Part shown: positions 1-64,000 of the stretch, one piece after another | Layout: every line of letters starts with the position of its first letter | Numbering within the stretch: the first letter of the stretch is position 1 | Origin: Sedimentibacter saalensis | Lineage (GTDB): Bacteria; Bacillota; Clostridia; Tissierellales; Sedimentibacteraceae | DNA: 64,000 nt | Reading direction: 5' to 3' | Assembly (NCBI RefSeq): GCF_007830175.1 | Contig: NZ_VLKH01000005.1 | Coordinates: 1 to 64,000, forward strand | Position numbers and translations under genes: made by a program | The notes under the pieces: model-generated | Database searches by the model: none | What the model was told of the DNA's origin: nothing | Seen by the model: the letters and a program-made list of their open reading frames with translations, nothing else

Positions 1-246
1 TGAAATATTACCTATTACATATTCTTCAACTACTGACAATTTAAATTCTTTGCTATATGAACTATTTCTATTTGATGTTTCAAATGCACTAGGTCCATGT
101 TCTTTATATCTTAGATACCAACGACGTACAGATGCTTCATCAGCTTCGACTGATTTCGCAATACTTTCAAAGCTACCATTACCTTTTTCATAATTCTTAC
201 ATGCTTGAATCTTAATTTCTTTACTATGTTTAGTTTTTCTGCCCAT
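1..246 (-). CDS. IS3/IS150-type transposase OrfA, N-terminal part (runs off left edge)
   Basis: The open frame begins at ATG 246 (minus strand) with a GGAGGT ribosome binding site seven bases upstream and continues without a stop to base 1, giving 82 residues. It starts MGRKTKHSKEIKIQ and holds a helix-turn-helix pattern (FESIAKSVEADEASVRRW, about residues 24-41) typical of the InsJ/OrfA DNA-binding proteins encoded by the first frame of IS150-like elements. In these elements OrfA is usually joined to the OrfB integrase by programmed frameshifting; that part is outside the window. Whether the element is intact cannot be judged. Confidence 0.7.
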   Translation of the reverse strand, partial: MGRKTKHSKEIKIQACKNYEKGNGSFESIAKSVEADEASVRRWYLRYKEHGPSAFETSNRNSSYSKEFKLSVVEEYVIGNIS

Positions 247-260
247 AAAAAATACCTCCA

Positions 261-298
261 AGTAGATAATCTAATTTTAATTAATTAGACTGTCTACT
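261..298. repeat. Inverted repeat upstream of the transposase start
   Basis: Arms at 261-276 and 283-298 match at 14 of 16 positions around a 6-base loop, directly upstream of the OrfA ribosome binding site. Hairpins here could limit transposase translation from outside transcripts, a known feature of several IS groups; that role is inference. Confidence 0.5.
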
Positions 299-333
299 TT
301 GGAAGTATCATATCATTGTGAGGATTTTTATTA

Positions 334-1596
334 TTATTGTCTTACTTCTTCAATTGACTTTACAATGCTGTGAGTGATTGGTTTCCACTCGATTTTTCTA
401 AACAGGGCAACTATAGATATTGGTATATAAGTAAATATGAAAATCGGGAATGAAAATATATATTTAATTTTCTTTAGTGGAGTAGAATTAATTTGTTTCC
501 ACTCTGTTATTGTTGTAATAAGGCCAAGTGCAAACAACACAAGGTATGAGTTTACTCCTGACATTATTATTGCTCCCGAAGTTTCGCTTATGATCTCAGG
601 ATATGTTTCTATGTTAATAAGCCCCACTGTAAGGAAAACGAGATTTATAAATACGCTGGCCAATGACAAAAGTAAAGCTGGCATAATTGTCATGAGCATG
701 TCGTAGCAGCTGAAGCTTTTTTTAGTGAATATACTCTTAAACAATGTCTTGCCGTATTTAGCAAATACCTGATAAAAGCCTTTTGCCCAGCGAAGTCTCT
801 GATTCCATGACTGTTCGAATATATAAGGCTGTTCATCGTAAAGCACAGCTGTACCGCAGTATCCTATCTTTTCACCTTCTATGGCGTTATCAATTGAAAA
901 TTCAATGTCTTCAGTAAGCAGATGATGCTTCCAGCCGTTGTTTTTTCTTATTATATCGTCACTTACCATGAAACCTGTTCCTGAAATAGCACAGCCTGTG
1001 TTAAGCATCATTCTTGAGTTGTTAAGATATTTTGCTTCTCTTAAGAACCAAAGAGAATAACCTGCTGATATCCAGTTTGTGTCATAATTTTTGGAATTTC
1101 TGTAACATGTAACTATTTTATATCCGTTGTCAAATACTTTATTCATTTCTGCTACATAGTTTTCATCAAGCAAATTATCTGCATCGAAAACAAAATATCC
1201 GTTGTAATGTTCATCACTTGCAATTATACTTTTAAACGCGTAATCAAGTGCATATCCTTTGCCCACATTTTGTCTGTTGAATCTTTCTAATACATACGCT
1301 CCTGCATCTCTTGCCACATCAGCTGTGTTATCGGTGCAGTTATCTGCAACCACATAAATATCAATCAGTTCAGAAGGATATTTTTGTTGCTTGATGCTGT
1401 TAATCAATTGCCCTATTACGGCACTTTCATTTCTAGCTGCAATAACCACGGCATATTTGTTGTTTTTTTGGGCAGTCATTACCTTGCTTTTTCTAAACAG
1501 TGCAATAACCACGTAATATGCCTGGTAAAAATAAAAACCTGTAAATAATATTAAAATTATAAAGTTAAATATATTTATAAATGATAACAATTTCAT
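334..1596 (-). CDS. Membrane-bound family 2 glycosyltransferase
   Basis: This 420-residue protein probably transfers sugar from a nucleotide-sugar to a polysaccharide or lipid at the inner face of the membrane. It has an N-terminal membrane helix (about residues 8-32), a GT2 core from about 47 (VVIAARNESAVIG), a DAD metal-binding motif (FDADN) and a QxxRW-type motif (QRLRWAKGF), then a C-terminal cluster of membrane helices. This is the layout of processive or cellulose/hyaluronan-synthase-like GT2 enzymes; the product is unknown. The GGAGGT site lies only one base before ATG 1596, but is well spaced for the TTG two codons further in, so the true start may be that TTG. It is monocistronic. 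Confidence 0.8.
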   Translation of the reverse strand: MKLLSFINIFNFIILILFTGFYFYQAYYVVIALFRKSKVMTAQKNNKYAVVIAARNESAVIGQLINSIKQQKYPSELIDIYVVADNCTDNTADVARDAGAYVLERFNRQNVGKGYALDYAFKSIIASDEHYNGYFVFDADNLLDENYVAEMNKVFDNGYKIVTCYRNSKNYDTNWISAGYSLWFLREAKYLNNSRMMLNTGCAISGTGFMVSDDIIRKNNGWKHHLLTEDIEFSIDNAIEGEKIGYCGTAVLYDEQPYIFEQSWNQRLRWAKGFYQVFAKYGKTLFKSIFTKKSFSCYDMLMTIMPALLLSLASVFINLVFLTVGLINIETYPEIISETSGAIIMSGVNSYLVLFALGLITTITEWKQINSTPLKKIKYIFSFPIFIFTYIPISIVALFRKIEWKPITHSIVKSIEEVRQ

Positions 1597-1805
1597 ACCT
1601 CCACATTTATGTTGTTTCTGCTTACGCTTTGAAGTATAACATTTATTGTTTTTTAATCAATTAAGTATTTCTTAATTTTGTTTTAAAATTTATGAAAACG
1701 ATGGTAATTTTATAAATTTGTTTTACTATTATTGCTGCAAAGTTTTTTTTTATGCTTTGGAAAATTTCTAAAAATTCCTTGCTTTTGTTGAAATTAGAAA
1801 ATCAA

Positions 1806-1834
1806 TTGACTATTGACAAAGTGTAGATTATAAT
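1806..1834 (+). promoter_or_regulatory. Sigma-A promoter for the CBS-domain protein gene
   Basis: TTGACT at 1806-1811 and TATAAT at 1829-1834 are separated by 17 bases, 38 bases before the start codon. The rest of the 275-base gap (1597-1871) is AT-rich with nothing else recognised. Confidence 0.75.
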
Positions 1835-1871
1835 TAAAGTACTATTAAAAAATTAGGAGTGATTTACAATA

Positions 1872-3134
1872 ATGGATGATGACGGTATAAGTCAGGTCGC
1901 AATATTAATAATTTTGTTGATAATGTCAGCATTTTTTTCTGCATGCGAAGCAGCATTTAATGATTACAGCAGAATAAGGATGAAAAACCTGGCTTGTTCA
2001 AACAACAAAAAAGCAGAGTTAGTAATTAGATTGGATGAAAAAAGCGACAGTCTAATATCAACTATTCTTATTTTTAACAATACTTTCAATATTACTGCTG
2101 CTTCACTTGCAGTGTATATTTTTTCTAAAAATTTTGAAAGTAATGGAATTGCAATTTCAACTACTTTGATACTTCTTGCAATTCTTATTTTTGGGGAACT
2201 CATTCCAAAAGGTTTAGCGCAGTTTGCACCTGAAAAATTTGCAATGTTTGCAGCACCCATAATGAGCATATTTATATTCTTGTGTTCACCAATAAATACG
2301 GTTATTGCTGCTTTAAAGAAAATGTTTTACAAATTGTTTGAAACTGAGATTCAGCCTTCAATTACTGAAGATGAACTTCGAACAATGATTGACGAGGTTG
2401 AAAACGAAGGAGTAATAAACAAGAATGAAAGTGATTTGATTCGTTCTGCTATAGAATTCAATGAAACTGTAGTAGAAGACATATACACACCAAGAATAGA
2501 AATTGTAGGAATTGAGGAAGATGAAAGCCTGGATGAAATCAAGGAAAAATTCTTGGTCAGCGGTTATTCAAGATTACCGGTTTTCCAGGGAGACATGGAC
2601 AACATAGTGGGAGTTCTTCATGAAAAAGACTTTTATCAGGCTCTCAGCAGAAAAGAAAAAGACATTAAAAAGCTTGTTTCCAAGATTATATATATAACTC
2701 CAAACAAGAAAATTTCAGAACTTTTAAAGGAACTGCAAAGGTCGAAAGCGCACATGGCTGCCGTTATTGATGAATATGGCGGAACTGAAGGAATTGTAAC
2801 AATGGAAGACATCATAGAAGAGCTTGTGGGAGAAATTTGGGATGAGCATGATGAAGTTATAGAATGGTTTAAAAAAATCGGAGATGACAAATATCTGGTT
2901 TCATGCAATGCCGATGTGGATGACATGTTCGAATTGTTTAATATCGAGCCTGATGAAGAAGTAGATGTAACAACGGTTAACGGATGGATTACAATGCTTT
3001 TTGAAGAAATTCCGGATGTGGGCGGAAAAATGGTTTATAAAAACCTTCACATCACCATAACAAAGGCAGAAGCAAAAAGAGTTCTTGAAATTCAGGTGGA
3101 AAAAATAAACGAAGAAGAAAATAAAACTTTATAA
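1872..3134 (+). CDS. CNNM/HlyC-CorC family membrane protein with CBS domains
   Basis: A 420-residue protein with the standard three-part layout of this family: an N-terminal DUF21/CNNM membrane domain (about 1-180, with helices and the motif [11 protein letters not shown]), a pair of CBS domains (about 200-325, including [21 protein letters not shown]), and a C-terminal CorC/HlyC transporter-associated domain (about 340-415). Members are linked to magnesium or other divalent-cation efflux; the old name hemolysin is not supported by function. The ATG is preceded by AGGAG at 1855-1859, a rather long spacing of 12 bases, but no closer in-frame start fits. It has its own promoter and terminator. 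Confidence 0.88.
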
Positions 3135-3142
3135 ATATAATC

Positions 3143-3169
3143 AAAAGAGCGCAAAAATGCGCTTTTTTT
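3143..3169 (+). terminator. Rho-independent terminator
   Basis: AGCGC and GCGCT arms around a short A-rich loop, followed by seven T, just after the stop codon of the CBS-domain gene. Confidence 0.85.
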
Positions 3170-3244
3170 ATTTGTCCGAAACATGCAAATCGTTTGCAAT
3201 AATAGAAAGTTACTTTTAAAAATGTAATTATTTTCAAAAAAATA

Positions 3245-3273
3245 TTGACAATTATTTACATGTAAATTACAAT
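3245..3273 (+). promoter_or_regulatory. ftsH promoter with an embedded 14-bp palindrome
   Basis: TTGACA (3245-3250), a 17-base spacer and TACAAT (3268-3273) form a near-consensus sigma-A promoter about 100 bases before ftsH. The spacer contains a perfect palindrome ATTTACATGTAAAT at 3254-3267, filling most of the space between the two boxes. That position is typical of a repressor operator; no particular regulator family is recognised. Confidence 0.75.
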
Positions 3274-3376
3274 CTGTGTTATTAAATGAGACATGAGCAT
3301 TGATGAAATTATGACGGAATATACCATATGAGAATATTCTAAATATAGGAATTTGATATAAGTTAAAGGAGTACAT

Positions 3377-5191
3377 ATGAACGAAAATGAAAAAAAACAA
3401 GATCGGCCCGGAAAGCTGGTGATTTATTATTATGTTATTGCAATATCAATAGTGTTGTTGATTAATTGGTTTTTGTTTCCTGCCGTGACTGGAACTAAAG
3501 CCGTGGAAGCAGAGTATTCACAATTTTTACAGCAAGTTAACGATCAACAGGTAGTCATGGTTGAAATACAGAATGATTACATTCTTTATAAAACAGATGT
3601 TGATGAAAACGAAAATTATTTCAAGACTGACTTCACCGATGATCCTGAACTTCTACAGGTTTTGAAATCTCAAAACGTTGAATTTGGACAAATAGGTCGT
3701 AAAAAACCAGATTACCTTGTAAGCTTAATCATCTGTTATATATTGCCCATTTCCATAATTCTGGTTGACGGATTCATGAAAAAAAACAAAACTAATGACT
3801 CTGAGTTATCTTCTTCTGAAGAAAAGTCAGGAAATAAAATTAATGTTACAACCGCAAGTAAGACTACATTTGCTGAAGTAGCAGGACAGGATGAGGCAAA
3901 GGAATCTCTTGCAGAAGTTGTAGATTACCTTTCCAATCCTGAAAAATATGCTGAAATCGGAGCAAAGTGTCCTAAGGGAATTCTGCTTGTGGGACCTCCG
4001 GGAACAGGTAAGACACTTATGGCAAAGGCTGTTGCAGGTGAAGCCAATGTTCCGTTCTTTGCAAGTTCTGGCTCTGAGTTTGTTGAAATGTATGTGGGAC
4101 GAGGTGCAGCTAGAGTTCGAGAGCTGTTTGAAAAAGCAAAAAAGAAAGCACCATGCATTGTTTTTATTGATGAAATAGATACTGTGGGAAAGAAAAGAAA
4201 CAGCAGTTTAAACAGCAATGAAGAACGTGAACAAACATTAAATCAGCTACTGACAGAAATGGATGGATTTGAAGATAACAAAGGTGTTCTTATTTTAGCA
4301 GCTACAAACAGACCTGAAACATTGGATCCAGCCCTCTTAAGGCCAGGACGTTTTGACAGGCAGGTTCGCGTTGAACTTCCAGACATGGAGGGGCGTATAT
4401 CAATATTAAAGGTCCATGCCCAAAATTATAAAATGGAAGAAAAAATAGATTACAATTTAATTGCAAGGGCAACATCAGGTGCTTCAGGAGCTCAGCTAGC
4501 CAACATTGTCAACGAGGGAGCACTGCGTGCTGTCAGAATGGGAAGAGCAGAAGTATCCCATGCAGATCTTGAAGAATCAATTGAAGTTGTAATAGCAGGT
4601 GAGCAAAAGAAAAATGCAATTCTGAGCCTGCAGGAGAAAAAAATAGTTTCTTATCATGAAATCGGTCATGCAATACTTGCTGCAAAGCAGACAAACAGCG
4701 CTCCTGTTCACAAAATTACTATTGTTCCAAGAACATCCGGTGCTCTTGGATACACAATGCAGGTTGAAACAAGAGACAAGACACTATTAACCAGGACAGA
4801 TGCAATGAATAAAATTGCTACATACTGCGGAGGCCGTGCTGCTGAGGAACTTGTGTTTGGAGAATATACTACAGGGGCTTCAAACGACATAGAACAGGCT
4901 ACAAAGATTGCAAGAGCCATGGTTACGAAGTATGGAATGACTGACAAGTTTGACATGATGGCACTTGAAACCGGAGGAAGACAGTACCTTGGAGGAGATT
5001 CTCAGCTTTCCTGCTCTCCTGAAACAGCTCAGCTTGTAGACAGAGAATCTCTGTCAATAATCAAGGAAGCTCATGCAAGAGCAGCCAAAATTTTAAAGGA
5101 CAATGAAAAAAAATTACATGAACTGGCAAACTACTTGTTTGAAAAGGAAACAATTACAGGAGAACAGTTTATGGAGATTCTTCAAGCATAA
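3377..5191 (+). CDS. ftsH: ATP-dependent zinc metalloprotease FtsH
   Basis: FtsH is a membrane-anchored hexameric AAA+ protease that degrades misfolded membrane proteins and short-lived regulators. The 604 residues show two N-terminal membrane helices (about 16-36 and 115-135) flanking a small outer domain, Walker A GPPGTGKT near residue 205, Walker B FIDEID, the second region of homology ending RPGRFDRQV, and the zinc site HEIGH near residue 426. It is a little shorter than Bacillus FtsH and lacks a long C-terminal tail. AAAGGAG at 3365-3371 sets the start. It is not next to hprT/tilS, its usual Firmicute neighbours, so it may be a second copy in this genome. Confidence 0.95.
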
Positions 5192-5200
5192 TATATAAAA

Positions 5201-5232
5201 AACTAAGCAGCAATATTGCTCCTTTTTATTTT
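5201..5232 (+). terminator. Possible weak terminator after ftsH
   Basis: AGCAATATTGCT (5209-5220) can form a short 4-bp stem followed by CCTTTTTATTTT. The stem is weak, so efficiency is doubtful. Confidence 0.35.
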
Positions 5233-5286
5233 AGTCAGCATAATAAAAATCCTGTGAAATATAATTAATTAAGGATGTCTATTTTA

Positions 5287-5309
5287 ATGTCTCAACTATG
5301 TTGAGGCAT
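5287..5309 (+). other. Ten-bp hairpin between ftsH and spmA
   Basis: ATGTCTCAAC (5287-5296) pairs with GTTGAGGCAT (5300-5309), one U-G pair, with a 3-base loop, and is followed by a T-rich stretch. It could be the real ftsH terminator. It would bury the ATG at 5308, arguing against that codon as the spmA start. Confidence 0.5.
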
Positions 5310-5343
5310 GTTATTTATTAATGATTATTGCGGGGTTGATTTC

Positions 5344-5916
5344 TTGAGGAAATTGTGGATTGGTTTAATTTTCATGGGTATATTTTTTTCTTTTGCCAAT
5401 GGCAGGCCAGAGGTGCTTACAGATGTGCTTTTGTTTGACCTGCAAAAGGCAGTTGATCTTATAATAAGCCTGGTTCCTGTTATGGCGTTCTGGACAGGTA
5501 TGATGCGTATTGTGGAAAAATCAGGAATTCTAAATAAAATATCTAAATTTTTAAGGCCTGCAGTCAGGTTTTTATTCAAGGAAGTCCAAAATGACACGAA
5601 TGCTGTTAATGCAATAGTTATGACTATTGCTGCAAATATGCTTGGTATTGGTAATTCTGCCACAGCCTTTGGTATAAAGGCAATGCAGGAAATGCAAAAA
5701 ATTAACAGTGATAAAAAAACAGCAAACAATGCAATGTGTATGTTTTTGATTATTAACATGTCTTCAATACAGCTTATTCCATTAAGCATCATAAAATTAA
5801 GAGCAGATTCAGGAGCCTCAGTTCCTGCGGATATTATGCTTCCTACTATTGCTGCAACAACATTTTCTACAATTGTAGCTGTTATGCTTGCTAAATATTA
5901 TGAAAGGAAAATGTGA
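5344..5916 (+). CDS. spmA: Spore maturation protein A
   Basis: SpmA and SpmB are membrane proteins of the nucleoside-recognition (Gate) fold needed for full spore core dehydration in Bacillus. The protein has several membrane helices and the conserved segments FWTGMMRIVEKSGIL and GIGNSATAFGIKAM. I place the start at TTG 5344 (190 residues, MRKLWIG...), since SpmA proteins begin with a short leader just before the first helix and GGGG lies eight bases upstream; an ATG at 5308 in the same frame would add 12 residues but sits inside a hairpin. The gene is followed directly by spmB. Confidence 0.87.
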   Translation: MRKLWIGLIFMGIFFSFANGRPEVLTDVLLFDLQKAVDLIISLVPVMAFWTGMMRIVEKSGILNKISKFLRPAVRFLFKEVQNDTNAVNAIVMTIAANMLGIGNSATAFGIKAMQEMQKINSDKKTANNAMCMFLIINMSSIQLIPLSIIKLRADSGASVPADIMLPTIAATTFSTIVAVMLAKYYERKM

Positions 5917-5917
5917 A

Positions 5918-6436
5918 ATGAATTTTTCTGATTTAATCATGCCCTTTGTTGTGGGCGGAATTCTTTTTTATGGAATTATTGCGGATGTAGACATATATTC
6001 TGCATTTATTGAAGGGGCGATGGATGGAGCAAAATCAGCATTTAAAGTATTTCCTTACATACTGGCAGTTATATTTGCAATAAATTTGTTTATTCATTCC
6101 GGGGCGGAAGAATTTATTGTGAGTATGTTAAGGCCTGTAACGGATATTTTGGGATTTCCTCCGGAACTTCTGTCCCTGGCTGTTATTAAACCATTATCAG
6201 GAGGAGGGTCATTGGGGGTTTTTCAATCTATACTGGACAATTATGGAGCGGATTCTTTTATTGGAAGGAGTGCCTCTATACTGATGGGTTCATCTGAAAC
6301 TATTTTTTATACAACTGCAGTGTACTTTGGTGCTGTTGGCATAACAAACACAAGACACACAGTCAAGGTGGGGCTTATGGCCCACGGCGCTTCCATATTT
6401 GCTGCGCTGGTTGTGGGAAGACTCATGTTTATGTAA
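5918..6436 (+). CDS. spmB: Spore maturation protein B
   Basis: The second Gate-fold partner of the SpmAB pair, 172 residues, membrane-embedded throughout, with family segments FKVFPYILAVIFAI, IKPLSGGGSLGVFQ and MGSSETIFYTTAVYFG. The frame is open from 5888, but the ATG at 5918 has AAAGGA nine bases upstream and begins one base after the spmA stop, so it is chosen as the start. Translational coupling with spmA is likely. Its presence, with cwlD and a SpoIID-domain gene nearby, points to an endospore former. Confidence 0.9.
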   Translation: MNFSDLIMPFVVGGILFYGIIADVDIYSAFIEGAMDGAKSAFKVFPYILAVIFAINLFIHSGAEEFIVSMLRPVTDILGFPPELLSLAVIKPLSGGGSLGVFQSILDNYGADSFIGRSASILMGSSETIFYTTAVYFGAVGITNTRHTVKVGLMAHGASIFAALVVGRLMFM

Positions 6437-7024
6437 TTATTTTACGATTTTACGTGACTTTTTTCCTTCAAGCAGGTCCTGCCAAAATGCAAATACGCCT
6501 GCCAGCAAAAAAACATCGCCAACACTAATGGTCTTGGAAAAAGGATAGGGAGAAGGAATGGTTATGATGTCGCAAAGAAATTTGAATTTTGTTTTGTCTG
6601 TAAGAAGAGAATGTATTAAATCCTGTCCTGTCTGAAGATACAGTCTTTTAGCTTCAACATCTCCTAGAACATCAGAAACAAAGACGGGCATCTTAAAACC
6701 ATTTGAAGCAATTGCTATGAAATTAAGCAATGTTCCAATAAAGAAAAGCATCATGTAAGACTTTTTTATGTTTATTGCAGCTACATAAAAAATAGCAAAA
6801 TAAATCAGCCAGCTAAGTGAAAGATACCTTAACAAGCTGCTGCTGGGAAACCTTTTAAACAAAAATTGAGCAGTAATTTCTATTACTGCTGTCAATATTA
6901 ATAATTTGTAGCCCTTTATCTCGAAATTTCGATTAGTGATATCAGGACTTTTTTTTGTTGCTATTAAAATTAGTATTGCAATTAAAATTGATAAAATGGA
7001 TATCAATATTATTTCTGAAATCAT
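6437..7024 (-). CDS. DUF5317-like membrane protein of unknown function
   Basis: A 195-residue protein with about five membrane helices (near 5-23, 43-60, 68-85, 92-110, 165-182) and a loop containing NGFKMPV, a repeated aspartate/leucine stretch and a C-terminal SVGDVFLLAG motif. The pattern recalls the DUF5317 family, which I recognise only from such motifs; no function is known to me. It is the last gene of a four-ORF minus-strand group, nine bases after the HD-GYP gene, so it probably works with that signalling protein. It converges on spmB with no space between the stop codons. Confidence 0.65.
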   Translation of the reverse strand: MISEIILISILSILIAILILIATKKSPDITNRNFEIKGYKLLILTAVIEITAQFLFKRFPSSSLLRYLSLSWLIYFAIFYVAAINIKKSYMMLFFIGTLLNFIAIASNGFKMPVFVSDVLGDVEAKRLYLQTGQDLIHSLLTDKTKFKFLCDIITIPSPYPFSKTISVGDVFLLAGVFAFWQDLLEGKKSRKIVK

Positions 7025-7033
7025 AATACACCT

Positions 7034-8347
7034 TTATTCAGATAAGCTAAAATATGTTGCCTTTAAAGCAATTATTGCATCATCCACTATGTCTGGATTA
7101 AACTGTGTTCCAGCATTTATTTTTATTTCATTGAGTGCTGTTTCAAGGCTTAGTGAATGTCTGTATGGTCTGTTGGTTGTCATGGCGTCAAAGGAATCTG
7201 CAATTGTAAGAATTGAAGTTTCCAACGGAATTTTATCATGGTCCAAACCGTCAGGATAGCCTCTTCCGTCATTCCTTTCGTGGTGATGTCTTATTATTTC
7301 TGTAATGTTTGAAAGATAGCTTAAATCTGAAATTATTGTTGCTCCTATTTCAGGATGAGATTTGATAGTGTCAAATTCTTCTTTTTCAAGCTTTCCATCC
7401 TTGTTAAGAATCTTCTTGTCAATTCCTATTTTGCCTATGTCATGTAACAGGGCGGCACTCTTTATTAAATCAATTTTGCCTTGCGGAAGACCAAGTTGTT
7501 TTGCAATTGCTTCGGAATAAGCACCAACTCTCATGGAATGACCGCTGGTATACGGGTCGCTTGCTTCTATGGCTCGTACAAGGACATTCATGGTGTCAAA
7601 ATAATTTTTGCGCATGTCTATGTACAATTTGAATGTGTATCTTGCAAATAAAAGTGGAATGAAGAACAAAAGCATTCCGCCTGTTCCGTAGCTATAAAAT
7701 GCAAAAGCAAGTATTATGCCTAAAAGACTTACAAGCAATATGTTAATTAGCATTCCATAAAAACTACTTTTCCATATGTTTGAAAATTTTTCTTTTAATA
7801 ATATAGCCATTAACACTGACATGCAAAAAGTGTTTAACAAAATATAAACAATTAATGCTGCAATGCCTGCTACCGGATTGTAAAATACAAATCTTACATT
7901 AAGGAGATTGTCTACAACAACATATGCTAATCCAGCTATGCCTGTATTAATAAAATATTGGCTTATATTAAAGATTGTTTTATAAGGTGGATTATTAAAT
8001 ATATGAACTCTTCCTTTGCCGTCAACGTAGGGACATCTGAACGCTACACCAGCTGCCATTACAACGGCAGCAATCAGGGGGTTTGTCAAGATTATTGCAG
8101 TAAATGCCAATGCTGTGCTGACTGATATGGCACCTATTTTAGGCAACGGTATTAGAAATGTCTCTGCTACGGCTGATAATACGCAGAAAACCGTAAGCAA
8201 AGTATAATCTTCAATTGTATACATTTCAAAAAAATTAATCAATAACATTACAGCAATGGATGCTAACAATGTTATGTATACATATAATTTTATATTAATT
8301 TTTTGTTTTTCTAGATTATTATTCATTGTACTTACACCATCTACCAT
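7034..8347 (-). CDS. Membrane-anchored HD-GYP phosphodiesterase
   Basis: HD-GYP proteins hydrolyse cyclic di-GMP or related dinucleotides. Here about 215 N-terminal residues form a multi-helix membrane sensor domain of MASE type, followed by an HD-GYP domain (about 235-430) with the full metal-site set: HSMRVG, HDIGK, HPEIG, and HHERNDGRGYPDGL. The catalytic motifs are intact, so activity is expected. The start ATG at 8347 follows AGAGGT; an in-frame ATG seven codons later is possible. The gene lies between a 25-residue peptide ORF and a DUF5317-like gene, a setting that suggests the membrane domain senses something made or handled by its neighbours. Confidence 0.85.
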   Translation of the reverse strand: MVDGVSTMNNNLEKQKINIKLYVYITLLASIAVMLLINFFEMYTIEDYTLLTVFCVLSAVAETFLIPLPKIGAISVSTALAFTAIILTNPLIAAVVMAAGVAFRCPYVDGKGRVHIFNNPPYKTIFNISQYFINTGIAGLAYVVVDNLLNVRFVFYNPVAGIAALIVYILLNTFCMSVLMAILLKEKFSNIWKSSFYGMLINILLVSLLGIILAFAFYSYGTGGMLLFFIPLLFARYTFKLYIDMRKNYFDTMNVLVRAIEASDPYTSGHSMRVGAYSEAIAKQLGLPQGKIDLIKSAALLHDIGKIGIDKKILNKDGKLEKEEFDTIKSHPEIGATIISDLSYLSNITEIIRHHHERNDGRGYPDGLDHDKIPLETSILTIADSFDAMTTNRPYRHSLSLETALNEIKINAGTQFNPDIVDDAIIALKATYFSLSE

Positions 8348-8377
8348 TTTTTAACCTCTATATTTCTATATAATGAA

Positions 8378-8569
8378 GGGCTGACAAATGATCAATTAAT
8401 TTTTATAGCCAGCTGATGCTTGCGCCTGCAGCCAATACCAAAGATACTAAAGAAGCTATTATAGGCATTAATTTTTTCATGGGAATCCTCCGACAGTTAG
8501 TCTCTGCTCGGTTCGCTATTAGAACAGGAAGGATCCGCTACGCTAGTTTTGAAATATTTTAGTCAGCCC
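8378..8569 (-). ncRNA. Candidate structured leader RNA around the micropeptide ORF
   Basis: On the minus-strand transcript GGGCUGAC (8569-8562) can pair perfectly with GUCAGCCC (8385-8378), enclosing the whole micropeptide ORF and 80 bases of leader. Inside, CUGUUC/GAGCAG can form a 6-bp hairpin, and GGAUCCUUCC can pair at 8 of 10 positions with the micropeptide ribosome site GGAGGAUUCC, hiding it. No known riboswitch class was recognised; cyclic di-GMP riboswitch cores were looked for and not found. Confidence 0.35.
8403..8480 (-). CDS. 25-residue hydrophobic signal-peptide-like micropeptide
   Basis: A tiny ORF with an ideal GGAGG site six bases before its ATG encodes a peptide that begins MKKLMPIIASLVSLV and ends AAGASISWL. 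A basic N-terminus, a hydrophobic core and an AGA site look like a complete signal peptide with five residues left over (SISWL). It could be a secreted pheromone precursor or a small membrane protein. It lies between an unknown gene and the HD-GYP gene, all on the minus strand. The ORF and its ribosome site are seen; secretion or signalling is inference. Confidence 0.55.
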   Translation of the reverse strand: MKKLMPIIASLVSLVLAAGASISWL

Positions 8570-8571
8570 GA

Positions 8572-9195
8572 TCATTCTTTTATATATAAACAGATTTTTC
8601 TGTTTATAGCATTTAATGTTGCTTTTATTGTAGAGTCAATTTTGTTTGTTGTAACTATGGAGGAACCGATGAGAACATTTTCCTTCCCGTGGTCTATTTG
8701 AGTTATTGCTGCTACCATTACGTCTTTGCCTGCAACTTTGGCAGTCTGTATGTCTTCTACAATGAAGCAGTCAAGGTCTATGGCTTTTTTTATAGAATCC
8801 AGTGTAGATAAAGCAGCAACCATGAGTGTGTTTTTTTCTGTTTTAATTCCTTCAGCTTGTCCTGTATATTCCTTTTCATCCCAGGAAAGCTTTGTGTTTA
8901 TTTTTATTCTGTCAGAAGAAGTTTCATTTGTGTAACCGTCATACAACAGCCTGAAATCAGTGTTTATTGAAATGTTTTTATTGATTTGTGCAACACTTAT
9001 AATTTTATAATCCACATCTAAATTAAAATGAGACAACAAAGCTGTTCTGATATCACGTGATATTTGCTTTGAATGTCTGCTACTGTCAGACAGCACATGT
9101 ATTTCGCTTATATTGTTGTTTGCATCAGAAATAATTTTACACGACATGACAGATTTAATATTGGCTAAAAAATACTCCACTTCATCAAAATTCAT
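8572..9195 (-). CDS. Unrecognised 207-residue protein, first gene of the HD-GYP locus
   Basis: I do not recognise a family. The protein is soluble, with no signal or membrane helix. Residues 1-75 look like an alpha/beta domain with the pattern EIHVLSDSSRHSKQISRDI and DVDYKIISVAQ. Residues 100-205 look like a second alpha/beta domain (TLMVAALSTLDSIKKAI, KDVMVAAITQI, IKATLNAINRKICLY), faintly like the regulatory domain of 2-isopropylmalate synthase. GGAGG precedes the ATG and a good promoter lies just upstream. It leads an operon with a micropeptide, an HD-GYP protein and a DUF5317-like protein. Confidence 0.75.
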   Translation of the reverse strand: MNFDEVEYFLANIKSVMSCKIISDANNNISEIHVLSDSSRHSKQISRDIRTALLSHFNLDVDYKIISVAQINKNISINTDFRLLYDGYTNETSSDRIKINTKLSWDEKEYTGQAEGIKTEKNTLMVAALSTLDSIKKAIDLDCFIVEDIQTAKVAGKDVMVAAITQIDHGKENVLIGSSIVTTNKIDSTIKATLNAINRKICLYIKE

Positions 9196-9228
9196 ATTAT
9201 TCCTCCAAATGTTATACTACACGCTTTC

Positions 9229-9257
9229 AGTATAATACACATTTCGCATATTTTCAA
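9229..9257 (-). promoter_or_regulatory. Promoter of the HD-GYP locus
   Basis: On the minus strand TTGAAA (9257-9252), 17 bases, then TATACT (9234-9229), about 35 bases before the 207-residue gene. An inverted repeat TATACT/AGTATA (9213-9218 and 9229-9234) overlaps the -10 box. Confidence 0.65.
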
Positions 9258-9299
9258 CAATTTAATTAAGAAATTTTCATAATTTTATCAATATTATAC

Positions 9300-9342
9300 A
9301 AAAAAAACACATCTTTTCGACAAAATGAAAAAATGTGTTCTG
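9300..9342 (-). terminator. Terminator after cwlD
   Basis: On the minus strand AACACA pairs with TGTGTT, extended by an A/T-rich stem, and is followed by a T run. It lies ten bases past the cwlD stop. Confidence 0.75.
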
Positions 9343-9352
9343 TAAATGACTG

Positions 9353-10069
9353 TTAAATTTCGTTGAAATATTTCATAAGTCCTGTATATATTGCCCAGGC
9401 TGTTTTTTCCTGGTATTCATCAGATACAAGTTTTTGCTCTTCAGCTGGATTGGATAAAAATCCACATTCAATTAATAAAACAGTGTTTTTTGTATCATCC
9501 ATTATTTTTATATCTTGTTTAATTTGTGGTACGCGCTGGTTTTCCGGATCAAGGATTGTTTTCATACTGTCCTGTAAAATGAAGGCTGCTGCCTTTCCAT
9601 ACTCATTATTTTTTTGGTAAAAAACATGAGAACCATAATATTGTTGTTGTGGAAATGCATTTAAATGTATGGATACAACTATATCAGCATTTGATTTGTT
9701 TATTGTGCTCACTCTGTTTTTCAAGTCTTCGTTTTTCTTGTCTCTGATTGTATCTGATGCTGATGAATAAAGACCCGTATCATCATATCTTGTCATTTCA
9801 ACTTCAAAACCGCTTCCTTCAAGAAATGTCATGAGCTTTTTTGATATCTCAAGATTAATTGGTGCTTCTCCTATATGTAGGCTTCCGCTTGCACCCTGAT
9901 CGATGCCCCCATGCCCTGGATCTATGAGAATTTTTATTTTTGAGAGCTTTTCACCTGTTCCATTGATTGTTTCGCTGGTAATTCCTATATTTGAAAATAA
10001 TATCAGCAAGGCTGTGATTATCAAAGCAATTGAAAATACTATATTTACTTTTTTAAATAATTCTTCCAT
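9353..10069 (-). CDS. cwlD: N-acetylmuramoyl-L-alanine amidase, CwlD type
   Basis: CwlD removes the peptide side chain from muramic acid during spore cortex synthesis so that muramic lactam can form. The 238 residues hold an N-terminal membrane/signal segment (about 12-30) and an Amidase_3 domain with the zinc ligands in DPGHGGIDQGASG, the glutamate in GEAPINLEISKK, the histidine in VSIHLNAFP, and the catalytic glutamate in VLLIECGFLSNP. Length and the absence of cell-wall-binding repeats match CwlD rather than vegetative amidases. GGAGG precedes the ATG. It is monocistronic, with a terminator. Confidence 0.88.
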   Translation of the reverse strand: MEELFKKVNIVFSIALIITALLILFSNIGITSETINGTGEKLSKIKILIDPGHGGIDQGASGSLHIGEAPINLEISKKLMTFLEGSGFEVEMTRYDDTGLYSSASDTIRDKKNEDLKNRVSTINKSNADIVVSIHLNAFPQQQYYGSHVFYQKNNEYGKAAAFILQDSMKTILDPENQRVPQIKQDIKIMDDTKNTVLLIECGFLSNPAEEQKLVSDEYQEKTAWAIYTGLMKYFNEI

Positions 10070-10137
10070 ATATCCTCCAAAACATTTTCTTACTTAAGCT
10101 TATGAAGGCTGAAAATTTATTATTACTATAATCTCAT

Positions 10138-10166
10138 TTGACATTATGTATTTTTTAATATATAAT
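10138..10166 (+). promoter_or_regulatory. Consensus promoter of the cobalamin operon
   Basis: Exact TTGACA (10138-10143) and TATAAT (10161-10166) with 17 bases between them; transcription would begin about 15 bases before the riboswitch. Confidence 0.9.
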
Positions 10167-10183
10167 GAGCTCAACTAAATATT

Positions 10184-10332
10184 AAAGTTTGGTAACTATA
10201 GTTTTAAAAGGGAAAACAGTAAAATCTGTTACAGCCCCCGCTACTGTGAAAGGTGATAAGGCTCAAAACCACTGTGATAAACGGGAAGGTGAGCTTTAGA
10301 TGAACCGATAGTCAGGAGACCTGCCAAATTTT
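10184..10332 (+). promoter_or_regulatory. Cobalamin (AdoCbl-type) riboswitch of the cbi operon
   Basis: The leader contains the conserved core CAGCCCCCGCTACTGTGA and the 3' B12 box AGTCAGGAGACCTGCC (about 10309-10325). TTTGG at 10188-10192 pairs with CCAAA at 10324-10328 to close the outer helix. With the terminator just downstream, this is a transcriptional OFF switch: high cobalamin should stop transcription before cbiD. Confidence 0.95.
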
Positions 10333-10393
10333 GATTTGAAGATTTTCGGGAGGATTATCTTAAATGTTAAAGTATATTTACTGTACATACATG

Positions 10394-10419
10394 TCTTCCA
10401 AGAAATTGGAAGATTTTTT
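10394..10419 (+). terminator. Riboswitch-controlled terminator before cbiD
   Basis: TCTTCCA (10394-10400) pairs with TGGAAGA (10407-10413), followed by six T, 46 bases before the cbiD start. Confidence 0.9.
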
Positions 10420-10464
10420 ATTTTGGAATAATTTTTACAAAAAATATAGTCTCAGGGTGATATT

Positions 10465-11550
10465 ATGAGGGATTATATTATAAAAGACGGTAAAAAATTA
10501 AGGTGCGGCTATACAACCGGAACGTGTGCAGCTGCTGCTTCATCTGCTGCGGCAATTATGCTTCTCACAGGTAAGACAGTTGACAATGTGCAAGTGAGAT
10601 TGCCCTCAGGAGAAACGATTTTCATGGACATAAAAAATCCATGTTTTGATGTTCATGGGGTGAGCTGCAGCGTCACAAAAGACAGCGGCGATGATCCGGA
10701 TATAACTGACGGCATTGAAATTTATGCCAAAGTGAGCCTTGATGACACAGGAAAAATAAATATATATGGGGGACAGGGAGTGGGAAGAGTTACTCAAAAG
10801 GGTCTTGACTGCCAGGTTGGCGAGGCAGCCATAAATTCTGTTCCTAGAAAAATGATAACTGAAAATCTTAAGAGAATTTCAAATGAGTACAAGTACAGGG
10901 GAGGAATGAGCGTAACTGTATATGTTCCGGAAGGTGAAGAAAAAGCCTTGAAAACATTCAATCCTCAGCTTGGAATAATTGGAGGCATATCCATACTTGG
11001 AACAACAGGAATAGTTGAACCCATGAGCAAGAAGGCTCTTGTTGACAGCTTAAAAATAGAGATGAAAGTAATAAGAGAAAAGGGCTATACAAGACTTCTT
11101 GCTTTTCCCGGAAATTACGCTGAGAAATTTATAGACAGCGCTTTGGGAATACGAGGAGAAAACAGCCTTAAGTTCAGCAATTACTTAGGTGAGGTTCTGG
11201 ACTTTTCTGTGGAGCTTGGTTTCAAGGAAGTTCTCATTGTAGGGCACATAGGCAAGATGGTTAAGGTAGCCGGAGGAATGCTTAACACCCATTCCCATAA
11301 CGGTGATTTCAGGATGGAAGTCATTGCTTGTTATGCAGCATTGTACGGTGCAGGAAGCCATGCAGTAAATGAAATTTTATTAAGCGCCACAACAGAACAT
11401 GCTTTATCAATACTTGAAAGAGAAAATGTAGAAAAGCCTGTATTGAAGAAAATTAGTGAAAAGGCTGAATATTACATAAATAAGCGTGTAAACAACACCA
11501 TTAAAACGAAACTCATAATTTATTCAAATGACAAAGGCATATTAAACTAA
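10465..11550 (+). CDS. cbiD: Cobalt-precorrin-5B C1-methyltransferase
   Basis: CbiD adds the C1 methyl group in the anaerobic, early-cobalt branch of corrin ring synthesis, using S-adenosylmethionine. The 361-residue protein starts with the family signature LRCGYTTGTCAAAAS and contains SVTKDSGDDPDITDG and the GHIGKMVKVAGGMLNTHS block, all typical of CbiD. Length is normal. It is the first gene behind the riboswitch-controlled promoter; its presence, with cbiG, marks the oxygen-independent pathway. Confidence 0.97.
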   Translation: MRDYIIKDGKKLRCGYTTGTCAAAASSAAAIMLLTGKTVDNVQVRLPSGETIFMDIKNPCFDVHGVSCSVTKDSGDDPDITDGIEIYAKVSLDDTGKINIYGGQGVGRVTQKGLDCQVGEAAINSVPRKMITENLKRISNEYKYRGGMSVTVYVPEGEEKALKTFNPQLGIIGGISILGTTGIVEPMSKKALVDSLKIEMKVIREKGYTRLLAFPGNYAEKFIDSALGIRGENSLKFSNYLGEVLDFSVELGFKEVLIVGHIGKMVKVAGGMLNTHSHNGDFRMEVIACYAALYGAGSHAVNEILLSATTEHALSILERENVEKPVLKKISEKAEYYINKRVNNTIKTKLIIYSNDKGILN

Positions 11551-11559
11551 GGAGAAATC

Positions 11560-12318
11560 ATGGTACATTTTGTTGGAGCAGGCCCGGGAGCCGCAGATTT
11601 AATTACATTAAAGGGGCACAATTTATTGCAGAGAGCAGATGTGGTAATATATGCAGGCTCTTTGGTAAATCCTGAACTTTTGAAATACACAAGGGATAAT
11701 TGCCTGATTTATAACAGCGCAAACATGACTCTTGAAGAAGTTATTGATGTTATAAAGAAAGCTGAAAAAGAAAATAAAGACACTGTGAGGCTCCACACAG
11801 GAGATCCAAGCATTTACGGGGCAATACGTGAACAAATTGACATTTTAAAAGAGCTTCATATTGAATTTGAAGTTGTTCCAGGGGTAAGCTCATTTTTTGG
11901 AGCAGCAGCTTCTTTAAATGCTGAATACACTCTTCCGGAAGTAAGTCAGACCGTTATTATTACCCGTATGGAGGGGAGGACTCCGGTGCCGGAAACAGAA
12001 AAAATAAGGTCACTGTCTTCTCATAAATCAACCATGGTTTTGTTCCTGAGTTCAGGACTATCTGAAAAGCTTTCAGAAGAACTGATTATGGGAGGATATG
12101 AACCCAGTACGCCGGTTGCAGTTGTTTACAAAGCAACATGGCCTGATGAAAAAATATTTCATGCCACCGTTGCAACTCTTCCTGAAATTATGAAAACAAA
12201 CAACATAACGAAGACAGCCCTTATTCTTGTTGGAAACTTCCTGGGAAATGACTACAAGAGAAGTGAATTGTACAATCCTTCTTTTACACATGAATTCAGA
12301 AAGGCAGAAAATAAATAA
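11560..12318 (+). CDS. cbiF: Cobalt-precorrin-4 C11-methyltransferase
   Basis: CbiF methylates C11 of the corrin precursor. The 252-residue protein is a tetrapyrrole methylase with the N-terminal VHFVGAGPGAADLITLKG motif, AGSLVNPELL, the substrate-loop region RLHTGDPSIYGAIREQ and PGVSSFFGAAASLNAEYTLP, all characteristic of CbiF/CobM. AAGGAG precedes the start nine bases after cbiD, and the last base is shared with the start of cbiJ. Confidence 0.95.
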   Translation: MVHFVGAGPGAADLITLKGHNLLQRADVVIYAGSLVNPELLKYTRDNCLIYNSANMTLEEVIDVIKKAEKENKDTVRLHTGDPSIYGAIREQIDILKELHIEFEVVPGVSSFFGAAASLNAEYTLPEVSQTVIITRMEGRTPVPETEKIRSLSSHKSTMVLFLSSGLSEKLSEELIMGGYEPSTPVAVVYKATWPDEKIFHATVATLPEIMKTNNITKTALILVGNFLGNDYKRSELYNPSFTHEFRKAENK

Positions 12319-13076
12319 TGAATATCTGTATTTTCGGAGGAACCACAGAAGGAAGAAAACTTGCAGAATTTTTGTCTGAAAACAACATAAAGGCAGATTT
12401 ATTCATTGCAACTGAGTACGGGCAGCAGTTTTTGAAAAATATCAGCAATATTTCTGTATATCAAAAGCGCATTGATGAAAAAGAAATGATAAATCTTTTT
12501 CTTGAGAAAAAATATGACTGTGTGGTGGATGCAACTCATCCATTTGCACGGCTTGTATCTCACAACATTGTGAAGGCAACACTTGTTAGCGGAACAAGAT
12601 ATGTGAGAGTAATAAGAAATTCAATGGAAAACAAAGACTGCATTTATTTTCAGTCTTTCTCGGAATGCATTGATTATCTTAAAAATAAAGAAGGAAACAT
12701 TTTGCTTGCTACCGGCAGCAAGGATCTTGATAAGTTCACGGCAGTTGAAAATTACAGTGAAAGAATTTATGTAAGGATTCTTCCTATGGAAAGTTCACTT
12801 AAAAGATGCATTGAGCTTGGATATGAGAACAAAAATATAATATGCATGCAGGGACCATTCAGCACTGAACTTAATGCTGCAATGATAAAAAGCACAAATT
12901 CAAAGTTCCTTGTAACAAAGGAAAGCTCAGATTCCGGAGGATTTGACGAAAAGGTTCAGTCATGTGTGAACACGGGAGCAAAATGTCTTGTAATAAGGAA
13001 GCAATATGAAGACGGATTAACACTGGATGAAATAATGAACTTTTTTAAAAAAACGATCATGGAACAGGCAGGCTAA
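12318..13076 (+). CDS. cbiJ: Cobalt-precorrin-6A reductase
   Basis: CbiJ (CobK) reduces precorrin-6A with NADPH. The 252 residues start with the nucleotide-binding motif MNICIFGGTTEGRKLAEFL and hold DATHPFARLVSHNI and LLATGSKDL, diagnostic for the family. Its ATG overlaps the TAA of cbiF (TAATG), implying coupled translation. Confidence 0.93.
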   Translation: MNICIFGGTTEGRKLAEFLSENNIKADLFIATEYGQQFLKNISNISVYQKRIDEKEMINLFLEKKYDCVVDATHPFARLVSHNIVKATLVSGTRYVRVIRNSMENKDCIYFQSFSECIDYLKNKEGNILLATGSKDLDKFTAVENYSERIYVRILPMESSLKRCIELGYENKNIICMQGPFSTELNAAMIKSTNSKFLVTKESSDSGGFDEKVQSCVNTGAKCLVIRKQYEDGLTLDEIMNFFKKTIMEQAG

Positions 13077-13077
13077 C

Positions 13078-14298
13078 ATGAAAAAATTAAATATTGTTGG
13101 ATTAGGTATTGGCAGCAACAATTACATTCATTCTGCAGCAAAGGGAGCAATTGAAGAAGCAGACTGCCTTATAGGCGCCAGGAGAATGCTTGAAAGCTTT
13201 GAGTTTTTACATAAAGAAATGTTTGAAAGCATATGCACTCAGGATATTATAGATTATATAAAACATTCAAAGTGCAGAGTTTTCAGTTTGCTTGTGTCTG
13301 GAGATTCAGGATTTTACAGTTTGTCAAAAAAAATAACTGAAAACCTTCTGAAAGACCATGAAGTAACAGTTGAAAATATTCCTTCAATCAGTTCCATGCA
13401 GTATTTGTGTTCTAAATTAAATATTTCATGGGATGATGTTAAGCATCAAAGCGCTCACGGAAGAGACATTAACATTGCATCTGCTGTAATGTTCAGCAAA
13501 AAAACATTCTTTTTAACCGGTGGAGAATTTGGTCCTAGGGAAATATGCAAAGTTCTTTGCACTAAAGGATTGGGTCATGTAAATGTCACTGTAGGTGAAA
13601 ATTTATCATACCCAAACGAAAAAATCATTACGGATACAGCATTCAATTTATCCCTGATGAATTTTGACAGCCTTAGTGCAATGCTGGTAGAAAACCGTGA
13701 AGCTCTTGATATAAATATTGGAATGCGAAGCATAGGGGATGATGAGTTTATAACAGGAAATATTCCCATGACCAAAAGCGAAGTAAGAACTATATCCATA
13801 GGAAAGCTTAACATAAAAAACAGTTCAACAGTCTATGATATTGGCGCAGGAACAGGCTCCGTTTCAATTGAAACTGCTCTTAAGCTCAGCTGTGGTCAGC
13901 TTTATGCCATTGAAAAAAATGAAGAAGCCATAAGTTTAATTAAAAAGAACAAAGAAAAATTCAAAGCATACAACATAGACATAGTAAAGGGACTGGCTCC
14001 CGACTGTCTTGAAAATCTTCCAAGCCCTGACTGTGTGTTCATAGGGGGAAGCGGAGGAAATCTTGAAAAAATAATCTGTGAAGTTTTGAAAAAGAATAAA
14101 ACTGCAAATGTTGTTATAAATGCCATAGCCCTGGAAAGTGTCAATGAAGCCATAAGGTGCATGGAAAAGTTCAAATTTGAACATGTTGAAATAACAAACG
14201 CATGGATTTCAAAATCAAAAAAAATAGGATCATACAACATGATGATGGGACAAAACCCCATTTATATTATAAGCGGTAAGGGAAGTGGTTTAAATTAA
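13078..14298 (+). CDS. cbiET: Fused cobalt-precorrin-7 C5-methyltransferase / cobalt-precorrin-6B C15-methyltransferase (decarboxylating)
   Basis: A two-domain fusion of 406 residues. About 1-200 is a CbiE tetrapyrrole methylase (LNIVGLGIGSNNYI, LLVSGDSGFYSL). About 215-400 is a CbiT class I SAM methyltransferase with DIGAGTGSVSIETAL near residue 254. Together they methylate C5 and C15 and decarboxylate the C12 acetate side chain. Fusions of this kind (CobL-like) are common. It begins one base after cbiJ. Confidence 0.95.
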   Translation: MKKLNIVGLGIGSNNYIHSAAKGAIEEADCLIGARRMLESFEFLHKEMFESICTQDIIDYIKHSKCRVFSLLVSGDSGFYSLSKKITENLLKDHEVTVENIPSISSMQYLCSKLNISWDDVKHQSAHGRDINIASAVMFSKKTFFLTGGEFGPREICKVLCTKGLGHVNVTVGENLSYPNEKIITDTAFNLSLMNFDSLSAMLVENREALDINIGMRSIGDDEFITGNIPMTKSEVRTISIGKLNIKNSSTVYDIGAGTGSVSIETALKLSCGQLYAIEKNEEAISLIKKNKEKFKAYNIDIVKGLAPDCLENLPSPDCVFIGGSGGNLEKIICEVLKKNKTANVVINAIALESVNEAIRCMEKFKFEHVEITNAWISKSKKIGSYNMMMGQNPIYIISGKGSGLN

Positions 14299-14320
14299 AA
14301 CAATCAAGGCACCGAGAATA

Positions 14321-15664
14321 ATGATAGCTGCAGCAGGAAGCGGCAGCGGAAAAACTACAGTCACAACGGCTCTACTTAAGGCATTTTTGCTTGAAGGCAA
14401 AAATGTTGCAGCCTACAAGTGCGGCCCTGACTACATAGACCCCATGTTTCACAGCGAGGTTATAAAAATTCCTTCAAGAAACATTGACACATTTATACTT
14501 GGAGAAAACAACGTCAAATATGTAGTTGGAAAGAACAGCCTCAGCATGGACATATCGGTTGTAGAAGGTGTAATGGGATATTACGACGGTACAGGAATAG
14601 GAACTAATGGAAGTTCATATGAAATTGCAAGACTGCTCGGTTGTCCTGTTGTGTTGGTTTTAAACTGTGAAGGAATGGCGATATCTGTTTGTGCAGTAAT
14701 TGAAGGGTTTAAAAACTTCAGGGAAGAAAGCAACATCAAGGGCGTCATCCTCAACAACATTTCCGAAGGGATGTACAGGTATTACAAAAATATTATTGAA
14801 ACAAACATACAAGTGAAGGTTTATGGCTATATGAACCGTCTTGATGACTGCAAACTTGAAAGCAGGCACCTTGGACTTGTCACTGCTCAGGAAATAGGAA
14901 ATTTACAGTCCATAGTAAACACTCTCGGAGAAAATGCTTCAAGAACAATTGACATTAAAGGATTAAATGAACTTGCACAAACTGCTCCTGTTATTGAATA
15001 TGAAGACCCTGTTATAGAAAGAAAGGACGAAGTTAATATTGGCATTGCATATGACAAATCATTTTGCTTTTATTATAGGGACAGTCTTGAAGTTCTGGAA
15101 AAAATGGGAGCAAATTTAATATATTTCAGTCCAATGTCTGATAAAAAGCTTCCGGACAATTTAAGCGGTCTGATTTTTGGAGGTGGTTATCCTGAACTTT
15201 ACATGGATGATCTTTCAAATAACAAGTCAATGCTTGAAGACATAAAAGAAAAAATAAGTTCTGGCATTCCAACATTTGCAGAGTGCGGAGGCTACATGTA
15301 CCTTCTTGACAGTTTTAAGGAAGACGGCAATGAATATGAACTTGCCGGAGTTTGTGAAGGTCAAAGCTACATGACAAACAGGCTGAACAATTTTGGCTAC
15401 GTTACTTTAACTGCAGACAAGGACAATCTTATGTGCAAAAAAGGCGACAAAATAAATGGACATGAATTTCATTACAGCACAAGCACTAATCTTGGGGATG
15501 CATTTACTGCAACAAAGCCTGAATCGGAAAAAACATGGAAGTGCATAGTTGCTGACGACACAAAATTCATGGGATATCCTCATCTGCACTTTCTTGGAAA
15601 TATTGATTTTGCAAGAAATTTCATGGAAACGGCAATAAGTTACCAAAAGGGGCACATAAAATGA
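14321..15664 (+). CDS. cbiA: Cobyrinate a,c-diamide synthase
   Basis: CbiA amidates the a and c carboxylates of cobyrinate using ATP and glutamine. It has an N-terminal P-loop domain (AAAGSGSGKTTVTTALL), the motif CGPDYIDPMFH, and a C-terminal glutamine amidotransferase domain with the catalytic cysteine in FAECGGYMYL and a late GHEFHYS block. The first ATG, at 14321, has a poor ribosome site. The frame is open back to an ATT at 14294 that overlaps the cbiET stop as ATTAA, has AAGGGAAGTGG just upstream, and would restore the usual basic leader (KTIKAPRIM). The real start may be that rare codon. Confidence 0.93.
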   Translation: MIAAAGSGSGKTTVTTALLKAFLLEGKNVAAYKCGPDYIDPMFHSEVIKIPSRNIDTFILGENNVKYVVGKNSLSMDISVVEGVMGYYDGTGIGTNGSSYEIARLLGCPVVLVLNCEGMAISVCAVIEGFKNFREESNIKGVILNNISEGMYRYYKNIIETNIQVKVYGYMNRLDDCKLESRHLGLVTAQEIGNLQSIVNTLGENASRTIDIKGLNELAQTAPVIEYEDPVIERKDEVNIGIAYDKSFCFYYRDSLEVLEKMGANLIYFSPMSDKKLPDNLSGLIFGGGYPELYMDDLSNNKSMLEDIKEKISSGIPTFAECGGYMYLLDSFKEDGNEYELAGVCEGQSYMTNRLNNFGYVTLTADKDNLMCKKGDKINGHEFHYSTSTNLGDAFTATKPESEKTWKCIVADDTKFMGYPHLHFLGNIDFARNFMETAISYQKGHIK

Positions 15665-16611
15665 TACCGTTGATTTTAGGTTACACACTGGACTTGTTAG
15701 TAGGAGATCCACAGGGTTTCCCTCATCCCATCAGGCTCATAGGGAAGATGATAGAAAATGTTGAAAGGGTTTTAAGAAAAAAATGCAAAAGTGCTCAGGA
15801 TGAAAGGCGTGCAGGAATTATTCTATGGTTTGTTGTGGTTTTGACTTCGTATGCTGTGCCTCTTGTTATATTGTGGCTATCATCAAAAATCAGCCTTTTG
15901 CTTGCAGGGGCAATTGAAACAGTAATGTGTGCATTTATTCTGGCAACAAAGAGTCTTAAGGATGAAAGCATGATTGTTCATAAATACCTTGAACAAAATG
16001 ACTTAAGCTCTGCCAGGAAATATTTGTCATACATAGTGGGCAGGGATGTGGAAAATCTAAACAGCAATCAAATTGCCAAGGCTGCAGTAGAAACCGTTGC
16101 AGAAAACACATCTGACGGTGTAATAGCTCCAATGTTGTTTATTCTTATTGGAGGAGCACCATTGGGATTTTTGTACAAAGGGATAAACACCCTTGATTCA
16201 ATGGTTGGATACAAGAATGAAAAGTACATAAACATGGGAAGGTTCTCTGCTCTTCTTGATGATGCAGCAAATTTTCTGCCATCAAGAATTGCATCTTATT
16301 TAATGATTACTGCTTCCTACATATTGAATATGGATTATGTGTCAGCCTACAGAATATACAAAAGAGACAGGTACAATCACAAGAGCCCAAATTCGGCCCA
16401 TACAGAATCCGTATGTGCAGGAGCATTGAACATTATGCTTGGGGGTCCTAATTATTACGGAGGAACTCTTGTTACAAAGCCTACCATTGGTGATGACAAA
16501 AGACCAGTTGTGAACGACGACATAAAAAAAGCAAACAAGCTCATGTATGCAACGTCTTTATTGTGCCTGGGTATTGGGATAACGGTAAAGTTTTTAATCT
16601 TGAGTTTTTAA
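15661..16611 (+). CDS. cbiB: Adenosylcobinamide-phosphate synthase
   Basis: CbiB joins aminopropanol phosphate (or its threonine precursor) to adenosylcobyric acid at the membrane. The 316-residue polytopic protein begins MIPLILGYTLDLLVGDPQGF and contains VAENTSDGVIAPMLF and the SPNSAHTESVCAGAL block typical of CbiB/CobD. It overlaps cbiA by ATGA (four bases), so translation is coupled. Confidence 0.95.
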   Translation: MIPLILGYTLDLLVGDPQGFPHPIRLIGKMIENVERVLRKKCKSAQDERRAGIILWFVVVLTSYAVPLVILWLSSKISLLLAGAIETVMCAFILATKSLKDESMIVHKYLEQNDLSSARKYLSYIVGRDVENLNSNQIAKAAVETVAENTSDGVIAPMLFILIGGAPLGFLYKGINTLDSMVGYKNEKYINMGRFSALLDDAANFLPSRIASYLMITASYILNMDYVSAYRIYKRDRYNHKSPNSAHTESVCAGALNIMLGGPNYYGGTLVTKPTIGDDKRPVVNDDIKKANKLMYATSLLCLGIGITVKFLILSF

Positions 16612-16623
16612 TATGGAGGAAGT

Positions 16624-17688
16624 ATGGAATCTCACGGAGCAGACATATACACGGCTTCAAGAATATCAGGAATTCATGAAGACAGCATAATTGATTTTTC
16701 ATCTAACATAAATCCCCTGGGAATACCTGAATCAGTTGAAATTGCTGCAATGAACTCAATCAAAAATGCAAACAGGTATCCGGATATAAATTCACGGGAA
16801 CTAACAGAGGCTATAGCAGCAAGCGAGCATGTGCCCTCAGAGTGGATTTTTGTTTCAAACGGAGCTGCAGAGGCAATTTTTAGAATAGCTTTTTATTTAA
16901 AACCCGGAAAAGGACTTGTAACTGCTCCTACATTCAGTGAATATGAAAATTCTCTGAAATTATCCGGAACTGATGTGGATGTATATAACTTATGTGAAAA
17001 AAACAATTTTAAAATAAACCATGATGTATTAAAAAGCATAGACAATACGGATATTGTGTTTTTGTGCAATCCAAACAATCCAACAGGACAAATCACAGAC
17101 AGCAGCACTGTTGTTAAAATAGCAGATCACTGCAAAAAAAATAATGCAGTACTTGTTGTTGATGAATGTTTTCTTGATTTTGTTGAAAATAAGGAAAAGT
17201 ACAGCATTGTTAATAAACTTCAGGAATATGACAACCTGATTGTTTTAAAGGCTTTTACAAAGATATATGCAATTCCGGGGATACGTCTTGGATATTGCAT
17301 GTGTTCAAATAAACAGTTAATCCGGGGACTGAAATCCTCAGGTCCGCCGTGGAACGTTTCAACCATTGCTCAAGCTGCAGGAATAGCTGCTTTAAAAGAA
17401 AAAGAATATGTTAAGAAGTCCGTGGACTATGTGAAAATACAAAGGGAATATATTGTATATGAGCTTCAAAAAATAAACATTAAGACATATGAAAGCCATG
17501 CAAATTATGTTTTTTTAAAAACAGATATTTTGCAGTTAAAACAAAAATTGCTTAAAAAGGGAATACTCATAAGAGACTGCTCAAACTACAGAAACTTAAG
17601 TGAAAATTACTACAGGATAGCAGTTAAAAGTGAATATGAAAACAAATTATTAATTCAAAAATTAAAAGAAATAACAGGTATGCAATGA
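16624..17688 (+). CDS. cobD: L-threonine-O-3-phosphate decarboxylase
   Basis: CobD is a PLP enzyme that makes aminopropanol phosphate, the linker between corrin ring and lower ligand. The 354 residues have the fold I aminotransferase layout: SSNINPLGIPESV at the start, CNPNNPTGQI, VVDECFLDF and a Schiff-base lysine in KAFTKIYAIPGIRLGY. Histidinol-phosphate aminotransferase is the near relative, but the N-terminal HGADIYTAS segment and the cluster context favour CobD. AGGAAG precedes the start. Confidence 0.92.
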   Translation: MESHGADIYTASRISGIHEDSIIDFSSNINPLGIPESVEIAAMNSIKNANRYPDINSRELTEAIAASEHVPSEWIFVSNGAAEAIFRIAFYLKPGKGLVTAPTFSEYENSLKLSGTDVDVYNLCEKNNFKINHDVLKSIDNTDIVFLCNPNNPTGQITDSSTVVKIADHCKKNNAVLVVDECFLDFVENKEKYSIVNKLQEYDNLIVLKAFTKIYAIPGIRLGYCMCSNKQLIRGLKSSGPPWNVSTIAQAAGIAALKEKEYVKKSVDYVKIQREYIVYELQKINIKTYESHANYVFLKTDILQLKQKLLKKGILIRDCSNYRNLSENYYRIAVKSEYENKLLIQKLKEITGMQ

Positions 17689-18728
17689 AAACAATACTGG
17701 TGATAATTGACGGGCTCAGCGAAGATAAAATTCATGAACTTGGAAACAAAACTCCGCTTGAATTTGCCTGTACTCCGTTTATAGATAAAATTATAGAACA
17801 AGGTCATCACAGCCAGCGAACATTTTATCCATCCAACATGCAGCCGGACAGCTTAAACTGCATACTTGCCATACTTGGAGTGGATGAACGTTACATTCCC
17901 AAAAACAGGGCATTTCTTGAAGCGCTGGCTTCAAACATACATGTGGAACATGATGAAGTGGTTTTAAGATGCAACCTCATAAGCATCAAGGACGAAAAAT
18001 TGGAATCTTTCAATGGGATAAATCTCACTGAAGAGCAAATGAAAAATGCATCTCTTAATGTGAAAACAACCGGAGAAATAAAGTTTCATCACATCAGCGG
18101 CTACCGTAATTTGATTGTTCTTAAAAAGAACCGGGAAATCATGTTGATGAAAAATATACCGCCTCATGAGAATGTGGGAAGTAGTATGGCAGAAATTTTA
18201 AAAAGTTTTGAACATATTGAAATCTTAAAAGAATTTGTTTTACATAACAAATTTTTTATAAACGGCCACAGCTATATGTTTTATCCATGGGGACCGTCAG
18301 AATATTCAGAGATACCCTCATTTCATGAACTCTACCAAAAGTCATGTTCGTGTGTCTGCAGTGCTGAAATAGTAAAAGGCATTGCAAAAGCAATGAAAAT
18401 AGATGTAGCAGCTTTAAAAAACTCAACAGCAGATATAAATACTGATTTAAAGGAAAAATCATCAGCTGTTCTTAGAGAATTAAAAGATCACGATGTTGTT
18501 ATTGCGCACATTAACGGCACGGATGAAGCTTCTCACAGAAAGGATCTCTCAGGAAAAATCAGTTTCATAGAAAAAATAGACAGTGATTTTATGAGGGAAA
18601 TATACAATAATGCGTGTGACACAAGAATAATAGTTGTGTCAGATCACCAAACAAGCTCCCTTTCAGGAAGACATGAAAAAGGGAATGTGGATGTAATTTG
18701 TTTTGAAAAAACAAGAGGGAAGGAATGA
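17685..18728 (+). CDS. Phosphoglycerate-mutase-like (alkaline phosphatase superfamily) protein in the cobalamin operon
   Basis: The 347-residue protein resembles the archaeal-type cofactor-independent phosphoglycerate mutase (ApgM): it starts [18 protein letters not shown] with the metal-binding Asp, has the TPFIDKII segment, [24 protein letters not shown], and [14 protein letters not shown] with late metal ligands. The usual metal-site spacing appears intact, but the protein is shorter than true ApgM (about 400 residues). Fully embedded between cobD and cbiP with ATGA overlap at its start, it probably acts in B12 synthesis, perhaps as a stand-in for alpha-ribazole-phosphate phosphatase (CobC), which is missing here. 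That role is inference. Confidence 0.75.
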
Positions 18729-18732
18729 TAAT

Positions 18733-20217
18733 ATGGCTAAAGTAATAATGGTTCAGGGTACAACTTCTAATGCAGGCAAAAGCCTCATAACAGCTGCCCT
18801 TTGCAGAATATTCAAACAGGATGGTTTCAAGACTGCACCTTTTAAGTCTCAGAACATGGCTCTTAACTCATACATAACCCGTGACGGATTTGAAATGGGA
18901 AGAGCTCAGGTAATGCAGGCAGAAGCTTGCGGCATAGAACCTGATGTGAGAATGAATCCAATTCTACTTAAACCAACGGGAGACAAGGGCTCGCAGGTTG
19001 TGTTAAATGGCAGAGTTTTCAGGGATATGACAGCAGGGGAGTACTACACATACAAGGAAGACATGATTCCTCACATAACAAAGGCATTCAATTCATTGTC
19101 AGAGGAATATGACATCATAGTCATAGAAGGTGCAGGGAGCCCTGCTGAAATAAATCTCAAACAGCAGGACATTGTGAACATGGGCATGGCCAAAATTGCC
19201 GACTCTCCTGTAATTATAGTGGGAGACATTGACAGAGGCGGAGTATTTGCATCACTTTCCGGAACAATGCTCTTGTTTGATGATGAAGAAAAAGAAAGAG
19301 TCAAAGGATTTGTAATAAACAAGTTCAGAGGTGATGTGGACTTGTTGACTCCGGGACTAAAAATGCTTGAAGACATAACAAAAGTAGAAGTGCTTGGAGT
19401 TGTTCCGTACATAAAGGTTGACATCGACGATGAGGACAGCCTTTCAGAGCGCCTTACAAATACATTTGAACAAAAGTTAATTGACATAGCTGTAATAAAA
19501 CTTCCACGGCTTTCAAATTTCACTGATTTTAATGTGTTTTCCATGAATGAAGCAGTGTCATTAAGATATGTGTCAAGTACAAGAGAGCTGGGAAATCCGG
19601 ACATGATAATTATACCCGGCACAAAAAACACCATTGATGATTTGAAATGGCTCAGGCAGTCAGGCCTTGAAGCAAGAATAATCCGTTTTGCCGGTGAAGG
19701 AAATCCTGTGTTTGGTGTGTGCGGCGGTTATCAGATGCTTGGTGAAACAATCAATGACCCTGATAATGTTGAAGGGGGAGGCAGCATCCGGGGAATTGGA
19801 CTTTTAAAAATGGATACAACATTTTACAGTGAAAAAACAACAGTGCAGACTACAGGAATTATAAATGAAGCAGAAGGAATTTTCAGCCCCCTGTCAGGCA
19901 TTGAAGTTACCGGATATGAAATACACATGGGAGATACAATTGTCAGGGAAGGAAAATCTCTTTTAACAGCAGGGGGCAAGCAGGACGGCTGCATTTTCAA
20001 CAATGTTGCAGGAAGCTACATCCACGGCATATTTGACAGCATGGACGTTGCAGATACAATTGTTCAAATTCTTGCTGAAAGAAAAGGAATAGGATTGACA
20101 AACAAAAAACAACTTGATATGAAGACATACAAGGAAATGCAGTATGACATTTTAGCAGATTGTGTGAGAAAATCTCTGGATATGGAAAAAATTTATAAAA
20201 TAGTGGGAATTAAATGA
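18733..20217 (+). CDS. cbiP: Cobyric acid synthase
   Basis: CbiP (CobQ) amidates the b, d, e and g carboxylates to give adenosylcobyric acid. The protein has the N-terminal P-loop motif [46 protein letters not shown] and a C-terminal amidotransferase domain with Cys in [12 protein letters not shown] and the GYEIHMG block. The frame is open from ATG 18703, but GGAAGGA lies eight bases before ATG 18733, which gives the standard MAKVIMVQG start (494 residues) four bases after the previous stop. Confidence 0.96.
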
Positions 20218-21257
20218 AAATAGATGTTTACGCATTTTCCAGGAATGGTGTCTTGTTGTGCGATAAAATAAAGCATGGATTAACATTGGATGAAATAGAT
20301 GTGTTTGTACCTGAAAAGTATTCCATGATAAAGGAAGAGTTGAATTCTATCGGCAACCTGCATAAGTCTGTAAGACAGTCGTTTGAAACAAGGGATGCTG
20401 TTTTGTTTGTATGTGCTGCAGGAATAGCTGTAAGAGCCATTGCTCCTTTTGTAAAAAGTAAAATCAAAGACCCGGCTGTAATATGCACAGATGAAAAAGG
20501 TAAAAATGTAATTTCTCTGCTCAGCGGTCACATGGGGGGAGCTAACAGACTTTCTAAAAAAATTGCTGCAATTACAGGAGGACAAGCAATTATAACAACT
20601 GCTACTGACATAAACGGAAAAATTGCTGTGGATGAATGGGCCCACGACAAAAATTTGAGTATTTTAAACATGAAAACTGCAAAATTATTTGCAGCCGAAA
20701 TCCTTGAAAACAAGACAGCAGGACTTACAAGTGATTTTCCTGTAATTGGAGTTGTTCCTGAAGAAATTGACCCATACAATAAACAAAATTACGAAACGGG
20801 AATTTGTATAAGCCTTGATGAAAACAAAAAACCATACACAAACACATTGAACTTAGTACCAAGGATAGTTTCTGTGGGTGTAGGGTGCAGAAAAGGAACA
20901 GATTTTCATACAATACTTAAATCAATAAAAGAAGTTCTCAAGGAAAATAACATTTCATGCCTTGGGATTAAGTCAATAAATTCCATTGACATTAAAAAAC
21001 ATGAAGACGGAATAGTTAAAGCGGCGGAATTTTTAAATGTTCCGTTTTACACATATTCAAAAGACCAGCTCAACACACTGGAAGGCAGCTATACTGAATC
21101 AAACTTTGTAAAAAAAATTACAGGAGTTGACAGCGTTTGTGAAAGGTCGGCTTCCATGGGAAGTAACTGCAATAAATTGATTATAAATAAAACAATAAAA
21201 AATTCTGTCACTGTGGCTGCCTGCATGGATGAATACAATGTAGATTTTAATTACTGA
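20214..21257 (+). CDS. cbiG: Cobalt-precorrin-5A hydrolase
   Basis: CbiG opens the ring lactone and releases the extruded C20 fragment as acetaldehyde, a step unique to the anaerobic route. The 347 residues include the N-terminal domain with [17 protein letters not shown] and [13 protein letters not shown], and a C-terminal CobE/GbiG domain with [11 protein letters not shown]. Length is normal. ATGA overlap with cbiP. Confidence 0.94.
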
Positions 21258-21268
21258 TTGGAGCTATG

Positions 21269-21901
21269 ATGAACAACATAAAATTTGTAGAACCTCAAAA
21301 TATTGAAAAGCGAAGTTTTGAAATAATTCAGAATGAACTTGGTGATTTTAAGCTTGAAAGCGAAAAAGAACCCATAATAAAACGTGTCATACATACAACT
21401 GCTGATTTTGATTATGTGGACAACTTAATTTTTTCAGATAATGTCGTTAAAAATGCAAAAGCTGCATTAAAAAGTGGAGCAACAATAATAACAGACACAA
21501 ACATGGCCTATTCTGGAATAAATAAAAAGGCAGCAGCTAAGTATGGAGTTGACATAAAATGCTTCATGGCAGATGAAGATGTTGCAAAGGAAGCAAGCGA
21601 GCGCGGAGAAACAAGGGCAACAGTATCAATGGAGAGGGCTTCAAAAATACAAGGACCACTCATATTTGCCATAGGCAATGCACCTACTGCACTCATAAAG
21701 CTTTATGAGCTCATATCAGAAGGAAAAATAAATCCTGAACTGGTTATTGGTGTTCCTGTGGGATTTGTGAATGTGGTTGAAGCAAAGGAACTCATAATGA
21801 GTGCTAATATTCCCTACATAGTTGCAAAGGGAAGAAAAGGAGGCAGCAATGTTGCTGCAGCCATAATAAACGCCCTCTTGTACAATGTGGAGGAAAATTA
21901 A
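21269..21901 (+). CDS. cbiC: Cobalt-precorrin-8 methylmutase
   Basis: CbiC moves a methyl group from C11 to C12 to yield cobyrinate. The 210-residue protein shows KRSFEIIQNELGDF, VIHTTADFDYVDN (catalytic His region), TDTNMAYSGINK and IGNAPTALIKLYEL, all family signatures. Two adjacent ATG codons (21266 and 21269) exist; GGAG at 21260-21263 is better spaced for the second, so I chose that one. The last base overlaps the start of cbiL (TAATG). Confidence 0.95.
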   Translation: MNNIKFVEPQNIEKRSFEIIQNELGDFKLESEKEPIIKRVIHTTADFDYVDNLIFSDNVVKNAKAALKSGATIITDTNMAYSGINKKAAAKYGVDIKCFMADEDVAKEASERGETRATVSMERASKIQGPLIFAIGNAPTALIKLYELISEGKINPELVIGVPVGFVNVVEAKELIMSANIPYIVAKGRKGGSNVAAAIINALLYNVEEN

Positions 21902-22611
21902 TGGAAAAAGGAATGTTTTACGGCATTGGTGTGGGAGTTGGCAGCATGGATGCTGTTACAAAAAAAGCTGCTGACATCCTTAATATTCTTGATGTTTTAT
22001 ATGTGCCTGCTGCAAAAAAGGATGAATCAGCAAGTATAGCCCATGAAATAATAAAAGGCTTAATAAACAGCGGCACTGTTGTAAAAAGCAGGCACTTTCC
22101 AATGAATTATAACTCGGAAAATTTACAAAAATCATGGCAGACAACTGCCGATGAAATTGAACAGGATGTAATTGAAGGAAAAAACGTAGGTTTTGTAACA
22201 ATAGGAGACCCCATGGTTTACAGCACATACATTTACTTACTGAGAATTCTTAAACAAAAAATAAATATAACAACAATACCAGGTATAACTTCATTTCTGG
22301 ACATTGCATCCAAAAATAATTTTCCTCTGGTTGAGGGAGATGACCCTTTAATAGTGCTGCCTGCCACAATGGATACAGAAAAGCTTAAATGCTACATCAA
22401 AAATGAAAGCTCGATTGTTCTCATGAAAGTCTACAGAAATTTTGATGCAGTAATTGACTTGATTTTAAATGAAAAGCTTGAACACTGTTCATTAGCTGTG
22501 AGCAATTCATCAAAGGAAGGCGAAAGGGTTTATAAGAGCATCAAAGATTTGAAAAAAGAAGATGTTTCATATTTTACAACAATATTGATTAACAAAAAAT
22601 GGGAGATTTAA
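21901..22611 (+). CDS. cbiL: Cobalt-precorrin-2 C20-methyltransferase
   Basis: CbiL methylates C20 of cobalt-factor II, an early step. The 236-residue tetrapyrrole methylase begins GMFYGIGVGVGSMDAVTKKA, has TIGDPMVYSTYIYLL and PGITSFLDIASKNNFPL, which separate it from CbiH and CbiF. Start overlaps cbiC; stop abuts cbiH. Confidence 0.95.
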   Translation: MEKGMFYGIGVGVGSMDAVTKKAADILNILDVLYVPAAKKDESASIAHEIIKGLINSGTVVKSRHFPMNYNSENLQKSWQTTADEIEQDVIEGKNVGFVTIGDPMVYSTYIYLLRILKQKINITTIPGITSFLDIASKNNFPLVEGDDPLIVLPATMDTEKLKCYIKNESSIVLMKVYRNFDAVIDLILNEKLEHCSLAVSNSSKEGERVYKSIKDLKKEDVSYFTTILINKKWEI

Positions 22612-23325
22612 ATGATATACGCTGTGGGAATAGGACCTGGAAGCACCAGAACAATGACATACGAAGCAATGTATGCAATTGAAAATTCAGATGTAGTAGT
22701 GGGATACAAAACATATATTGATTTAATAAAAGACATCATCAAGGACAAGGAAGTAGTATCAAACGGAATGAAGCAGGAAATTGAAAGGGTAAAAAAAGCC
22801 GTTGAAATAGCAAAGACAGGAAAGACGGTTGCAGTCATAAGTTCCGGTGATGCAGGCGTCTACGGCATGGCGGGACTAGTGCTTGAGCTTGCTGAACATG
22901 AAGATGTTAAAATAATAAGCGGCGTGACAGCTTCAACTGCTGCAGCAGCAGTTCTGGGAGCTCCCCTTATGCATGATTACTGCCACATAAGTTTAAGCGA
23001 CCTTTTAACTCCACTTGATTTAATTTATAAAAGAGTTGAGCTGGCTGCACAGGGTGATTTTGTAATGTGTATCTACAATCCAAGAAGCAACGGCCGCCCT
23101 GATTACCTTAAGAATGCCTTTGAAATAATAAAAAAATACAAGCATATTTCAACTCCTGTAGGAATTGTAAAAAATGCCGAAAGAGAAAACCAAAAGTCAG
23201 TTGTATGCACTCTGGGCACAATTGATTATGACGATATTGACATGTTAAGCATTGTAATTGTTGGAAACAGTTCCACATACATAAAAAACAATAAAATTAT
23301 CACAAGAAGAGGTTATAAATTATAA
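22612..23325 (+). CDS. cbiH: Cobalt-precorrin-3 C17-methyltransferase (ring contraction)
   Basis: CbiH methylates C17 and drives ring contraction. The 237-residue protein begins MIYAVGIGPGSTRTMTYEA, with GYKTYIDLI, ISSGDAGVYGMAGLVLEL, HDYCHISLSDLLTPL and CIYNPRSNGRPDYL, the classic CbiH/CobJ set. It is the plain short form, not one of the fusions with an extra iron-sulfur domain. It is the last biosynthetic gene before the importer genes. Confidence 0.96.
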   Translation: MIYAVGIGPGSTRTMTYEAMYAIENSDVVVGYKTYIDLIKDIIKDKEVVSNGMKQEIERVKKAVEIAKTGKTVAVISSGDAGVYGMAGLVLELAEHEDVKIISGVTASTAAAAVLGAPLMHDYCHISLSDLLTPLDLIYKRVELAAQGDFVMCIYNPRSNGRPDYLKNAFEIIKKYKHISTPVGIVKNAERENQKSVVCTLGTIDYDDIDMLSIVIVGNSSTYIKNNKIITRRGYKL

Positions 23326-23326
23326 A

Positions 23327-23396
23327 ACAATAGTGATTACAGGTGTTAGGAAAGCGGTGAAAACCCGCTGCAGCCCCCGCTATTGTAAATGGAGGA
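23327..23396 (+). promoter_or_regulatory. Half cobalamin riboswitch in the btuF leader
   Basis: The 75 bases between cbiH and btuF carry the 5' core of a cobalamin riboswitch: GCGGTGAAAACCCGC hairpin (AGCGG 23353-23357 with CCGCT 23365-23369) and CAGCCCCCGCTATTGTAA (23371-23388). The 3' half, including the B12 box, is absent; the ribosome site GGAGG (23391-23395) begins within five bases. ACAATAG (23327-23333) pairs perfectly with CTATTGT (23380-23386), closing the element next to that site. It may act on translation or be a deletion remnant. Confidence 0.7.
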
Positions 23397-23400
23397 AAAA

Positions 23401-24453
23401 ATGAAAAAAACAAAATTATTATCATTAATCTTGTCCGCAGCATTAGTTTTAGCTATGGCTGGATGCAGCAAAAATGAAAAGGTGGCTGTGCCAGAATCAA
23501 ATAATGCTTCAGCGCAAAACACAGAAGTTAAAAATGAAGAAACAAAAAAGGATTCAGAAGAAATTGTTTTAAAGTACGATGTTACAGTGGGGCAGAATGA
23601 TGTAACATTTACAGATGCAACCGGGGAAAGAGTAACAATTGAAAAGAAACCTCAAAGAGTTGTGTGCCTGTACAATTCATATCTTGACATATGGGACAGC
23701 TGCGGAGGAACAGTTATAGGAAGAGTGGAGGAGTCAGAAGAAAAGCCTGTGGAAAATGCAAAGTCTGCTGAATCCGTAGGAACTGCCAGCGACCCCAGCC
23801 TTGAAAAAATAATTTCACTTAAACCGGACCTTGTTATTATGACTACAGCTTACAAGGTACAAAAAGAAATGGTTTCAACATTAAAGCAAAACAATATTCC
23901 TGTAATTGCACTGGATAACGACTATAAAAATGATTATTATGAAACAGTGAAGCTTTTTACAGCCGTAACAGACAGAGAAGACCTCTATGAAACTCAGGCA
24001 GAAGAAGTTAAAAACAACATTGATGAAATAATTGCAAAAGCCCCTGCAGATAAAAATTACAGCGTTCTTATATTGTTTGCTTCTGCAAAAAGCTTGTCGG
24101 TGAGGGATTCAAACTCAATGGTTGGTGAAATGCTCAAGGACTTGAACACAGTGAATATTTCTGATACGGAAATGGAAACATCCGATTCAAAAACATTCAG
24201 CATGGAGAAAATCCTGGAGGAAGATCCGGATTTCATATTTGTGTTGACCATGGGAACAGACATTGAAAAAGTCAAAGAAAGATTAAAAAGTGATGCTGAG
24301 GACAATCCTGCATGGGCATCTCTTACAGCTGTTAAGGAAGGTAATTACCACATACTGCCAAAGAATTTATACATGTACAAGCCAAACAACAATTATGATG
24401 AAGCTTATGAAAATCTGGCAAAAATTTTATACCCGGAAGTATTTAGCAAATAG
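23401..24453 (+). CDS. btuF: Corrinoid/metal-complex ABC transporter substrate-binding lipoprotein
   Basis: A class III solute-binding protein of 350 residues, with a lipoprotein signal (LSLILSAALVLAMAGC), a charged linker, then the BtuF/FepB-type fold: VVCLYNSYLDIWDSCG, SLEKIISLKPDLVIM and a C-terminal NPAWASLTAVKEGNYH. The frame is open from ATG 23389, but that codon overlaps the GGAGG site, so ATG 23401 is the start. Members bind cobalamin, siderophores or haem; location after the cbi genes and the B12-riboswitch-like leader favour a corrinoid. Confidence 0.8.
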   Translation: MKKTKLLSLILSAALVLAMAGCSKNEKVAVPESNNASAQNTEVKNEETKKDSEEIVLKYDVTVGQNDVTFTDATGERVTIEKKPQRVVCLYNSYLDIWDSCGGTVIGRVEESEEKPVENAKSAESVGTASDPSLEKIISLKPDLVIMTTAYKVQKEMVSTLKQNNIPVIALDNDYKNDYYETVKLFTAVTDREDLYETQAEEVKNNIDEIIAKAPADKNYSVLILFASAKSLSVRDSNSMVGEMLKDLNTVNISDTEMETSDSKTFSMEKILEEDPDFIFVLTMGTDIEKVKERLKSDAEDNPAWASLTAVKEGNYHILPKNLYMYKPNNNYDEAYENLAKILYPEVFSK

Positions 24454-24473
24454 AAGACAACATGAGGAGAGCT

Positions 24474-25478
24474 ATGGACAGCAAAAACATGAAGATTGAA
24501 AAAATTAAGAAGAAATCTATATTGTTGATTTTCATCTTTCTTTCTGCAGCAGGTTTTTTAATAAGCATTGGAAACGGAGCTGTTAAAATACAATCAGGCG
24601 AAATATTGAGTTCACTATTATTTAGACAAGATACAGTAAACTCTCAAATAATATGGAATGTCAGACTGCCAAGAACAATAGCAGCATCTCTGACAGGAAC
24701 ATGTCTAGCGCTCTCCGGTTCGATTTTGCAGGGTGTTATGAGAAATCCCCTGGCTTCTCCAAATATCATAGGAGTGTCATCAGGGGCAGGGCTCATGACA
24801 TTGGTTGTACTCATACTTTTTCCGGAGTTTTATTTTCTTGCACCACTGGGTGCATTTGCAGGAGCTTTACTTGCTACCATGTTTATTTATTTTCTGGCAT
24901 GGAAAGATGGATCGGGCCCTAACAGGATCATACTTGCAGGAGTTGCGGTTTCTTCTCTTCTTGGAGCAGGAAACAACGCAATAATGACTTTTTATCCTGA
25001 TAAGGTGTCAGGCATAATAGGGTTCATGGTTGGAGGCCTTTCAGCCACAAACTGGAATGATGTTTTTACAATCCTACCTTATGCTTTTGCAGGAGTAATA
25101 ATGGTTTTATTAATACAAAACAAGCTCAACATATTGATGCTTGGAGACGAGGTTGCAACAGGACTTGGGATTAATGTTGAAAGAACACGTTTCTTTTTTA
25201 TAATAATATCTTCTCTCTTAGCAGGTGCAGCGGTCAGTGTTGTGGGACTGCTTGGGTTCGTGGGACTCATAGTTCCTCACATGACCAGACTTTTCATAGG
25301 ATCTGATTACAGATACCTGATGCCGGCAACAATTTTTACCGGTTCCTTTGTGGTTGTCATATGTGACACGCTGGCAAGAACAATGTTTGCTCCTGTTGAG
25401 ATACCCGTGGGAATCATCATGTCTGCACTTGGAGCACCATTTTTTTTGTATTTGCTGAGAAGAAAGGCAGAATATTAA
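24474..25478 (+). CDS. btuC: BtuC/FecCD-type ABC transporter permease
   Basis: Integral membrane subunit of the importer, 334 residues with about ten helices and the motifs RLPRTIAASLTGTCLALSG and QGVMRNPLASPNIIGVSSGA, then GLLGFVGLIVPHMTR, typical of the FecCD family. ATG 24474 is chosen because GAGGAGA lies just upstream; an earlier in-frame ATG (24462) precedes that site. It sits 20 bases after btuF. Confidence 0.88.
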   Translation: MDSKNMKIEKIKKKSILLIFIFLSAAGFLISIGNGAVKIQSGEILSSLLFRQDTVNSQIIWNVRLPRTIAASLTGTCLALSGSILQGVMRNPLASPNIIGVSSGAGLMTLVVLILFPEFYFLAPLGAFAGALLATMFIYFLAWKDGSGPNRIILAGVAVSSLLGAGNNAIMTFYPDKVSGIIGFMVGGLSATNWNDVFTILPYAFAGVIMVLLIQNKLNILMLGDEVATGLGINVERTRFFFIIISSLLAGAAVSVVGLLGFVGLIVPHMTRLFIGSDYRYLMPATIFTGSFVVVICDTLARTMFAPVEIPVGIIMSALGAPFFLYLLRRKAEY

Positions 25479-25479
25479 T

Positions 25480-26262
25480 ATGAATTTAGAAGTTGATAAG
25501 CTTAATGTAAGTTATGGTGAAAAGGAAGTCCTTAAAAATATAAGCTTTATGGTAAATAAAGGCGAAATTTTAACCATTATTGGACCAAACGGCTCGGGGA
25601 AAACCACATTGATAAAGGCTGCAAGCAGATGTCTTAAACCAACATGCGGTAACATTTATATCGGCGGCATGGACATAGATGAAATGAACACAAGGACAAT
25701 AGCACAAAAGCTTGCGGTTCTCCCTCAGGTTAAAAATGTATCCAGTGATGTTTCAGTAGAAGAGCTTGTTTCTTACGGAAGATATCCTCATCTGAAATTC
25801 GGAAAAAAACTCTGCAGGGAAGACAAGGAAATTGTGGACTGGGCATTGGAAAAAACCGGAATGAAGGATCTCAGAAAAAGATATGCTGTTTCACTTTCAG
25901 GAGGAGAGAGGCAAAGGGCGTGGATAGCCATGACATTGGCCCAGAAGTCAAAAATTTTAATTCTTGACGAACCTACAACATTTCTTGATATATCCTACCA
26001 ACTTGAAGTTCTTGAGCTTGTGAAGGAATTAAACCAGTCTCTGGGGCTTACTGTAATTATGGTTCTTCATGATTTAAACCAGGCAGCCAGATATTCCGAT
26101 AAAATTCTTGTTATGAACAATGGGAGGGTTTGTTGTATGGGTCGTCCTGAAGATGTGGTGAACACATGTCTTTTAAATGACATTTTCAAAATAGATGCTG
26201 ACATATATGATGACAAAGTTAACAACTGCCTTTTCCTAATACCTAGAAACACAATTTCTTAA
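25480..26262 (+). CDS. btuD: BtuD/FecE-type ABC transporter ATP-binding protein
   Basis: The 260-residue ATPase drives import through the preceding permease. It has Walker A GPNGSGKTTL (about 36-45), Q-loop region LPQVKNV, ABC signature LSGGERQR, Walker B ILILDEPTTFLD and the switch histidine VLHDLNQAARYSD. Its ATG follows the btuC stop by one base. Siderophore ATPases look the same, so the substrate is inferred from context. Confidence 0.88.
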   Translation: MNLEVDKLNVSYGEKEVLKNISFMVNKGEILTIIGPNGSGKTTLIKAASRCLKPTCGNIYIGGMDIDEMNTRTIAQKLAVLPQVKNVSSDVSVEELVSYGRYPHLKFGKKLCREDKEIVDWALEKTGMKDLRKRYAVSLSGGERQRAWIAMTLAQKSKILILDEPTTFLDISYQLEVLELVKELNQSLGLTVIMVLHDLNQAARYSDKILVMNNGRVCCMGRPEDVVNTCLLNDIFKIDADIYDDKVNNCLFLIPRNTIS

Positions 26263-26346
26263 AAATAAAAAAATTGATTAACAATGCTCCTTTACAAAGT
26301 ATGAAATTATAAAAATTTATAATACTATAAAAAAGGAGGTTGAAAT

Positions 26347-26475
26347 ATGAACCAGAAATTAGCAAATTTATCATCAGAACAAGAAGAAAAATTAAAAAAG
26401 ATTGAATCTGAACTGGGCTGTGTCTTAATAGCCTATGAAAATAAATCTCAGTCCATGGAAACTAATTTTCATTAG
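26347..26475 (+). CDS. 42-residue conserved-looking small protein
   Basis: ATG 26347 is preceded by a very strong AAGGAGG site and an AT-rich region with a TATAAT (26318-26323). The 42-residue product is charged and mostly helical (SSEQEEKLKKIESELGCVLI) with a short C-terminal hydrophilic tail, no signal and no membrane helix. I recall similar short proteins in Clostridia but know no function. A terminator follows directly. The surrounding gap (26263-26506) holds nothing else. Confidence 0.65.
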   Translation: MNQKLANLSSEQEEKLKKIESELGCVLIAYENKSQSMETNFH

Positions 26476-26480
26476 AAAAT

Positions 26481-26509
26481 AAAAAATACGCCAAAGGGCG
26501 TATTTTTTA
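26481..26509. terminator. Bidirectional terminator
   Basis: AAAATACGCC (26483-26492) pairs with GGCGTATTTT (26497-26506), A-rich on one side and T-rich on the other, serving the 42-residue gene on the plus strand and nrdG on the minus strand. Confidence 0.85.
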
Positions 26510-27019
26510 GAACAAATCGAAACTATCCTGCCACAATATAATGTTGTTCGCTTCAAAAGATTTTTTTAAATCTATAATTCTTTGATTTGAGGAACCCTTA
26601 AACCTTAAGTTGTTTTGAAAATAATTTATGTCAAAGGGACCATCTACTAATACATCACAAAATTTCAGAAGGTTCATATACATTTCATTACAAATTATTT
26701 CTTCGTATGTGTGGCCGGAATAAATCCATATATTTTTATTAGTGCAGGATTTGATTTTTTCGGCAAGCATAGAAAGAGCTGTTGCCTGAAGCATTGGTTC
26801 TCCGCCTATAAATGTTATGTCTGTAAAATAAGGCGTTATTTTATTATAGACTTCATCTATGCTCATTTCCTGGCCTGATTGTATGTCCCAGTAATTTTTG
26901 TTGTGGCAGTCAGGACACCTAATGTCGCAGCCGCTTACATAAAGACTTGTTCTGAATCCTTCACCGTCCACTATTGTGTTTTCTGTAATGCCGGCAACAT
27001 AAATTGAATTTTCTAGCAA
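26507..27019 (-). CDS. nrdG: Anaerobic ribonucleotide reductase activating protein
   Basis: NrdG is a radical SAM enzyme that generates the glycyl radical on NrdD. The 170-residue protein has TIVDGEGFRTSLYVSGC leading into the iron-sulfur motif CDIRCPDC (CxxxCxxC) and TFIGGEPML, as expected. Its start overlaps the end of nrdD by seven bases, so the two are translated as a unit. Confidence 0.95.
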   Translation of the reverse strand: MLENSIYVAGITENTIVDGEGFRTSLYVSGCDIRCPDCHNKNYWDIQSGQEMSIDEVYNKITPYFTDITFIGGEPMLQATALSMLAEKIKSCTNKNIWIYSGHTYEEIICNEMYMNLLKFCDVLVDGPFDINYFQNNLRFKGSSNQRIIDLKKSFEANNIILWQDSFDLF

Positions 27020-29217
27020 CTGTGTTTCACCCTGTCTTTCAGTTCTGCCTTTTTAGCTGCATTCCAGCTGTCGGTACCTCCAACCAGGTATCCTGTTATA
27101 CGCTGTATGGTGTCTATGCTTGTTCCTTTGCACTCAGGACACTCTGTAAGATTTTCTGAGGCATCTTCATACCCGCAGTCCATGCATCGGTTTCTTGTAT
27201 GATTTACGGAGCCGTAGCCTATGTTGTACTTGTCCATCAAATCAACTGTCTGCATTACTGATGCAGGATTGTGGGTTGCATCTCCGTCAAGTTCCACATA
27301 AAATATGTGGCCGCCCTTTTCATATTCATGGTAAGGAGCTTCAATTCTTGCTTTGTGCTCAATTGAACACTTGTACCATACAGGAACGTGTGAACTGTTT
27401 GTATAATATTCCTTGTCTGTTATTGATGGTATTGAACCAAACTGTTTTCTGTCCTTTTTTATGAATCTTCCGCTTAAACCTTCTGCAGGAGTTGCAAGAA
27501 GACTGTAATTAAGGTCGTAATAATCTGATTTTTCCTTGATTTTGGAGTTCATGAACCTGATAATTTCAATTCCCAGCTCCTGAGATTTTTCGTCTTCGCC
27601 GTGATGATGTCCTGTTAATGAAATCAATGCCTCAGCAAGTCCTATGAAACCAATTCCCAACGTACCGTGCTTCAGAACACTTTCAATGCTCTCATCGGAT
27701 TTAAGATTATTGCTTCCAACCCACATGCCGGACATTAGCATTGGAAACTGCTTTTTAACAGCAGTACACTGGAATACATACCTGTCATAAAGCTGGTCTG
27801 CAGCAGCATCTATACATTTTTGAAGAGATTTGAAAAATTCTTTTTTCTTTTCACTTGTATCTTCAATTTCGTGGCATTCAAGAGCAAGCTTCACCAGGTT
27901 TATTGTTGTGAATGACAGATTACCTCTTCCAATGGAAGTTTTTTCTCCATGTCTGTTTTCAAAAACTCTTGTTCTGCAGCCCATTGTAGCAACTTCTTTT
28001 TCAAATCTTCTTGGATCATTTATGTCCCAGCCTTCATGTATGTTGAATGAAGCATCAAGATTTAAAAAGTTAGGGAAAAATCTTTTTGCTGTAACCTTGC
28101 ATGCATATTTGTATAAATCGTAATTTCTGTCGGAGGGGAGATAATTTACACCTGTTTTCTTTTTCCATATGTGAATTGGGAATATTGGTGTTTCTCCATT
28201 TCCAACGCCCTGGTACGTGGACTTCAACACTTCTCTTATAATGCATCTTCCTTCTGCACTTGTGTCTGTTCCGTAATTGATGGAACTGAACACAACCTGG
28301 TTGCCCCCACGTGAATGAATTGTGTTCATGTTGTGTATGAAAGCTTCCATGGACTGATGAATACGCTTCACACATGCATTTATTGCCTGTTGTTTGTATC
28401 TTTGATTCCCTGTGAGATTTGAAAGGGGAGTTTCTATATAATCTTCTATTTCAGCATCATAAAGTTCCTTTAAGTCCGTATCCAGAAGCTCTTCGATTTT
28501 TTTAACCTCTTCCTTGTACGTGAGTCTTACATATGGAGCAAGGTAAAAGTCAAATGCAGGAATAGATTGTCCGCCGTGCATTTCATTTTGTATTTGTTCC
28601 ATGGAAATGCAGCCTATTATGGAAGCAGTTTCTATTCTCTTTGCCGGTCTGCTTGAGCCATGTCCAGCCCTGAAACCATTTTGAAGAATGTAATCAAGTG
28701 GGTGCTGCAGACATGTGAGAGATTTTGTTGGATAATAATCCTTGTCATGAACATGTATGTAGTTATTGTCTACAAAATATTTTGACTTTTCTGAAAGAAG
28801 ACAGTCGTCGACAAATGGTTTTGAAGATTCGCTGGCAAACTTCATCATCATTCCGGCAGGAGTGTCTGCATTCATGTTTGCATTTTCTCTTGTTATGTCG
28901 TTTGGAACAGTGTTTACAATGTCCATGTAAATGTCATATTGTCTTCTGCCTCTTGCAATATTTCTTTTGTTTCTGTAAATTATATATTCTTTTGCAGCGT
29001 CTTGCCTTTTGCTGGACATGAGTTTTTTTTCAACCAAATCCTGTATTTGTTCAACGGAAGTTGTTTCGGTGGTGTTGTCTGCAATATCCTGTGCGATTTC
29101 CTTTGCAAGATATATATCCTGTCCTGCCATAGTGTGATTCATTGCTTTTAGAATTGCATCGGTAATTTTGCTCTTGTCAAATTCTATAAGCCTTCCGTCT
29201 CTTTTTATTACATTCAT
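27013..29217 (-). CDS. nrdD: Anaerobic (class III) ribonucleoside-triphosphate reductase
   Basis: NrdD reduces ribonucleotides to deoxyribonucleotides using a glycyl radical and, usually, formate. The 734 residues show an N-terminal ATP cone (MNVIKRDGRLIEFDKSKI), the large catalytic barrel (VFSSINYGTDTSAEGR, FENRHGEKTSIGRGNLSF), a four-cysteine zinc site (CMDCGYEDASENLTECPEC) and the glycyl radical loop RITGYLVGG with Gly about residue 709. GGAGG precedes the ATG. The long leader carries a full cobalamin riboswitch and terminator, so expression should fall when B12 is plentiful. Confidence 0.96.
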   Translation of the reverse strand: MNVIKRDGRLIEFDKSKITDAILKAMNHTMAGQDIYLAKEIAQDIADNTTETTSVEQIQDLVEKKLMSSKRQDAAKEYIIYRNKRNIARGRRQYDIYMDIVNTVPNDITRENANMNADTPAGMMMKFASESSKPFVDDCLLSEKSKYFVDNNYIHVHDKDYYPTKSLTCLQHPLDYILQNGFRAGHGSSRPAKRIETASIIGCISMEQIQNEMHGGQSIPAFDFYLAPYVRLTYKEEVKKIEELLDTDLKELYDAEIEDYIETPLSNLTGNQRYKQQAINACVKRIHQSMEAFIHNMNTIHSRGGNQVVFSSINYGTDTSAEGRCIIREVLKSTYQGVGNGETPIFPIHIWKKKTGVNYLPSDRNYDLYKYACKVTAKRFFPNFLNLDASFNIHEGWDINDPRRFEKEVATMGCRTRVFENRHGEKTSIGRGNLSFTTINLVKLALECHEIEDTSEKKKEFFKSLQKCIDAAADQLYDRYVFQCTAVKKQFPMLMSGMWVGSNNLKSDESIESVLKHGTLGIGFIGLAEALISLTGHHHGEDEKSQELGIEIIRFMNSKIKEKSDYYDLNYSLLATPAEGLSGRFIKKDRKQFGSIPSITDKEYYTNSSHVPVWYKCSIEHKARIEAPYHEYEKGGHIFYVELDGDATHNPASVMQTVDLMDKYNIGYGSVNHTRNRCMDCGYEDASENLTECPECKGTSIDTIQRITGYLVGGTDSWNAAKKAELKDRVKHSC

Positions 29218-29353
29218 ATTATTCCTCCTATAAAATGTTGCTGTAAATTAATGCTTTCTACATGATATACTTCGGCATAAATTAATAATTGTTAATAACC
29301 TGAAACCATGATACAGCTAACAATATTTTTAATATTTCATATGCCTGTTACAT

Positions 29354-29383
29354 AAAAAAACTATGGTAATAAATTACCACAGT
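29354..29383 (-). terminator. Riboswitch-controlled terminator before nrdD
   Basis: On the minus strand ACTGTGGTAAT pairs with ATTACCATAGT across a two-base loop, followed by a run of T. It sits between the riboswitch and nrdD. The rest of the leader to the nrdD start (29218-29353) shows nothing further. Confidence 0.88.
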
Positions 29384-29433
29384 CCGAATTTACTGCTATT
29401 TATCACTTGTCCAATCTTCCGTTGGAGTGAATA

Positions 29434-29581
29434 TTTTATGCAGGTCTTCTGGCTTGCACATGGCATTGCTTTCTCCTTCCCTTAACAGTGGCTATGAAAA
29501 CAACTAAATGCGTACAGCGGCGGGACCGCGCAGGATTTTAACCTGCTTCCCTCTTAGCTGCCGATATGGCAGAACATAAAA
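29434..29581 (-). promoter_or_regulatory. Cobalamin riboswitch of nrdDG
   Basis: Read on the minus strand: GGGAAGCAGGTTAAAATCC, GCGCGGTCCCGCCGCTGT, CCACTGTTAAGGGAAGG and the B12 box AGCCAGAAGACCTGC (29454-29440). TTTTATG (29581-29575) pairs perfectly with CATAAAA (29440-29434) as the closing helix. The element is complete, unlike that before btuF. Confidence 0.93.
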
Positions 29582-29599
29582 CTGTATTCAATTATAATG

Positions 29600-29628
29600 A
29601 GTCTAACATCAAAGAAATTATTTGTCAA
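29600..29628 (-). promoter_or_regulatory. Likely nrdDG promoter
   Basis: Minus strand TTGACA (29628-29623), 17 bases, then TAGACT (29605-29600). The -35 is exact, the -10 matches four of six; a TATAAT ten bases further on is badly spaced. Confidence 0.5.
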
Positions 29629-29647
29629 TGAAGTTAATTTTTTATCA

Positions 29648-31093
29648 TCAGTGCTTTTTCCATATTGACGGAGAGAACAGTGTGATAACAGGCAGAACTT
29701 CAAGTCTTCCAATTATCATACACGCTGTCATTGTAATTTTACTAAGATCAGAAAACTCCGAAAAATTTCCCATAGGCCCTACTACTTCAAGACCTGGACC
29801 GATGTTGCTTATTGTTGCTAGCACTGCAGAAAAAGTTGTAGTGAAATCAAAATTGTCCAGAGAAACAATGATTATTGCTGAAATCATGACTGCAACATAC
29901 GAGAAAAAAAATATCATTATGCTTTTCAAATTGTCATTGTCCAGAGATTTGCCGTCAATTTTAACTGTCTGGACTGAATTTGGATGGACAGTATGCCTAA
30001 TTTCATAAGCAACAGATTTAATGAGCACAAGAATTCTGATGAATTTCACACCTCCTCCTGTTGAACCTGCACATGCGCCGAAGAACATGAGCATCAGGAG
30101 AATTGACTTTGAAAACATAGGCCAGAGATTGAAATCTGCAGTAGCATATCCTGTGGTTGTAACAACTGTAGAAACCTGAAATGCAGAATGTCTCAATGCT
30201 TCTATAACGGAATAGTTGTAAAGAGGCAATATGTTGATGCAAATCAATATGGCTGCAGCAAGTACTGTTATTCCGTAAAATCTGAACTCTTCATTCTTGA
30301 GGGCATTTTTCCACTCACCTTTTATTATAAGAAAGTAAAGAGCGAAGTTTGCTCCGAACAAGAACATGAATACTGCAATTATCCATTCTATCCAAGGATT
30401 GTTATAATAACCCACGCTCAGTGCCTTTGATGAAAATCCGCCTGTGCCTGCAGTACCAAAAGCATGAATCAAAGAGTCAAATACAGGCATACCTGCAATT
30501 ATTAAAAACACTATTAGAATCAATGTCATGGCTCCATAAATGACGTAAAGAATCTTTGCTGTTTCAGAAATCTTTGGAACCAGTTTTCCAAATGACGGCC
30601 CAGGACTTTCAGCTCTGGCTAAAAAAACAGAACGTGCTCCCATTGAAGGAACTAAAGCCATAGTAAAAACAAGAACACCCATTCCTCCGATCCAGTGAGT
30701 GAAGCTTCTCCAGAAAAGTAAACCTCTGGGGAAACTTTCAATGTCAGTCACAATGCTTGATCCTGTTGTTGTAAATCCGGATGCAGTTTCAAACACCGCA
30801 TCAACATAGCTTGGTATTGCTCCGCTTAAATAAAAAGGAAGTGCTCCAAGTAAGGACATTGCAAGCCAACAAATTGCAACAGAAGCATAACCCTCACGTT
30901 TTCTCAGTTGAGAATCGTTTGTGTTTGTATTTTTTAATATTAAACCGATAACTCCTATTAATACAATTGAGAATATGAATGCTTTTATTTCATATGTGTT
31001 ATCAATTATTGAAATTATAAGTGAAGGAAACATAAGTAATGATTCCCAGAACAATACTGTACCTAATATTTTAAGTACAACTTTTATATTCAT
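29648..31093 (-). CDS. trkH: TrkH/KtrB-family potassium transporter membrane subunit
   Basis: The 481-residue membrane protein forms the potassium pathway, with repeated helix-loop-helix units; filter-like segments are seen in FETASGFTTTGSSIV, GTAGTGGFSSKAL, VVTTTGYATADF and SNIGPGLEVVGPMG. Length matches TrkH. It lies 13 bases downstream of trkA on the same strand, which supplies the regulatory partner. Uptake is probably coupled to ions and gated by nucleotide binding to TrkA. No clear terminator is visible between its stop and the nrdD promoter. Confidence 0.92.
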   Translation of the reverse strand: MNIKVVLKILGTVLFWESLLMFPSLIISIIDNTYEIKAFIFSIVLIGVIGLILKNTNTNDSQLRKREGYASVAICWLAMSLLGALPFYLSGAIPSYVDAVFETASGFTTTGSSIVTDIESFPRGLLFWRSFTHWIGGMGVLVFTMALVPSMGARSVFLARAESPGPSFGKLVPKISETAKILYVIYGAMTLILIVFLIIAGMPVFDSLIHAFGTAGTGGFSSKALSVGYYNNPWIEWIIAVFMFLFGANFALYFLIIKGEWKNALKNEEFRFYGITVLAAAILICINILPLYNYSVIEALRHSAFQVSTVVTTTGYATADFNLWPMFSKSILLMLMFFGACAGSTGGGVKFIRILVLIKSVAYEIRHTVHPNSVQTVKIDGKSLDNDNLKSIMIFFFSYVAVMISAIIIVSLDNFDFTTTFSAVLATISNIGPGLEVVGPMGNFSEFSDLSKITMTACMIIGRLEVLPVITLFSPSIWKKH

Positions 31094-31106
31094 TTATTGC
31101 CTCCGA

Positions 31107-32465
31107 CTAGTCTTCGAGTATCTCGCTAAGGTCTGAAATAAAGCCTGTCTTAGTTACGACTATAACCTTATCTCCTTCTTTGATATAATCATTTCCATAT
31201 GGAATAATAATTTTTTTATTTCGCACAATGGCTGATATGAGGACGTCTTTTTTAAGTTTTAAATCCTTCAGCTTTATATTTAAAAGATTTGCAGAACTGC
31301 TTGCTGTAAATTCTGCAACCTCAGCTTCATCGTCAAGTATTTTGTAAAGTTTTTCAACTGCACTGCCCTGAGAGTTGTCCAAGGCACGCACATATCTTAA
31401 AATGTTGTTTGCCGTAGTGAATTTTGGGCTGACAATGCTGTCAAGACCAAGTTTTTTTACAATTGGGAAATAATTCTGACGGTTAATTTTTAAAACAACC
31501 TTGTTTACGCCGCATTGATGAGCGTACAGTGAGCTTATTAAATTTTCCTCGTCCCTGTCTGTTAAAGCAACAAAAGCATCGGCTGTCTGGATGTTTTCGT
31601 TGTCAAGAACTTCCTGATCAGTTCCGTCTCCGCATATAATCAATGTGTTTGACAATATTTCGTTCAATAAAATACAGCGGTTTTTATCAAGCTCTATAAT
31701 TTTTACATTCATGCCGATTTCATTTAAAATCCAAGTGAGATATATGGCAATTCTGCTTCCGCCTATTATTGTTACGTTTTTTGCCTTGTGAGAACTTCTT
31801 CCCATGTATTTGAAGAAGTTTGATATGTCAGACCTTTCGCCCATTACATAAACCAAATCGTCAGTATTGAAAACAAAAGTTCCTTTTGGTATTATTATTT
31901 CACCGTTTCTTTTTACAGCACAAAAAAGAACCTTTGCAGGCAATTTCTTTGTTAAATCCATCAGTCTTGTGTCTATTAGCCTATCTGATTCTAAAACGCG
32001 GAATTCTACCATTTCCAGCATATTGTTGGCGAAAGTCTCGACGTTTGTTGCCAGAGTAAACTGCAGCATTCGTGCTATTTCATCGGCTGCATCCATTTCA
32101 GGATTTATTACCATATCAAGTTCCAGTTCTTGCTTAAGCATTTTATATTCATTGGAGTAATCTGTGTTTCTGATGCGGGCAACAGTGTGCTTAGCACCCA
32201 GCTTTTTTCCTATGACACAGCATACCATATTTAGTTCATCGCCGTCAGTAACTGCAATTAACAAATCAGCTTCTGCAACATTTGCTTCTTTTAAAATTTC
32301 GACACTTGCTCCGTTTCCCTTTATACACATGACATCAAGAGTGTCATCAGCGTGTGAGAGAACGTCTGCATCGCTGTCCACAAGCGTTATATCATGATCT
32401 TCTGTGGATAGTTGTTGTGCTAAAGTGTAGCCTACTTTACCGCTGCCGACGATAATTATTTTCAT
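31107..32465 (-). CDS. trkA: Trk potassium uptake regulatory protein TrkA
   Basis: Cytoplasmic gating subunit with two tandem RCK units in 452 residues: Rossmann motif MKIIIVGSGKVGYTLAQQL at the start and NVTIIGGSRIAIYL near 230, each followed by an RCK_C domain (about 135-215 and 370-450). It binds NAD(H) or related nucleotides and controls TrkH. GGAGGAAG precedes the ATG, and the leader has two inverted repeats. Confidence 0.95.
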   Translation of the reverse strand: MKIIIVGSGKVGYTLAQQLSTEDHDITLVDSDADVLSHADDTLDVMCIKGNGASVEILKEANVAEADLLIAVTDGDELNMVCCVIGKKLGAKHTVARIRNTDYSNEYKMLKQELELDMVINPEMDAADEIARMLQFTLATNVETFANNMLEMVEFRVLESDRLIDTRLMDLTKKLPAKVLFCAVKRNGEIIIPKGTFVFNTDDLVYVMGERSDISNFFKYMGRSSHKAKNVTIIGGSRIAIYLTWILNEIGMNVKIIELDKNRCILLNEILSNTLIICGDGTDQEVLDNENIQTADAFVALTDRDEENLISSLYAHQCGVNKVVLKINRQNYFPIVKKLGLDSIVSPKFTTANNILRYVRALDNSQGSAVEKLYKILDDEAEVAEFTASSSANLLNIKLKDLKLKKDVLISAIVRNKKIIIPYGNDYIKEGDKVIVVTKTGFISDLSEILED

Positions 32466-32477
32466 AACTTCCTCCTA

Positions 32478-32525
32478 TACAATATGTAAATATTGTATTA
32501 AATATTATACCTTGTAAAAAGGTAT
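32478..32525 (-). repeat. Two inverted repeats in the trkA leader
   Basis: TACAATAT/ATATTGTA (32478-32485 and 32490-32497, 4-base loop) lies just above the trkA ribosome site, and ATACCTT/AAGGTAT (32507-32513 and 32519-32525) overlaps a minus-strand TATAAT. Either could be an operator or a mRNA hairpin. The rest of the 366-base gap holds the sigma-54 promoter region described separately. Confidence 0.5.
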
Positions 32526-32672
32526 TATAACACAAAATAGAGAATTTGCAAGTCATTTGCACTTATATGTCGTATAAGAAATTAACAAACGTAATATAAT
32601 CTGGAAATTTTCAATTAAACAAATAGCATACACCCAGTAATCAGCACGCATAGAGTTATAATCATATCTATG

Positions 32673-32707
32673 TGTCAGATATTTGACGTAGTGTCAGTAT
32701 TTGGACA
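32673..32707 (+). promoter_or_regulatory. Two upstream activator palindromes
   Basis: TGTC-N8-GACG (32673-32688) and TGTC-N8-GACA (32692-32707), both with AG after TGTC, are spaced 19 bases apart and lie about 65-100 bases before the sigma-54 promoter, the usual place for enhancer-binding-protein sites. The activator encoded at 37369 is the obvious candidate. Confidence 0.6.
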
Positions 32708-32770
32708 AATTCTTATTAAACTTCACATAATAATTCATTGAAAATTACATTAAGAAAATATTTTCCATAA

Positions 32771-32786
32771 TGGCACGCAAATTGCT
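32771..32786 (+). promoter_or_regulatory. Sigma-54 (-24/-12) promoter
   Basis: TGGCACGCAAATTGCT matches the sigma-54 consensus TGGCAC-N5-TTGCW exactly. It lies 46 bases before the ATG of the first dehydrogenase gene, with no competing sigma-A promoter nearby. Confidence 0.88.
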
Positions 32787-32831
32787 TGCAGTATTACAGG
32801 AATTATAAAATAATATGTGGGAGATATAAAT

Positions 32832-33137
32832 ATGAGAATTGAACAGCATCCTATTCTCCAATTTCAAAAGGGAAAGAAATTGAAGTTTACATTCAACGGC
32901 GAGGAAGTTGAAGGATTTGAAGGAGAGACAATAGCTGCAGCACTTCACGCAGCAGGTGTTAGAGTTCTTGGAAGAAGTTTGTTTTTGCACAGACCAAGAG
33001 GCTTTTACTGTGCCATAGGAAACTGCTCCTCATGTTTTATGACTGTCAACGGAAAAGCAAATGTAAAAACATGCGTGACAGATCTTGAGGAAGGAATGGT
33101 TGTAGAAACTCAGGAAGGCAAGGGTGTGATAATATGA
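32832..33137 (+). CDS. [2Fe-2S] small subunit of a FAD/iron-sulfur dehydrogenase
   Basis: A 101-residue ferredoxin-like protein of the Fer2_4 type (HcnA/proline-dehydrogenase gamma/sarcosine-oxidase alpha N-terminal). It has FNGEEVEGFEGETIAAAL and the cluster region FYCAIGNCSSCFMTVNG with a later Cys in VKTCVTD. The frame is open from ATG 32817, but GGGAG is correctly placed for ATG 32832. It is first in the sigma-54 operon and overlaps the next gene by ATGA-type overlap. Confidence 0.85.
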   Translation: MRIEQHPILQFQKGKKLKFTFNGEEVEGFEGETIAAALHAAGVRVLGRSLFLHRPRGFYCAIGNCSSCFMTVNGKANVKTCVTDLEEGMVVETQEGKGVII

Positions 33138-34234
33138 AACAAGCTGAATTATTGATAATAGGCGGAGGACCGGCAGGTCTGTGTGCTGCAATCAGTGCAG
33201 CATCATGCGGAGCCAATGTTCTTGTGGCTGAAAGAAACAAAAATCTCGGAGGGCAGCTGGTTAAGCAAACTCATATGTTTTTCGGCTCGGAAAAACAATA
33301 TGCTTCAACAAGAGGAATTGACATAACCGGAATTTTGCTAAATGAACTGAACAAGTACAAGGAAAATGTGGAAATTATGACAGACACCACAATTGTGGGG
33401 ATGTTTGAAGACGGTGTTGTAACAGCGTTGCACAAAGAAGACAATTATTTTAAAATTAAACCAGATGCAGTTGTTGTTGCAACCGGTGCTTTTGAAAAGG
33501 CTCTTGCATTTCCAAACAACGACCTTCCAGGAATTTACGGAGCCGGTGCAGTGCAGACTCTCATGAATGTGTACGGTGTTAAGCCAGGCAACAAAGTTCT
33601 CATGGTGGGAGCGGGAAACATAGGTCTTATTGTGAGCTACCAGCTCATGCAGGCCGGAGTTGAAGTAGCTGCAATACTTGATGCTGCGCCGAGAATAGGA
33701 GGATATCTTGTTCATGCATCAAAAATCAGAAGAATGGGAGTTCCCATATTAACATCACACACTGTTAAGAGTGCAATAGGCAAAAAATTTCTGGAAAAGG
33801 CAATCGTGTGCCGGGTTGATGATAAATTTAATCAAATTGAAGGAACTGAAATAGAATTTGATGTTGATGTAATGTGTATTTCTGTTGGATTAACACCACT
33901 TAATGAACTGCTGTCCATGAGGGGATGCCAGATGAAGTATGTTCCTCAGTTAAGCGGAATGGTTCCTTTAAGAAATGAAAACTATGAAACAACAATAGAA
34001 AATGTGTTTGCAGCAGGAGACACAACCGGCGTTGAAGAAGCAAGTGCAGCAATGGTTGAAGGATATCTTGCAGGGCTTTGTGCTGCAGCAAAAATAGGCC
34101 ATATGACAGATGATTTTGAAGAGAGAAAAAATGACTATATTAAGCAGCTAGAAAGTCTGCGCTCAGGACCTGTTGGAAAGCATATTTTGTCAGGTATAGA
34201 ACAAATAGTAATAAAAGGAGAACAATATGTTTGA
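33134..34234 (+). CDS. FAD-dependent pyridine-nucleotide-disulfide-type oxidoreductase subunit
   Basis: This 366-residue flavoprotein has an N-terminal FAD motif (LLIIGGGPAGLCAAISAAS), a second nucleotide-binding motif in the middle (VLMVGAGNIGLIVSYQL) and the terminal FAD segment NVFAAGDTTGVEEAS. It matches the HcnB / proline dehydrogenase alpha / sarcosine-oxidase-alpha-like subunit that passes electrons between substrate flavin and carriers. No redox-active CxxC is seen, so it is not a thioredoxin reductase. It is coupled to both neighbours by overlaps. Confidence 0.85.
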   Translation: MKQAELLIIGGGPAGLCAAISAASCGANVLVAERNKNLGGQLVKQTHMFFGSEKQYASTRGIDITGILLNELNKYKENVEIMTDTTIVGMFEDGVVTALHKEDNYFKIKPDAVVVATGAFEKALAFPNNDLPGIYGAGAVQTLMNVYGVKPGNKVLMVGAGNIGLIVSYQLMQAGVEVAAILDAAPRIGGYLVHASKIRRMGVPILTSHTVKSAIGKKFLEKAIVCRVDDKFNQIEGTEIEFDVDVMCISVGLTPLNELLSMRGCQMKYVPQLSGMVPLRNENYETTIENVFAAGDTTGVEEASAAMVEGYLAGLCAAAKIGHMTDDFEERKNDYIKQLESLRSGPVGKHILSGIEQIVIKGEQYV

Positions 34235-34718
34235 GAAAACCGGAATTCCAAGCGAAGAAATGATAAGGGAGAAATTTCCTCCCATTGAAAGAATAAATAA
34301 AGGCCCTGTGGCCGTAGTTGAATGCTACAAGGAAATACCATGCAATCCCTGTGAAACAGCATGCAGGTTCAGTGCAATAACTATAGGCGAAGACATAAAC
34401 AACATTCCTGTTTTAAATGAAGATAATTGCACAGGATGCGCCATATGCCTGAGCAAATGTCCGGGTCTTGCCATAATGGTTGTAGATGGTTCAAAATCTG
34501 ACACTACAGTACAGGTGAAACTTCCTTATGAATTTTTGCCTCTTCCTTCAGCAGGAGAAACTGTTAAGGGACTTGACAGAGAAGGCAAAATCATAGCCGA
34601 CGTCAAGGTTTTACAGGTTCAAAATCCAAAATCTTTTGACAGGACTCCCGTTGTAACAATCGAAGCAGACAGAAGCATAATGTATAAAATAAGAAATATC
34701 AGGACGGAGGCAAAGTAA
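34227..34718 (+). CDS. 4Fe-4S ferredoxin-type subunit of the dehydrogenase
   Basis: A 163-residue protein with two cysteine clusters: CYKEIPCNPCETAC (about residues 33-46) and a standard CTGCAICLSKCP (about 69-80), followed by a small beta-rich C-terminal domain. The layout suggests two 4Fe-4S clusters carrying electrons within the complex. It overlaps the preceding flavoprotein gene by eight bases, with AAAGGAG upstream, and the next gene by one base. Such a separate ferredoxin subunit is unlike the three-subunit HcnABC enzymes. Confidence 0.82.
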   Translation: MFEKTGIPSEEMIREKFPPIERINKGPVAVVECYKEIPCNPCETACRFSAITIGEDINNIPVLNEDNCTGCAICLSKCPGLAIMVVDGSKSDTTVQVKLPYEFLPLPSAGETVKGLDREGKIIADVKVLQVQNPKSFDRTPVVTIEADRSIMYKIRNIRTEAK

Positions 34719-34990
34719 TGGATGATAATACAATTATCTGCAGATGCTCGGATGTAACCCTTAAGGAAGTAAGAGAACTCATAAGTGAAGGCTACGTTAC
34801 ATTTGATGAAATAAAAAGAATAACGCGCATAGGCATGGGACCGTGTCAGGGAAAGACATGCGGTCAGCTTGTCATGAGGGAAATTGCCAATGCCACAGGA
34901 CAAAATATTAAAGACGTTAAATTTCAGACAAACAGACCTCCTGTTGTGGGAGTCAAACTAGGACTCATTGCAGAGGAGGGAAGAAGATGA
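34718..34990 (+). CDS. BFD-like [2Fe-2S] protein
   Basis: A 90-residue protein with the bacterioferritin-associated-ferredoxin pattern: CRCSDVTLKEVRELI at the start and GMGPCQGKTCGQ (CxxxxC) about 34 residues later, giving four cysteines for one 2Fe-2S cluster. In related dehydrogenases this domain is fused to the flavoprotein; here it is a separate gene. It overlaps its upstream neighbour by one base (TAATG) and its downstream neighbour by four. Confidence 0.88.
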   Translation: MDDNTIICRCSDVTLKEVRELISEGYVTFDEIKRITRIGMGPCQGKTCGQLVMREIANATGQNIKDVKFQTNRPPVVGVKLGLIAEEGRR

Positions 34991-36135
34991 AAAACATTGC
35001 TGATGTTGTAATTATAGGCGGAGGAATATCAGGCTGCTCAACTGCTTACAATCTGGCAAAAAAAGGAGTCAAAAACATAGTTGTTATTGAAAAGAACTAT
35101 ATATGCAGCGGCTCCACAGGCAGGTGCGGTGCAGGGGTGAGAATGCAGTGGGGAACAGAAATGAACTGCAAAATCGCAAAACAAAGCATAGAGTTTTACG
35201 AGCATGCCAATGAAATACTTGAATACGACAGAGATGTTGATTTCAAGCAAAGCGGATACCTTCTTATAGCAGATACTGACAAAGAAATAGAGCAGTTCAA
35301 AAAAAATATTGAAGTACAGCATGCATGCGGCATTCCTTCAAAAATGCTTTCACTGGAGGAAGCAAGAGAAATTGTTCCCTATCTTAACACAAGTATTTTA
35401 AAAGGAGCTGCGTTTTGCGAAAAAGACGGCTTCCTAAACCCATTCCACACTACAGATGCCTTTTACAAAGCAGCCAAAAGACTTGGTGTTGAATTCAACA
35501 CATTTACTGAAGCAACGGGTATAAGGGTTGAAAAAGGAAGAGTTACAGGAGTTGAAACAAACAAGGGATTCATAGGGACAAACATAGTTGTCAATGCAGC
35601 AAATGCCTATTCAAAGAATCTCTGCAACATGGTCAATCTTGATATTCCTGTTTATTCTGAAAGGCATCAGATACTGGTTACAGAACCTGTGGAGCCCATG
35701 CAGGGACCAATGGTAATGGCATTCGGTCTTAATTTATATGTTCAGCAGTCTCCGGAAGGTTCATTCATAATGGGAAGAGGAGACGCCAATGAGCCAAGAG
35801 ATTTGAGAATAACATCCAGCTGGCATTTCATAGAAGAAATGGCCAAGACAATTGACATGGTTCTTCCTCCTATTTCAAAACTAAGAGTTATCAGGCAGTG
35901 GGCAGGACTTTACAACATGACTCCTGACAAGCAGCCTATTTATGACAAGTCAGAGGAAGTTGAAGGGTTTTACATTGCTGTAGGGTTTAGCGGACACGGA
36001 TTCATGTTTGGGCCAATAACCGGAATTGTAATGTCTGAAATGATACTTGGAGAAAAACCTACTATCGACGTGAGCATGCTTAATTTGAACCGCTTCAAAA
36101 CAGGCAAACTTCTTCTGGAACCATCTGTAGTTTAA
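34987..36135 (+). CDS. FAD-dependent amino acid/amine oxidoreductase (DAO family), substrate subunit
   Basis: The 382-residue protein has the FAD motif DVVIIGGGISGCSTAYNLA, the GSTGRCGAGVRMQWGTE segment typical of sarcosine oxidase beta and HcnC-like proteins, and a C-terminal GFSGHGFMFGPITG block that closes the FAD site. It probably oxidises a secondary amine or amino acid such as proline, hydroxyproline, sarcosine or an opine; the sequence alone does not decide. It ends the tightly coupled set of five overlapping genes. Confidence 0.85.
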   Translation: MKNIADVVIIGGGISGCSTAYNLAKKGVKNIVVIEKNYICSGSTGRCGAGVRMQWGTEMNCKIAKQSIEFYEHANEILEYDRDVDFKQSGYLLIADTDKEIEQFKKNIEVQHACGIPSKMLSLEEAREIVPYLNTSILKGAAFCEKDGFLNPFHTTDAFYKAAKRLGVEFNTFTEATGIRVEKGRVTGVETNKGFIGTNIVVNAANAYSKNLCNMVNLDIPVYSERHQILVTEPVEPMQGPMVMAFGLNLYVQQSPEGSFIMGRGDANEPRDLRITSSWHFIEEMAKTIDMVLPPISKLRVIRQWAGLYNMTPDKQPIYDKSEEVEGFYIAVGFSGHGFMFGPITGIVMSEMILGEKPTIDVSMLNLNRFKTGKLLLEPSVV

Positions 36136-36164
36136 CAAAAAATTTAATAAGATAGCGTACCTTG

Positions 36165-36193
36165 TTGCTTTTTAAGCAATGTAATACTATAAT
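36165..36193 (+). promoter_or_regulatory. Possible sigma-A promoter for the M24 peptidase gene
   Basis: TTGCTT (36165-36170), 17 bases, then TATAAT (36188-36193). The -35 is weak and is part of a TTGCTT/AAGCAA hairpin (36165-36179). Confidence 0.5.
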
Positions 36194-36222
36194 ATTATTA
36201 TGGAAAAATAAAAAGGGGATGC

Positions 36223-37320
36223 ATGATGAGAAAAAAATACCTGGATAAACTTGTGGAAATACTCAATAAAAAAAATATGGATGCCATACTTATTGCTCCT
36301 TCAGAAGAAATGGAATTTATAATGGGGCACAACACACATTTGTGTGAAAGGTTTCAGGCATTGGTAATCAAAAACGACGGAACATATTTTTACATATGCA
36401 ACTTGCTAACAGTTGACGAAGTTCAAGCTGTACTAGGTCCCGATATAAAAGTATACGGGTGGTTTGATGGAGATTTGTTTACAGACACTGTAAAAAAAGC
36501 ATTTGAGGAAAATAACCTCATTGGAAAAACCATCGGAGTGAACTCAACTGAAAGAGCGTTCCTTATTCTTCAGATAATGGAAGCAGTTGACGTTAAGTTT
36601 GTAAACGGAAAGCCTCTTCTTGAAGAAATGAGAATGATTAAAGATGAGGAAGAACTGGAAAACTTAAGAACTGCAGCAAGAATAACGGATGAATCTTACA
36701 TAGAGCTTTTGAAATTCATAAAGCCCGGCATCAAGGAAGCTGACATTGCAAGAAAAATGAATGAAATTTTCAAGGAAAAGGGTGCTGAGGAAGGATTCAC
36801 AATGGTGTGCTCTGGACCTAACTCCTCATATCCTCACTACAACAGCGACCAGAGAGTTATTCAGGAAAAAGACGTTATTGTTCTTGATTGGGGCTGCAAG
36901 TACAAAGACATGTGCGCAGACATGTCAAGGACCGTGTTTGTGGGAGACATTACAGAAGAAGAAAGACAAGTTTACGAAATAGTCAGAGCATCTCAGGAAG
37001 CAGGTGAAAAGGCTGCTGTCAATGGAGCATACATTCCTGATGTTGACAGAGCTGCAAGAGAAATAATACAAAATTCAGGCTATGGAGATTATTTCTTCAC
37101 AAGGCTTGGACATGGTATAGGATATTCCGTTCATGAAGCTCCGGACATAAAGAAGAGCAATGAAAGACAACTTGAAAAAGGCATGGTGTTCAGTATTGAG
37201 CCCGGCATTTATATGGCAGGAAAATTTGGTATGCGCATTGAAAACATAGTTGCTGTTACAGAAAATGGCAATGAAGTTTTAAATAAGGCTTCTAAAGAAA
37301 TAATGATAATTAAAAATTGA
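36223..37320 (+). CDS. M24-family Xaa-Pro peptidase
   Basis: The 365-residue enzyme likely removes an N-terminal residue before proline. It has an N-terminal creatinase-like domain (about 1-130) and a pita-bread catalytic domain with the metal ligands in VIVLDWGCKYKDMCADMSRT, HGIGYSVHEAP, FSIEPGIYMAG and GMRIENIVAV. Two ATG codons (36223 and 36226) follow AAGGGG; either could be used. It lies between the dehydrogenase operon and the sigma-54 activator, and could feed proline or related residues to the dehydrogenase. Confidence 0.9.
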   Translation: MMRKKYLDKLVEILNKKNMDAILIAPSEEMEFIMGHNTHLCERFQALVIKNDGTYFYICNLLTVDEVQAVLGPDIKVYGWFDGDLFTDTVKKAFEENNLIGKTIGVNSTERAFLILQIMEAVDVKFVNGKPLLEEMRMIKDEEELENLRTAARITDESYIELLKFIKPGIKEADIARKMNEIFKEKGAEEGFTMVCSGPNSSYPHYNSDQRVIQEKDVIVLDWGCKYKDMCADMSRTVFVGDITEEERQVYEIVRASQEAGEKAAVNGAYIPDVDRAAREIIQNSGYGDYFFTRLGHGIGYSVHEAPDIKKSNERQLEKGMVFSIEPGIYMAGKFGMRIENIVAVTENGNEVLNKASKEIMIIKN

Positions 37321-37323
37321 TAA

Positions 37324-37348
37324 AATTAGGCCTATGCCTAATTTTTTT
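37324..37348 (+). terminator. Terminator between the peptidase and activator genes
   Basis: AATTAGGC (37324-37331) pairs with GCCTAATT (37336-37343), followed by T to 37348. Only 20 bases remain before the activator gene. Confidence 0.85.
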
Positions 37349-37368
37349 CAGTTGAATATGGAGAATTT

Positions 37369-39435
37369 ATGAAGAAGACATTGGCAATAGTAAGTTACAG
37401 CGTGGAATCCGTTAACTCCTATTACGAACAAATAATCAGCTTGTTTCAAGACAACATAATTGTTAATAAAATATGCATTGACGATTTGGACATGAAAAAT
37501 ACCATAGAGGCAGATGTTGTACTCGTGCCTTCTTTTGACATGTTCGAAAAAATAAAAAACAACATAAGCAAGGAAGCCGGGCTTATTTTTGCAGCAAGAA
37601 CAATTTCTAAATCCGGAATGGACCTTATTAGAAATATTGAGCCGGGCACCGAGGTTGTTCTTATTGATGAAAGTCCTGAAATGGCTGAACAGATAATAAC
37701 TGTGTTGTATCAGTTAGGAGTAAGGCATATTAAGCTTCAGTCCTACTGGAACATCGACAGGAACAATATGCATGACAAGACTGCAATAATTCTTGGGCAG
37801 ACTGCATTTGTTCCTAAAGACGTGAAAAATATTGTCAACATAGGCAACAGTCTTCTTGATATAAACTCCATACTTGATTTGGGAGACAGGTTTGATTTGT
37901 TTCCTTTGCTTGACAAGCAGGACATCATAAGAACATATGAGGAAATAGAGCCATCAAATGTGGGACTTTTAAAAATTCTTGGACTGACAAACAGCAGAGA
38001 AAGCCAGCTAGAAATACTCCTTCAGTTCATTGATGCAGGTGTAATAGGAATCGGATTTGACGGAAATGTATTTTTGTACAATGAAAATGCCAAGAAAATA
38101 ATCGGACTTGAGGACGAACAGGTTATAAACGAGGACGGAATAAAATTATTTGAACAAATCCCATTTGAACATGTGCTTAAAACCATGAAGTCTGAAGAAG
38201 AAAAGCTGGTGAAAATAAACGGATATGATGTTGTTGCCACGGTAAACCCAATCAGGCATTCAGGAAAGCTTTACGGAGCTGTTGCAATCATAAGAAAATA
38301 TGTGGATATGGAAAAACAGGAACACATATTAAGACGTCAGCTCATAGGCCACGGTCACAATGCCAAGTACAATTTTGACGATATCATAGGAAAAAGCAAT
38401 TTGATCAATGAATGCAAAAGTATTGCAAAAAGAATGTCTAAATCAGATTCATCAATACTTGTTACAGGAGAAACAGGAACAGGCAAAGAACTTTTTTCTC
38501 AGGCCATCCACAACAATTCAAAAAGAAAAAAGTATCAGTTTGTTGCGGTTAACTGCGGAGCATTTCCTGAAAATCTTCTTGAAAGCGAATTGTTCGGATA
38601 TGAGGAAGGCGCTTTTACAGGAGCAAGAAAAGGAGGAAAGCCCGGACTGTTTGAGCTTGCTCACAAGGGAACATTGTTTCTTGACGAAATAACTGAAATG
38701 CCAATGAATCTTCAAGTGAAGCTATTAAGGGCGCTGCAGGAAAGGCAAATTGTAAGGATTGGCGGAGACAGACTCATTGATGTTGACATAAGAATAATTG
38801 CAGCCACAAACAAGGATATAAAAAAACTTGTGTCTAAAGGTGATTTCAGGCAGGATTTGTTTTACAGATTAAATGTTTTGCCTCTTAAAATTCCGCCTCT
38901 TAGGGATCGTAAAGAAGACATATTGTTTCTTGCCGAATACATAATTAAACGGTTTAAAAGCAATTTCTCCTTTACTGATGCTGCAAAAGAAATGCTTATA
39001 GAATATGACTGGAGCGGAAATGTAAGAGAGCTTAGAAACTGCATTGAATATCTTGTGAATCTTGAATTGGACACCATAGATTTAAAGGACCTTCCCTTTG
39101 ATATGCACGACTATTTCAGAAACGAAGATGAAGGGCCCTTGCAGGATATAATGGTTGAGTTTTTAGAGACAGCAGGAAACAACATAAGAAAGTACATTTT
39201 TGTTCTGGATGAGCTGGAAAAGGGATATTTAAGCAACAAGAGGCTTGGAAGAAGAAGCATATCAGAAACGGCAAAGAAAAAAGGAGTATTCATAAGCGAG
39301 CAGGAAATAAGGACTATTCTCATAAATCTTGAAAAGTTTTCCATGGCTGAAATCTACAAAGGAAGAAGCGGCACGCTTATAACGGAAGCCGGAAGGCTGA
39401 CTTTGAAGCATCTTACAATGAGTCAGAACCCATAG
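37369..39435 (+). CDS. PrpR_N-type sigma-54-dependent transcriptional activator
   Basis: This 688-residue enhancer-binding protein should activate the sigma-54 promoter at 32771. Order of domains: PrpR_N-like sensor (about 1-190, starting LAIVSYSVESVNSYYEQ), a PAS-like domain (about 205-315), the AAA+ domain (about 335-565) with Walker A GETGTGKE, the sigma-54 contact loop GAFTGA and Walker B GTLFLDEI. The C-terminus (about 620-680, SISETAKKKGVFISEQEIR) looks like a winged helix rather than the usual Fis-type helix-turn-helix. GGAG precedes the ATG; no separate promoter fits after the terminator. Confidence 0.9.
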   Translation: MKKTLAIVSYSVESVNSYYEQIISLFQDNIIVNKICIDDLDMKNTIEADVVLVPSFDMFEKIKNNISKEAGLIFAARTISKSGMDLIRNIEPGTEVVLIDESPEMAEQIITVLYQLGVRHIKLQSYWNIDRNNMHDKTAIILGQTAFVPKDVKNIVNIGNSLLDINSILDLGDRFDLFPLLDKQDIIRTYEEIEPSNVGLLKILGLTNSRESQLEILLQFIDAGVIGIGFDGNVFLYNENAKKIIGLEDEQVINEDGIKLFEQIPFEHVLKTMKSEEEKLVKINGYDVVATVNPIRHSGKLYGAVAIIRKYVDMEKQEHILRRQLIGHGHNAKYNFDDIIGKSNLINECKSIAKRMSKSDSSILVTGETGTGKELFSQAIHNNSKRKKYQFVAVNCGAFPENLLESELFGYEEGAFTGARKGGKPGLFELAHKGTLFLDEITEMPMNLQVKLLRALQERQIVRIGGDRLIDVDIRIIAATNKDIKKLVSKGDFRQDLFYRLNVLPLKIPPLRDRKEDILFLAEYIIKRFKSNFSFTDAAKEMLIEYDWSGNVRELRNCIEYLVNLELDTIDLKDLPFDMHDYFRNEDEGPLQDIMVEFLETAGNNIRKYIFVLDELEKGYLSNKRLGRRSISETAKKKGVFISEQEIRTILINLEKFSMAEIYKGRSGTLITEAGRLTLKHLTMSQNP

Positions 39436-39460
39436 AGTTTTGACTGTTATGAAAATTAGC

Positions 39461-39489
39461 TTGTAAAATATTTTTAAACTATTTATAAT
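39461..39489 (+). promoter_or_regulatory. Promoter of the membrane dipeptidase gene
   Basis: TTGTAA (39461-39466), 17 bases, then TATAAT (39484-39489), 29 bases before the ATG. Confidence 0.7.
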
Positions 39490-39518
39490 GGAATTAATAC
39501 TGGTAAAAGGAGAGGGAA

Positions 39519-40547
39519 ATGGATTTTTATAAAACAGCGTTGAATTTGCATGAAAACAATGTAGTTGTTGATACCCACCTGGACCTGGCGGGGGAAATAT
39601 ACAACAGATATTTAGCCGGAGAAAAAGAAGTAATTAAAAATAGATACCTTGATAATTTTAAAAAGGGCGGATTTAATGTAATTGTTTCATCTTTGTACAT
39701 AGATGATATGTTTTTACCAGAGTTAGGACTCAAGACTGCTCTGGGACAAATAAGTGCAATTATGGAAGATGTTGAATCATGCAAGGATGAAGTATTTTTA
39801 ATCAAGAACAAAAATGACCTTCAAAGAGCAATCAAAGAAAACAAAATAGGAATTATGTTATCATTCGAAGGATTAGAACCAATTGGAAAAGATATTGGAT
39901 TGTTAAGAGTTTTTTATGAACTTGGATTGAGGGCGGCAGGCCTTGTGTGGAGCAGAAGAAATTTTGTTGCTGACGGCTGCAGCTTCAACCCTGTGGAAGA
40001 AGGACAAAAGGGAGGACTCACAAAGTTTGGCGTTGAGGTTGTTCGTAAAATGGAAGAAATGAACATGCTGATTGACGTGAGCCACTTAAATGATGAAGGA
40101 TTTTGGGATGTTGTTAAATTTACAAACAAGCCCTTTATAGCTTCTCATTCATGTGCAAGAAGTATTCACGGGAGAATGCGCAATCTGACAGATGAACAAA
40201 TTAAAGTTATTGCTGAAAGAAACGGTGTAATAGGGATTAATGCATATAAAAATATTGCAGGAGTAAAGGAAGGCGAAGATCCTATTAAAAAGCTTGCTGA
40301 CCACATAGAATACATGGTTGACCTTGTTGGACCAAGACACGTGGGTTATGGATTTGACCTGTGCAACAGCTATTATGACAGCGAACTGAAGTTCAAATTT
40401 GAACCTCACAACAGTGACAGCCTCAATTCTCACAAGGATGCTGTTCTGCTTACAGAAGAGCTGTTGAAAAGAGGAATGTCAACAGAAGATGCTAAACTTG
40501 TAATAGGCGGTAACTTTTTAAGAATTTTTAATGACATACTTCAGTAA
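39519..40547 (+). CDS. Membrane dipeptidase (peptidase M19)
   Basis: A zinc dipeptidase of the renal dipeptidase family, 342 residues, cytoplasmic (no signal). It has the metal motif VVDTHLDLAGE (DxHxD-like), LSFEGLEPIG, LIDVSHLNDEGFWDV, PFIASHSCARSIHGRMRNL and GYGFDLCNSYYD, which are the M19 landmarks. It can cleave dipeptides, including some with D-residues. It has its own promoter and AGGAGAGG site, and sits amid other peptide-use genes. Confidence 0.9.
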   Translation: MDFYKTALNLHENNVVVDTHLDLAGEIYNRYLAGEKEVIKNRYLDNFKKGGFNVIVSSLYIDDMFLPELGLKTALGQISAIMEDVESCKDEVFLIKNKNDLQRAIKENKIGIMLSFEGLEPIGKDIGLLRVFYELGLRAAGLVWSRRNFVADGCSFNPVEEGQKGGLTKFGVEVVRKMEEMNMLIDVSHLNDEGFWDVVKFTNKPFIASHSCARSIHGRMRNLTDEQIKVIAERNGVIGINAYKNIAGVKEGEDPIKKLADHIEYMVDLVGPRHVGYGFDLCNSYYDSELKFKFEPHNSDSLNSHKDAVLLTEELLKRGMSTEDAKLVIGGNFLRIFNDILQ

Positions 40548-40716
40548 AAACGTTGAATGAAAAGATATTCTTTCGGCTTGAATTTACGGAATTATTGCAT
40601 TAAAGTAAGCTTCAGTACATATTTCTTCGCATAAATCGAAAATATTTAGTCGGAAAAATATAAAATTAATTTCAATTTGCAGCAGTAATATAGTATTAAG
40701 AAAGGTAAAAATAAAA

Positions 40717-41226
40717 ATGAAGTATTTTATTAAAGAGTGGGTTGTGCCGATTGCAATTGCTCTGGTTATTGTGTTATTTCTGAATAAATTCATATTCATA
40801 TTGGTTACAGTGCCCACCGGTTCTATGGAAGATACCATAATACCCGGTGACAGGCTTTATGTTAATGAACTGTTTGATGTTAAAGATGCTGTACGGGGAG
40901 ATATTCTTGTTTTCAAATCAGAAGAACTTGACAACAAGAGACTTGTTAAAAGACTTATAGGCCTTCCGGGAGACACAGTTGAAGTAACTTCAAACAGCGA
41001 AGTCTATGTAAACAATGAGAAAATTGATGAGCCATATGCAGTTAAATGGGAAGGTGAAGCTAAAACTTTCAAAGTGCCGGAAAATTCTTACTTCTTCCTG
41101 GGTGATAACAGACCTATTTCCTATGATGCAAGGTACTGGGAAAATCCATATATTGATGAAAGCAAGATAATAGGAAAAGTATTGTTCAGATTCTTCCCGT
41201 TCAACAGAGTGGGAAAAGTGGAATAA
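40717..41226 (+). CDS. lepB: Signal peptidase I
   Basis: LepB cleaves signal peptides from secreted proteins at the outer membrane face. The 169-residue protein has one N-terminal membrane helix (about 9-28), the catalytic Ser in VPTGSMEDTI, the catalytic Lys in RLVKRLIGLPGD, and the GDNRPISYDARYW box. Length suits Gram-positive type I enzymes. AAAGG lies 11 bases before the ATG. The 169-base gap before it shows no strong promoter. Confidence 0.93.
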   Translation: MKYFIKEWVVPIAIALVIVLFLNKFIFILVTVPTGSMEDTIIPGDRLYVNELFDVKDAVRGDILVFKSEELDNKRLVKRLIGLPGDTVEVTSNSEVYVNNEKIDEPYAVKWEGEAKTFKVPENSYFFLGDNRPISYDARYWENPYIDESKIIGKVLFRFFPFNRVGKVE

Positions 41227-41232
41227 AGAAAA

Positions 41233-41291
41233 TAATTAAGAGTTAAGAATTAAGAATTAGAGGAAGGAAATATTGGAGTTCCAATATTTCC
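41233..41291. repeat. GTTAAGAATTAA-type short repeats and 11-bp palindrome
   Basis: TTAAGAGTTAAGAATTAAG at 41236-41254 is followed by GGAAATATTGG (41266-41276) and its exact complement at 41281-41291 around a 4-base loop. No T run follows, so it is not a typical terminator. GTTAAGAATTAA also appears at 56342, next to another palindrome. Confidence 0.5.
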
Positions 41292-41333
41292 AACTTTAAT
41301 AATTCAATGAAATAAAAAAAATTGGAGGTATTT

Positions 41334-42770
41334 ATGGAAAGAGTTTTAGAAGGTCTTGAACCTGAAAGAGTGTTTTATTATTTTGAAGAAATATCAATGA
41401 TTCCCAGGGGTTCAGGAAATGAAAAACAAGTATCCGACTATCTTTTTAACTTGGCTAAAGGTAAGGGGTGGGAAGTAATTCAGGACAAAAATCTGAACAT
41501 TATAATAAAAAAGCCAGCAACAAAAGGTTATGAAAATTCACCGGCAGTAATGCTTCAGGGTCATATGGACATGGTTTGTGAAAAAAATGAAAACGTTATC
41601 CATGATTTTGAAAAGGATCCGTTGAAACTTAGAATTATTGACGATCACATTTACGCCACAGAAACAACACTGGGAGCTGACAACGGAATTGCTGTAGCCA
41701 TGTGTCTTGCTGTTCTTGAATCAGAAGAATTAAAACATCCTGCACTGGAAGTGCTCATAACAACCGATGAAGAAAAAGGTATGACAGGTGCCCATAATGT
41801 TGATGGCACATTGTTTAAAAGCAAGTATCTATTAAATCTTGACAGTGAAGAGGAAGGAGTTTTCACTGCAGGCTGTGCTGGTGGATGCGAAGTTGTGTTT
41901 AAAATACCTGTATCGCATCACAATGTAAAAAACAAGGCTTACAAACTAATGGTAAAGGGTCTTTTAGGTGGACATTCAGGGGTTGACGCTGATAAGGAAA
42001 GAGGTAATGCCAACAAAGTATTGGCAAGAGTACTTCGTGATTTGTTTGATTATGTGGAACTTGTAAGCATAGAAGGCGGATCAAAAACAAATGTCATACC
42101 AAGAGAATCATATGCAATCATAAATATAGAATATATTGATCAGGTAAAAAATATAATAGAATTGTGGAATAAAATTCTTAAGAACGAATATGCCTTTACT
42201 GATCCATCAGTTGAATTAGTATTGGAAGACATGGGTATAGAATCATATCCTCTTGAAAAAAATATCTTTAATAAAATAGTTTCAGCCATAAATCTTATTC
42301 CAACAGGCGTTTTGTCAAGAAGTACTGCAATAGATCTTGTAATAAGCTCCAACAATCTTGGGGTGGTTACTACAAAAGAAGATTACGTGTATCTTCACTG
42401 CCATGCAAGAAGTTCAGTGGAAACACTGCTCACACATGGATTTATCCCTGCAATGAAGCAGCTTGGAGAAGCGCTGTCTGTGGAATGCGAAACAGGTGCC
42501 ATGTACCCTGGATGGGAATATGCAAAACAATCGAAAATAAGAGATATATGTGTAGAAACATATGAAGAAATGTTTGGAAAAGAACCTGTTGTAAGTGCAA
42601 TACATGCAGGACTTGAATGCGGACTTCTCATTGGCAAAATACCAGGTCTTGATGCCATTTCCATGGGCCCTGACGCATGTGATGCTCACTCTCCAAACGA
42701 GCATGTAAGCATAAAATCAACTGGAAATATTTACAAATTACTGTGCAAGATATTAGAAAAAGTAAAATAA
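41334..42770 (+). CDS. pepD: Beta-Ala-His / cytosol non-specific dipeptidase PepD
   Basis: M20-family aminoacyl-histidine dipeptidase of 478 residues with the two-metal site in MLQGHMDMVCEKN, TTLGADNGIAVAM, TTDEEKGMTGA and LNLDSEEEG, and a late VSIKSTGNIYKLL. It splits a broad set of dipeptides in the cytoplasm. GGAGG sits five bases before ATG 41334; an in-frame ATG at 41322 precedes that site and is rejected. It lies ahead of the oligopeptide transporter, consistent with peptide use. Confidence 0.93.
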   Translation: MERVLEGLEPERVFYYFEEISMIPRGSGNEKQVSDYLFNLAKGKGWEVIQDKNLNIIIKKPATKGYENSPAVMLQGHMDMVCEKNENVIHDFEKDPLKLRIIDDHIYATETTLGADNGIAVAMCLAVLESEELKHPALEVLITTDEEKGMTGAHNVDGTLFKSKYLLNLDSEEEGVFTAGCAGGCEVVFKIPVSHHNVKNKAYKLMVKGLLGGHSGVDADKERGNANKVLARVLRDLFDYVELVSIEGGSKTNVIPRESYAIINIEYIDQVKNIIELWNKILKNEYAFTDPSVELVLEDMGIESYPLEKNIFNKIVSAINLIPTGVLSRSTAIDLVISSNNLGVVTTKEDYVYLHCHARSSVETLLTHGFIPAMKQLGEALSVECETGAMYPGWEYAKQSKIRDICVETYEEMFGKEPVVSAIHAGLECGLLIGKIPGLDAISMGPDACDAHSPNEHVSIKSTGNIYKLLCKILEKVK

Positions 42771-42841
42771 AATTGCAAATACCATTTGCTCAAATTTTTC
42801 GACAATTAATAATATTATGTATTTGATTGAGAAAAATTTGT

Positions 42842-42919
42842 AAAAAAAAGCAAGCCATGTTTTTACATTGATTACAAAAAATGCTTTATGAATGTAATAA
42901 ACAAGCTTGTTTTTTTTAG
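42842..42919 (+). terminator. Long imperfect hairpin after pepD
   Basis: An extended stem: A-rich plus GCAAGC at about 42843-42855 faces GCTTG plus T run at 42905-42919, with an inner TTACATT/AATGTAA helix. It ends in eight T. The rest of 42771-43133 holds the opp promoter and nothing else recognised. Confidence 0.55.
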
Positions 42920-43069
42920 TAAAACACACATAAAATGTATAAATAAACAATTGGATTTTGCTTTTAAAAACCAAAATATGCAGTGAATAACTGAAAATAA
43001 AAGCGTTATCCCAGTCAGGAAAAACGATTTCTTACATATTTAAACAAAACTGGCATATAAATAAATCTG

Positions 43070-43098
43070 TTGTAATTGTAAAATATTTATGATATAAT
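43070..43098 (+). promoter_or_regulatory. Promoter of the oligopeptide transporter operon
   Basis: TTGTAA (43070-43075), 17 bases, TATAAT (43093-43098), 36 bases before oppB. Confidence 0.75.
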
Positions 43099-43133
43099 TA
43101 TTTAAACATTTTGTTAAGAGAGGAGAAAATAAA

Positions 43134-44051
43134 GTGGCAAAATATATAGTAAAAAGAATTATTTCAGCAATAATTACTATATGGTTTATCATGACTTTGA
43201 CCTTTATTCTGATGAACAGCATCCCTGGGGATCCTATGTCCATGGGAAAGGCTTTGCAGCCAGAGGTTGAAGCAGCGGTTAAGGCTAAATATGGTTTAGA
43301 CAAGCCTTTAATTGAACAATATTTAACTTATTTAAAAAATTATACTCATGGTGATTTTGGTGTTTCCTTCCAAAAGATAGGACTTACAACAAACAGGATT
43401 ATTGCCGATGGGTTCCCGTATTCATTGAAAATAGGTGGATGGTCTTCGCTTTTCATAATAGTTGCGGGTATTGGTTCTGGGATAATATCTGCACTTAAGC
43501 AGAATAAGATTCCGGACAGAGTAATGATGATTGTTTCAACGCTGGGAGCGACAGTTCCAAGTTTCGTTTTTGCAACATTGTTCCTTTATGTGTTTAACAG
43601 AAAATTAGGGTGGGTTCCTTCTTTCGGAGCCGGCACATGGAAACATTATATAGGTCCTGTACTGTGCATTGGTATGTTTTCGCTTGCATACGTAACCAGA
43701 CTTACAAGAACATCAGTTCTTGATGTATTGCAGCAGGATTATATTAGAACAGCAAGAGCAAAGGGTTTGTCTGAAGGCGTTGTTATTATAAAGCATGCAC
43801 TTAGAAATGCATTGATACCGGTAGTTACTTACCTTGGACCTATGATTGCCAGCCTTATAACTGGTTCATTTGTTGTAGAGAAAGTATTTGGTATTGCAGG
43901 AATAGGATCATTGTTTACAACAAGCATAACTAACAGAGACTATACATTGATTATGGGTATTACTGTATTCTTTGGAATATTTATAGTAATAGCCACATTG
44001 ATAGTGGACGTACTTTATGTGTTTATTGATCCGCGTATAAAATATGATTAG
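43134..44051 (+). CDS. oppB: Oligopeptide ABC transporter permease OppB
   Basis: First membrane subunit of the importer, 305 residues with six helices, the N-terminal YIVKRIISAIITIWFIMTL start of the OppB/DppB family, and the EAA loop DYIRTARAKGLSEGVVIIKH. It starts with GTG at 43134 behind AGAGGAG. Oligopeptide and dipeptide permeases cannot be told apart with certainty. Confidence 0.92.
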   Translation: MAKYIVKRIISAIITIWFIMTLTFILMNSIPGDPMSMGKALQPEVEAAVKAKYGLDKPLIEQYLTYLKNYTHGDFGVSFQKIGLTTNRIIADGFPYSLKIGGWSSLFIIVAGIGSGIISALKQNKIPDRVMMIVSTLGATVPSFVFATLFLYVFNRKLGWVPSFGAGTWKHYIGPVLCIGMFSLAYVTRLTRTSVLDVLQQDYIRTARAKGLSEGVVIIKHALRNALIPVVTYLGPMIASLITGSFVVEKVFGIAGIGSLFTTSITNRDYTLIMGITVFFGIFIVIATLIVDVLYVFIDPRIKYD

Positions 44052-44065
44052 GAGGAATATAATAA

Positions 44066-45325
44066 ATGGAAAATGTTAAAATGTCTCCTGACATGTGGAC
44101 ACCCCTGGAGAAGCATGAAAAAGATGCGGAGAAGGTTTCGAGACAAAGTCTTACTTTTTGGCAGGATGTAAAAAGAAGACTTAAAGAAAACAAAGTTGCA
44201 ATGGTTTCATTGGTGGCAATTGTAATTGTCATACTGGCCTGCGTATTTGTTCCTATGTTTTATCCCATAACATTTGAAAGTCAAATACTGGATTTTGCAA
44301 ACATCGGAATAATGATGGACATTTATGAAGTTGACGGCAGCTATTTTTATATGAACGGTGAGTATTACCTCATTGATGTTACATCAGACGGAACATTGCT
44401 AAAAAAGCATCCTCTGATAAAAGACGATACAACAAATAAACGATATATTTATGATTTCAACGGAAAGGAAGTAATAGTTGATTACAGCCCATACTTCAAT
44501 GCAAAAGTTGAATACATGAATTTGGAAAAGAAAGCAAAAAAGGATTCTTCCATAGATCTTACGGAAGCAAAGTTCAATTTGGACAATGCAAAGAAGGTTG
44601 AGATCAAAGCAGGAGATCAAATATTAAACCCTGTTGACAGAGTTCATAACAAAACTTATATTTTAGGAACGGACAACCTTGGAAGAGACATGTTCATAAG
44701 AATTCTCCACGGAGGTCGTATTTCATTAATAGTAGGTTTCGTTGCAGCATTTGTAAACCTTATTATAGGAGTTTTATACGGCGGTATTGCAGGATATGTT
44801 GGAGGCAGGGCTGACAACATAATGATGCGTGTAGTCGATGTTATCAGTGCAATTCCAACACTTTTATATGTTATATTGCTCATGGTAGTTATGGGAAATG
44901 GTATGATGCCGATTATCATAGCACTGAGTATAACTTACTGGCTTTCTATGGCAAGATTGGTAAGAGGACAGGTTCTTGGTCTTAAGGAACAGGAATTTGT
45001 GCTTGCAGCACAGTCTTTAGGGGCTTCAACAAAAAGAATAATGTTAAGGCATCTAGTTCCTAACATGATGGGACCTATAATGGTTTCAGCTACAATGCAA
45101 ATACCAAGTGCAATATTTACAGAAGCTTTCCTTAGCTTTGTTGGTTTGGGAGTTTCAGCTCCTCAGGCTTCTTGGGGTTCACTTTGTAACGATGCATTGC
45201 TGACATACATGACATACCCTTATCAGTTGTTCTTACCGGCACTTGCAATATCTATAACTATATTGGCATTTAATTTGTTCAGCGATGGTCTGAGAGATGC
45301 TCTTGACCCAAAACAAAGAAAGTAA
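44066..45325 (+). CDS. oppC: Oligopeptide ABC transporter permease OppC with a large extracellular insertion
   Basis: Second permease, 419 residues, more than 100 longer than typical OppC. After the first helix (about 50-72) there is an extra, largely hydrophilic domain of roughly 110 residues (about 80-190, including YFYMNGEYYLIDV and KVEYMNLEKKAKKD) before the conserved HILGTDNLGRDMF-like segment (ILGTDNLGRDMFIRIL). The remaining helices and the EAA loop FVLAAQSLGAST are normal. GGAGG precedes the ATG. The insertion should face the outside and may help contact the binding protein. Confidence 0.92.
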   Translation: MENVKMSPDMWTPLEKHEKDAEKVSRQSLTFWQDVKRRLKENKVAMVSLVAIVIVILACVFVPMFYPITFESQILDFANIGIMMDIYEVDGSYFYMNGEYYLIDVTSDGTLLKKHPLIKDDTTNKRYIYDFNGKEVIVDYSPYFNAKVEYMNLEKKAKKDSSIDLTEAKFNLDNAKKVEIKAGDQILNPVDRVHNKTYILGTDNLGRDMFIRILHGGRISLIVGFVAAFVNLIIGVLYGGIAGYVGGRADNIMMRVVDVISAIPTLLYVILLMVVMGNGMMPIIIALSITYWLSMARLVRGQVLGLKEQEFVLAAQSLGASTKRIMLRHLVPNMMGPIMVSATMQIPSAIFTEAFLSFVGLGVSAPQASWGSLCNDALLTYMTYPYQLFLPALAISITILAFNLFSDGLRDALDPKQRK

Positions 45326-45340
45326 AGTGAGGTGTAAAAA

Positions 45341-46372
45341 ATGTCAGATAAATTATTAGAAGTTAAAGATTTAAGAACATCTTTTTTCACTCACTTAGGC
45401 GAAGTAAAAGCAATACGAGGCATAAGCTTTGATGTTGAAAAAGGTGAATCAATAGGAATAGTTGGCGAATCAGGAAGCGGAAAGAGCGTTACATCTCTTT
45501 CAATAATGAAGCTGCTTCTTTATCCAGGAAAAATCGTAGGCGGAGAAATTCTGTTTAACGGTGAAGATTTAGTTAACAAAACAAACAAAGACATGATGGC
45601 TATAAGAGGAAATGAAATAGCAATGATATTCCAGGACCCTATGACATCATTAAACCCGGTTTACACCATTGGTGATCAAATTGCTGAAGCAATTATAAAA
45701 CACCAGAAGTTATCAAGAAAAGAAGCTCATGAAAGAGCGTTGGAAATGCTGAAACTAGTTAATATACCTGACCCTGAAAAGAGAATTCACAATTTCCCTC
45801 ATGAATTTTCAGGCGGTATGAGACAAAGAGCCATGATAGCAATTGCATTGTCATGTCAGCCTCAGCTTTTGATTGCAGACGAGCCTACAACTGCGCTTGA
45901 CGTAACAATTCAAGCTCAGATACTTGATCTTATGAAGAGTCTGAATGCAAAACTTGACACTTCCACAATGCTGATCACTCACGATTTGGGAGTTGTTGCT
46001 GATGTATGTTCAAGAGTAGTGGTTATGTACGGAGGTCTTATAATGGAAAAAGGCTCCATCAGAGACATTTACTACGAACCTAGACATCCGTATACAATGG
46101 GATTGTTAAAATCAATACCAAAAGTTGCTTCTGACGAAAAACAAAGGTTGATACCAATACCAGGAACTCCTCCGGATTTATTAAATCCTCCTACAGGATG
46201 TCCGTTCTATGCAAGGTGCGAATATGCAATGCGCATTTGCAATACACAACAGCCACCGTATTTCAAGTCAGAAGATGGAAAGCACGAATCTATGTGCTGG
46301 TTACTTCACCCTGATGCACCAATAAATGAAAAATATGAACTATTGAAGGGGGGAGTAAAAGTTGGAAAATAA
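45341..46372 (+). CDS. oppD: Oligopeptide ABC transporter ATP-binding protein OppD
   Basis: One of two ATPases of the importer, 343 residues. Walker A GESGSGKSVT, Q-loop IFQDPMTSLNPVYTIG, signature FSGGMRQRAMIA, Walker B LLIADEPTTALDVT, and the C-terminal oligopeptide domain with cysteines in GCPFYARCEYAMRICN, which often bind an iron-sulfur cluster. It overlaps oppF by eleven bases. Confidence 0.95.
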   Translation: MSDKLLEVKDLRTSFFTHLGEVKAIRGISFDVEKGESIGIVGESGSGKSVTSLSIMKLLLYPGKIVGGEILFNGEDLVNKTNKDMMAIRGNEIAMIFQDPMTSLNPVYTIGDQIAEAIIKHQKLSRKEAHERALEMLKLVNIPDPEKRIHNFPHEFSGGMRQRAMIAIALSCQPQLLIADEPTTALDVTIQAQILDLMKSLNAKLDTSTMLITHDLGVVADVCSRVVVMYGGLIMEKGSIRDIYYEPRHPYTMGLLKSIPKVASDEKQRLIPIPGTPPDLLNPPTGCPFYARCEYAMRICNTQQPPYFKSEDGKHESMCWLLHPDAPINEKYELLKGGVKVGK

Positions 46373-47351
46373 CAAAAATGAAATTTTGGTTGAAGTAAAG
46401 AACCTGAAAAAACATTTTTTCAAAAATAAAGGGATTATAAAGAAACACTATGAAATAACAAAAGCAGTTGACGATGTTTCATTCTACATCAAAAAAGGAG
46501 AAACATTGGGACTGGTTGGAGAATCAGGCTGCGGAAAGTCAACAACAGGAAGGACTGTATTGAGGCTTTATGAGCCAACAGCAGGACAAATTCTTTACAA
46601 CGGCGTTGACATTGCAGGCATGAACAGAGAACAGCTCATGCCTTACAGAAAGAAAATGCAGATGATTTTCCAGGACCCGTATGCTTCTTTGAATGCCAGA
46701 ATGACTGTTGCTGACATTATCGGAGAGCCTATGGACATTCACAACCTGGCTCACGGACATGAAAGACAAGAAAAAATATTTGAACTTCTGGACACTGTAG
46801 GACTTAACAAGGACCATGCTGCCCGTTATCCTCATGAGTTTTCAGGTGGACAAAGACAGCGTATAGGAATAGCAAGATCCCTGGCTGTTGACCCTGAATT
46901 CATTATATGTGATGAGCCTATATCAGCTCTTGACGTTTCCATTCAGGCACAGGTTGTAAACATGCTTGAAGATTTGCAGGAGCAAAGAGGTCTCACTTAT
47001 TTGTTCATTGCACATGATTTGTCAATGGTTAAACACATTTCTGACAGAGTAGGCGTTATGTACCTTGGAAGTCTGGTTGAAGTTGCATCAAGCAAAGAAT
47101 TGTACAGGAACCCTGTTCATCCTTATACTCAGGCGTTGTTGTCATCAATTCCTATACCTGATCCTGACATAGCAGAAGCTTCTAGGAGAATTGTGCTTGA
47201 AGGGGATGTTCCAAGCCCTGTAAATCCTCCTTCAGGATGCAAGTTCAGAACAAGATGCAAGTATGCAACAGAAAGATGTAAAGAAGAAGACCCGATTCTC
47301 AGAGATATTGGCGGCGAACATTTCGTTGCTTGCCATCTTCTGGATAAATAA
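46362..47351 (+). CDS. oppF: Oligopeptide ABC transporter ATP-binding protein OppF
   Basis: Second ATPase, 329 residues, with Walker A GESGCGKSTTG, IFQDPYASLNARMTV, signature FSGGQRQRIGIA, Walker B FIICDEPISALDVS, and the cysteine-rich tail GCKFRTRCKYATERCKE. The start is TTG 46362, with GGGGGGAG upstream, inside the end of oppD. Confidence 0.95.
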   Translation: MENNKNEILVEVKNLKKHFFKNKGIIKKHYEITKAVDDVSFYIKKGETLGLVGESGCGKSTTGRTVLRLYEPTAGQILYNGVDIAGMNREQLMPYRKKMQMIFQDPYASLNARMTVADIIGEPMDIHNLAHGHERQEKIFELLDTVGLNKDHAARYPHEFSGGQRQRIGIARSLAVDPEFIICDEPISALDVSIQAQVVNMLEDLQEQRGLTYLFIAHDLSMVKHISDRVGVMYLGSLVEVASSKELYRNPVHPYTQALLSSIPIPDPDIAEASRRIVLEGDVPSPVNPPSGCKFRTRCKYATERCKEEDPILRDIGGEHFVACHLLDK

Positions 47352-47362
47352 TTGATATTTAG

Positions 47363-47447
47363 CCCTTTCGGTAATGTGAAAAGAGTAACTCTTGACATAT
47401 TGCCGAAAAAGGGTGATAATATAAAATGCAGGTAACGATTACCTGCA
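47363..47447 (+). promoter_or_regulatory. Intercistronic hairpins with an internal oppA promoter
   Basis: CCCTTTCGGTAAT (47363-47375) pairs with ATTGCCGAAAAAGGG (47399-47413), a possible transcript-end hairpin for oppF. Within it, TTGACA (47392-47397), 17 bases and GATAAT (47415-47420) make a good promoter for oppA. A second, perfect hairpin TGCAGGTAA/TTACCTGCA (47427-47447) sits in the oppA leader and would stabilise its mRNA. Confidence 0.7.
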
Positions 47448-47474
47448 AATACATAATTTTTTTGGAGGGATTTT

Positions 47475-49211
47475 ATGTTAAAAAGAGTATTATCATTATT
47501 GCTCGTACTTGCAATGGTATTCTCTATATCAGTAGGCTGTGCTAAACAAGAACCGGCACCAGCTGAAGAGAAACCGGCAGGAGAAACACCAGTTGCAGAA
47601 ACACCAGCTGGAGAAGAAGATTATCTTGTATGGAACATCGCAGTTGACCCTGAAACTTGGGACCCAACATTAAACAGCGCAGCTGACGGCGGACACATTA
47701 TTCAAAATATGTTCGAAGGTCTGACTAAAGAAACTTCTGAAGGAATACAAGCTGCTGCAGCTGAATCTTGGGATATAACTAATGATGGAAAAACTTATAC
47801 ATTCCATTTAAGAGATGGTTTGAAATGGTCTGACGGACAGCCTGTAACAGCTAAAGACTTCGAATATGCTTGGAAAAGAGCATGTGATCCTAAAGTTGCA
47901 TCTGACTATTCATTCCTTGTAACTACTTACTTAGTAGGTGGAGCTGAATACTTCAATGGAACTGGAACTATCGATCAAATAGGCGTTAAAGCACTTGATG
48001 ACAAGACATTGGAAGTTAACCTGAAATTCCCTGTTGCTTATTTCTTAAGCTTGACTTCATTCTATACTTACATGCCAGTAAGACAAGACATAGTTGAAGC
48101 TAACGGCGAAGGTTGGGAAAAGAATCCTGCAACTTGCATTTCTAACGGAGCTTTCAAAATGACTGAATACCAGACAGGTTCTCACCTGACAATGGTTAAG
48201 AACGAAAACTACTGGGATGCAGCAAATGTTAAACTTGCAGGTATCAAAGGTCTTATGATCGTTGAAGGAACAACAGCTCTTAACGGTTATGAAAACGGAG
48301 AAATCCAGGTTCTTGACAGCATCACTATTGAACAGATTCCAAGACTTCAAAAAGAAGATCCAAACTTTGTAATCTATCCACATATTGGAACTTACTATGT
48401 TAACTTCAACGTTGACAATGAAGTGTTCAAAGATCCTAAAATCAGAAAAGCATTCTCACTTGCAATCGACAGAAAACAATTTGTTGAGCAGGTTACTAAA
48501 GGCGGACAGACTCCTGCAACTGGATTTATACCATCAGGTATGATTTTCTCAGACGGATCTGACATCAGACCACTTGATGCAAACGGAATGCCAGCACCTG
48601 AATACGGCATTGACCCAACAAAAGCAAATGTGGAAGAAGCTAAAGCATTGTTGGCTGAAGCTGGATATCCAGATGGAAAAGGACTTCCAAAGATTACATT
48701 CTTGTACAACACAAACGAAAACAACAAGAAAATTGCTGAAGCATTGCAAGGAATGTGGAAACAAAATCTTGGCGTAGACGTAGAACTTCTTAATCAAGAC
48801 TGGGCAGTATTCCAGGAAACTAGAAGAGCAGGCGAGTACATGATGGCTAGAGGCGGCTGGTTAGGAGACTACGGCGACCCAATGACTATGCTTGATTTGT
48901 TCACAGTTGCTTCAGGAAACAACGATCCTCAGTGGAGATATGCTGAAGAACCTAACGGAGCACCACATGATAAAACTCTGAACCCTGAACAAAAAGAATT
49001 TGAAGATGCAATTTCTAAATCTCTTGTAACTTCAGGTAAAGACAGAGATGCAGCTTTGAAGGCAGCTGAAGATTCATTGATGAACAACATGGTTGTAGCA
49101 CCAATTTACTACTATACATTTACAACAATAGTTGACTCATCTAAGGTTGAAGGTGTAGAACTCACATTGACAAACAAATGGGACTTCACACATGCTGAAT
49201 TAATAAAATAA
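47475..49211 (+). CDS. oppA: Oligopeptide-binding lipoprotein OppA
   Basis: The 578-residue binding protein has a lipobox (FSISVGC, Cys about residue 23), an acidic, proline-rich linker, and the family 5 solute-binding fold: WNIAVDPETWDPTLNSAADG, FHLRDGLKWSDGQPVTAKDF, KAFSLAIDRKQFV and a late WGDYGDP-like region (GWLGDYGDPMTMLDLF). It hands peptides to OppBC. GGAGG precedes the ATG; the codon use is smoother than in neighbours, as in highly expressed genes. Confidence 0.95.
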   Translation: MLKRVLSLLLVLAMVFSISVGCAKQEPAPAEEKPAGETPVAETPAGEEDYLVWNIAVDPETWDPTLNSAADGGHIIQNMFEGLTKETSEGIQAAAAESWDITNDGKTYTFHLRDGLKWSDGQPVTAKDFEYAWKRACDPKVASDYSFLVTTYLVGGAEYFNGTGTIDQIGVKALDDKTLEVNLKFPVAYFLSLTSFYTYMPVRQDIVEANGEGWEKNPATCISNGAFKMTEYQTGSHLTMVKNENYWDAANVKLAGIKGLMIVEGTTALNGYENGEIQVLDSITIEQIPRLQKEDPNFVIYPHIGTYYVNFNVDNEVFKDPKIRKAFSLAIDRKQFVEQVTKGGQTPATGFIPSGMIFSDGSDIRPLDANGMPAPEYGIDPTKANVEEAKALLAEAGYPDGKGLPKITFLYNTNENNKKIAEALQGMWKQNLGVDVELLNQDWAVFQETRRAGEYMMARGGWLGDYGDPMTMLDLFTVASGNNDPQWRYAEEPNGAPHDKTLNPEQKEFEDAISKSLVTSGKDRDAALKAAEDSLMNNMVVAPIYYYTFTTIVDSSKVEGVELTLTNKWDFTHAELIK

Positions 49212-49216
49212 TAAGC

Positions 49217-49259
49217 AAAAAGGATTGGAATCTGTTATACAGAATCCAGTCCTTTTTTT
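49217..49259 (+). terminator. Terminator after oppA
   Basis: AAAGGATTGGAATCTG pairs with CAGAATCCAGTCCTTT around a short loop and ends in seven T. Confidence 0.9.
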
Positions 49260-49360
49260 GTAGTATAATGTCTGTTTGCACTTCATTGAAACACAAATAA
49301 CAATGTCGTCTATATACAAATTTCTGTTTTAATTGTATAATTAAGATGGAGATGATATTT

Positions 49361-50197
49361 ATGAAATACAAAATGGTGGTACTGGATCTGGATGGAACTC
49401 TTTTAGATGACGAAAAACAAATAAGTGAAAAAAACATCCGCATTTTGAATGAACTGCACAAAAGCGGAGTGATTATAACAATTGCAACAGGCAGAAATTA
49501 TTATATGGCAAAAGGTCTCACTGATAAGCTTAAAAATATTTCTCCTGTTATACTTGCCAACAACGGGGCAATTATAAGACGTTCTCACAACGATGAGCTT
49601 CTTCGTAAAAACTATCTGGATGCTGCAGCGTTTAAAAAAATATATGATGCAGGAATTAAAAGGGGTCTTAATCCTGTTGTGCACGTGGATGAATATAAAA
49701 ATGGCTACGATCTTATTTATGAACGTGAAAACTATGAAGAAGCATATCTGGGCTACATAAAAAAAGACTATCCCAGAGCAAGGCTTAAAAAATTTGAAAC
49801 TGATAGCCTGAAAAATATTCTTGCTGTATGCTATTTTGATGAATACAGCAAGCTTTCTGATTTCAGTCTTGAAATGATGGAGTTAAACAAAGGCGAGTAC
49901 AATACCATATGCAACCGCAACATAAGCCAGAGGGCTCTTCTTGAATTTCTGCACAATGAAGGCTGCAAGTGGAAGGCACTTCAGAAATATGTAAATGACA
50001 TCAACATCAGGAATGATGAAATTTTAGCCATTGGTGACGACAATAACGACATTGAGCTCATTTTAAATGCAGGACTGGGAATTGCCATGAAAAATGGAAC
50101 AGAGGAATGCAAAAATGCTTCAAAATTAATATCAAAATATGACAACAACAATTCGGGAGTTTACTATGTTCTTTCGGAAGTATTTGAAATAAAATAA
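49361..50197 (+). CDS. Cof-type HAD phosphatase
   Basis: A soluble phosphatase of the HAD-IIB (Cof/YidA) group, 278 residues, likely acting on sugar phosphates or flavin precursors. It starts VVLDLDGTLLDDEKQ (catalytic aspartates), has ITIATGRNYYMAKGL, a lysine in CKWKALQKYV and IGDDNNDIELILNAG. ATG 49361 is chosen as it follows GGAGATGAT; an upstream ATG (49346) overlaps that site. Monocistronic. Confidence 0.88.
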   Translation: MKYKMVVLDLDGTLLDDEKQISEKNIRILNELHKSGVIITIATGRNYYMAKGLTDKLKNISPVILANNGAIIRRSHNDELLRKNYLDAAAFKKIYDAGIKRGLNPVVHVDEYKNGYDLIYERENYEEAYLGYIKKDYPRARLKKFETDSLKNILAVCYFDEYSKLSDFSLEMMELNKGEYNTICNRNISQRALLEFLHNEGCKWKALQKYVNDINIRNDEILAIGDDNNDIELILNAGLGIAMKNGTEECKNASKLISKYDNNNSGVYYVLSEVFEIK

Positions 50198-50286
50198 CAA
50201 ATTAACAAAAATATCAGAGATTGTACATATTTCTTCCATGCTCAAAATATAATGTAATAACATTGTATTAAAAACAAGGAGGAATT

Positions 50287-50478
50287 ATGAAAATAATAGC
50301 TGCAATAGCATCAATTCTTATTATTATAGGAGCGTTGAACTGGGGTCTGTACGGAATAGCAAAAATTGATATAGTTGAAAATTTATTTGGAGGCTGGAAT
50401 AACAAAATAGGAAGAATAATCTATATTATAATTGGAGTAGCTGGCTTGTATTCGCTTCTTTACGTCATTTTTGCATAA
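50287..50478 (+). CDS. DUF378-family small membrane protein
   Basis: A 63-residue protein with two membrane helices (about 3-22 and 42-61) and the motif GALNWGLYGI between them, the mark of the DUF378 family. Function is unknown. An AAGGAGGAA site is ideally placed and a terminator follows. Confidence 0.88.
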   Translation: MKIIAAIASILIIIGALNWGLYGIAKIDIVENLFGGWNNKIGRIIYIIIGVAGLYSLLYVIFA

Positions 50479-50482
50479 ATAA

Positions 50483-50510
50483 AAAAACATGCCGACGGGC
50501 ATGTTTTTTA
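50483..50510. terminator. Bidirectional terminator
   Basis: ACATGCC pairs with GGCATGT, flanked by A and T runs, between the convergent DUF378 and 77-residue genes. Confidence 0.85.
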
Positions 50511-50514
50511 TTCT

Positions 50515-50748
50515 TTAGGAAAAGCGTCCAATTCCTACTGCTTTTGTCATTTTGTCCATGACGTTTTTACCCTGCATGTTCTGACTTATCATTTCTACAG
50601 AACCCAATGTAATGTGGGCTAAACCGAAACCTATAATACCATTAGTATAGGATTCAGGCAGGTTGTTATTACTATTTTTCAAAGCTATTCCGGTTGCAGT
50701 TACTACTGTTCCAAGCACTGTTGGAATTATGCCTTCTTTTATGTGCAT
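50515..50748 (-). CDS. 77-residue protein with two hydrophobic segments, unknown function
   Basis: The ATG at 50748 follows a strong AGGAGG site. The product (MHIKEGIIPTVLGTVVTATG...) has two weakly hydrophobic, glycine-rich segments (about 6-22 and 36-55) separated by an Asn-rich loop, ending in a basic tail. I do not recognise a family. It stands alone, convergent with the DUF378 gene. Confidence 0.65.
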   Translation of the reverse strand: MHIKEGIIPTVLGTVVTATGIALKNSNNNLPESYTNGIIGFGLAHITLGSVEMISQNMQGKNVMDKMTKAVGIGRFS

Positions 50749-50848
50749 TTAAATACCTCCTAAAATTTATTTGTTCACTTATTATTTGCAAAAATAATAA
50801 AAAAATTTGGTTTATTTCATGGCAATTAATAAAAATATTAAACAACAA

Positions 50849-50877
50849 TTGATTAAAAAGGTTATATTATTTATAAT
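50849..50877 (+). promoter_or_regulatory. Promoter of the radical SAM gene
   Basis: TTGATT (50849-50854), 17 bases, TATAAT (50872-50877), 41 bases before the ATG. Confidence 0.7.
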
Positions 50878-50918
50878 ATGATTAATATCCAAAATTTAAA
50901 TTTAAACAAAGGAAAAAA

Positions 50919-51848
50919 ATGACCAGATATAATGAATATTCAAATTATCTAAAAGAAAAATACAAGGAAAAAGTATACAAACTTCCTGTTAATATTCCCT
51001 GCACATGTCCAAACCGGGACGGCACATTAGGATACGGAGGATGCACTTTTTGTGCAGAAGTAGGAACTGGCTTTGAAATGCTGGACAACTCCATGAGTGT
51101 CAAAGCTCAGCTCAGGACGAACATGGAATATATTAAGAAAAAATATAAAGCAAAGAAATTTATTGCATATTTTCAAAACTACACAAACACATACCTGGAG
51201 TTTGAAAAATTCAAAAATTACATACGTGAAGCTATCATGGAAGACATAGTTGAAATATCAGTTTCCACAAGGCCTGACTGCGTTCCTGATCCGTACCTTG
51301 AATTCCTTTATGAACTTATGAAGGAAAGCGGAATAAACATTTCCATAGAGCTTGGACTTCAGACTGTAAATTACCACACGCTTATTGCTATAAACAGAGG
51401 ACACACGCTGGCGGAATTTATTGACGCTGCAGTAAGAATAAAAAAATTCGGTTTTGAAATATGTGCTCATGTCATATTAAATCTCCCCGGTGATGATATG
51501 ACGGATGTTGTAGAATCAGCAAAAATATTGTCGGTACTGGGCATAGACCAGGTGAAAGTTCATTCTCTTTATATAATGGAAAATACAGAAATGGGAAGAA
51601 TGTATAAAAATGGAGAATTAAAGGTAATTACTAAAGACGAATATGTAGAAAGAGTCATCGTTTTTCTTGAACACTTAGACAGCAATGTTGCGGTTCAAAG
51701 ACTGGTTGGAAGGGCACCAAAGGAAGATTCGCTGTTTGTAAACTGGGGAATGAGCTGGTGGAAAATCAAAGATGAAATTTTGGACAAAATGGAAAAAGAA
51801 AACCGGTACCAAGGAAAATTTCAACTGCAAAAAAAGTATAAATTGTAA
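50919..51848 (+). CDS. TIGR01212-family radical SAM protein (YtqA-like)
   Basis: The 309 residues show the family's unusual iron-sulfur motif, CPNRDGTLGYGGCTFC with CTC just before, rather than the plain CxxxCxxC. Further family blocks: FIAYFQNYTNTYLEF, VSTRPDCVPD, ELGLQTVNYHTL and HVILNLPGDDM. Bacillus homologues (YtqA) are uncharacterised or linked to tRNA modification-like chemistry. AAAGGAAA is the ribosome site. It is monocistronic or read with the next gene. Confidence 0.88.
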   Translation: MTRYNEYSNYLKEKYKEKVYKLPVNIPCTCPNRDGTLGYGGCTFCAEVGTGFEMLDNSMSVKAQLRTNMEYIKKKYKAKKFIAYFQNYTNTYLEFEKFKNYIREAIMEDIVEISVSTRPDCVPDPYLEFLYELMKESGINISIELGLQTVNYHTLIAINRGHTLAEFIDAAVRIKKFGFEICAHVILNLPGDDMTDVVESAKILSVLGIDQVKVHSLYIMENTEMGRMYKNGELKVITKDEYVERVIVFLEHLDSNVAVQRLVGRAPKEDSLFVNWGMSWWKIKDEILDKMEKENRYQGKFQLQKKYKL

Positions 51849-51937
51849 AAATAAGTAGTGTAAACATTTTCAATTTGTGGTACAATATAATTGTAATTAA
51901 CTTTATTCAAACAAATAAAAATAGGAGTGTGATTATT

Positions 51938-52351
51938 ATGGTTCAATTGGTTTGCGGTCACAGCGGAAGTGGAAAAACGATGAGAATGATTGAAATGGCA
52001 AACAAGACTATGGATAGTATACAGGGAAAGATGGTTTTCCTGGAAGCTAACAACAGGCACATATTTGATTTGGATTACAGAATAAGATACATAAATACGA
52101 AAGAGTTTGGATTAACAAATGCCGATCAGTTTCAAGGCTTCGTATGTGGTTTAATTGCGACAGATTATGATATAGAACAGGTTTACATAGATGGATTATA
52201 TAAGATTGCTCAGTCCGGAATGGAAAATTTAGAAGCAGTTGTAGAAAGACTTAATTTTTTATCAGAAAAGTTTAATGTTAATTTTATCATGAGCGTGAAT
52301 CATGAAATGGATGATATTCCAGAAACATTGAGAGATAAAGTAATAGCATAG
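51938..52351 (+). CDS. Small P-loop ATPase-like protein, conserved in Clostridia
   Basis: A 137-residue protein beginning MVQLVCGHSGSGKTMRMIEM, a clear Walker A motif, with IEQVYIDGLYKIAQ as a likely Walker B. It has no other domain, and is far shorter than typical nucleotide-binding enzymes. I recall such proteins in Clostridia as unnamed ATP-binding proteins; function unknown. The frame is open from 51875 but ATG 51938 has AGGAGTG upstream. Confidence 0.75.
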   Translation: MVQLVCGHSGSGKTMRMIEMANKTMDSIQGKMVFLEANNRHIFDLDYRIRYINTKEFGLTNADQFQGFVCGLIATDYDIEQVYIDGLYKIAQSGMENLEAVVERLNFLSEKFNVNFIMSVNHEMDDIPETLRDKVIA

Positions 52352-52358
52352 AAAATAT

Positions 52359-52382
52359 CCACCGGCTTGCCGGTGGTTTTTA
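52359..52382 (+). terminator. Rho-independent terminator
   Basis: CCACCGGC (52359-52366) pairs with GCCGGTGG (52369-52376), followed by T. Confidence 0.92.
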
Positions 52383-52477
52383 TTTCTCATTTATGGATTA
52401 TTCTTGCTTTTAATTGCTCTTGCTAAAAGTTTCAGCATCTGTTAGAATACATGTAGACAATTAGAAAGAGTGAGTTT

Positions 52478-53032
52478 ATGAATTATTTTAAACCAAACAA
52501 GACAATATTTGATGAATTCTTTGAGCACAGAGATATGCTTATCATTCAGCACATGAATGGTGATATAAGCAAAAAGGAATATCTGGAGTTAAACTACAAA
52601 TATATGCTTGAAAAGAACATAAAGCCTTTTCAGCGAATAGACAGCTTTGAAAAGGGAATGTACAATTACCAGTACTACAACATGCTTGCTAAGTACCACA
52701 GAATGATAGCTCAGGAAATAAAGGATAAGGGAAAGCACATCAGTTTTTACAGCAAGTATCTGGAAGAAGCAGATTATTACTACAATGAAAAGGATAAAAC
52801 ATCTTTCAGACTGTTAAGATACCTTCATTATGAAAATGTGGAATCATATTTTATAAAGATGGAGTCATCAGCTCTGGAAGGAAAGCTCTATGAAATAGTT
52901 CTGAAGGATTATGAATATGCAGTGCTGCATTCAAAATCCCTGTGGCTTTTAGATGTTCTGAAAAAAGAAAATGTATTTTTATCTGAAAGGAAGAAATCTG
53001 TAATAGACTATTATGTAAATCAAAAATATTAA
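52478..53032 (+). CDS. Uncharacterised 184-residue helical protein (perhaps DUF6648)
   Basis: A soluble, Tyr- and Lys-rich protein (FFEHRDMLIIQHMNGDIS, KKEYLELNYKYMLEKN, FRLLRYLHYENVESYF) with no signal, membrane helix or known catalytic motif. The pattern recalls a Clostridia-restricted family I tentatively connect with DUF6648. A GAAAGAG site precedes the ATG, with a terminator after the stop. Function unknown. Confidence 0.7.
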   Translation: MNYFKPNKTIFDEFFEHRDMLIIQHMNGDISKKEYLELNYKYMLEKNIKPFQRIDSFEKGMYNYQYYNMLAKYHRMIAQEIKDKGKHISFYSKYLEEADYYYNEKDKTSFRLLRYLHYENVESYFIKMESSALEGKLYEIVLKDYEYAVLHSKSLWLLDVLKKENVFLSERKKSVIDYYVNQKY

Positions 53033-53056
53033 GGAGCCCAATGGCTCCTTTCTTTT
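53031..53056. terminator. Bidirectional terminator
   Basis: AAGGAGCC (53031-53038) pairs with GGCTCCTT (53043-53050), then TCTTTT. It lies between convergent genes. Confidence 0.88.
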
Positions 53057-53059
53057 ATT

Positions 53060-53551
53060 TTAATATGCGTTTGCAATTATTTTAATTATATCGTCCAGGC
53101 TTGTACCAACTTCAATTTCATATGTACCGCTTCTTAGTTTTGTATCAAGTCCAAGTTCTACGGATCTGTTTAAAAATTCGTTTGTGTCGCTAATAAGATT
53201 TGAACTTTGAAGTATTTTAGCAATGCTTGAAGGAAAAGAGCCTTCAGGAATTTCAACTGTTGCAATAAGTCCGCTTGGGGCAGGGGTGTCAGGTGTTTCA
53301 CCTTCTGGTTTTTCAGGGTTTTCAGCATCATCAGGATCATCCGGTGTTTGCGGGTTTTTTGAATTGTTATATTCTTCTTCTGCAATAATCTGAGGCAAAT
53401 CAGAAAGTTTGTCTTTTTCGATTCCTCTGTTAAATAAAATATCAAATCTCCATCCTAATATTAATACCATTACAACAATTACTACTATTATTAAACCGTA
53501 GTCGGTAATATTATATATAAAGTCTCTTATTGCATTTATTATTGTTTTCAT
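53060..53551 (-). CDS. Membrane-anchored protein with a MltG-like/LysM-like C-terminal domain
   Basis: A 163-residue protein: one N-terminal membrane helix (about 15-35), a long acidic Pro/Glu/Asp linker (about 60-100), then a domain of some 60 residues (VEIPEGSFPSSIAKIL, LRSGTYEIEVGTSLDDII) like the N-terminal LysM-like part of endolytic transglycosylase MltG. The catalytic MltG domain is absent, so it is not that enzyme. Possibly a cell-wall-binding or accessory protein. ATG 53551 is chosen since AAGGAGT lies six bases upstream; an ATG at 53554 and one at 53575 are less likely. Confidence 0.75.
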   Translation of the reverse strand: MKTIINAIRDFIYNITDYGLIIVVIVVMVLILGWRFDILFNRGIEKDKLSDLPQIIAEEEYNNSKNPQTPDDPDDAENPEKPEGETPDTPAPSGLIATVEIPEGSFPSSIAKILQSSNLISDTNEFLNRSVELGLDTKLRSGTYEIEVGTSLDDIIKIIANAY

Positions 53552-53696
53552 CATCCACTCCTTGTTTATTATCAAGTAACTAACATTTTAACACAAAAAT
53601 GGCTGATTTACAATAACCAAAAACATGTAATTATTTCTGGGTTAAAAATTTCATGTCTGGAAGAAGAAATAGAACTGATGAATAATTTAAAATTGC

Positions 53697-53724
53697 TTGC
53701 TATAGTAGATGTTATTGGTATAAT
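53697..53724 (+). promoter_or_regulatory. Likely promoter for the pseudouridine synthase gene
   Basis: TTGCTA (53697-53702), 16 bases, TATAAT (53719-53724). Confidence 0.55.
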
Positions 53725-53761
53725 ATATAGATACTTAAAAAAATAACCAATTGGAGAAAAT

Positions 53762-54676
53762 ATGAAAGAAATATTAATAACTAAAAATGAAGAAGGACAA
53801 AGACTTGACAGATTTCTGAAAAAGTATCTCAATAAGGCAAACCAGTCATTTATATATAAAATGCTAAGGAAAAAAAACATTAAATTAAACAATTTGAAGG
53901 CAGAGCCTGAGGAGGTACTTAAAAAAGATGACCTTGTCCAGCTTTATTTATCCGATGAAACAATTGACAAATTCAGGGAGAAAAAAAGTTTGATTGAAAC
54001 GGACATACATTTCGTTCCGGTATATGAGGACGATAATATTCTTGTTGTAAATAAACCCATAGGATTAAGCTCTCAGCCTGATGAAACAAGTGATGTCAAT
54101 CTGGTTGATGAAATTAAAATGTACCTTGATGCAAAGGAAGAAAACATAAGCTTTACATTCAAACCGGCAGTGTGCAACAGGCTTGACAAGAATACATCAG
54201 GACTTGTGATTGCAGCTAAAAATTATGATGCTTTAAAACAGACTAACAAGGCAATAAGGGAAAGAGCAATCAAAAAATACTACAAGGCCAAGGTTCACGG
54301 TATTATAAAACAGGATATTGAGCTAAAGGATTACCTCATAAAGGATGAATCAAGAAACATGGTAAGAATAGTAAAAGAACAAGAAGAAAATGCCAAATTG
54401 GTAATTACAAATGCTCATCCTTTAAAAACAGAAGGAAATTTCACATGGCTTGAAATAGAAATTGAAACCGGAAGAGCACATCAGATAAGAGCACATTTGT
54501 CTTCCATAGGTCACCCTATAGTAGGAGACAAAAAATACGGAAGGAAAGACGATGAAAAACATCAGCTGCTTCATGCCTACAAGCTTGTTCTGGATGGATA
54601 TGAAGGTGAGCTTGAATATCTGAACAAAATGGAAATAATTTCAGATGTGGACGAAAGGAAAACTTTGAAGCAATAA
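53762..54676 (+). CDS. RluA-family pseudouridine synthase
   Basis: Isomerises uridine in rRNA or tRNA. The 304 residues have an S4 RNA-binding domain (about 12-75) and a catalytic domain with the Asp in VCNRLDKNTSGLVIAAKN and the GRAHQIRAHLSSIGHPIVGD block. Length and S4 domain fit RluC/RluD-like enzymes; the target site cannot be read. It is followed nine bases later by the kinase-like gene, so they form an operon. Confidence 0.92.
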   Translation: MKEILITKNEEGQRLDRFLKKYLNKANQSFIYKMLRKKNIKLNNLKAEPEEVLKKDDLVQLYLSDETIDKFREKKSLIETDIHFVPVYEDDNILVVNKPIGLSSQPDETSDVNLVDEIKMYLDAKEENISFTFKPAVCNRLDKNTSGLVIAAKNYDALKQTNKAIRERAIKKYYKAKVHGIIKQDIELKDYLIKDESRNMVRIVKEQEENAKLVITNAHPLKTEGNFTWLEIEIETGRAHQIRAHLSSIGHPIVGDKKYGRKDDEKHQLLHAYKLVLDGYEGELEYLNKMEIISDVDERKTLKQ

Positions 54677-54685
54677 GGAGGATTC

Positions 54686-56341
54686 ATGAAAATTATACTT
54701 GCAGGAGAAAAAAATCAAACAGTGGAAATAGGTGAGGATGAATCACTTTTTGATCTTCTTAAAAGAATCCATAAGGATGATTACACAAAGTATCTTGGAA
54801 TAAAAGTAAACAACAAGCTACAGGATCTTCAGGGGGCAAAATTTAAAGAAAACGACAAAATTGAGTTCATCGACATAAGCGATAAAGATGGCAACAGAAT
54901 TTACGTCAGGACGTTAACTATGATTTACATAAAAGCATGTAAGGACATTTTTGACCAAATAGACGTATGCATTGTCAATTCCCTAAGCAAGGGTCTTTAT
55001 ACAGAACTTAAGAATAAACATCTGGTAGACAACAAACTGCTTGAAGAAATCAGAACGAGAATGCAGGAAATCATAGATCAAAAAAGGCCCATAAATACAA
55101 GACTCATGAAAGTTGAAAAAGCAATGGAGATTTTTAAAAAACAAAATCTTCAGGATAAAATTGAGCTTCTTACGCAATGGGGCAAGAAAGACATAAGAGT
55201 TTGCGAACTTGACGGATATTATGATACATTTTACGGATACATTGCTCCAAACACAGAATTTGTTAAAGAATTTGATTTGAGACTTTTTTCACCGGGCATT
55301 ATTTTAAATTATCCTACAAAGGAAAGCAACTTTGAAATTCCTGAATATATTGTACAGGAGAAACTTTCCAAAGTTTTTAAAGAAGCTGAAGATTGGGGGA
55401 AGATAATGGATGTTGGATATGTGGGTTCTTTGAACAAAAAAATCATAAACAATACAATTGACGACATGATAAGAGTCAATGAAGCGCTCCATGAGAAAAA
55501 AATAGCCTACATTGCTGATGAAATTTCAAATGATACAAACATAAAAATAGTTTTAATAGCAGGTCCGTCATCCTCAGGGAAAACCACATTTGCACAGAGG
55601 CTTTCTATTCAGCTAAGAGTGAATGGCAAAAAAACTTATGCTCTTTCTTTAGACGATTATTTTGTTGACAGGGAACATACTCCCAAAGATGAAAACGGAG
55701 AATTTGATTTTGAAACAATTGATGCCCTGGATCTTGAGCTTTTCAATGAACAGCTCTTAAGCCTTATGGCATGCGAAGAAGTTCAAATACCTACATTTAA
55801 CTTCAAATCAGGAAAAAGGGAATACACAAAAGATGTTGTTAAGCTTACAAATGACCACATCATCATAATTGAAGGAATTCATGGTCTAAATGACAAGCTT
55901 ACAAAAAACATTCCTCAAAAAAATAAGTTCAGAATATACATAAGTGCGCTTACGCAGCTTAATATTGATAATCACAACCGAATTTCAACTTCCGACTTGA
56001 GACTTGTAAGGCGAATTGTAAGAGACAACACTCACAGAGGCAACAATGTCTACAAGACCATGGAACTTTGGGATAATGTTGTTAAAGGAACAGAAAAGTA
56101 TATTTTTCCTCACCAGGAAAATGCAGATGCCATATTTAACTCTGCTCTTGTTTATGAGCTCAGCGTCCTGAAAAAATATGCAGAGCCTCTTGTTAAGGAA
56201 ATAAAAAAAGACAGTATATTTTATCCTGAAAGGCAGAGACTGTTGAAATTTTTCAGCTATTTCAAATCAATTGATGATGAAAGTGCAATTCCAAACACAT
56301 CAATTTTAAGGGAATTTATCGGAGGAAGCTGTTTTGAATAA
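54686..56341 (+). CDS. Nucleoside (uridine-like) kinase with N-terminal TGS/ThrRS-like domain
   Basis: The 551 residues begin with a TGS-like domain (about 1-70), then a ThrRS-second-domain-like region (about 70-270), and a P-loop kinase domain of the phosphoribulokinase/uridine kinase family (about 285-480) with Walker A AGPSSSGKTTFAQRL, YALSLDDYFVDREHTP and IIIEGIHGLND. Proteins of this layout are common in Clostridia, usually annotated as nucleoside kinase; the substrate has not been settled to my knowledge. AAGGAGG precedes the ATG. Confidence 0.88.
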   Translation: MKIILAGEKNQTVEIGEDESLFDLLKRIHKDDYTKYLGIKVNNKLQDLQGAKFKENDKIEFIDISDKDGNRIYVRTLTMIYIKACKDIFDQIDVCIVNSLSKGLYTELKNKHLVDNKLLEEIRTRMQEIIDQKRPINTRLMKVEKAMEIFKKQNLQDKIELLTQWGKKDIRVCELDGYYDTFYGYIAPNTEFVKEFDLRLFSPGIILNYPTKESNFEIPEYIVQEKLSKVFKEAEDWGKIMDVGYVGSLNKKIINNTIDDMIRVNEALHEKKIAYIADEISNDTNIKIVLIAGPSSSGKTTFAQRLSIQLRVNGKKTYALSLDDYFVDREHTPKDENGEFDFETIDALDLELFNEQLLSLMACEEVQIPTFNFKSGKREYTKDVVKLTNDHIIIIEGIHGLNDKLTKNIPQKNKFRIYISALTQLNIDNHNRISTSDLRLVRRIVRDNTHRGNNVYKTMELWDNVVKGTEKYIFPHQENADAIFNSALVYELSVLKKYAEPLVKEIKKDSIFYPERQRLLKFFSYFKSIDDESAIPNTSILREFIGGSCFE

Positions 56342-56403
56342 GTTAAGAATTAATAACACGGGCGGACACAAGATCCGCCCCTACACTTTTAATGATTAAA
56401 AGT
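56342..56403. repeat. REP-like element with two palindromes between convergent genes
   Basis: GTTAAGAATTAA at 56342-56353, then GGGCGGA (56360-56366) pairing with TCCGCCC (56374-56380) followed by CTACA, then ACTTTTAAT-G-ATTAAAAGT (56385-56403), which overlaps the rodA stop. GGGGCGGA-type hairpins next to such repeats are dispersed in many Firmicutes. The GC-rich core stands out from its surroundings. It may also end both transcripts. Confidence 0.6.
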
Positions 56404-57547
56404 CGTTCATGTCTATTTTGCCGCGTTTCATTCCAACTCCCAGAGCCAGACCAATACTTACCATGTTCACCAGCATGAACGTTCCTCCGGAGCTTATGAA
56501 TGGAAGGGGGATTCCGGTTACTGGCATGAGACCCATGGTCATTCCTATGTTTTCAAAGATGTGAAACAAAAGCATTGCTGTTATTCCGGTTACTATGAGG
56601 GAACCAAATAAGTTTGCAGCATGTCGTGCAATTCTTATAAGTCGGTACAATAAAAGCGCATAAAGGAGCAAAAGCCCAAGGCCTCCTACCAGTCCCAGCT
56701 CTTCGCCTATTACTGCAAATATGAAGTCTGTTTCCTTTGTCGGAAGGTAACCAAGCTGATTTTGAACGCCTTTGTAAAGACCTCTTCCGTAAATCATGCC
56801 GGATCCAATGGCTGTCTTTGACTGAATTACCTGGTAACCTGTGTCTTCCGGGTCAAGCTCAGGATAAAAGAACGTAACTATTCTGTCTATTCTGTAATCT
56901 TCGTTGGGAGTGTAGTCCTTCATTATGAAATAAAATGAGATCAGCCCTATTACAAGCATTATAAGTGCAAGGATTATGACTGCAATAATATATTTTCTGT
57001 CTATTCCTGATACAAAAATCATTACTGCTATGAAAAATATGAAAACTAAAGCAGTTCCAAGGTCAGGCTGCATAAGAATCAGTGCAACAGGAAAGAAAGC
57101 AAACACGAGCACCTTAATAAGCACAACAGGTTCGTTGATGTTGTCCTTGTTAATGTCGATAAACTTTGCAACAGATATAATAACTCCAAACTTTGCAAGT
57201 TCAGATGGCTGGAAAACCACAGGACCTATTGCGATCCAGCTCCTAACATCACCCCATTCAGAGGCGCTTACAGGATTAATGAGTACGTATAGAAGAAGTA
57301 TTACCGACACTCCGTAAATTGGAAGGTAAAAGCTTCCGTAAATATCAAAATCAATCATTACGAGAAAAAACATCACACCCAAACCAAGGGCAAAAGCAAC
57401 TATTTGTGTTTTAAGGTATGGTTCGCTTCCCGAAGCTTTGCTCATGGTGGCGCTGTTAATTATTATAAATCCGTAAATACACAATGCAATTGTTGTAAAA
57501 AACAATATAAAATCAAACCTTTTAAGTTTGTTATCCTTCTTGAACAT
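56396..57547 (-). CDS. rodA: Peptidoglycan glycosyltransferase RodA (SEDS family)
   Basis: A SEDS membrane glycosyltransferase of 383 residues that polymerises lipid II for lateral wall growth. It has about ten helices, the conserved WIAIGPVVFQPSELAK block, the catalytic-loop region with Asp in LMQPDLGTALVF, and the C-terminal PVTGIPLPFISSGG signature. FtsW and SpoVE look alike; length and lack of division-gene neighbours favour RodA. A TATAAT (minus strand) lies about 30 bases upstream. Confidence 0.88.
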   Translation of the reverse strand: MFKKDNKLKRFDFILFFTTIALCIYGFIIINSATMSKASGSEPYLKTQIVAFALGLGVMFFLVMIDFDIYGSFYLPIYGVSVILLLYVLINPVSASEWGDVRSWIAIGPVVFQPSELAKFGVIISVAKFIDINKDNINEPVVLIKVLVFAFFPVALILMQPDLGTALVFIFFIAVMIFVSGIDRKYIIAVIILALIMLVIGLISFYFIMKDYTPNEDYRIDRIVTFFYPELDPEDTGYQVIQSKTAIGSGMIYGRGLYKGVQNQLGYLPTKETDFIFAVIGEELGLVGGLGLLLLYALLLYRLIRIARHAANLFGSLIVTGITAMLLFHIFENIGMTMGLMPVTGIPLPFISSGGTFMLVNMVSIGLALGVGMKRGKIDMNDF

Positions 57548-57658
57548 ATCTATCTCCGTTTGTGTTTTTTTAAATTATAACATACTTTGCAACAATGCAA
57601 AACATAATTTTAATCAAAAAGATTTACTTAAATGCTGATTTGAAAGGGTAAAAAGTTC

Positions 57659-57703
57659 TTAACAACAGAACAAATGTATGCTATAATGAAAAACAATAGC
57701 ATA
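57659..57703 (+). promoter_or_regulatory. ruvCAB promoter with a LexA-like box
   Basis: TTAACA (57659-57664), 17 bases, TATAAT (57682-57687). The spacer contains AGAACAAATGTATG (57667-57680), matching the Gram-positive LexA consensus CGAAC-N4-GTTYG at most positions. An inverted repeat TATGCTAT/ATAGCATA (57677-57684, 57696-57703) overlaps the -10 box. SOS control is plausible. Confidence 0.65.
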
Positions 57704-57753
57704 CTGAAAATGAACAATATAATTGCTTTATGAATAAACAATGAGGTATTCAT

Positions 57754-58251
57754 ATGATTATATTTGGAATAGACCCGGGCCTTGCCATTTCAGGCTACGG
57801 TATAGTAAATTATGCTGGAAATAAGTTTGAAATAATTGAATACGGTGCTGTTATAACATCAAGCTTCGATGAATATCCTAAAAGACTTAAAATAATCTAT
57901 GACAGGTATACGGAGCTTTTTGAAATGTACAAGCCTGAGGCCGTTGCAGTAGAGGAATTGTTTTACAACAAAAATACAAAGACAGCCATGGCAATAGCAC
58001 AATCAAGAGGAGTTCACCTCTTGGCTGCAGCTAACAAAAATATACCTCTTTATGAATACACACCGCTTCAGATAAAACAAGGCACTGTCGGATATGGAAG
58101 GGCTCAAAAAAAACAGGTACAGGAAATGGTAAGACTGATTTTAAAGCTTGAACAGGTTCCAAAGCCTGACGATGCTGCCGACGGTCTGGCAGCGGCAATT
58201 TGCCATGCCCATTCCCTTAAATTTGCAGAAAATTTCAGGATAAAATATTAA
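57754..58251 (+). CDS. ruvC: Crossover junction endodeoxyribonuclease RuvC
   Basis: Resolves Holliday junctions. The 165-residue protein starts [17 protein letters not shown] (first catalytic Asp), has [15 protein letters not shown] (Glu) and [18 protein letters not shown] (late Asp pair). AGGTATTC precedes the ATG. It leads the ruvCAB operon, 46 bases before ruvA. Confidence 0.96.
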
Positions 58252-58297
58252 CTACTTACAAACTGATACAGGTTTACGGCTCGCTTCGGAGGATATT

Positions 58298-58891
58298 ATG
58301 ATAAGCTACATCAAAGGAGAAATTGCTAAAAAAGGTCTGGATTACATAATCATTGATAACAACAACATGGGATATTACATAAGCACATCTTTTTCCACCC
58401 TAAATAAACTTAAGGAAAAAGATCATGCCATGATACTCACATACATGCACGTAAGAGAAGACATAGTGGCTCTTTTCGGATTTTTGACTCAGGATGAAAT
58501 GGATTTGTTCAAGAAGCTCATAACAGTGAACGGAATTGGTCCTAAGGCCGGGCTTGCGGTTCTTTCAACCTATGAAACCAACACCATAAAGGAAATAATT
58601 TTAAAAGAAGATGCAAACAGAATGTCAAAGGTTCCGGGCATCGGCAAGAAGACTGCAAGCAAAATTATCCTTGAACTAAAGGACAAAGTTGGAACACTGG
58701 ATAGCCTGACTGTTGGAGAAAGTGAAACTGTCACAGGCAGAGATACATCTGATATTTTAGATGCGCTTATTTCTTTGGGCTTTAATTCTAATGACGCAAA
58801 AAATGCTCTTGATTCCATGGATATTGAAGGCAAGAGTGAAAACGACATAATCAAGGAAGCATTGAAAAATATTACTAGGCAGGTATTATGA
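58298..58891 (+). CDS. ruvA: Holliday junction branch migration protein RuvA
   Basis: Junction-binding tetramer subunit, 197 residues: [21 protein letters not shown]-fold, the helix-hairpin-helix motifs [16 protein letters not shown] and [19 protein letters not shown], and a C-terminal domain III that contacts RuvB. GGAGG precedes the ATG. Confidence 0.96.
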
Positions 58892-59928
58892 TGTTTGAAA
58901 GAGATAATGAAATAGTTGCAAGCACATTAAACATCGGGGATGAGGACCTGGAATTAAGCTTAAGACCCCAGAGGCTTGTACAGTACATAGGACAAAATAA
59001 AGTTAAGGAAGTTCTGGGTATTTTTATTGAATCGGCAAAAATGAGGAATCAGCCTCTTGACCACGTGTTGCTTTCTGGACCTCCGGGACTTGGAAAAACA
59101 ACGCTGGCCAATATAATATCCAATGAGATGGGTGTTAACATAAGAGTCACGTCAGGTCCTGCCATAGAAAGACCGGGAGATCTGGCTGCAATACTTACAA
59201 ATTTAAATGAAAATGACGTGCTGTTCATCGATGAAATTCACAGACTCAACAAGACTGTTGAAGAAATAATGTATCCTGCACTGGAAGATTATGCTCTGGA
59301 TATAATAATTGGAAAGGGTCCTTCTGCCAGGTCCATACGCCTTGACCTTCCAAAGTTTACATTAATAGGAGCAACAACACGCTCAGGAATGCTGGCTTCT
59401 CCTCTTCGTGACCGCTTCGGCGTAATGTGTACTCTGGATTTTTACAATGCTGATGACCTTAAGGAAATAGTTCTTCGTTCAGCAGGAATAATAAATGTTG
59501 AAATAAATGATAGCGGAGCAGAAGAAATTGCAAGGCGTTCAAGAGGAACTCCACGTATAGCCAACAGGCTTTTAAAACGTGTGAGAGATTATGCAATTGT
59601 TAAATGCAACGGCAAAATAGATTTAAAGACTGCTGACAGCGCCCTTAAAATGCTTGAAATAGATGAAATGGGTCTGGACAAGCTTGACAGGAGAATACTC
59701 AATACAATAATTGAATATTACAGAGGCGGGCCAGTTGGTCTTGACACTCTTGCAGCTTCCATAGGTGAAGAAAAAGTTACAATTGAGGATGTTTATGAAC
59801 CTTACCTCCTTCAGATTGGGTACTTGAACCGTACACCCAGAGGAAGAGTTGTTACGGAAATGGGATATAGGCACGTAAATAAAGTTAAAAAAAATATTGG
59901 ACAGATGACAATTGATTTCGAGGGGTAG
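58888..59928 (+). CDS. ruvB: Holliday junction branch migration ATPase RuvB
   Basis: Hexameric AAA+ motor of branch migration, 346 residues: [18 protein letters not shown], Walker [12 protein letters not shown], Walker [11 protein letters not shown], sensor [10 protein letters not shown] and the winged-helix end [12 protein letters not shown]. Two overlapping ATG codons (58888, 58891) exist; the first overlaps the ruvA stop by four bases. Confidence 0.96.
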
Positions 59929-59931
59929 ATT

Positions 59932-61614
59932 ATGAAACTGTTAAAAAAAATTACTGCTGCAACATTAATGATGATATTTTTGATTGTTTTTACATGCTAT
60001 GCACAAGAAGATTATTCAGTTAGGGTGAGAATAAGGTCACCAAGGCTTTACAACCAGCAGGCAAATCTTGCAGGCTACGATGATATTACAGTGTACGAGG
60101 AAGATGAAGAAATTTTTACACTTGGTGACAATTTAAGCATATTGATAGATTCTTACTATGATGGAAACTATAACTTCCTTACTTCAGCAGAATCAGGTGC
60201 TGCTAAATACGGCGCTTTTCACGCAAGGTTGGACGGTACATACAAATCATATGATGAAGCTATGGATGCAGCTGATGACTTTGAAAATACTATGAACGGC
60301 GACTTTTATCCATATTACAACGGAAGAGATTATTATGTTTATGCAGGAAACTTCAAAGACAAAAGTTCAGCAGGCTCATTCCTGGGCAAACTTTCAGGTA
60401 ATGGCATAACAAGCGATGTTGTTTATTCAGACCTTGAGAACATTGTTGTATTCGACAATTACAGCAACATAGTATTCATGTATGAAAAAGAACTTGACAT
60501 AAGATTTTCTTCAATTAAAGGTAATGAAAATATAAACTTGATTAAAATTGACGGAAGACCATACAGAGGAACAATGGGATTTAATATAATCGAGGGAACT
60601 AAGCTCATATCAATAAATTTTGTTCAGCTTGAAGATTACTTGTATGGAGTTGTTCCCAATGAAATAGCAGCTTCATGGGGAATGGAGTCACTGAAGGCTC
60701 AGGCTGTTGCAGCAAGAACTTATGCAGTTTACAGCATAAGACCTAACTCATCATATGGCTATGACCTTGAGGACAATCAAAACAGCCAGGTTTACTGGGG
60801 ATATTCTTATGAAAAACCATCAACAAACAAGGCTGTTGATGAAACAAAAGGTGAGATGATATATTATGATAATAAGCTCATTCAGGCGTTTTATCATTCA
60901 ACCAGCGGCGGAAGCACAGAAAATTCAGAAAATGTGTGGACAGCATCTCTTCCATATGCAAGAGGGGTTAAAGATGAATATTCAGACAAATCAGGCTCAC
61001 CATACAATCAGTGGGTAAAAACTTACACAAAGGATGAAATAATAAAAAAATTAAATGCTGACGGCAACAGTGTAACGGATCTGTATGGCATACAAATTAA
61101 AGAAGTTTCTGAAAATAACAGGGTAATGGAATGTATATTTTTAACTGATAATGGAGAAATTTCATACAAGAAGGAAAATGCAAGGTTGCTTTTGGGACTC
61201 ATGAGCTCATGGTTTAAAATTGAAAACGGAAGTGTATTTTATTTTGCTGACAAAGATTCCATACAAGGTACTGGGGACAATCTAGGGGTGATTCCATCCA
61301 GAGGGATATTGGATAACATTACAGAAAAGAAAGAAGAATCTTCCGGCACAAAAGCTCTTTCTTCAGGAAGTGTGCTTGGGAAATATGCTGTAACAAGCAC
61401 AGGCAACAAAAAAATAGACAAACAAAAGCTTGCCTTCATAAGCTCTGAAGGAGTAAAAATAGTTGATACTAATTCAACACAGTACAGCTTTGACGGAAGA
61501 GGATGGGGTCACGGCATAGGAATGAGCCAGTACGGAGCAAAGGAAATGGCTGCGGAAGGCTTTACATATGATGAGATATTAAAACATTATTATACTGGAG
61601 TAACAATTAAATGA
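59932..61614 (+). CDS. SpoIID/LytB-domain protein
   Basis: A secreted or membrane-anchored 560-residue protein with an N-terminal signal/anchor (about 8-25), a SPOR-like repeat region (about 75-150, [20 protein letters not shown]), and a SpoIID domain (about 230-555: [67 protein letters not shown]). SpoIID is a lytic transglycosylase of engulfment; relatives of this longer form occur next to ruv/queA/tgt in Clostridia, so this need not be the SpoIID of the engulfment complex. It begins three bases after ruvB and overlaps queA. Confidence 0.88.
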
Positions 61615-62657
61615 TAGAAAATGAGAAAAATTTTAAAACAAGCGATTTTTATTACCACCTTCCTGAAGAACTCATAGCTCAAACTCCCATTAAGGAAAGG
61701 GACCATTCAAGACTTCTGGTTCTTGATAAAAAAACAGGAGCAGTGGAGCACAAACATTTTTACGATGTAATTGATTATTTAAATGCGGGCGACTGCCTGG
61801 TAATCAATGAAACGAAGGTTCTTCCTGCAAGACTTTATGGCACAAGAAAGGACACCGGAGCGGTAATAGAACTTCTTCTTTTAAAAAGAATAGACGACAA
61901 GTGCTGGGAAACCCTGGTGAAGCCGGGAAAGAAGGCAAAAGAGGGAACAGAAATTGTTTTTAAGGAAAATCTTTTGACAGGAATAATAACGGAAGTTCAA
62001 GAAGACGGAAACAGAATCATTAAATTCCAATATGAAGGAATTTTTGAAGAGATACTCGACCAGCTTGGAGAAATGCCTCTTCCTCCTTACATACATGAAA
62101 AGCTTGAGGACAAAAACAGATACCAGACAATTTATGCCAAGAATCCCGGTTCTGCTGCTGCACCAACTGCAGGACTTCACTTCAACGATGAACTGTTAAA
62201 GAAAGTCGAAGAGAAGGGAATTAAAATTGCAAGGCTCACTCTTCATGTGGGGCTTGGAACTTTCAGACCCGTAAAGGCAGAATTTATTTCAGAACATAAA
62301 ATGCATTCTGAATATTACGAGCTTACACAGACAGAAGCAGACAAAATAAATTCTGCAAAAATCGGTGGCTTTAAAGTTTTTTCAGTGGGAACAACAAGCA
62401 CCAGGACTCTTGAAACCATTGGTGATGAAAATGGACTTGTGAGAGCACAAAGCGGGTGGACTGACATATTCATATTCCCGGGATACGAGTACAAAGTGGT
62501 GGATTGTCTGATTACAAATTTCCATCTCCCTGAATCAACGCTTGTGATGCTTGTAAGCGCACTGGCAGGAAAAGAAAATATCATGAATGCATACAATGAA
62601 GCAGTACAAGAAAAATACAGGTTTTTCAGCTTTGGAGATGCAATGCTTATAAAATAA
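61611..62657 (+). CDS. queA: S-adenosylmethionine:tRNA ribosyltransferase-isomerase
   Basis: QueA adds the ribosyl part of S-adenosylmethionine to preQ1 in tRNA, giving epoxyqueuosine. The 348-residue protein has [59 protein letters not shown] and [23 protein letters not shown] overlap with the previous gene. Confidence 0.97.
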
Positions 62658-62669
62658 AAAAGTGGGTGA

Positions 62670-63782
<1,113 letters not shown>

Positions 63783-63799
63783 TAAACCTAGGAGGAAAT

Positions 63800-64000
63800 A
63801 TGCCACAAGAATACAGCGGAATTTTAATGATGGTCATTTTATTTGCAGTAATGTATTTCATGATGATCAGACCACAGAAAAAGAAAGATAAAGAAATAAA
63901 GTCTATGAGAGACAATTTGACAATAGGAGACGAAGTTATCACTATCGGTGGAATCCACGGCAAAGTTGTTAAAGTAAATGATGAAATAATCACACTTGAA
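63800..64000 (+). CDS. yajC: Preprotein translocase accessory subunit YajC (runs off right edge)
   Basis: The first 67 residues are present: a membrane helix (about 7-24, MMVILFAVMYFMMIRPQ), then the basic KKKDKEIKSMRDNLTIGDEV and GGIHGKVV segments typical of YajC, a small partner of SecDF. AGGAGG precedes ATG 63800. The tgt-yajC order is widespread. Confidence 0.93.
   Translation, partial: MPQEYSGILMMVILFAVMYFMMIRPQKKKDKEIKSMRDNLTIGDEVITIGGIHGKVVKVNDEIITLE

Follow-up and report, generated by a model that had tools for sequence, protein, structure and literature searches.

A micropeptide gene enclosed by a conserved RNA element in a clostridial MASE9/HD-GYP operon

Introduction

What is the function of a 25-codon reading frame that stands directly 5' of the gene for a membrane HD-GYP protein? 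The question is raised by the window, by which we mean the whole 64,000-nucleotide stretch of Sedimentibacter saalensis DNA analysed here, in which u207, the 25-codon ORF, MASE9/HD-GYP and DUF5317 follow each other in this order on the minus strand. The arrangement of four same-strand ORFs noticed in the initial annotation is real and is confirmed at the coordinates given below, but a conserved RNA was overlooked. It combines a hairpin and UAGCGNA motifs with two helices, one located at the micropeptide's ribosome site or adjoining it and an outer one enclosing the whole ORF, and is the strongest feature of the locus. In the open-licence PMC literature we found no paper describing the locus, an earlier mention being possible in supplementary lists of RNAs or short ORFs (e.g. 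PMC6429828), and likewise nothing on DUF5317 by itself and nothing joining MASE9 with HD-GYP.

Results and discussion

Proteins of the operon

The first gene, u207 (8572..9195, minus strand, as are all features of the operon below), is preceded by a promoter-like site (TTGAAA-17 nt-TATACT, 9229..9257, 10/12 matches). The proposal that one promoter leads into all four ORFs is borne out to the extent that such a site is present, but this is a match from a consensus scan only, and 10 promoter-like sites were found in the region against 5.5 expected from shuffling. A terminator-like hairpin between u207 and the CwlD-like gene (9341-9304) is likewise a consensus match only. u207 encodes a soluble protein for which no Pfam family exceeds its cut-off, and in this sense it is unrecognised as previously stated; its C-terminal half is however of a known shape. 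The AF2 model (pLDDT 91.5) consists of a beta-beta-alpha-beta N-terminal domain followed by a (beta-beta-beta-alpha)x2 half similar to the LeuA/citramalate synthase regulatory domain (Foldseek 3hps/1sr9/3f6g, probability 1.00). The corresponding profile, PF08502 LeuA_dimer, gives 12.7 bits with the u207 of the window, below the cut-off of 24.9, and 8/43 u207 members match it weakly if E values as high as 0.5 are admitted (best 0.0024); judged by its predicted structure, u207 is shaped like LeuA_dimer and not a member of it. The fold of the C-terminal half is common to both, but u207 lacks the catalytic synthase domain and has the extra N-terminal domain, in which K43, Q44, R47, D48, S67, A69 and Q70 are invariant.

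The HD-GYP gene (7034..8347) encodes a MASE9 membrane sensor and an HD-GYP phosphodiesterase domain. Pfam HD_5 matches at 1.3e-36 with HD also over its cut-off, MASE9 (PF20972) scores 29.4 bits against a cut-off of 24.3, and 68-69 of the 69 HD-GYP sequences in the alignment, the window's included, have H270, H302, D303, K306, H331, H355, H356 and D384, in agreement with the earlier description of a membrane HD-GYP protein with intact catalytic residues. The enzyme would be expected to degrade a bacterial second messenger. The last gene (6437..7024) encodes a DUF5317 membrane protein, as had been suspected (PF17248, 3.2e-31, 108.8 bits against a cut-off of 25), the AF2 model of which (pLDDT 89.9) has no match in the PDB. 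Its aspartates D152 and D170 (SxGD) are invariant (61/61), and these prompted the notion of a peptide-trimming intramembrane aspartyl protease, which stays speculative, the high-confidence model being without a PDB match.

Distribution in clostridia

Among 391 genomes of the class, u207 and the RNA coincide in 41 of 46, and the other five also carry the micropeptide ORF. In the 59 loci fetched from 74 genomes with a match to the RNA model, u207 is found 5' of the RNA in 59/59. HD-GYP is present in 56/59, and the remaining three loci are truncated at a contig end. DUF5317 follows HD-GYP in 61 of the 67 named loci having at least 700 nt behind HD-GYP. The relatives fetched were the best 80 of 463 matching one pattern. 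In many families the locus keeps the same operon position, with one good copy per genome, and named carriers are Thermotalea, Alkaliphilus, Caloranaerobacter and Geosporobacter. Two matches to covariance model R2 (see below) were taken as chance, namely a second match in genome G317 (E 0.009), which reads as coding sequence and has no micropeptide, and the match in G339 (E 0.038), which has neither u207 nor HD-GYP in the 2.5 kb fetched; a weak second match in locus L122 (24.7 bits) has no ORF.

The micropeptide is a real gene

In the window the micropeptide ORF (MKKLMPIIASLVSLVLAAGASISWL plus stop codon) occupies 8403..8480. Between u207 and HD-GYP, 150/153 loci contain a small, hydrophobic ORF provided with a ribosome site; the reverse strand gives 5/153, and shuffling of the intervals 12.0. 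The 153 loci, representing 122 distinct sequences, remained of 168 after 15 had been dropped for absence of u207 or HD-GYP from the stretch (L105 has no HD-GYP; the rest are cut by contig ends), and the three misses are L021, which has a run of N, and L083 and L088, which have shorter and less hydrophobic peptides. Furthermore, pooled dN/dS is 0.22 over 42 independent pairs from 109 distinct coding sequences. Contrary to what would have refuted the initial annotation, the ORF occupies the same place in relatives and is under purifying selection rather than subject to random substitutions or stops. We can conclude that the micropeptide is a real gene; it has no match in PADLOC or PHROGs, and the libraries searched contain no profile of its family.

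Leader and tail of the peptide

The description of a signal-peptide-like leader with a five-residue remainder agrees well with the family at large. The peptide is usually 25 residues long, a leader of 20 residues occurs in 73/106 peptides and a tail of 5 in 77/106, and an xGA-type end of the leader is found in 106/115 distinct peptides, the nine others being six of Alkaliphilus type and three short ones, while K/R occurs within residues 2-6 in 109/115. These statistics stem from 115 distinct peptides extracted by script, excluding three cut by contig ends and those loci whose RNA escaped the text pattern (e.g. L044, L048, L050 and L080). Within the leader, small residues are found at -11 (99%), -8 (100%), -4 (96%) and -1 (100%), of which -4 and -1 are partly fixed by the anchor motif, and the small-residue moment peaks at 100 degrees; over columns -17 to -5, which leave out the anchor, a permutation test gives p 0.005. 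With the anchor columns included (-16 to -1) the period is not significant (p 0.18), which counts against reading the peptide as a membrane subunit, as do the peptides of L083 and L088 (20 residues) and L084 (19 residues), which have internal charges and are too short for a normal span. The tail contains W in 80/106 peptides.

It was proposed that the terminal pentapeptide is secreted and sensed by the membrane phosphodiesterase. In its general form this model takes the peptide for the precursor of a linear pheromone: cleavage and export would free its last 4-5 residues (SISWL here), which MASE9, DUF5317 or u207 would detect, and HD-GYP would in this way tie cell density to c-di-GMP. The prevailing 20-residue leader and 5-residue tail are in agreement with this notion, and KK followed by a hydrophobic stretch is likewise a trait of Rgg/ComR propeptides according to PMC9765709. 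Indeed the SHP/ComS pheromones of the RRNPPA systems resemble the present case in having a tiny gene for a KK-plus-hydrophobic peptide with a short hydrophobic C-terminal end beside a signalling gene, but the partner is here a membrane HD-GYP phosphodiesterase and not a cytosolic HTH/TPR receptor, the leader has small residues with a helix period, which a signal peptide could dispense with, and the ORF lies within a conserved RNA structure. No RRNPP-type receptor was found in a Pfam scan of the four products and three neighbours of the operon. The tail does have a higher pN per nonsynonymous site than the leader (0.175 versus 0.100), but its dN/dS is no higher (0.18 versus 0.20), because silent changes are also commoner in the tail, and there is in these ratios no sign of diversifying selection in the tail. 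A single tail pattern moreover dominates (aromatic at +2 in 79/106, W at +4 in 70/105) instead of strain-specific types.

The Alkaliphilus family bears on the matter from both sides, since in 7/10 of its loci the peptide has neither the basic start nor the xGA end expected of such a leader, yet these divergent peptides retain a W-containing end. Of the same seven loci, without KK and LAxGA, five are without DUF5317 and two have a diverged copy further on, whereas the three loci with the usual peptide keep an overlapping DUF5317. This link between peptide and DUF5317 rests on one clade and hence amounts to approximately one evolutionary event; L139 has the usual peptide and no adjacent DUF5317, which speaks against a subunit function. 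Coevolution with a receptor domain was undetectable by mutual information, where peptide and HD-GYP transmembrane columns account for 39 of the top 100 pairs with 40.8 expected (96 sequences), peptide and DUF5317 for 27 with 22.1 expected (53 sequences), which is no enrichment, and peptide and u207 are not enriched either. The lack of a signal is unfavourable to the pheromone and to a subunit alike. Peptide position -4 is linked to DUF5317 in several of the top-ranking pairs, but these are too weak to be used without a tree-aware test. All in all a secreted pentapeptide appears rather unlikely, and the evidence favours a membrane-resident regulatory micropeptide under RNA control.

The RNA element

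The core of the RNA element (8480..8546) includes a conserved motif (UAGCGUAGCG, consensus UAGCGNAGCG, 8536..8545), which in the model is unpaired save for its last base and is found exactly as AGCGNAGCG in 83/101 distinct RNAs. It is followed by helix H1, the strands of which (GGAUCCUUC, 8528..8536, and GGAGGAUUC, 8483..8491) flank the hairpin H2 (CUGUUC/GAGCAG, 8504..8527) with UAGCGAA in its loop at 8512-8518; AGCG is found in this loop region in 98/101 distinct RNAs. The Shine-Dalgarno sequence GGAGG of the micropeptide (8487-8491) lies inside the 3' strand of H1. Outside Sedimentibacter, H1 mostly adjoins the ribosome site and does not cover all of it, which is a further point against a subunit made under such control.

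In an alignment of 57 RNAs, 93.3% of cells are paired and 13/15 pairs change on both sides, as was seen in 0/500 shuffles, with 6/6 pairs of H2 and 7/9 of H1 varying on both sides. These counts, from alignment A6, lean towards model R1, since the protein search contributed 28/57 sequences, including the 13 that built R1, and R1 itself found the remaining 29/57. R1 was made from 13 sequences outside Sedimentibacter, with a structure set by us and not predicted, because the first MAFFT alignments misregistered the 3' strand of H1 in this genus; RNAalifold on alignment A3 recovered only H2 and two neighbouring pairs. R1 scores the RNA of the window at 32.8 bits, and R2, which was built from 57 sequences including that of the window, gives 58.8 bits (E 5.6e-11) and no other match in the window. 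In the model alignment four H1 pairs of the window RNA are non-standard, and Sedimentibacter pairs in a shifted register.

Around the whole ORF an outer helix, H0, is formed in the window by GGGCUGAC (8562..8569) and GUCAGCCC (8378..8385), the latter 17 nt past the micropeptide stop. Both H0 and H1 of the window appear when its sequence is folded singly. Such a helix is present in 104/114 distinct loci against 10/114 for a control region, failure being defined as more than 2/50 shuffles, and of the 10 failing loci four, in Sedimentibacter or a neighbour, do have a helix of 8 to 14 bp where it is expected. The 8-bp helix of the window is not significant singly (9/100 shuffles, 4/50 in a second test), and the fold of the window RNA shows no exceptional stability by itself (z -1.15); both being weak singly, the case rests on the alignment.

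Since the ORF is directly 5' of HD-GYP, with conserved residues right up to the stop codon and an outer 3' arm mostly 2-36 nt past it, often within reach of the terminating ribosome, translation of the 25 codons and not its product could conceivably control HD-GYP by way of the outer helix or of ribosome arrest at the conserved end. This is improbable, as the helix period and the purifying selection over the whole ORF indicate a working product, the outer arm of the window leaves the HD-GYP ribosome site uncovered, and a nascent chain of 25 residues scarcely emerges from the ribosome exit tunnel.

A hydrophobic single-helix peptide, a ribosome site located within or next to a helix and paired 5' and 3' ends of a mini-mRNA are also reminiscent of type I toxin mRNAs such as Fst/Ldr, hok and BsrG, where the membrane peptide would be silenced by the fold of its own mRNA; ribosome-site sequestration and membrane peptides are described for type I toxins in PMC8309996. 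The present locus differs in being embedded in an operon, at the same place across families and in a single good copy per genome, with conserved sequence-specific motifs and no known antisense RNA. Furthermore the peptide is unmatched in PADLOC and PHROGs, and no antitoxin RNA was found by the promoter scan, in which plus-strand matches to the consensus are candidates only. A toxin is therefore highly improbable.

Riboswitches and other cis-RNAs that sequester ribosome sites likewise combine conserved motifs with a helix where the ribosome binds for the following ORF, but the ORF sits here within the outer helix of the element. None of 4227 Rfam families matches the element in the window, where two cobalamin riboswitches at other positions were the only matches over gathering score, and none matches it in ten related loci even with E values as high as 5 admitted. 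The element is an RNA family with strong covariation that is absent from Rfam 15, and a peptide inside a conserved folded RNA, neither of them in the libraries searched, points to an unrecognised control device.

A proposed function

We put at about even odds that the locus is a conserved clostridial operon in which a single-span membrane micropeptide is a small regulatory subunit of the MASE9/HD-GYP protein, together with DUF5317, its synthesis being set by RNA folding around the ORF. The UAGCGNA motifs might be recognised by a ligand or by a protein, for instance u207, whereby H1 would be opened or locked. The peptide, with KK at its start and an aromatic tail at the outer face, would be oriented N-in/C-out, and its stripe of small residues may pack onto one of the transmembrane helices in HD-GYP or DUF5317; more micropeptide would then change the output of the phosphodiesterase and thereby the level of c-di-GMP. 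The micropeptide would resemble the small single-span regulatory membrane proteins MgrB, KdpF and AcrZ in consisting of one hydrophobic helix, some dozens of residues long, that binds and tunes a membrane protein, but the partner would in this case be a c-di-GMP phosphodiesterase and a conserved RNA element would govern translation. More tentatively, and with appreciably less confidence, the RNA may be a new class that senses a ligand or u207 through UAGCGNA and frees translation of the micropeptide, which could act on the neighbouring c-di-GMP phosphodiesterase either as a switch in the membrane or as a cue after secretion, giving a clostridial relay from RNA to micropeptide to second messenger.

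Few HD-GYP enzymes have, to our knowledge, an established sensor input, and a micropeptide with a fixed place, a fixed RNA element and a fixed set of partners makes the question of HD-GYP input directly testable in named anaerobes.

The operon and the u207 protein

In the window the operon is found on the minus strand and comprises the four same-strand ORFs seen in the initial annotation, in the order u207, a soluble protein of 207 residues (8572-9195), the micropeptide ORF of 25 codons (8403-8480), a membrane HD-GYP protein (7034-8347; Pfam HD_5, HD and MASE9) and the membrane protein DUF5317 (6437-7024; Pfam DUF5317). u207 is likely the first gene, since consensus matches to a terminator-like hairpin (9341-9304) and a promoter-like site (9257-9229) are found ahead of it on the same strand. 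The setting looks like a sporulation neighbourhood, since the genes on either side of the operon encode two Gate-domain proteins reminiscent of the spore maturation proteins SpmA/SpmB (5308-6436, plus strand) and a CwlD-like amidase (9353-10069, minus strand; 211 bits against a cut-off of 221.55). Two cobalamin riboswitches are likewise matched by Rfam in the window, at 10173-10342 (plus strand, 103.6 bits) and 29422-29594 (minus strand, 95.5 bits), the former preceding genes that by eye resemble those of cobalamin biosynthesis.

The description of u207 as unrecognised holds in that Pfam has no family for it, nor for the micropeptide, and in that it falls below every curated cut-off in the profile libraries searched, but not as regards the shape of its C-terminal domain. 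The structure model (pLDDT 91.5) has two domains, the C-terminal one being similar to the regulatory domains of LeuA and citramalate synthase (Foldseek probability 1.00, best E 4.6e-5), while the N-terminal one may resemble the C-terminal domain of CzcD (probability 1.00, E 0.041); the domain to which each Foldseek match belongs was read from the match lengths. Double-stranded-RNA-binding domains make up five of the first ten matches (probability 0.87-0.96, low TM).

The micropeptide is a genuine gene

With the HD-GYP protein as query, at least 106 of 199 genomes from the order gave a match at a threshold of 1e-20, many of these matches being to the HD domain alone. The micropeptide is present in 27 of the 30 best HD-GYP loci, and in the other three the contig starts inside the HD-GYP gene (L011) or just before it (L009), or a run of N intervenes (L021). 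Across 153 loci, corresponding to 122 distinct sequences and left from 168 after removal of 15 in which u207 or HD-GYP is missing (L105) or cut off, u207 and HD-GYP have between them, in 150 cases, a hydrophobic ORF that is 18-36 codons long and has a ribosome site; the reverse strand gives 5 and shuffling of the intervals 12.0, so that the lack of any short ORF in related genomes, initially considered as grounds for dismissing the peptide, is not what is seen. Two of the three misses (L083 and L088) have a less hydrophobic version of 20 codons. Furthermore, the pooled dN/dS is 0.22 over 42 independent pairs from 109 distinct coding sequences, and in the same pairs it is 0.20 for the leader, which runs up to an xGA-type anchor, and 0.18 for the tail behind it. 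We can conclude that the micropeptide is a genuine gene.

An xxGA-type anchor occurs in 106 of 115 distinct peptides, K or R at residues 2-6 in 109 of the 115, and among anchored peptides a leader of 20 residues (73) and a tail of 5 (77) are commonest, with a W within the tail in 80. Counting back from the anchor, the hydrophobic part has small residues at -11 (99%), -8 (100%), -4 (96%) and -1 (100%), those at -4 and -1 being partly fixed by the choice of anchor. The moment of this pattern peaks at the alpha-helical angle of 100 degrees, and column permutation gave p values of 0.005 (-17 to -5), 0.013 (-13 to -4) and 0.18 (whole xxGA block included). Since this small-residue face is conserved across the phylum, the pattern suggests that the helix packs against a second helix in the membrane. 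In a peptide that served as a signal peptide and nothing more, hydrophobicity and a cleavage site would be conserved but no helix face, and the initial proposal of a secreted pentapeptide (SISWL) sensed by the phosphodiesterase is thus in our opinion unlikely; a coevolution test did not discriminate between the models.

A conserved RNA structure

A first covariance model, built from 13 sequences all outside the genus, matches 40 of 391 class genomes at a single place each, and a second, built from 57 realigned RNAs, matches 36 of 398 phylum genomes. The 57 RNAs have 93.3% paired cells (37-47% in slid controls) with 13 of 15 pairs changed on both sides, and none of 500 shuffles was equally good on any of five measures. 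This conserved RNA structure is located upstream of the micropeptide ORF. It consists of UAGCGNAGCG, helix H1, a hairpin (H2) whose loop contains UAGCGNA, and the start codon, the 3' strand of H1 being or adjoining the Shine-Dalgarno sequence. Among 101 distinct RNAs, 83 have an exact copy of AGCGNAGCG and 98 have AGCG in the region of the loop. An outer helix, H0, pairs the region before the element with that past the micropeptide stop codon, and among 114 distinct loci having sufficient flank no more than 2 of 50 shuffles equal it in 104 and none in 90, compared to 10 and 5 loci when the next 75 nt are used as a control. Folding the window sequence by itself recovers H0 (8 bp), H1 (9 bp, over GGAGG) and H2 (6 bp), with an unexceptional fold energy (z -1.15), and since H1 in the genus pairs in another register than in the model, four window H1 pairs appear non-standard there. 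No Rfam 15 family is matched at the element. In one genome a sub-threshold match to the Rfam Clostridiales-2 RNA (42.4 bits, gathering threshold 58.6) is found upstream of u207 (L024:358-440).

An ORF enclosed in this manner could be a leader ORF, a reading that we consider improbable beside the constraint on the peptide itself.

Co-occurrence of the four parts

Together the RNA models match 74 genomes, and in the best 59 loci, the window included, u207 is always on the 5' side of the RNA and HD-GYP is downstream in 56, the other three being cut by a contig end. Conversely, u207 has 463 relatives, and in the best 80 named loci the RNA is matched in 72; contig ends truncate three of the other eight, four have the micropeptide with what by eye is a diverged RNA, and the last (L105) has no RNA, micropeptide, HD-GYP or DUF5317 at this place. 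In this close relative (UBA4845) the other-strand sequence after u207, from L105:5612 onward, by eye resembles the SpmB-like gene that neighbours the operon in the window. In L146 the RNA stays with the micropeptide and HD-GYP rather than with u207, as some 950 nt separate it from u207 (5627-6582) and it is still directly before HD-GYP. From the one-to-one occurrence and the weak fold likenesses, we infer that u207 may bind the RNA.

Among the 391 class genomes 46 have u207, 42 have the RNA at E values of up to 0.1, and 41 have both; the five with u207 only have micropeptide, HD-GYP and DUF5317 on inspection, and the single RNA-only match is marginal. Given 46 of 391 genomes, the system is widespread yet not general.

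Of the 67 named loci whose sequence extends 700 nt or more past HD-GYP, 61 have DUF5317 there, which in L146 and L158 is 778-1263 nt away. The HD-GYP protein is present in 10 of 20 Alkaliphilus-family genomes, and in seven (among them L186, the same locus as L168) the peptide has about 21 residues, a W-containing end and neither basic start nor LAxGA. In five of these seven DUF5317 is absent behind HD-GYP and in the other two a diverged copy is found at a greater distance, the copies that remain in such genomes being elsewhere, whereas all three loci with the usual peptide retain an overlapping DUF5317. The leader motif is thus tied to DUF5317, in a contrast that amounts to about one evolutionary event and to which L139 is an exception. 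In the six loci of Alkaliphilus-type genomes that were inspected (L177-L179 and L181-L183), the DUF5317 copy found elsewhere is a paralogue beside a gene that by eye resembles the ribosome hibernation factor HPF. Five DUF5317 reading frames (L226-L229 and L165) have 534-584 aa, with a long, acidic and probably disordered extension that terminates in a basic, conserved stretch (ELMKKMKERKEKGYSLVQVKVGDK-type motif with FWKKDL at its end), which suggests a cytosolic docking end. A toxin-like role for the micropeptide seems highly improbable.

Possible function

RNAs that gate a ribosome site and membrane micropeptides are both known kinds, and SHP/ComS, MgrB, KdpF, AcrZ, hok and Fst served for comparison. 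No model in Pfam, NCBIfam, PHROGs or PADLOC matched the micropeptide, and in the portions of the literature on the locus and its analogues that were covered, PMC8309996, PMC9765709, PMC6429828 and PMC10903887 among them, no description was found. The reading we favour, at about even chances, is that the micropeptide regulates the HD-GYP/DUF5317 pair from within the membrane and is itself under RNA control. The RNA element would then control production of the micropeptide; a ligand of the RNA, a partner helix and an effect on c-di-GMP are what we infer in addition.
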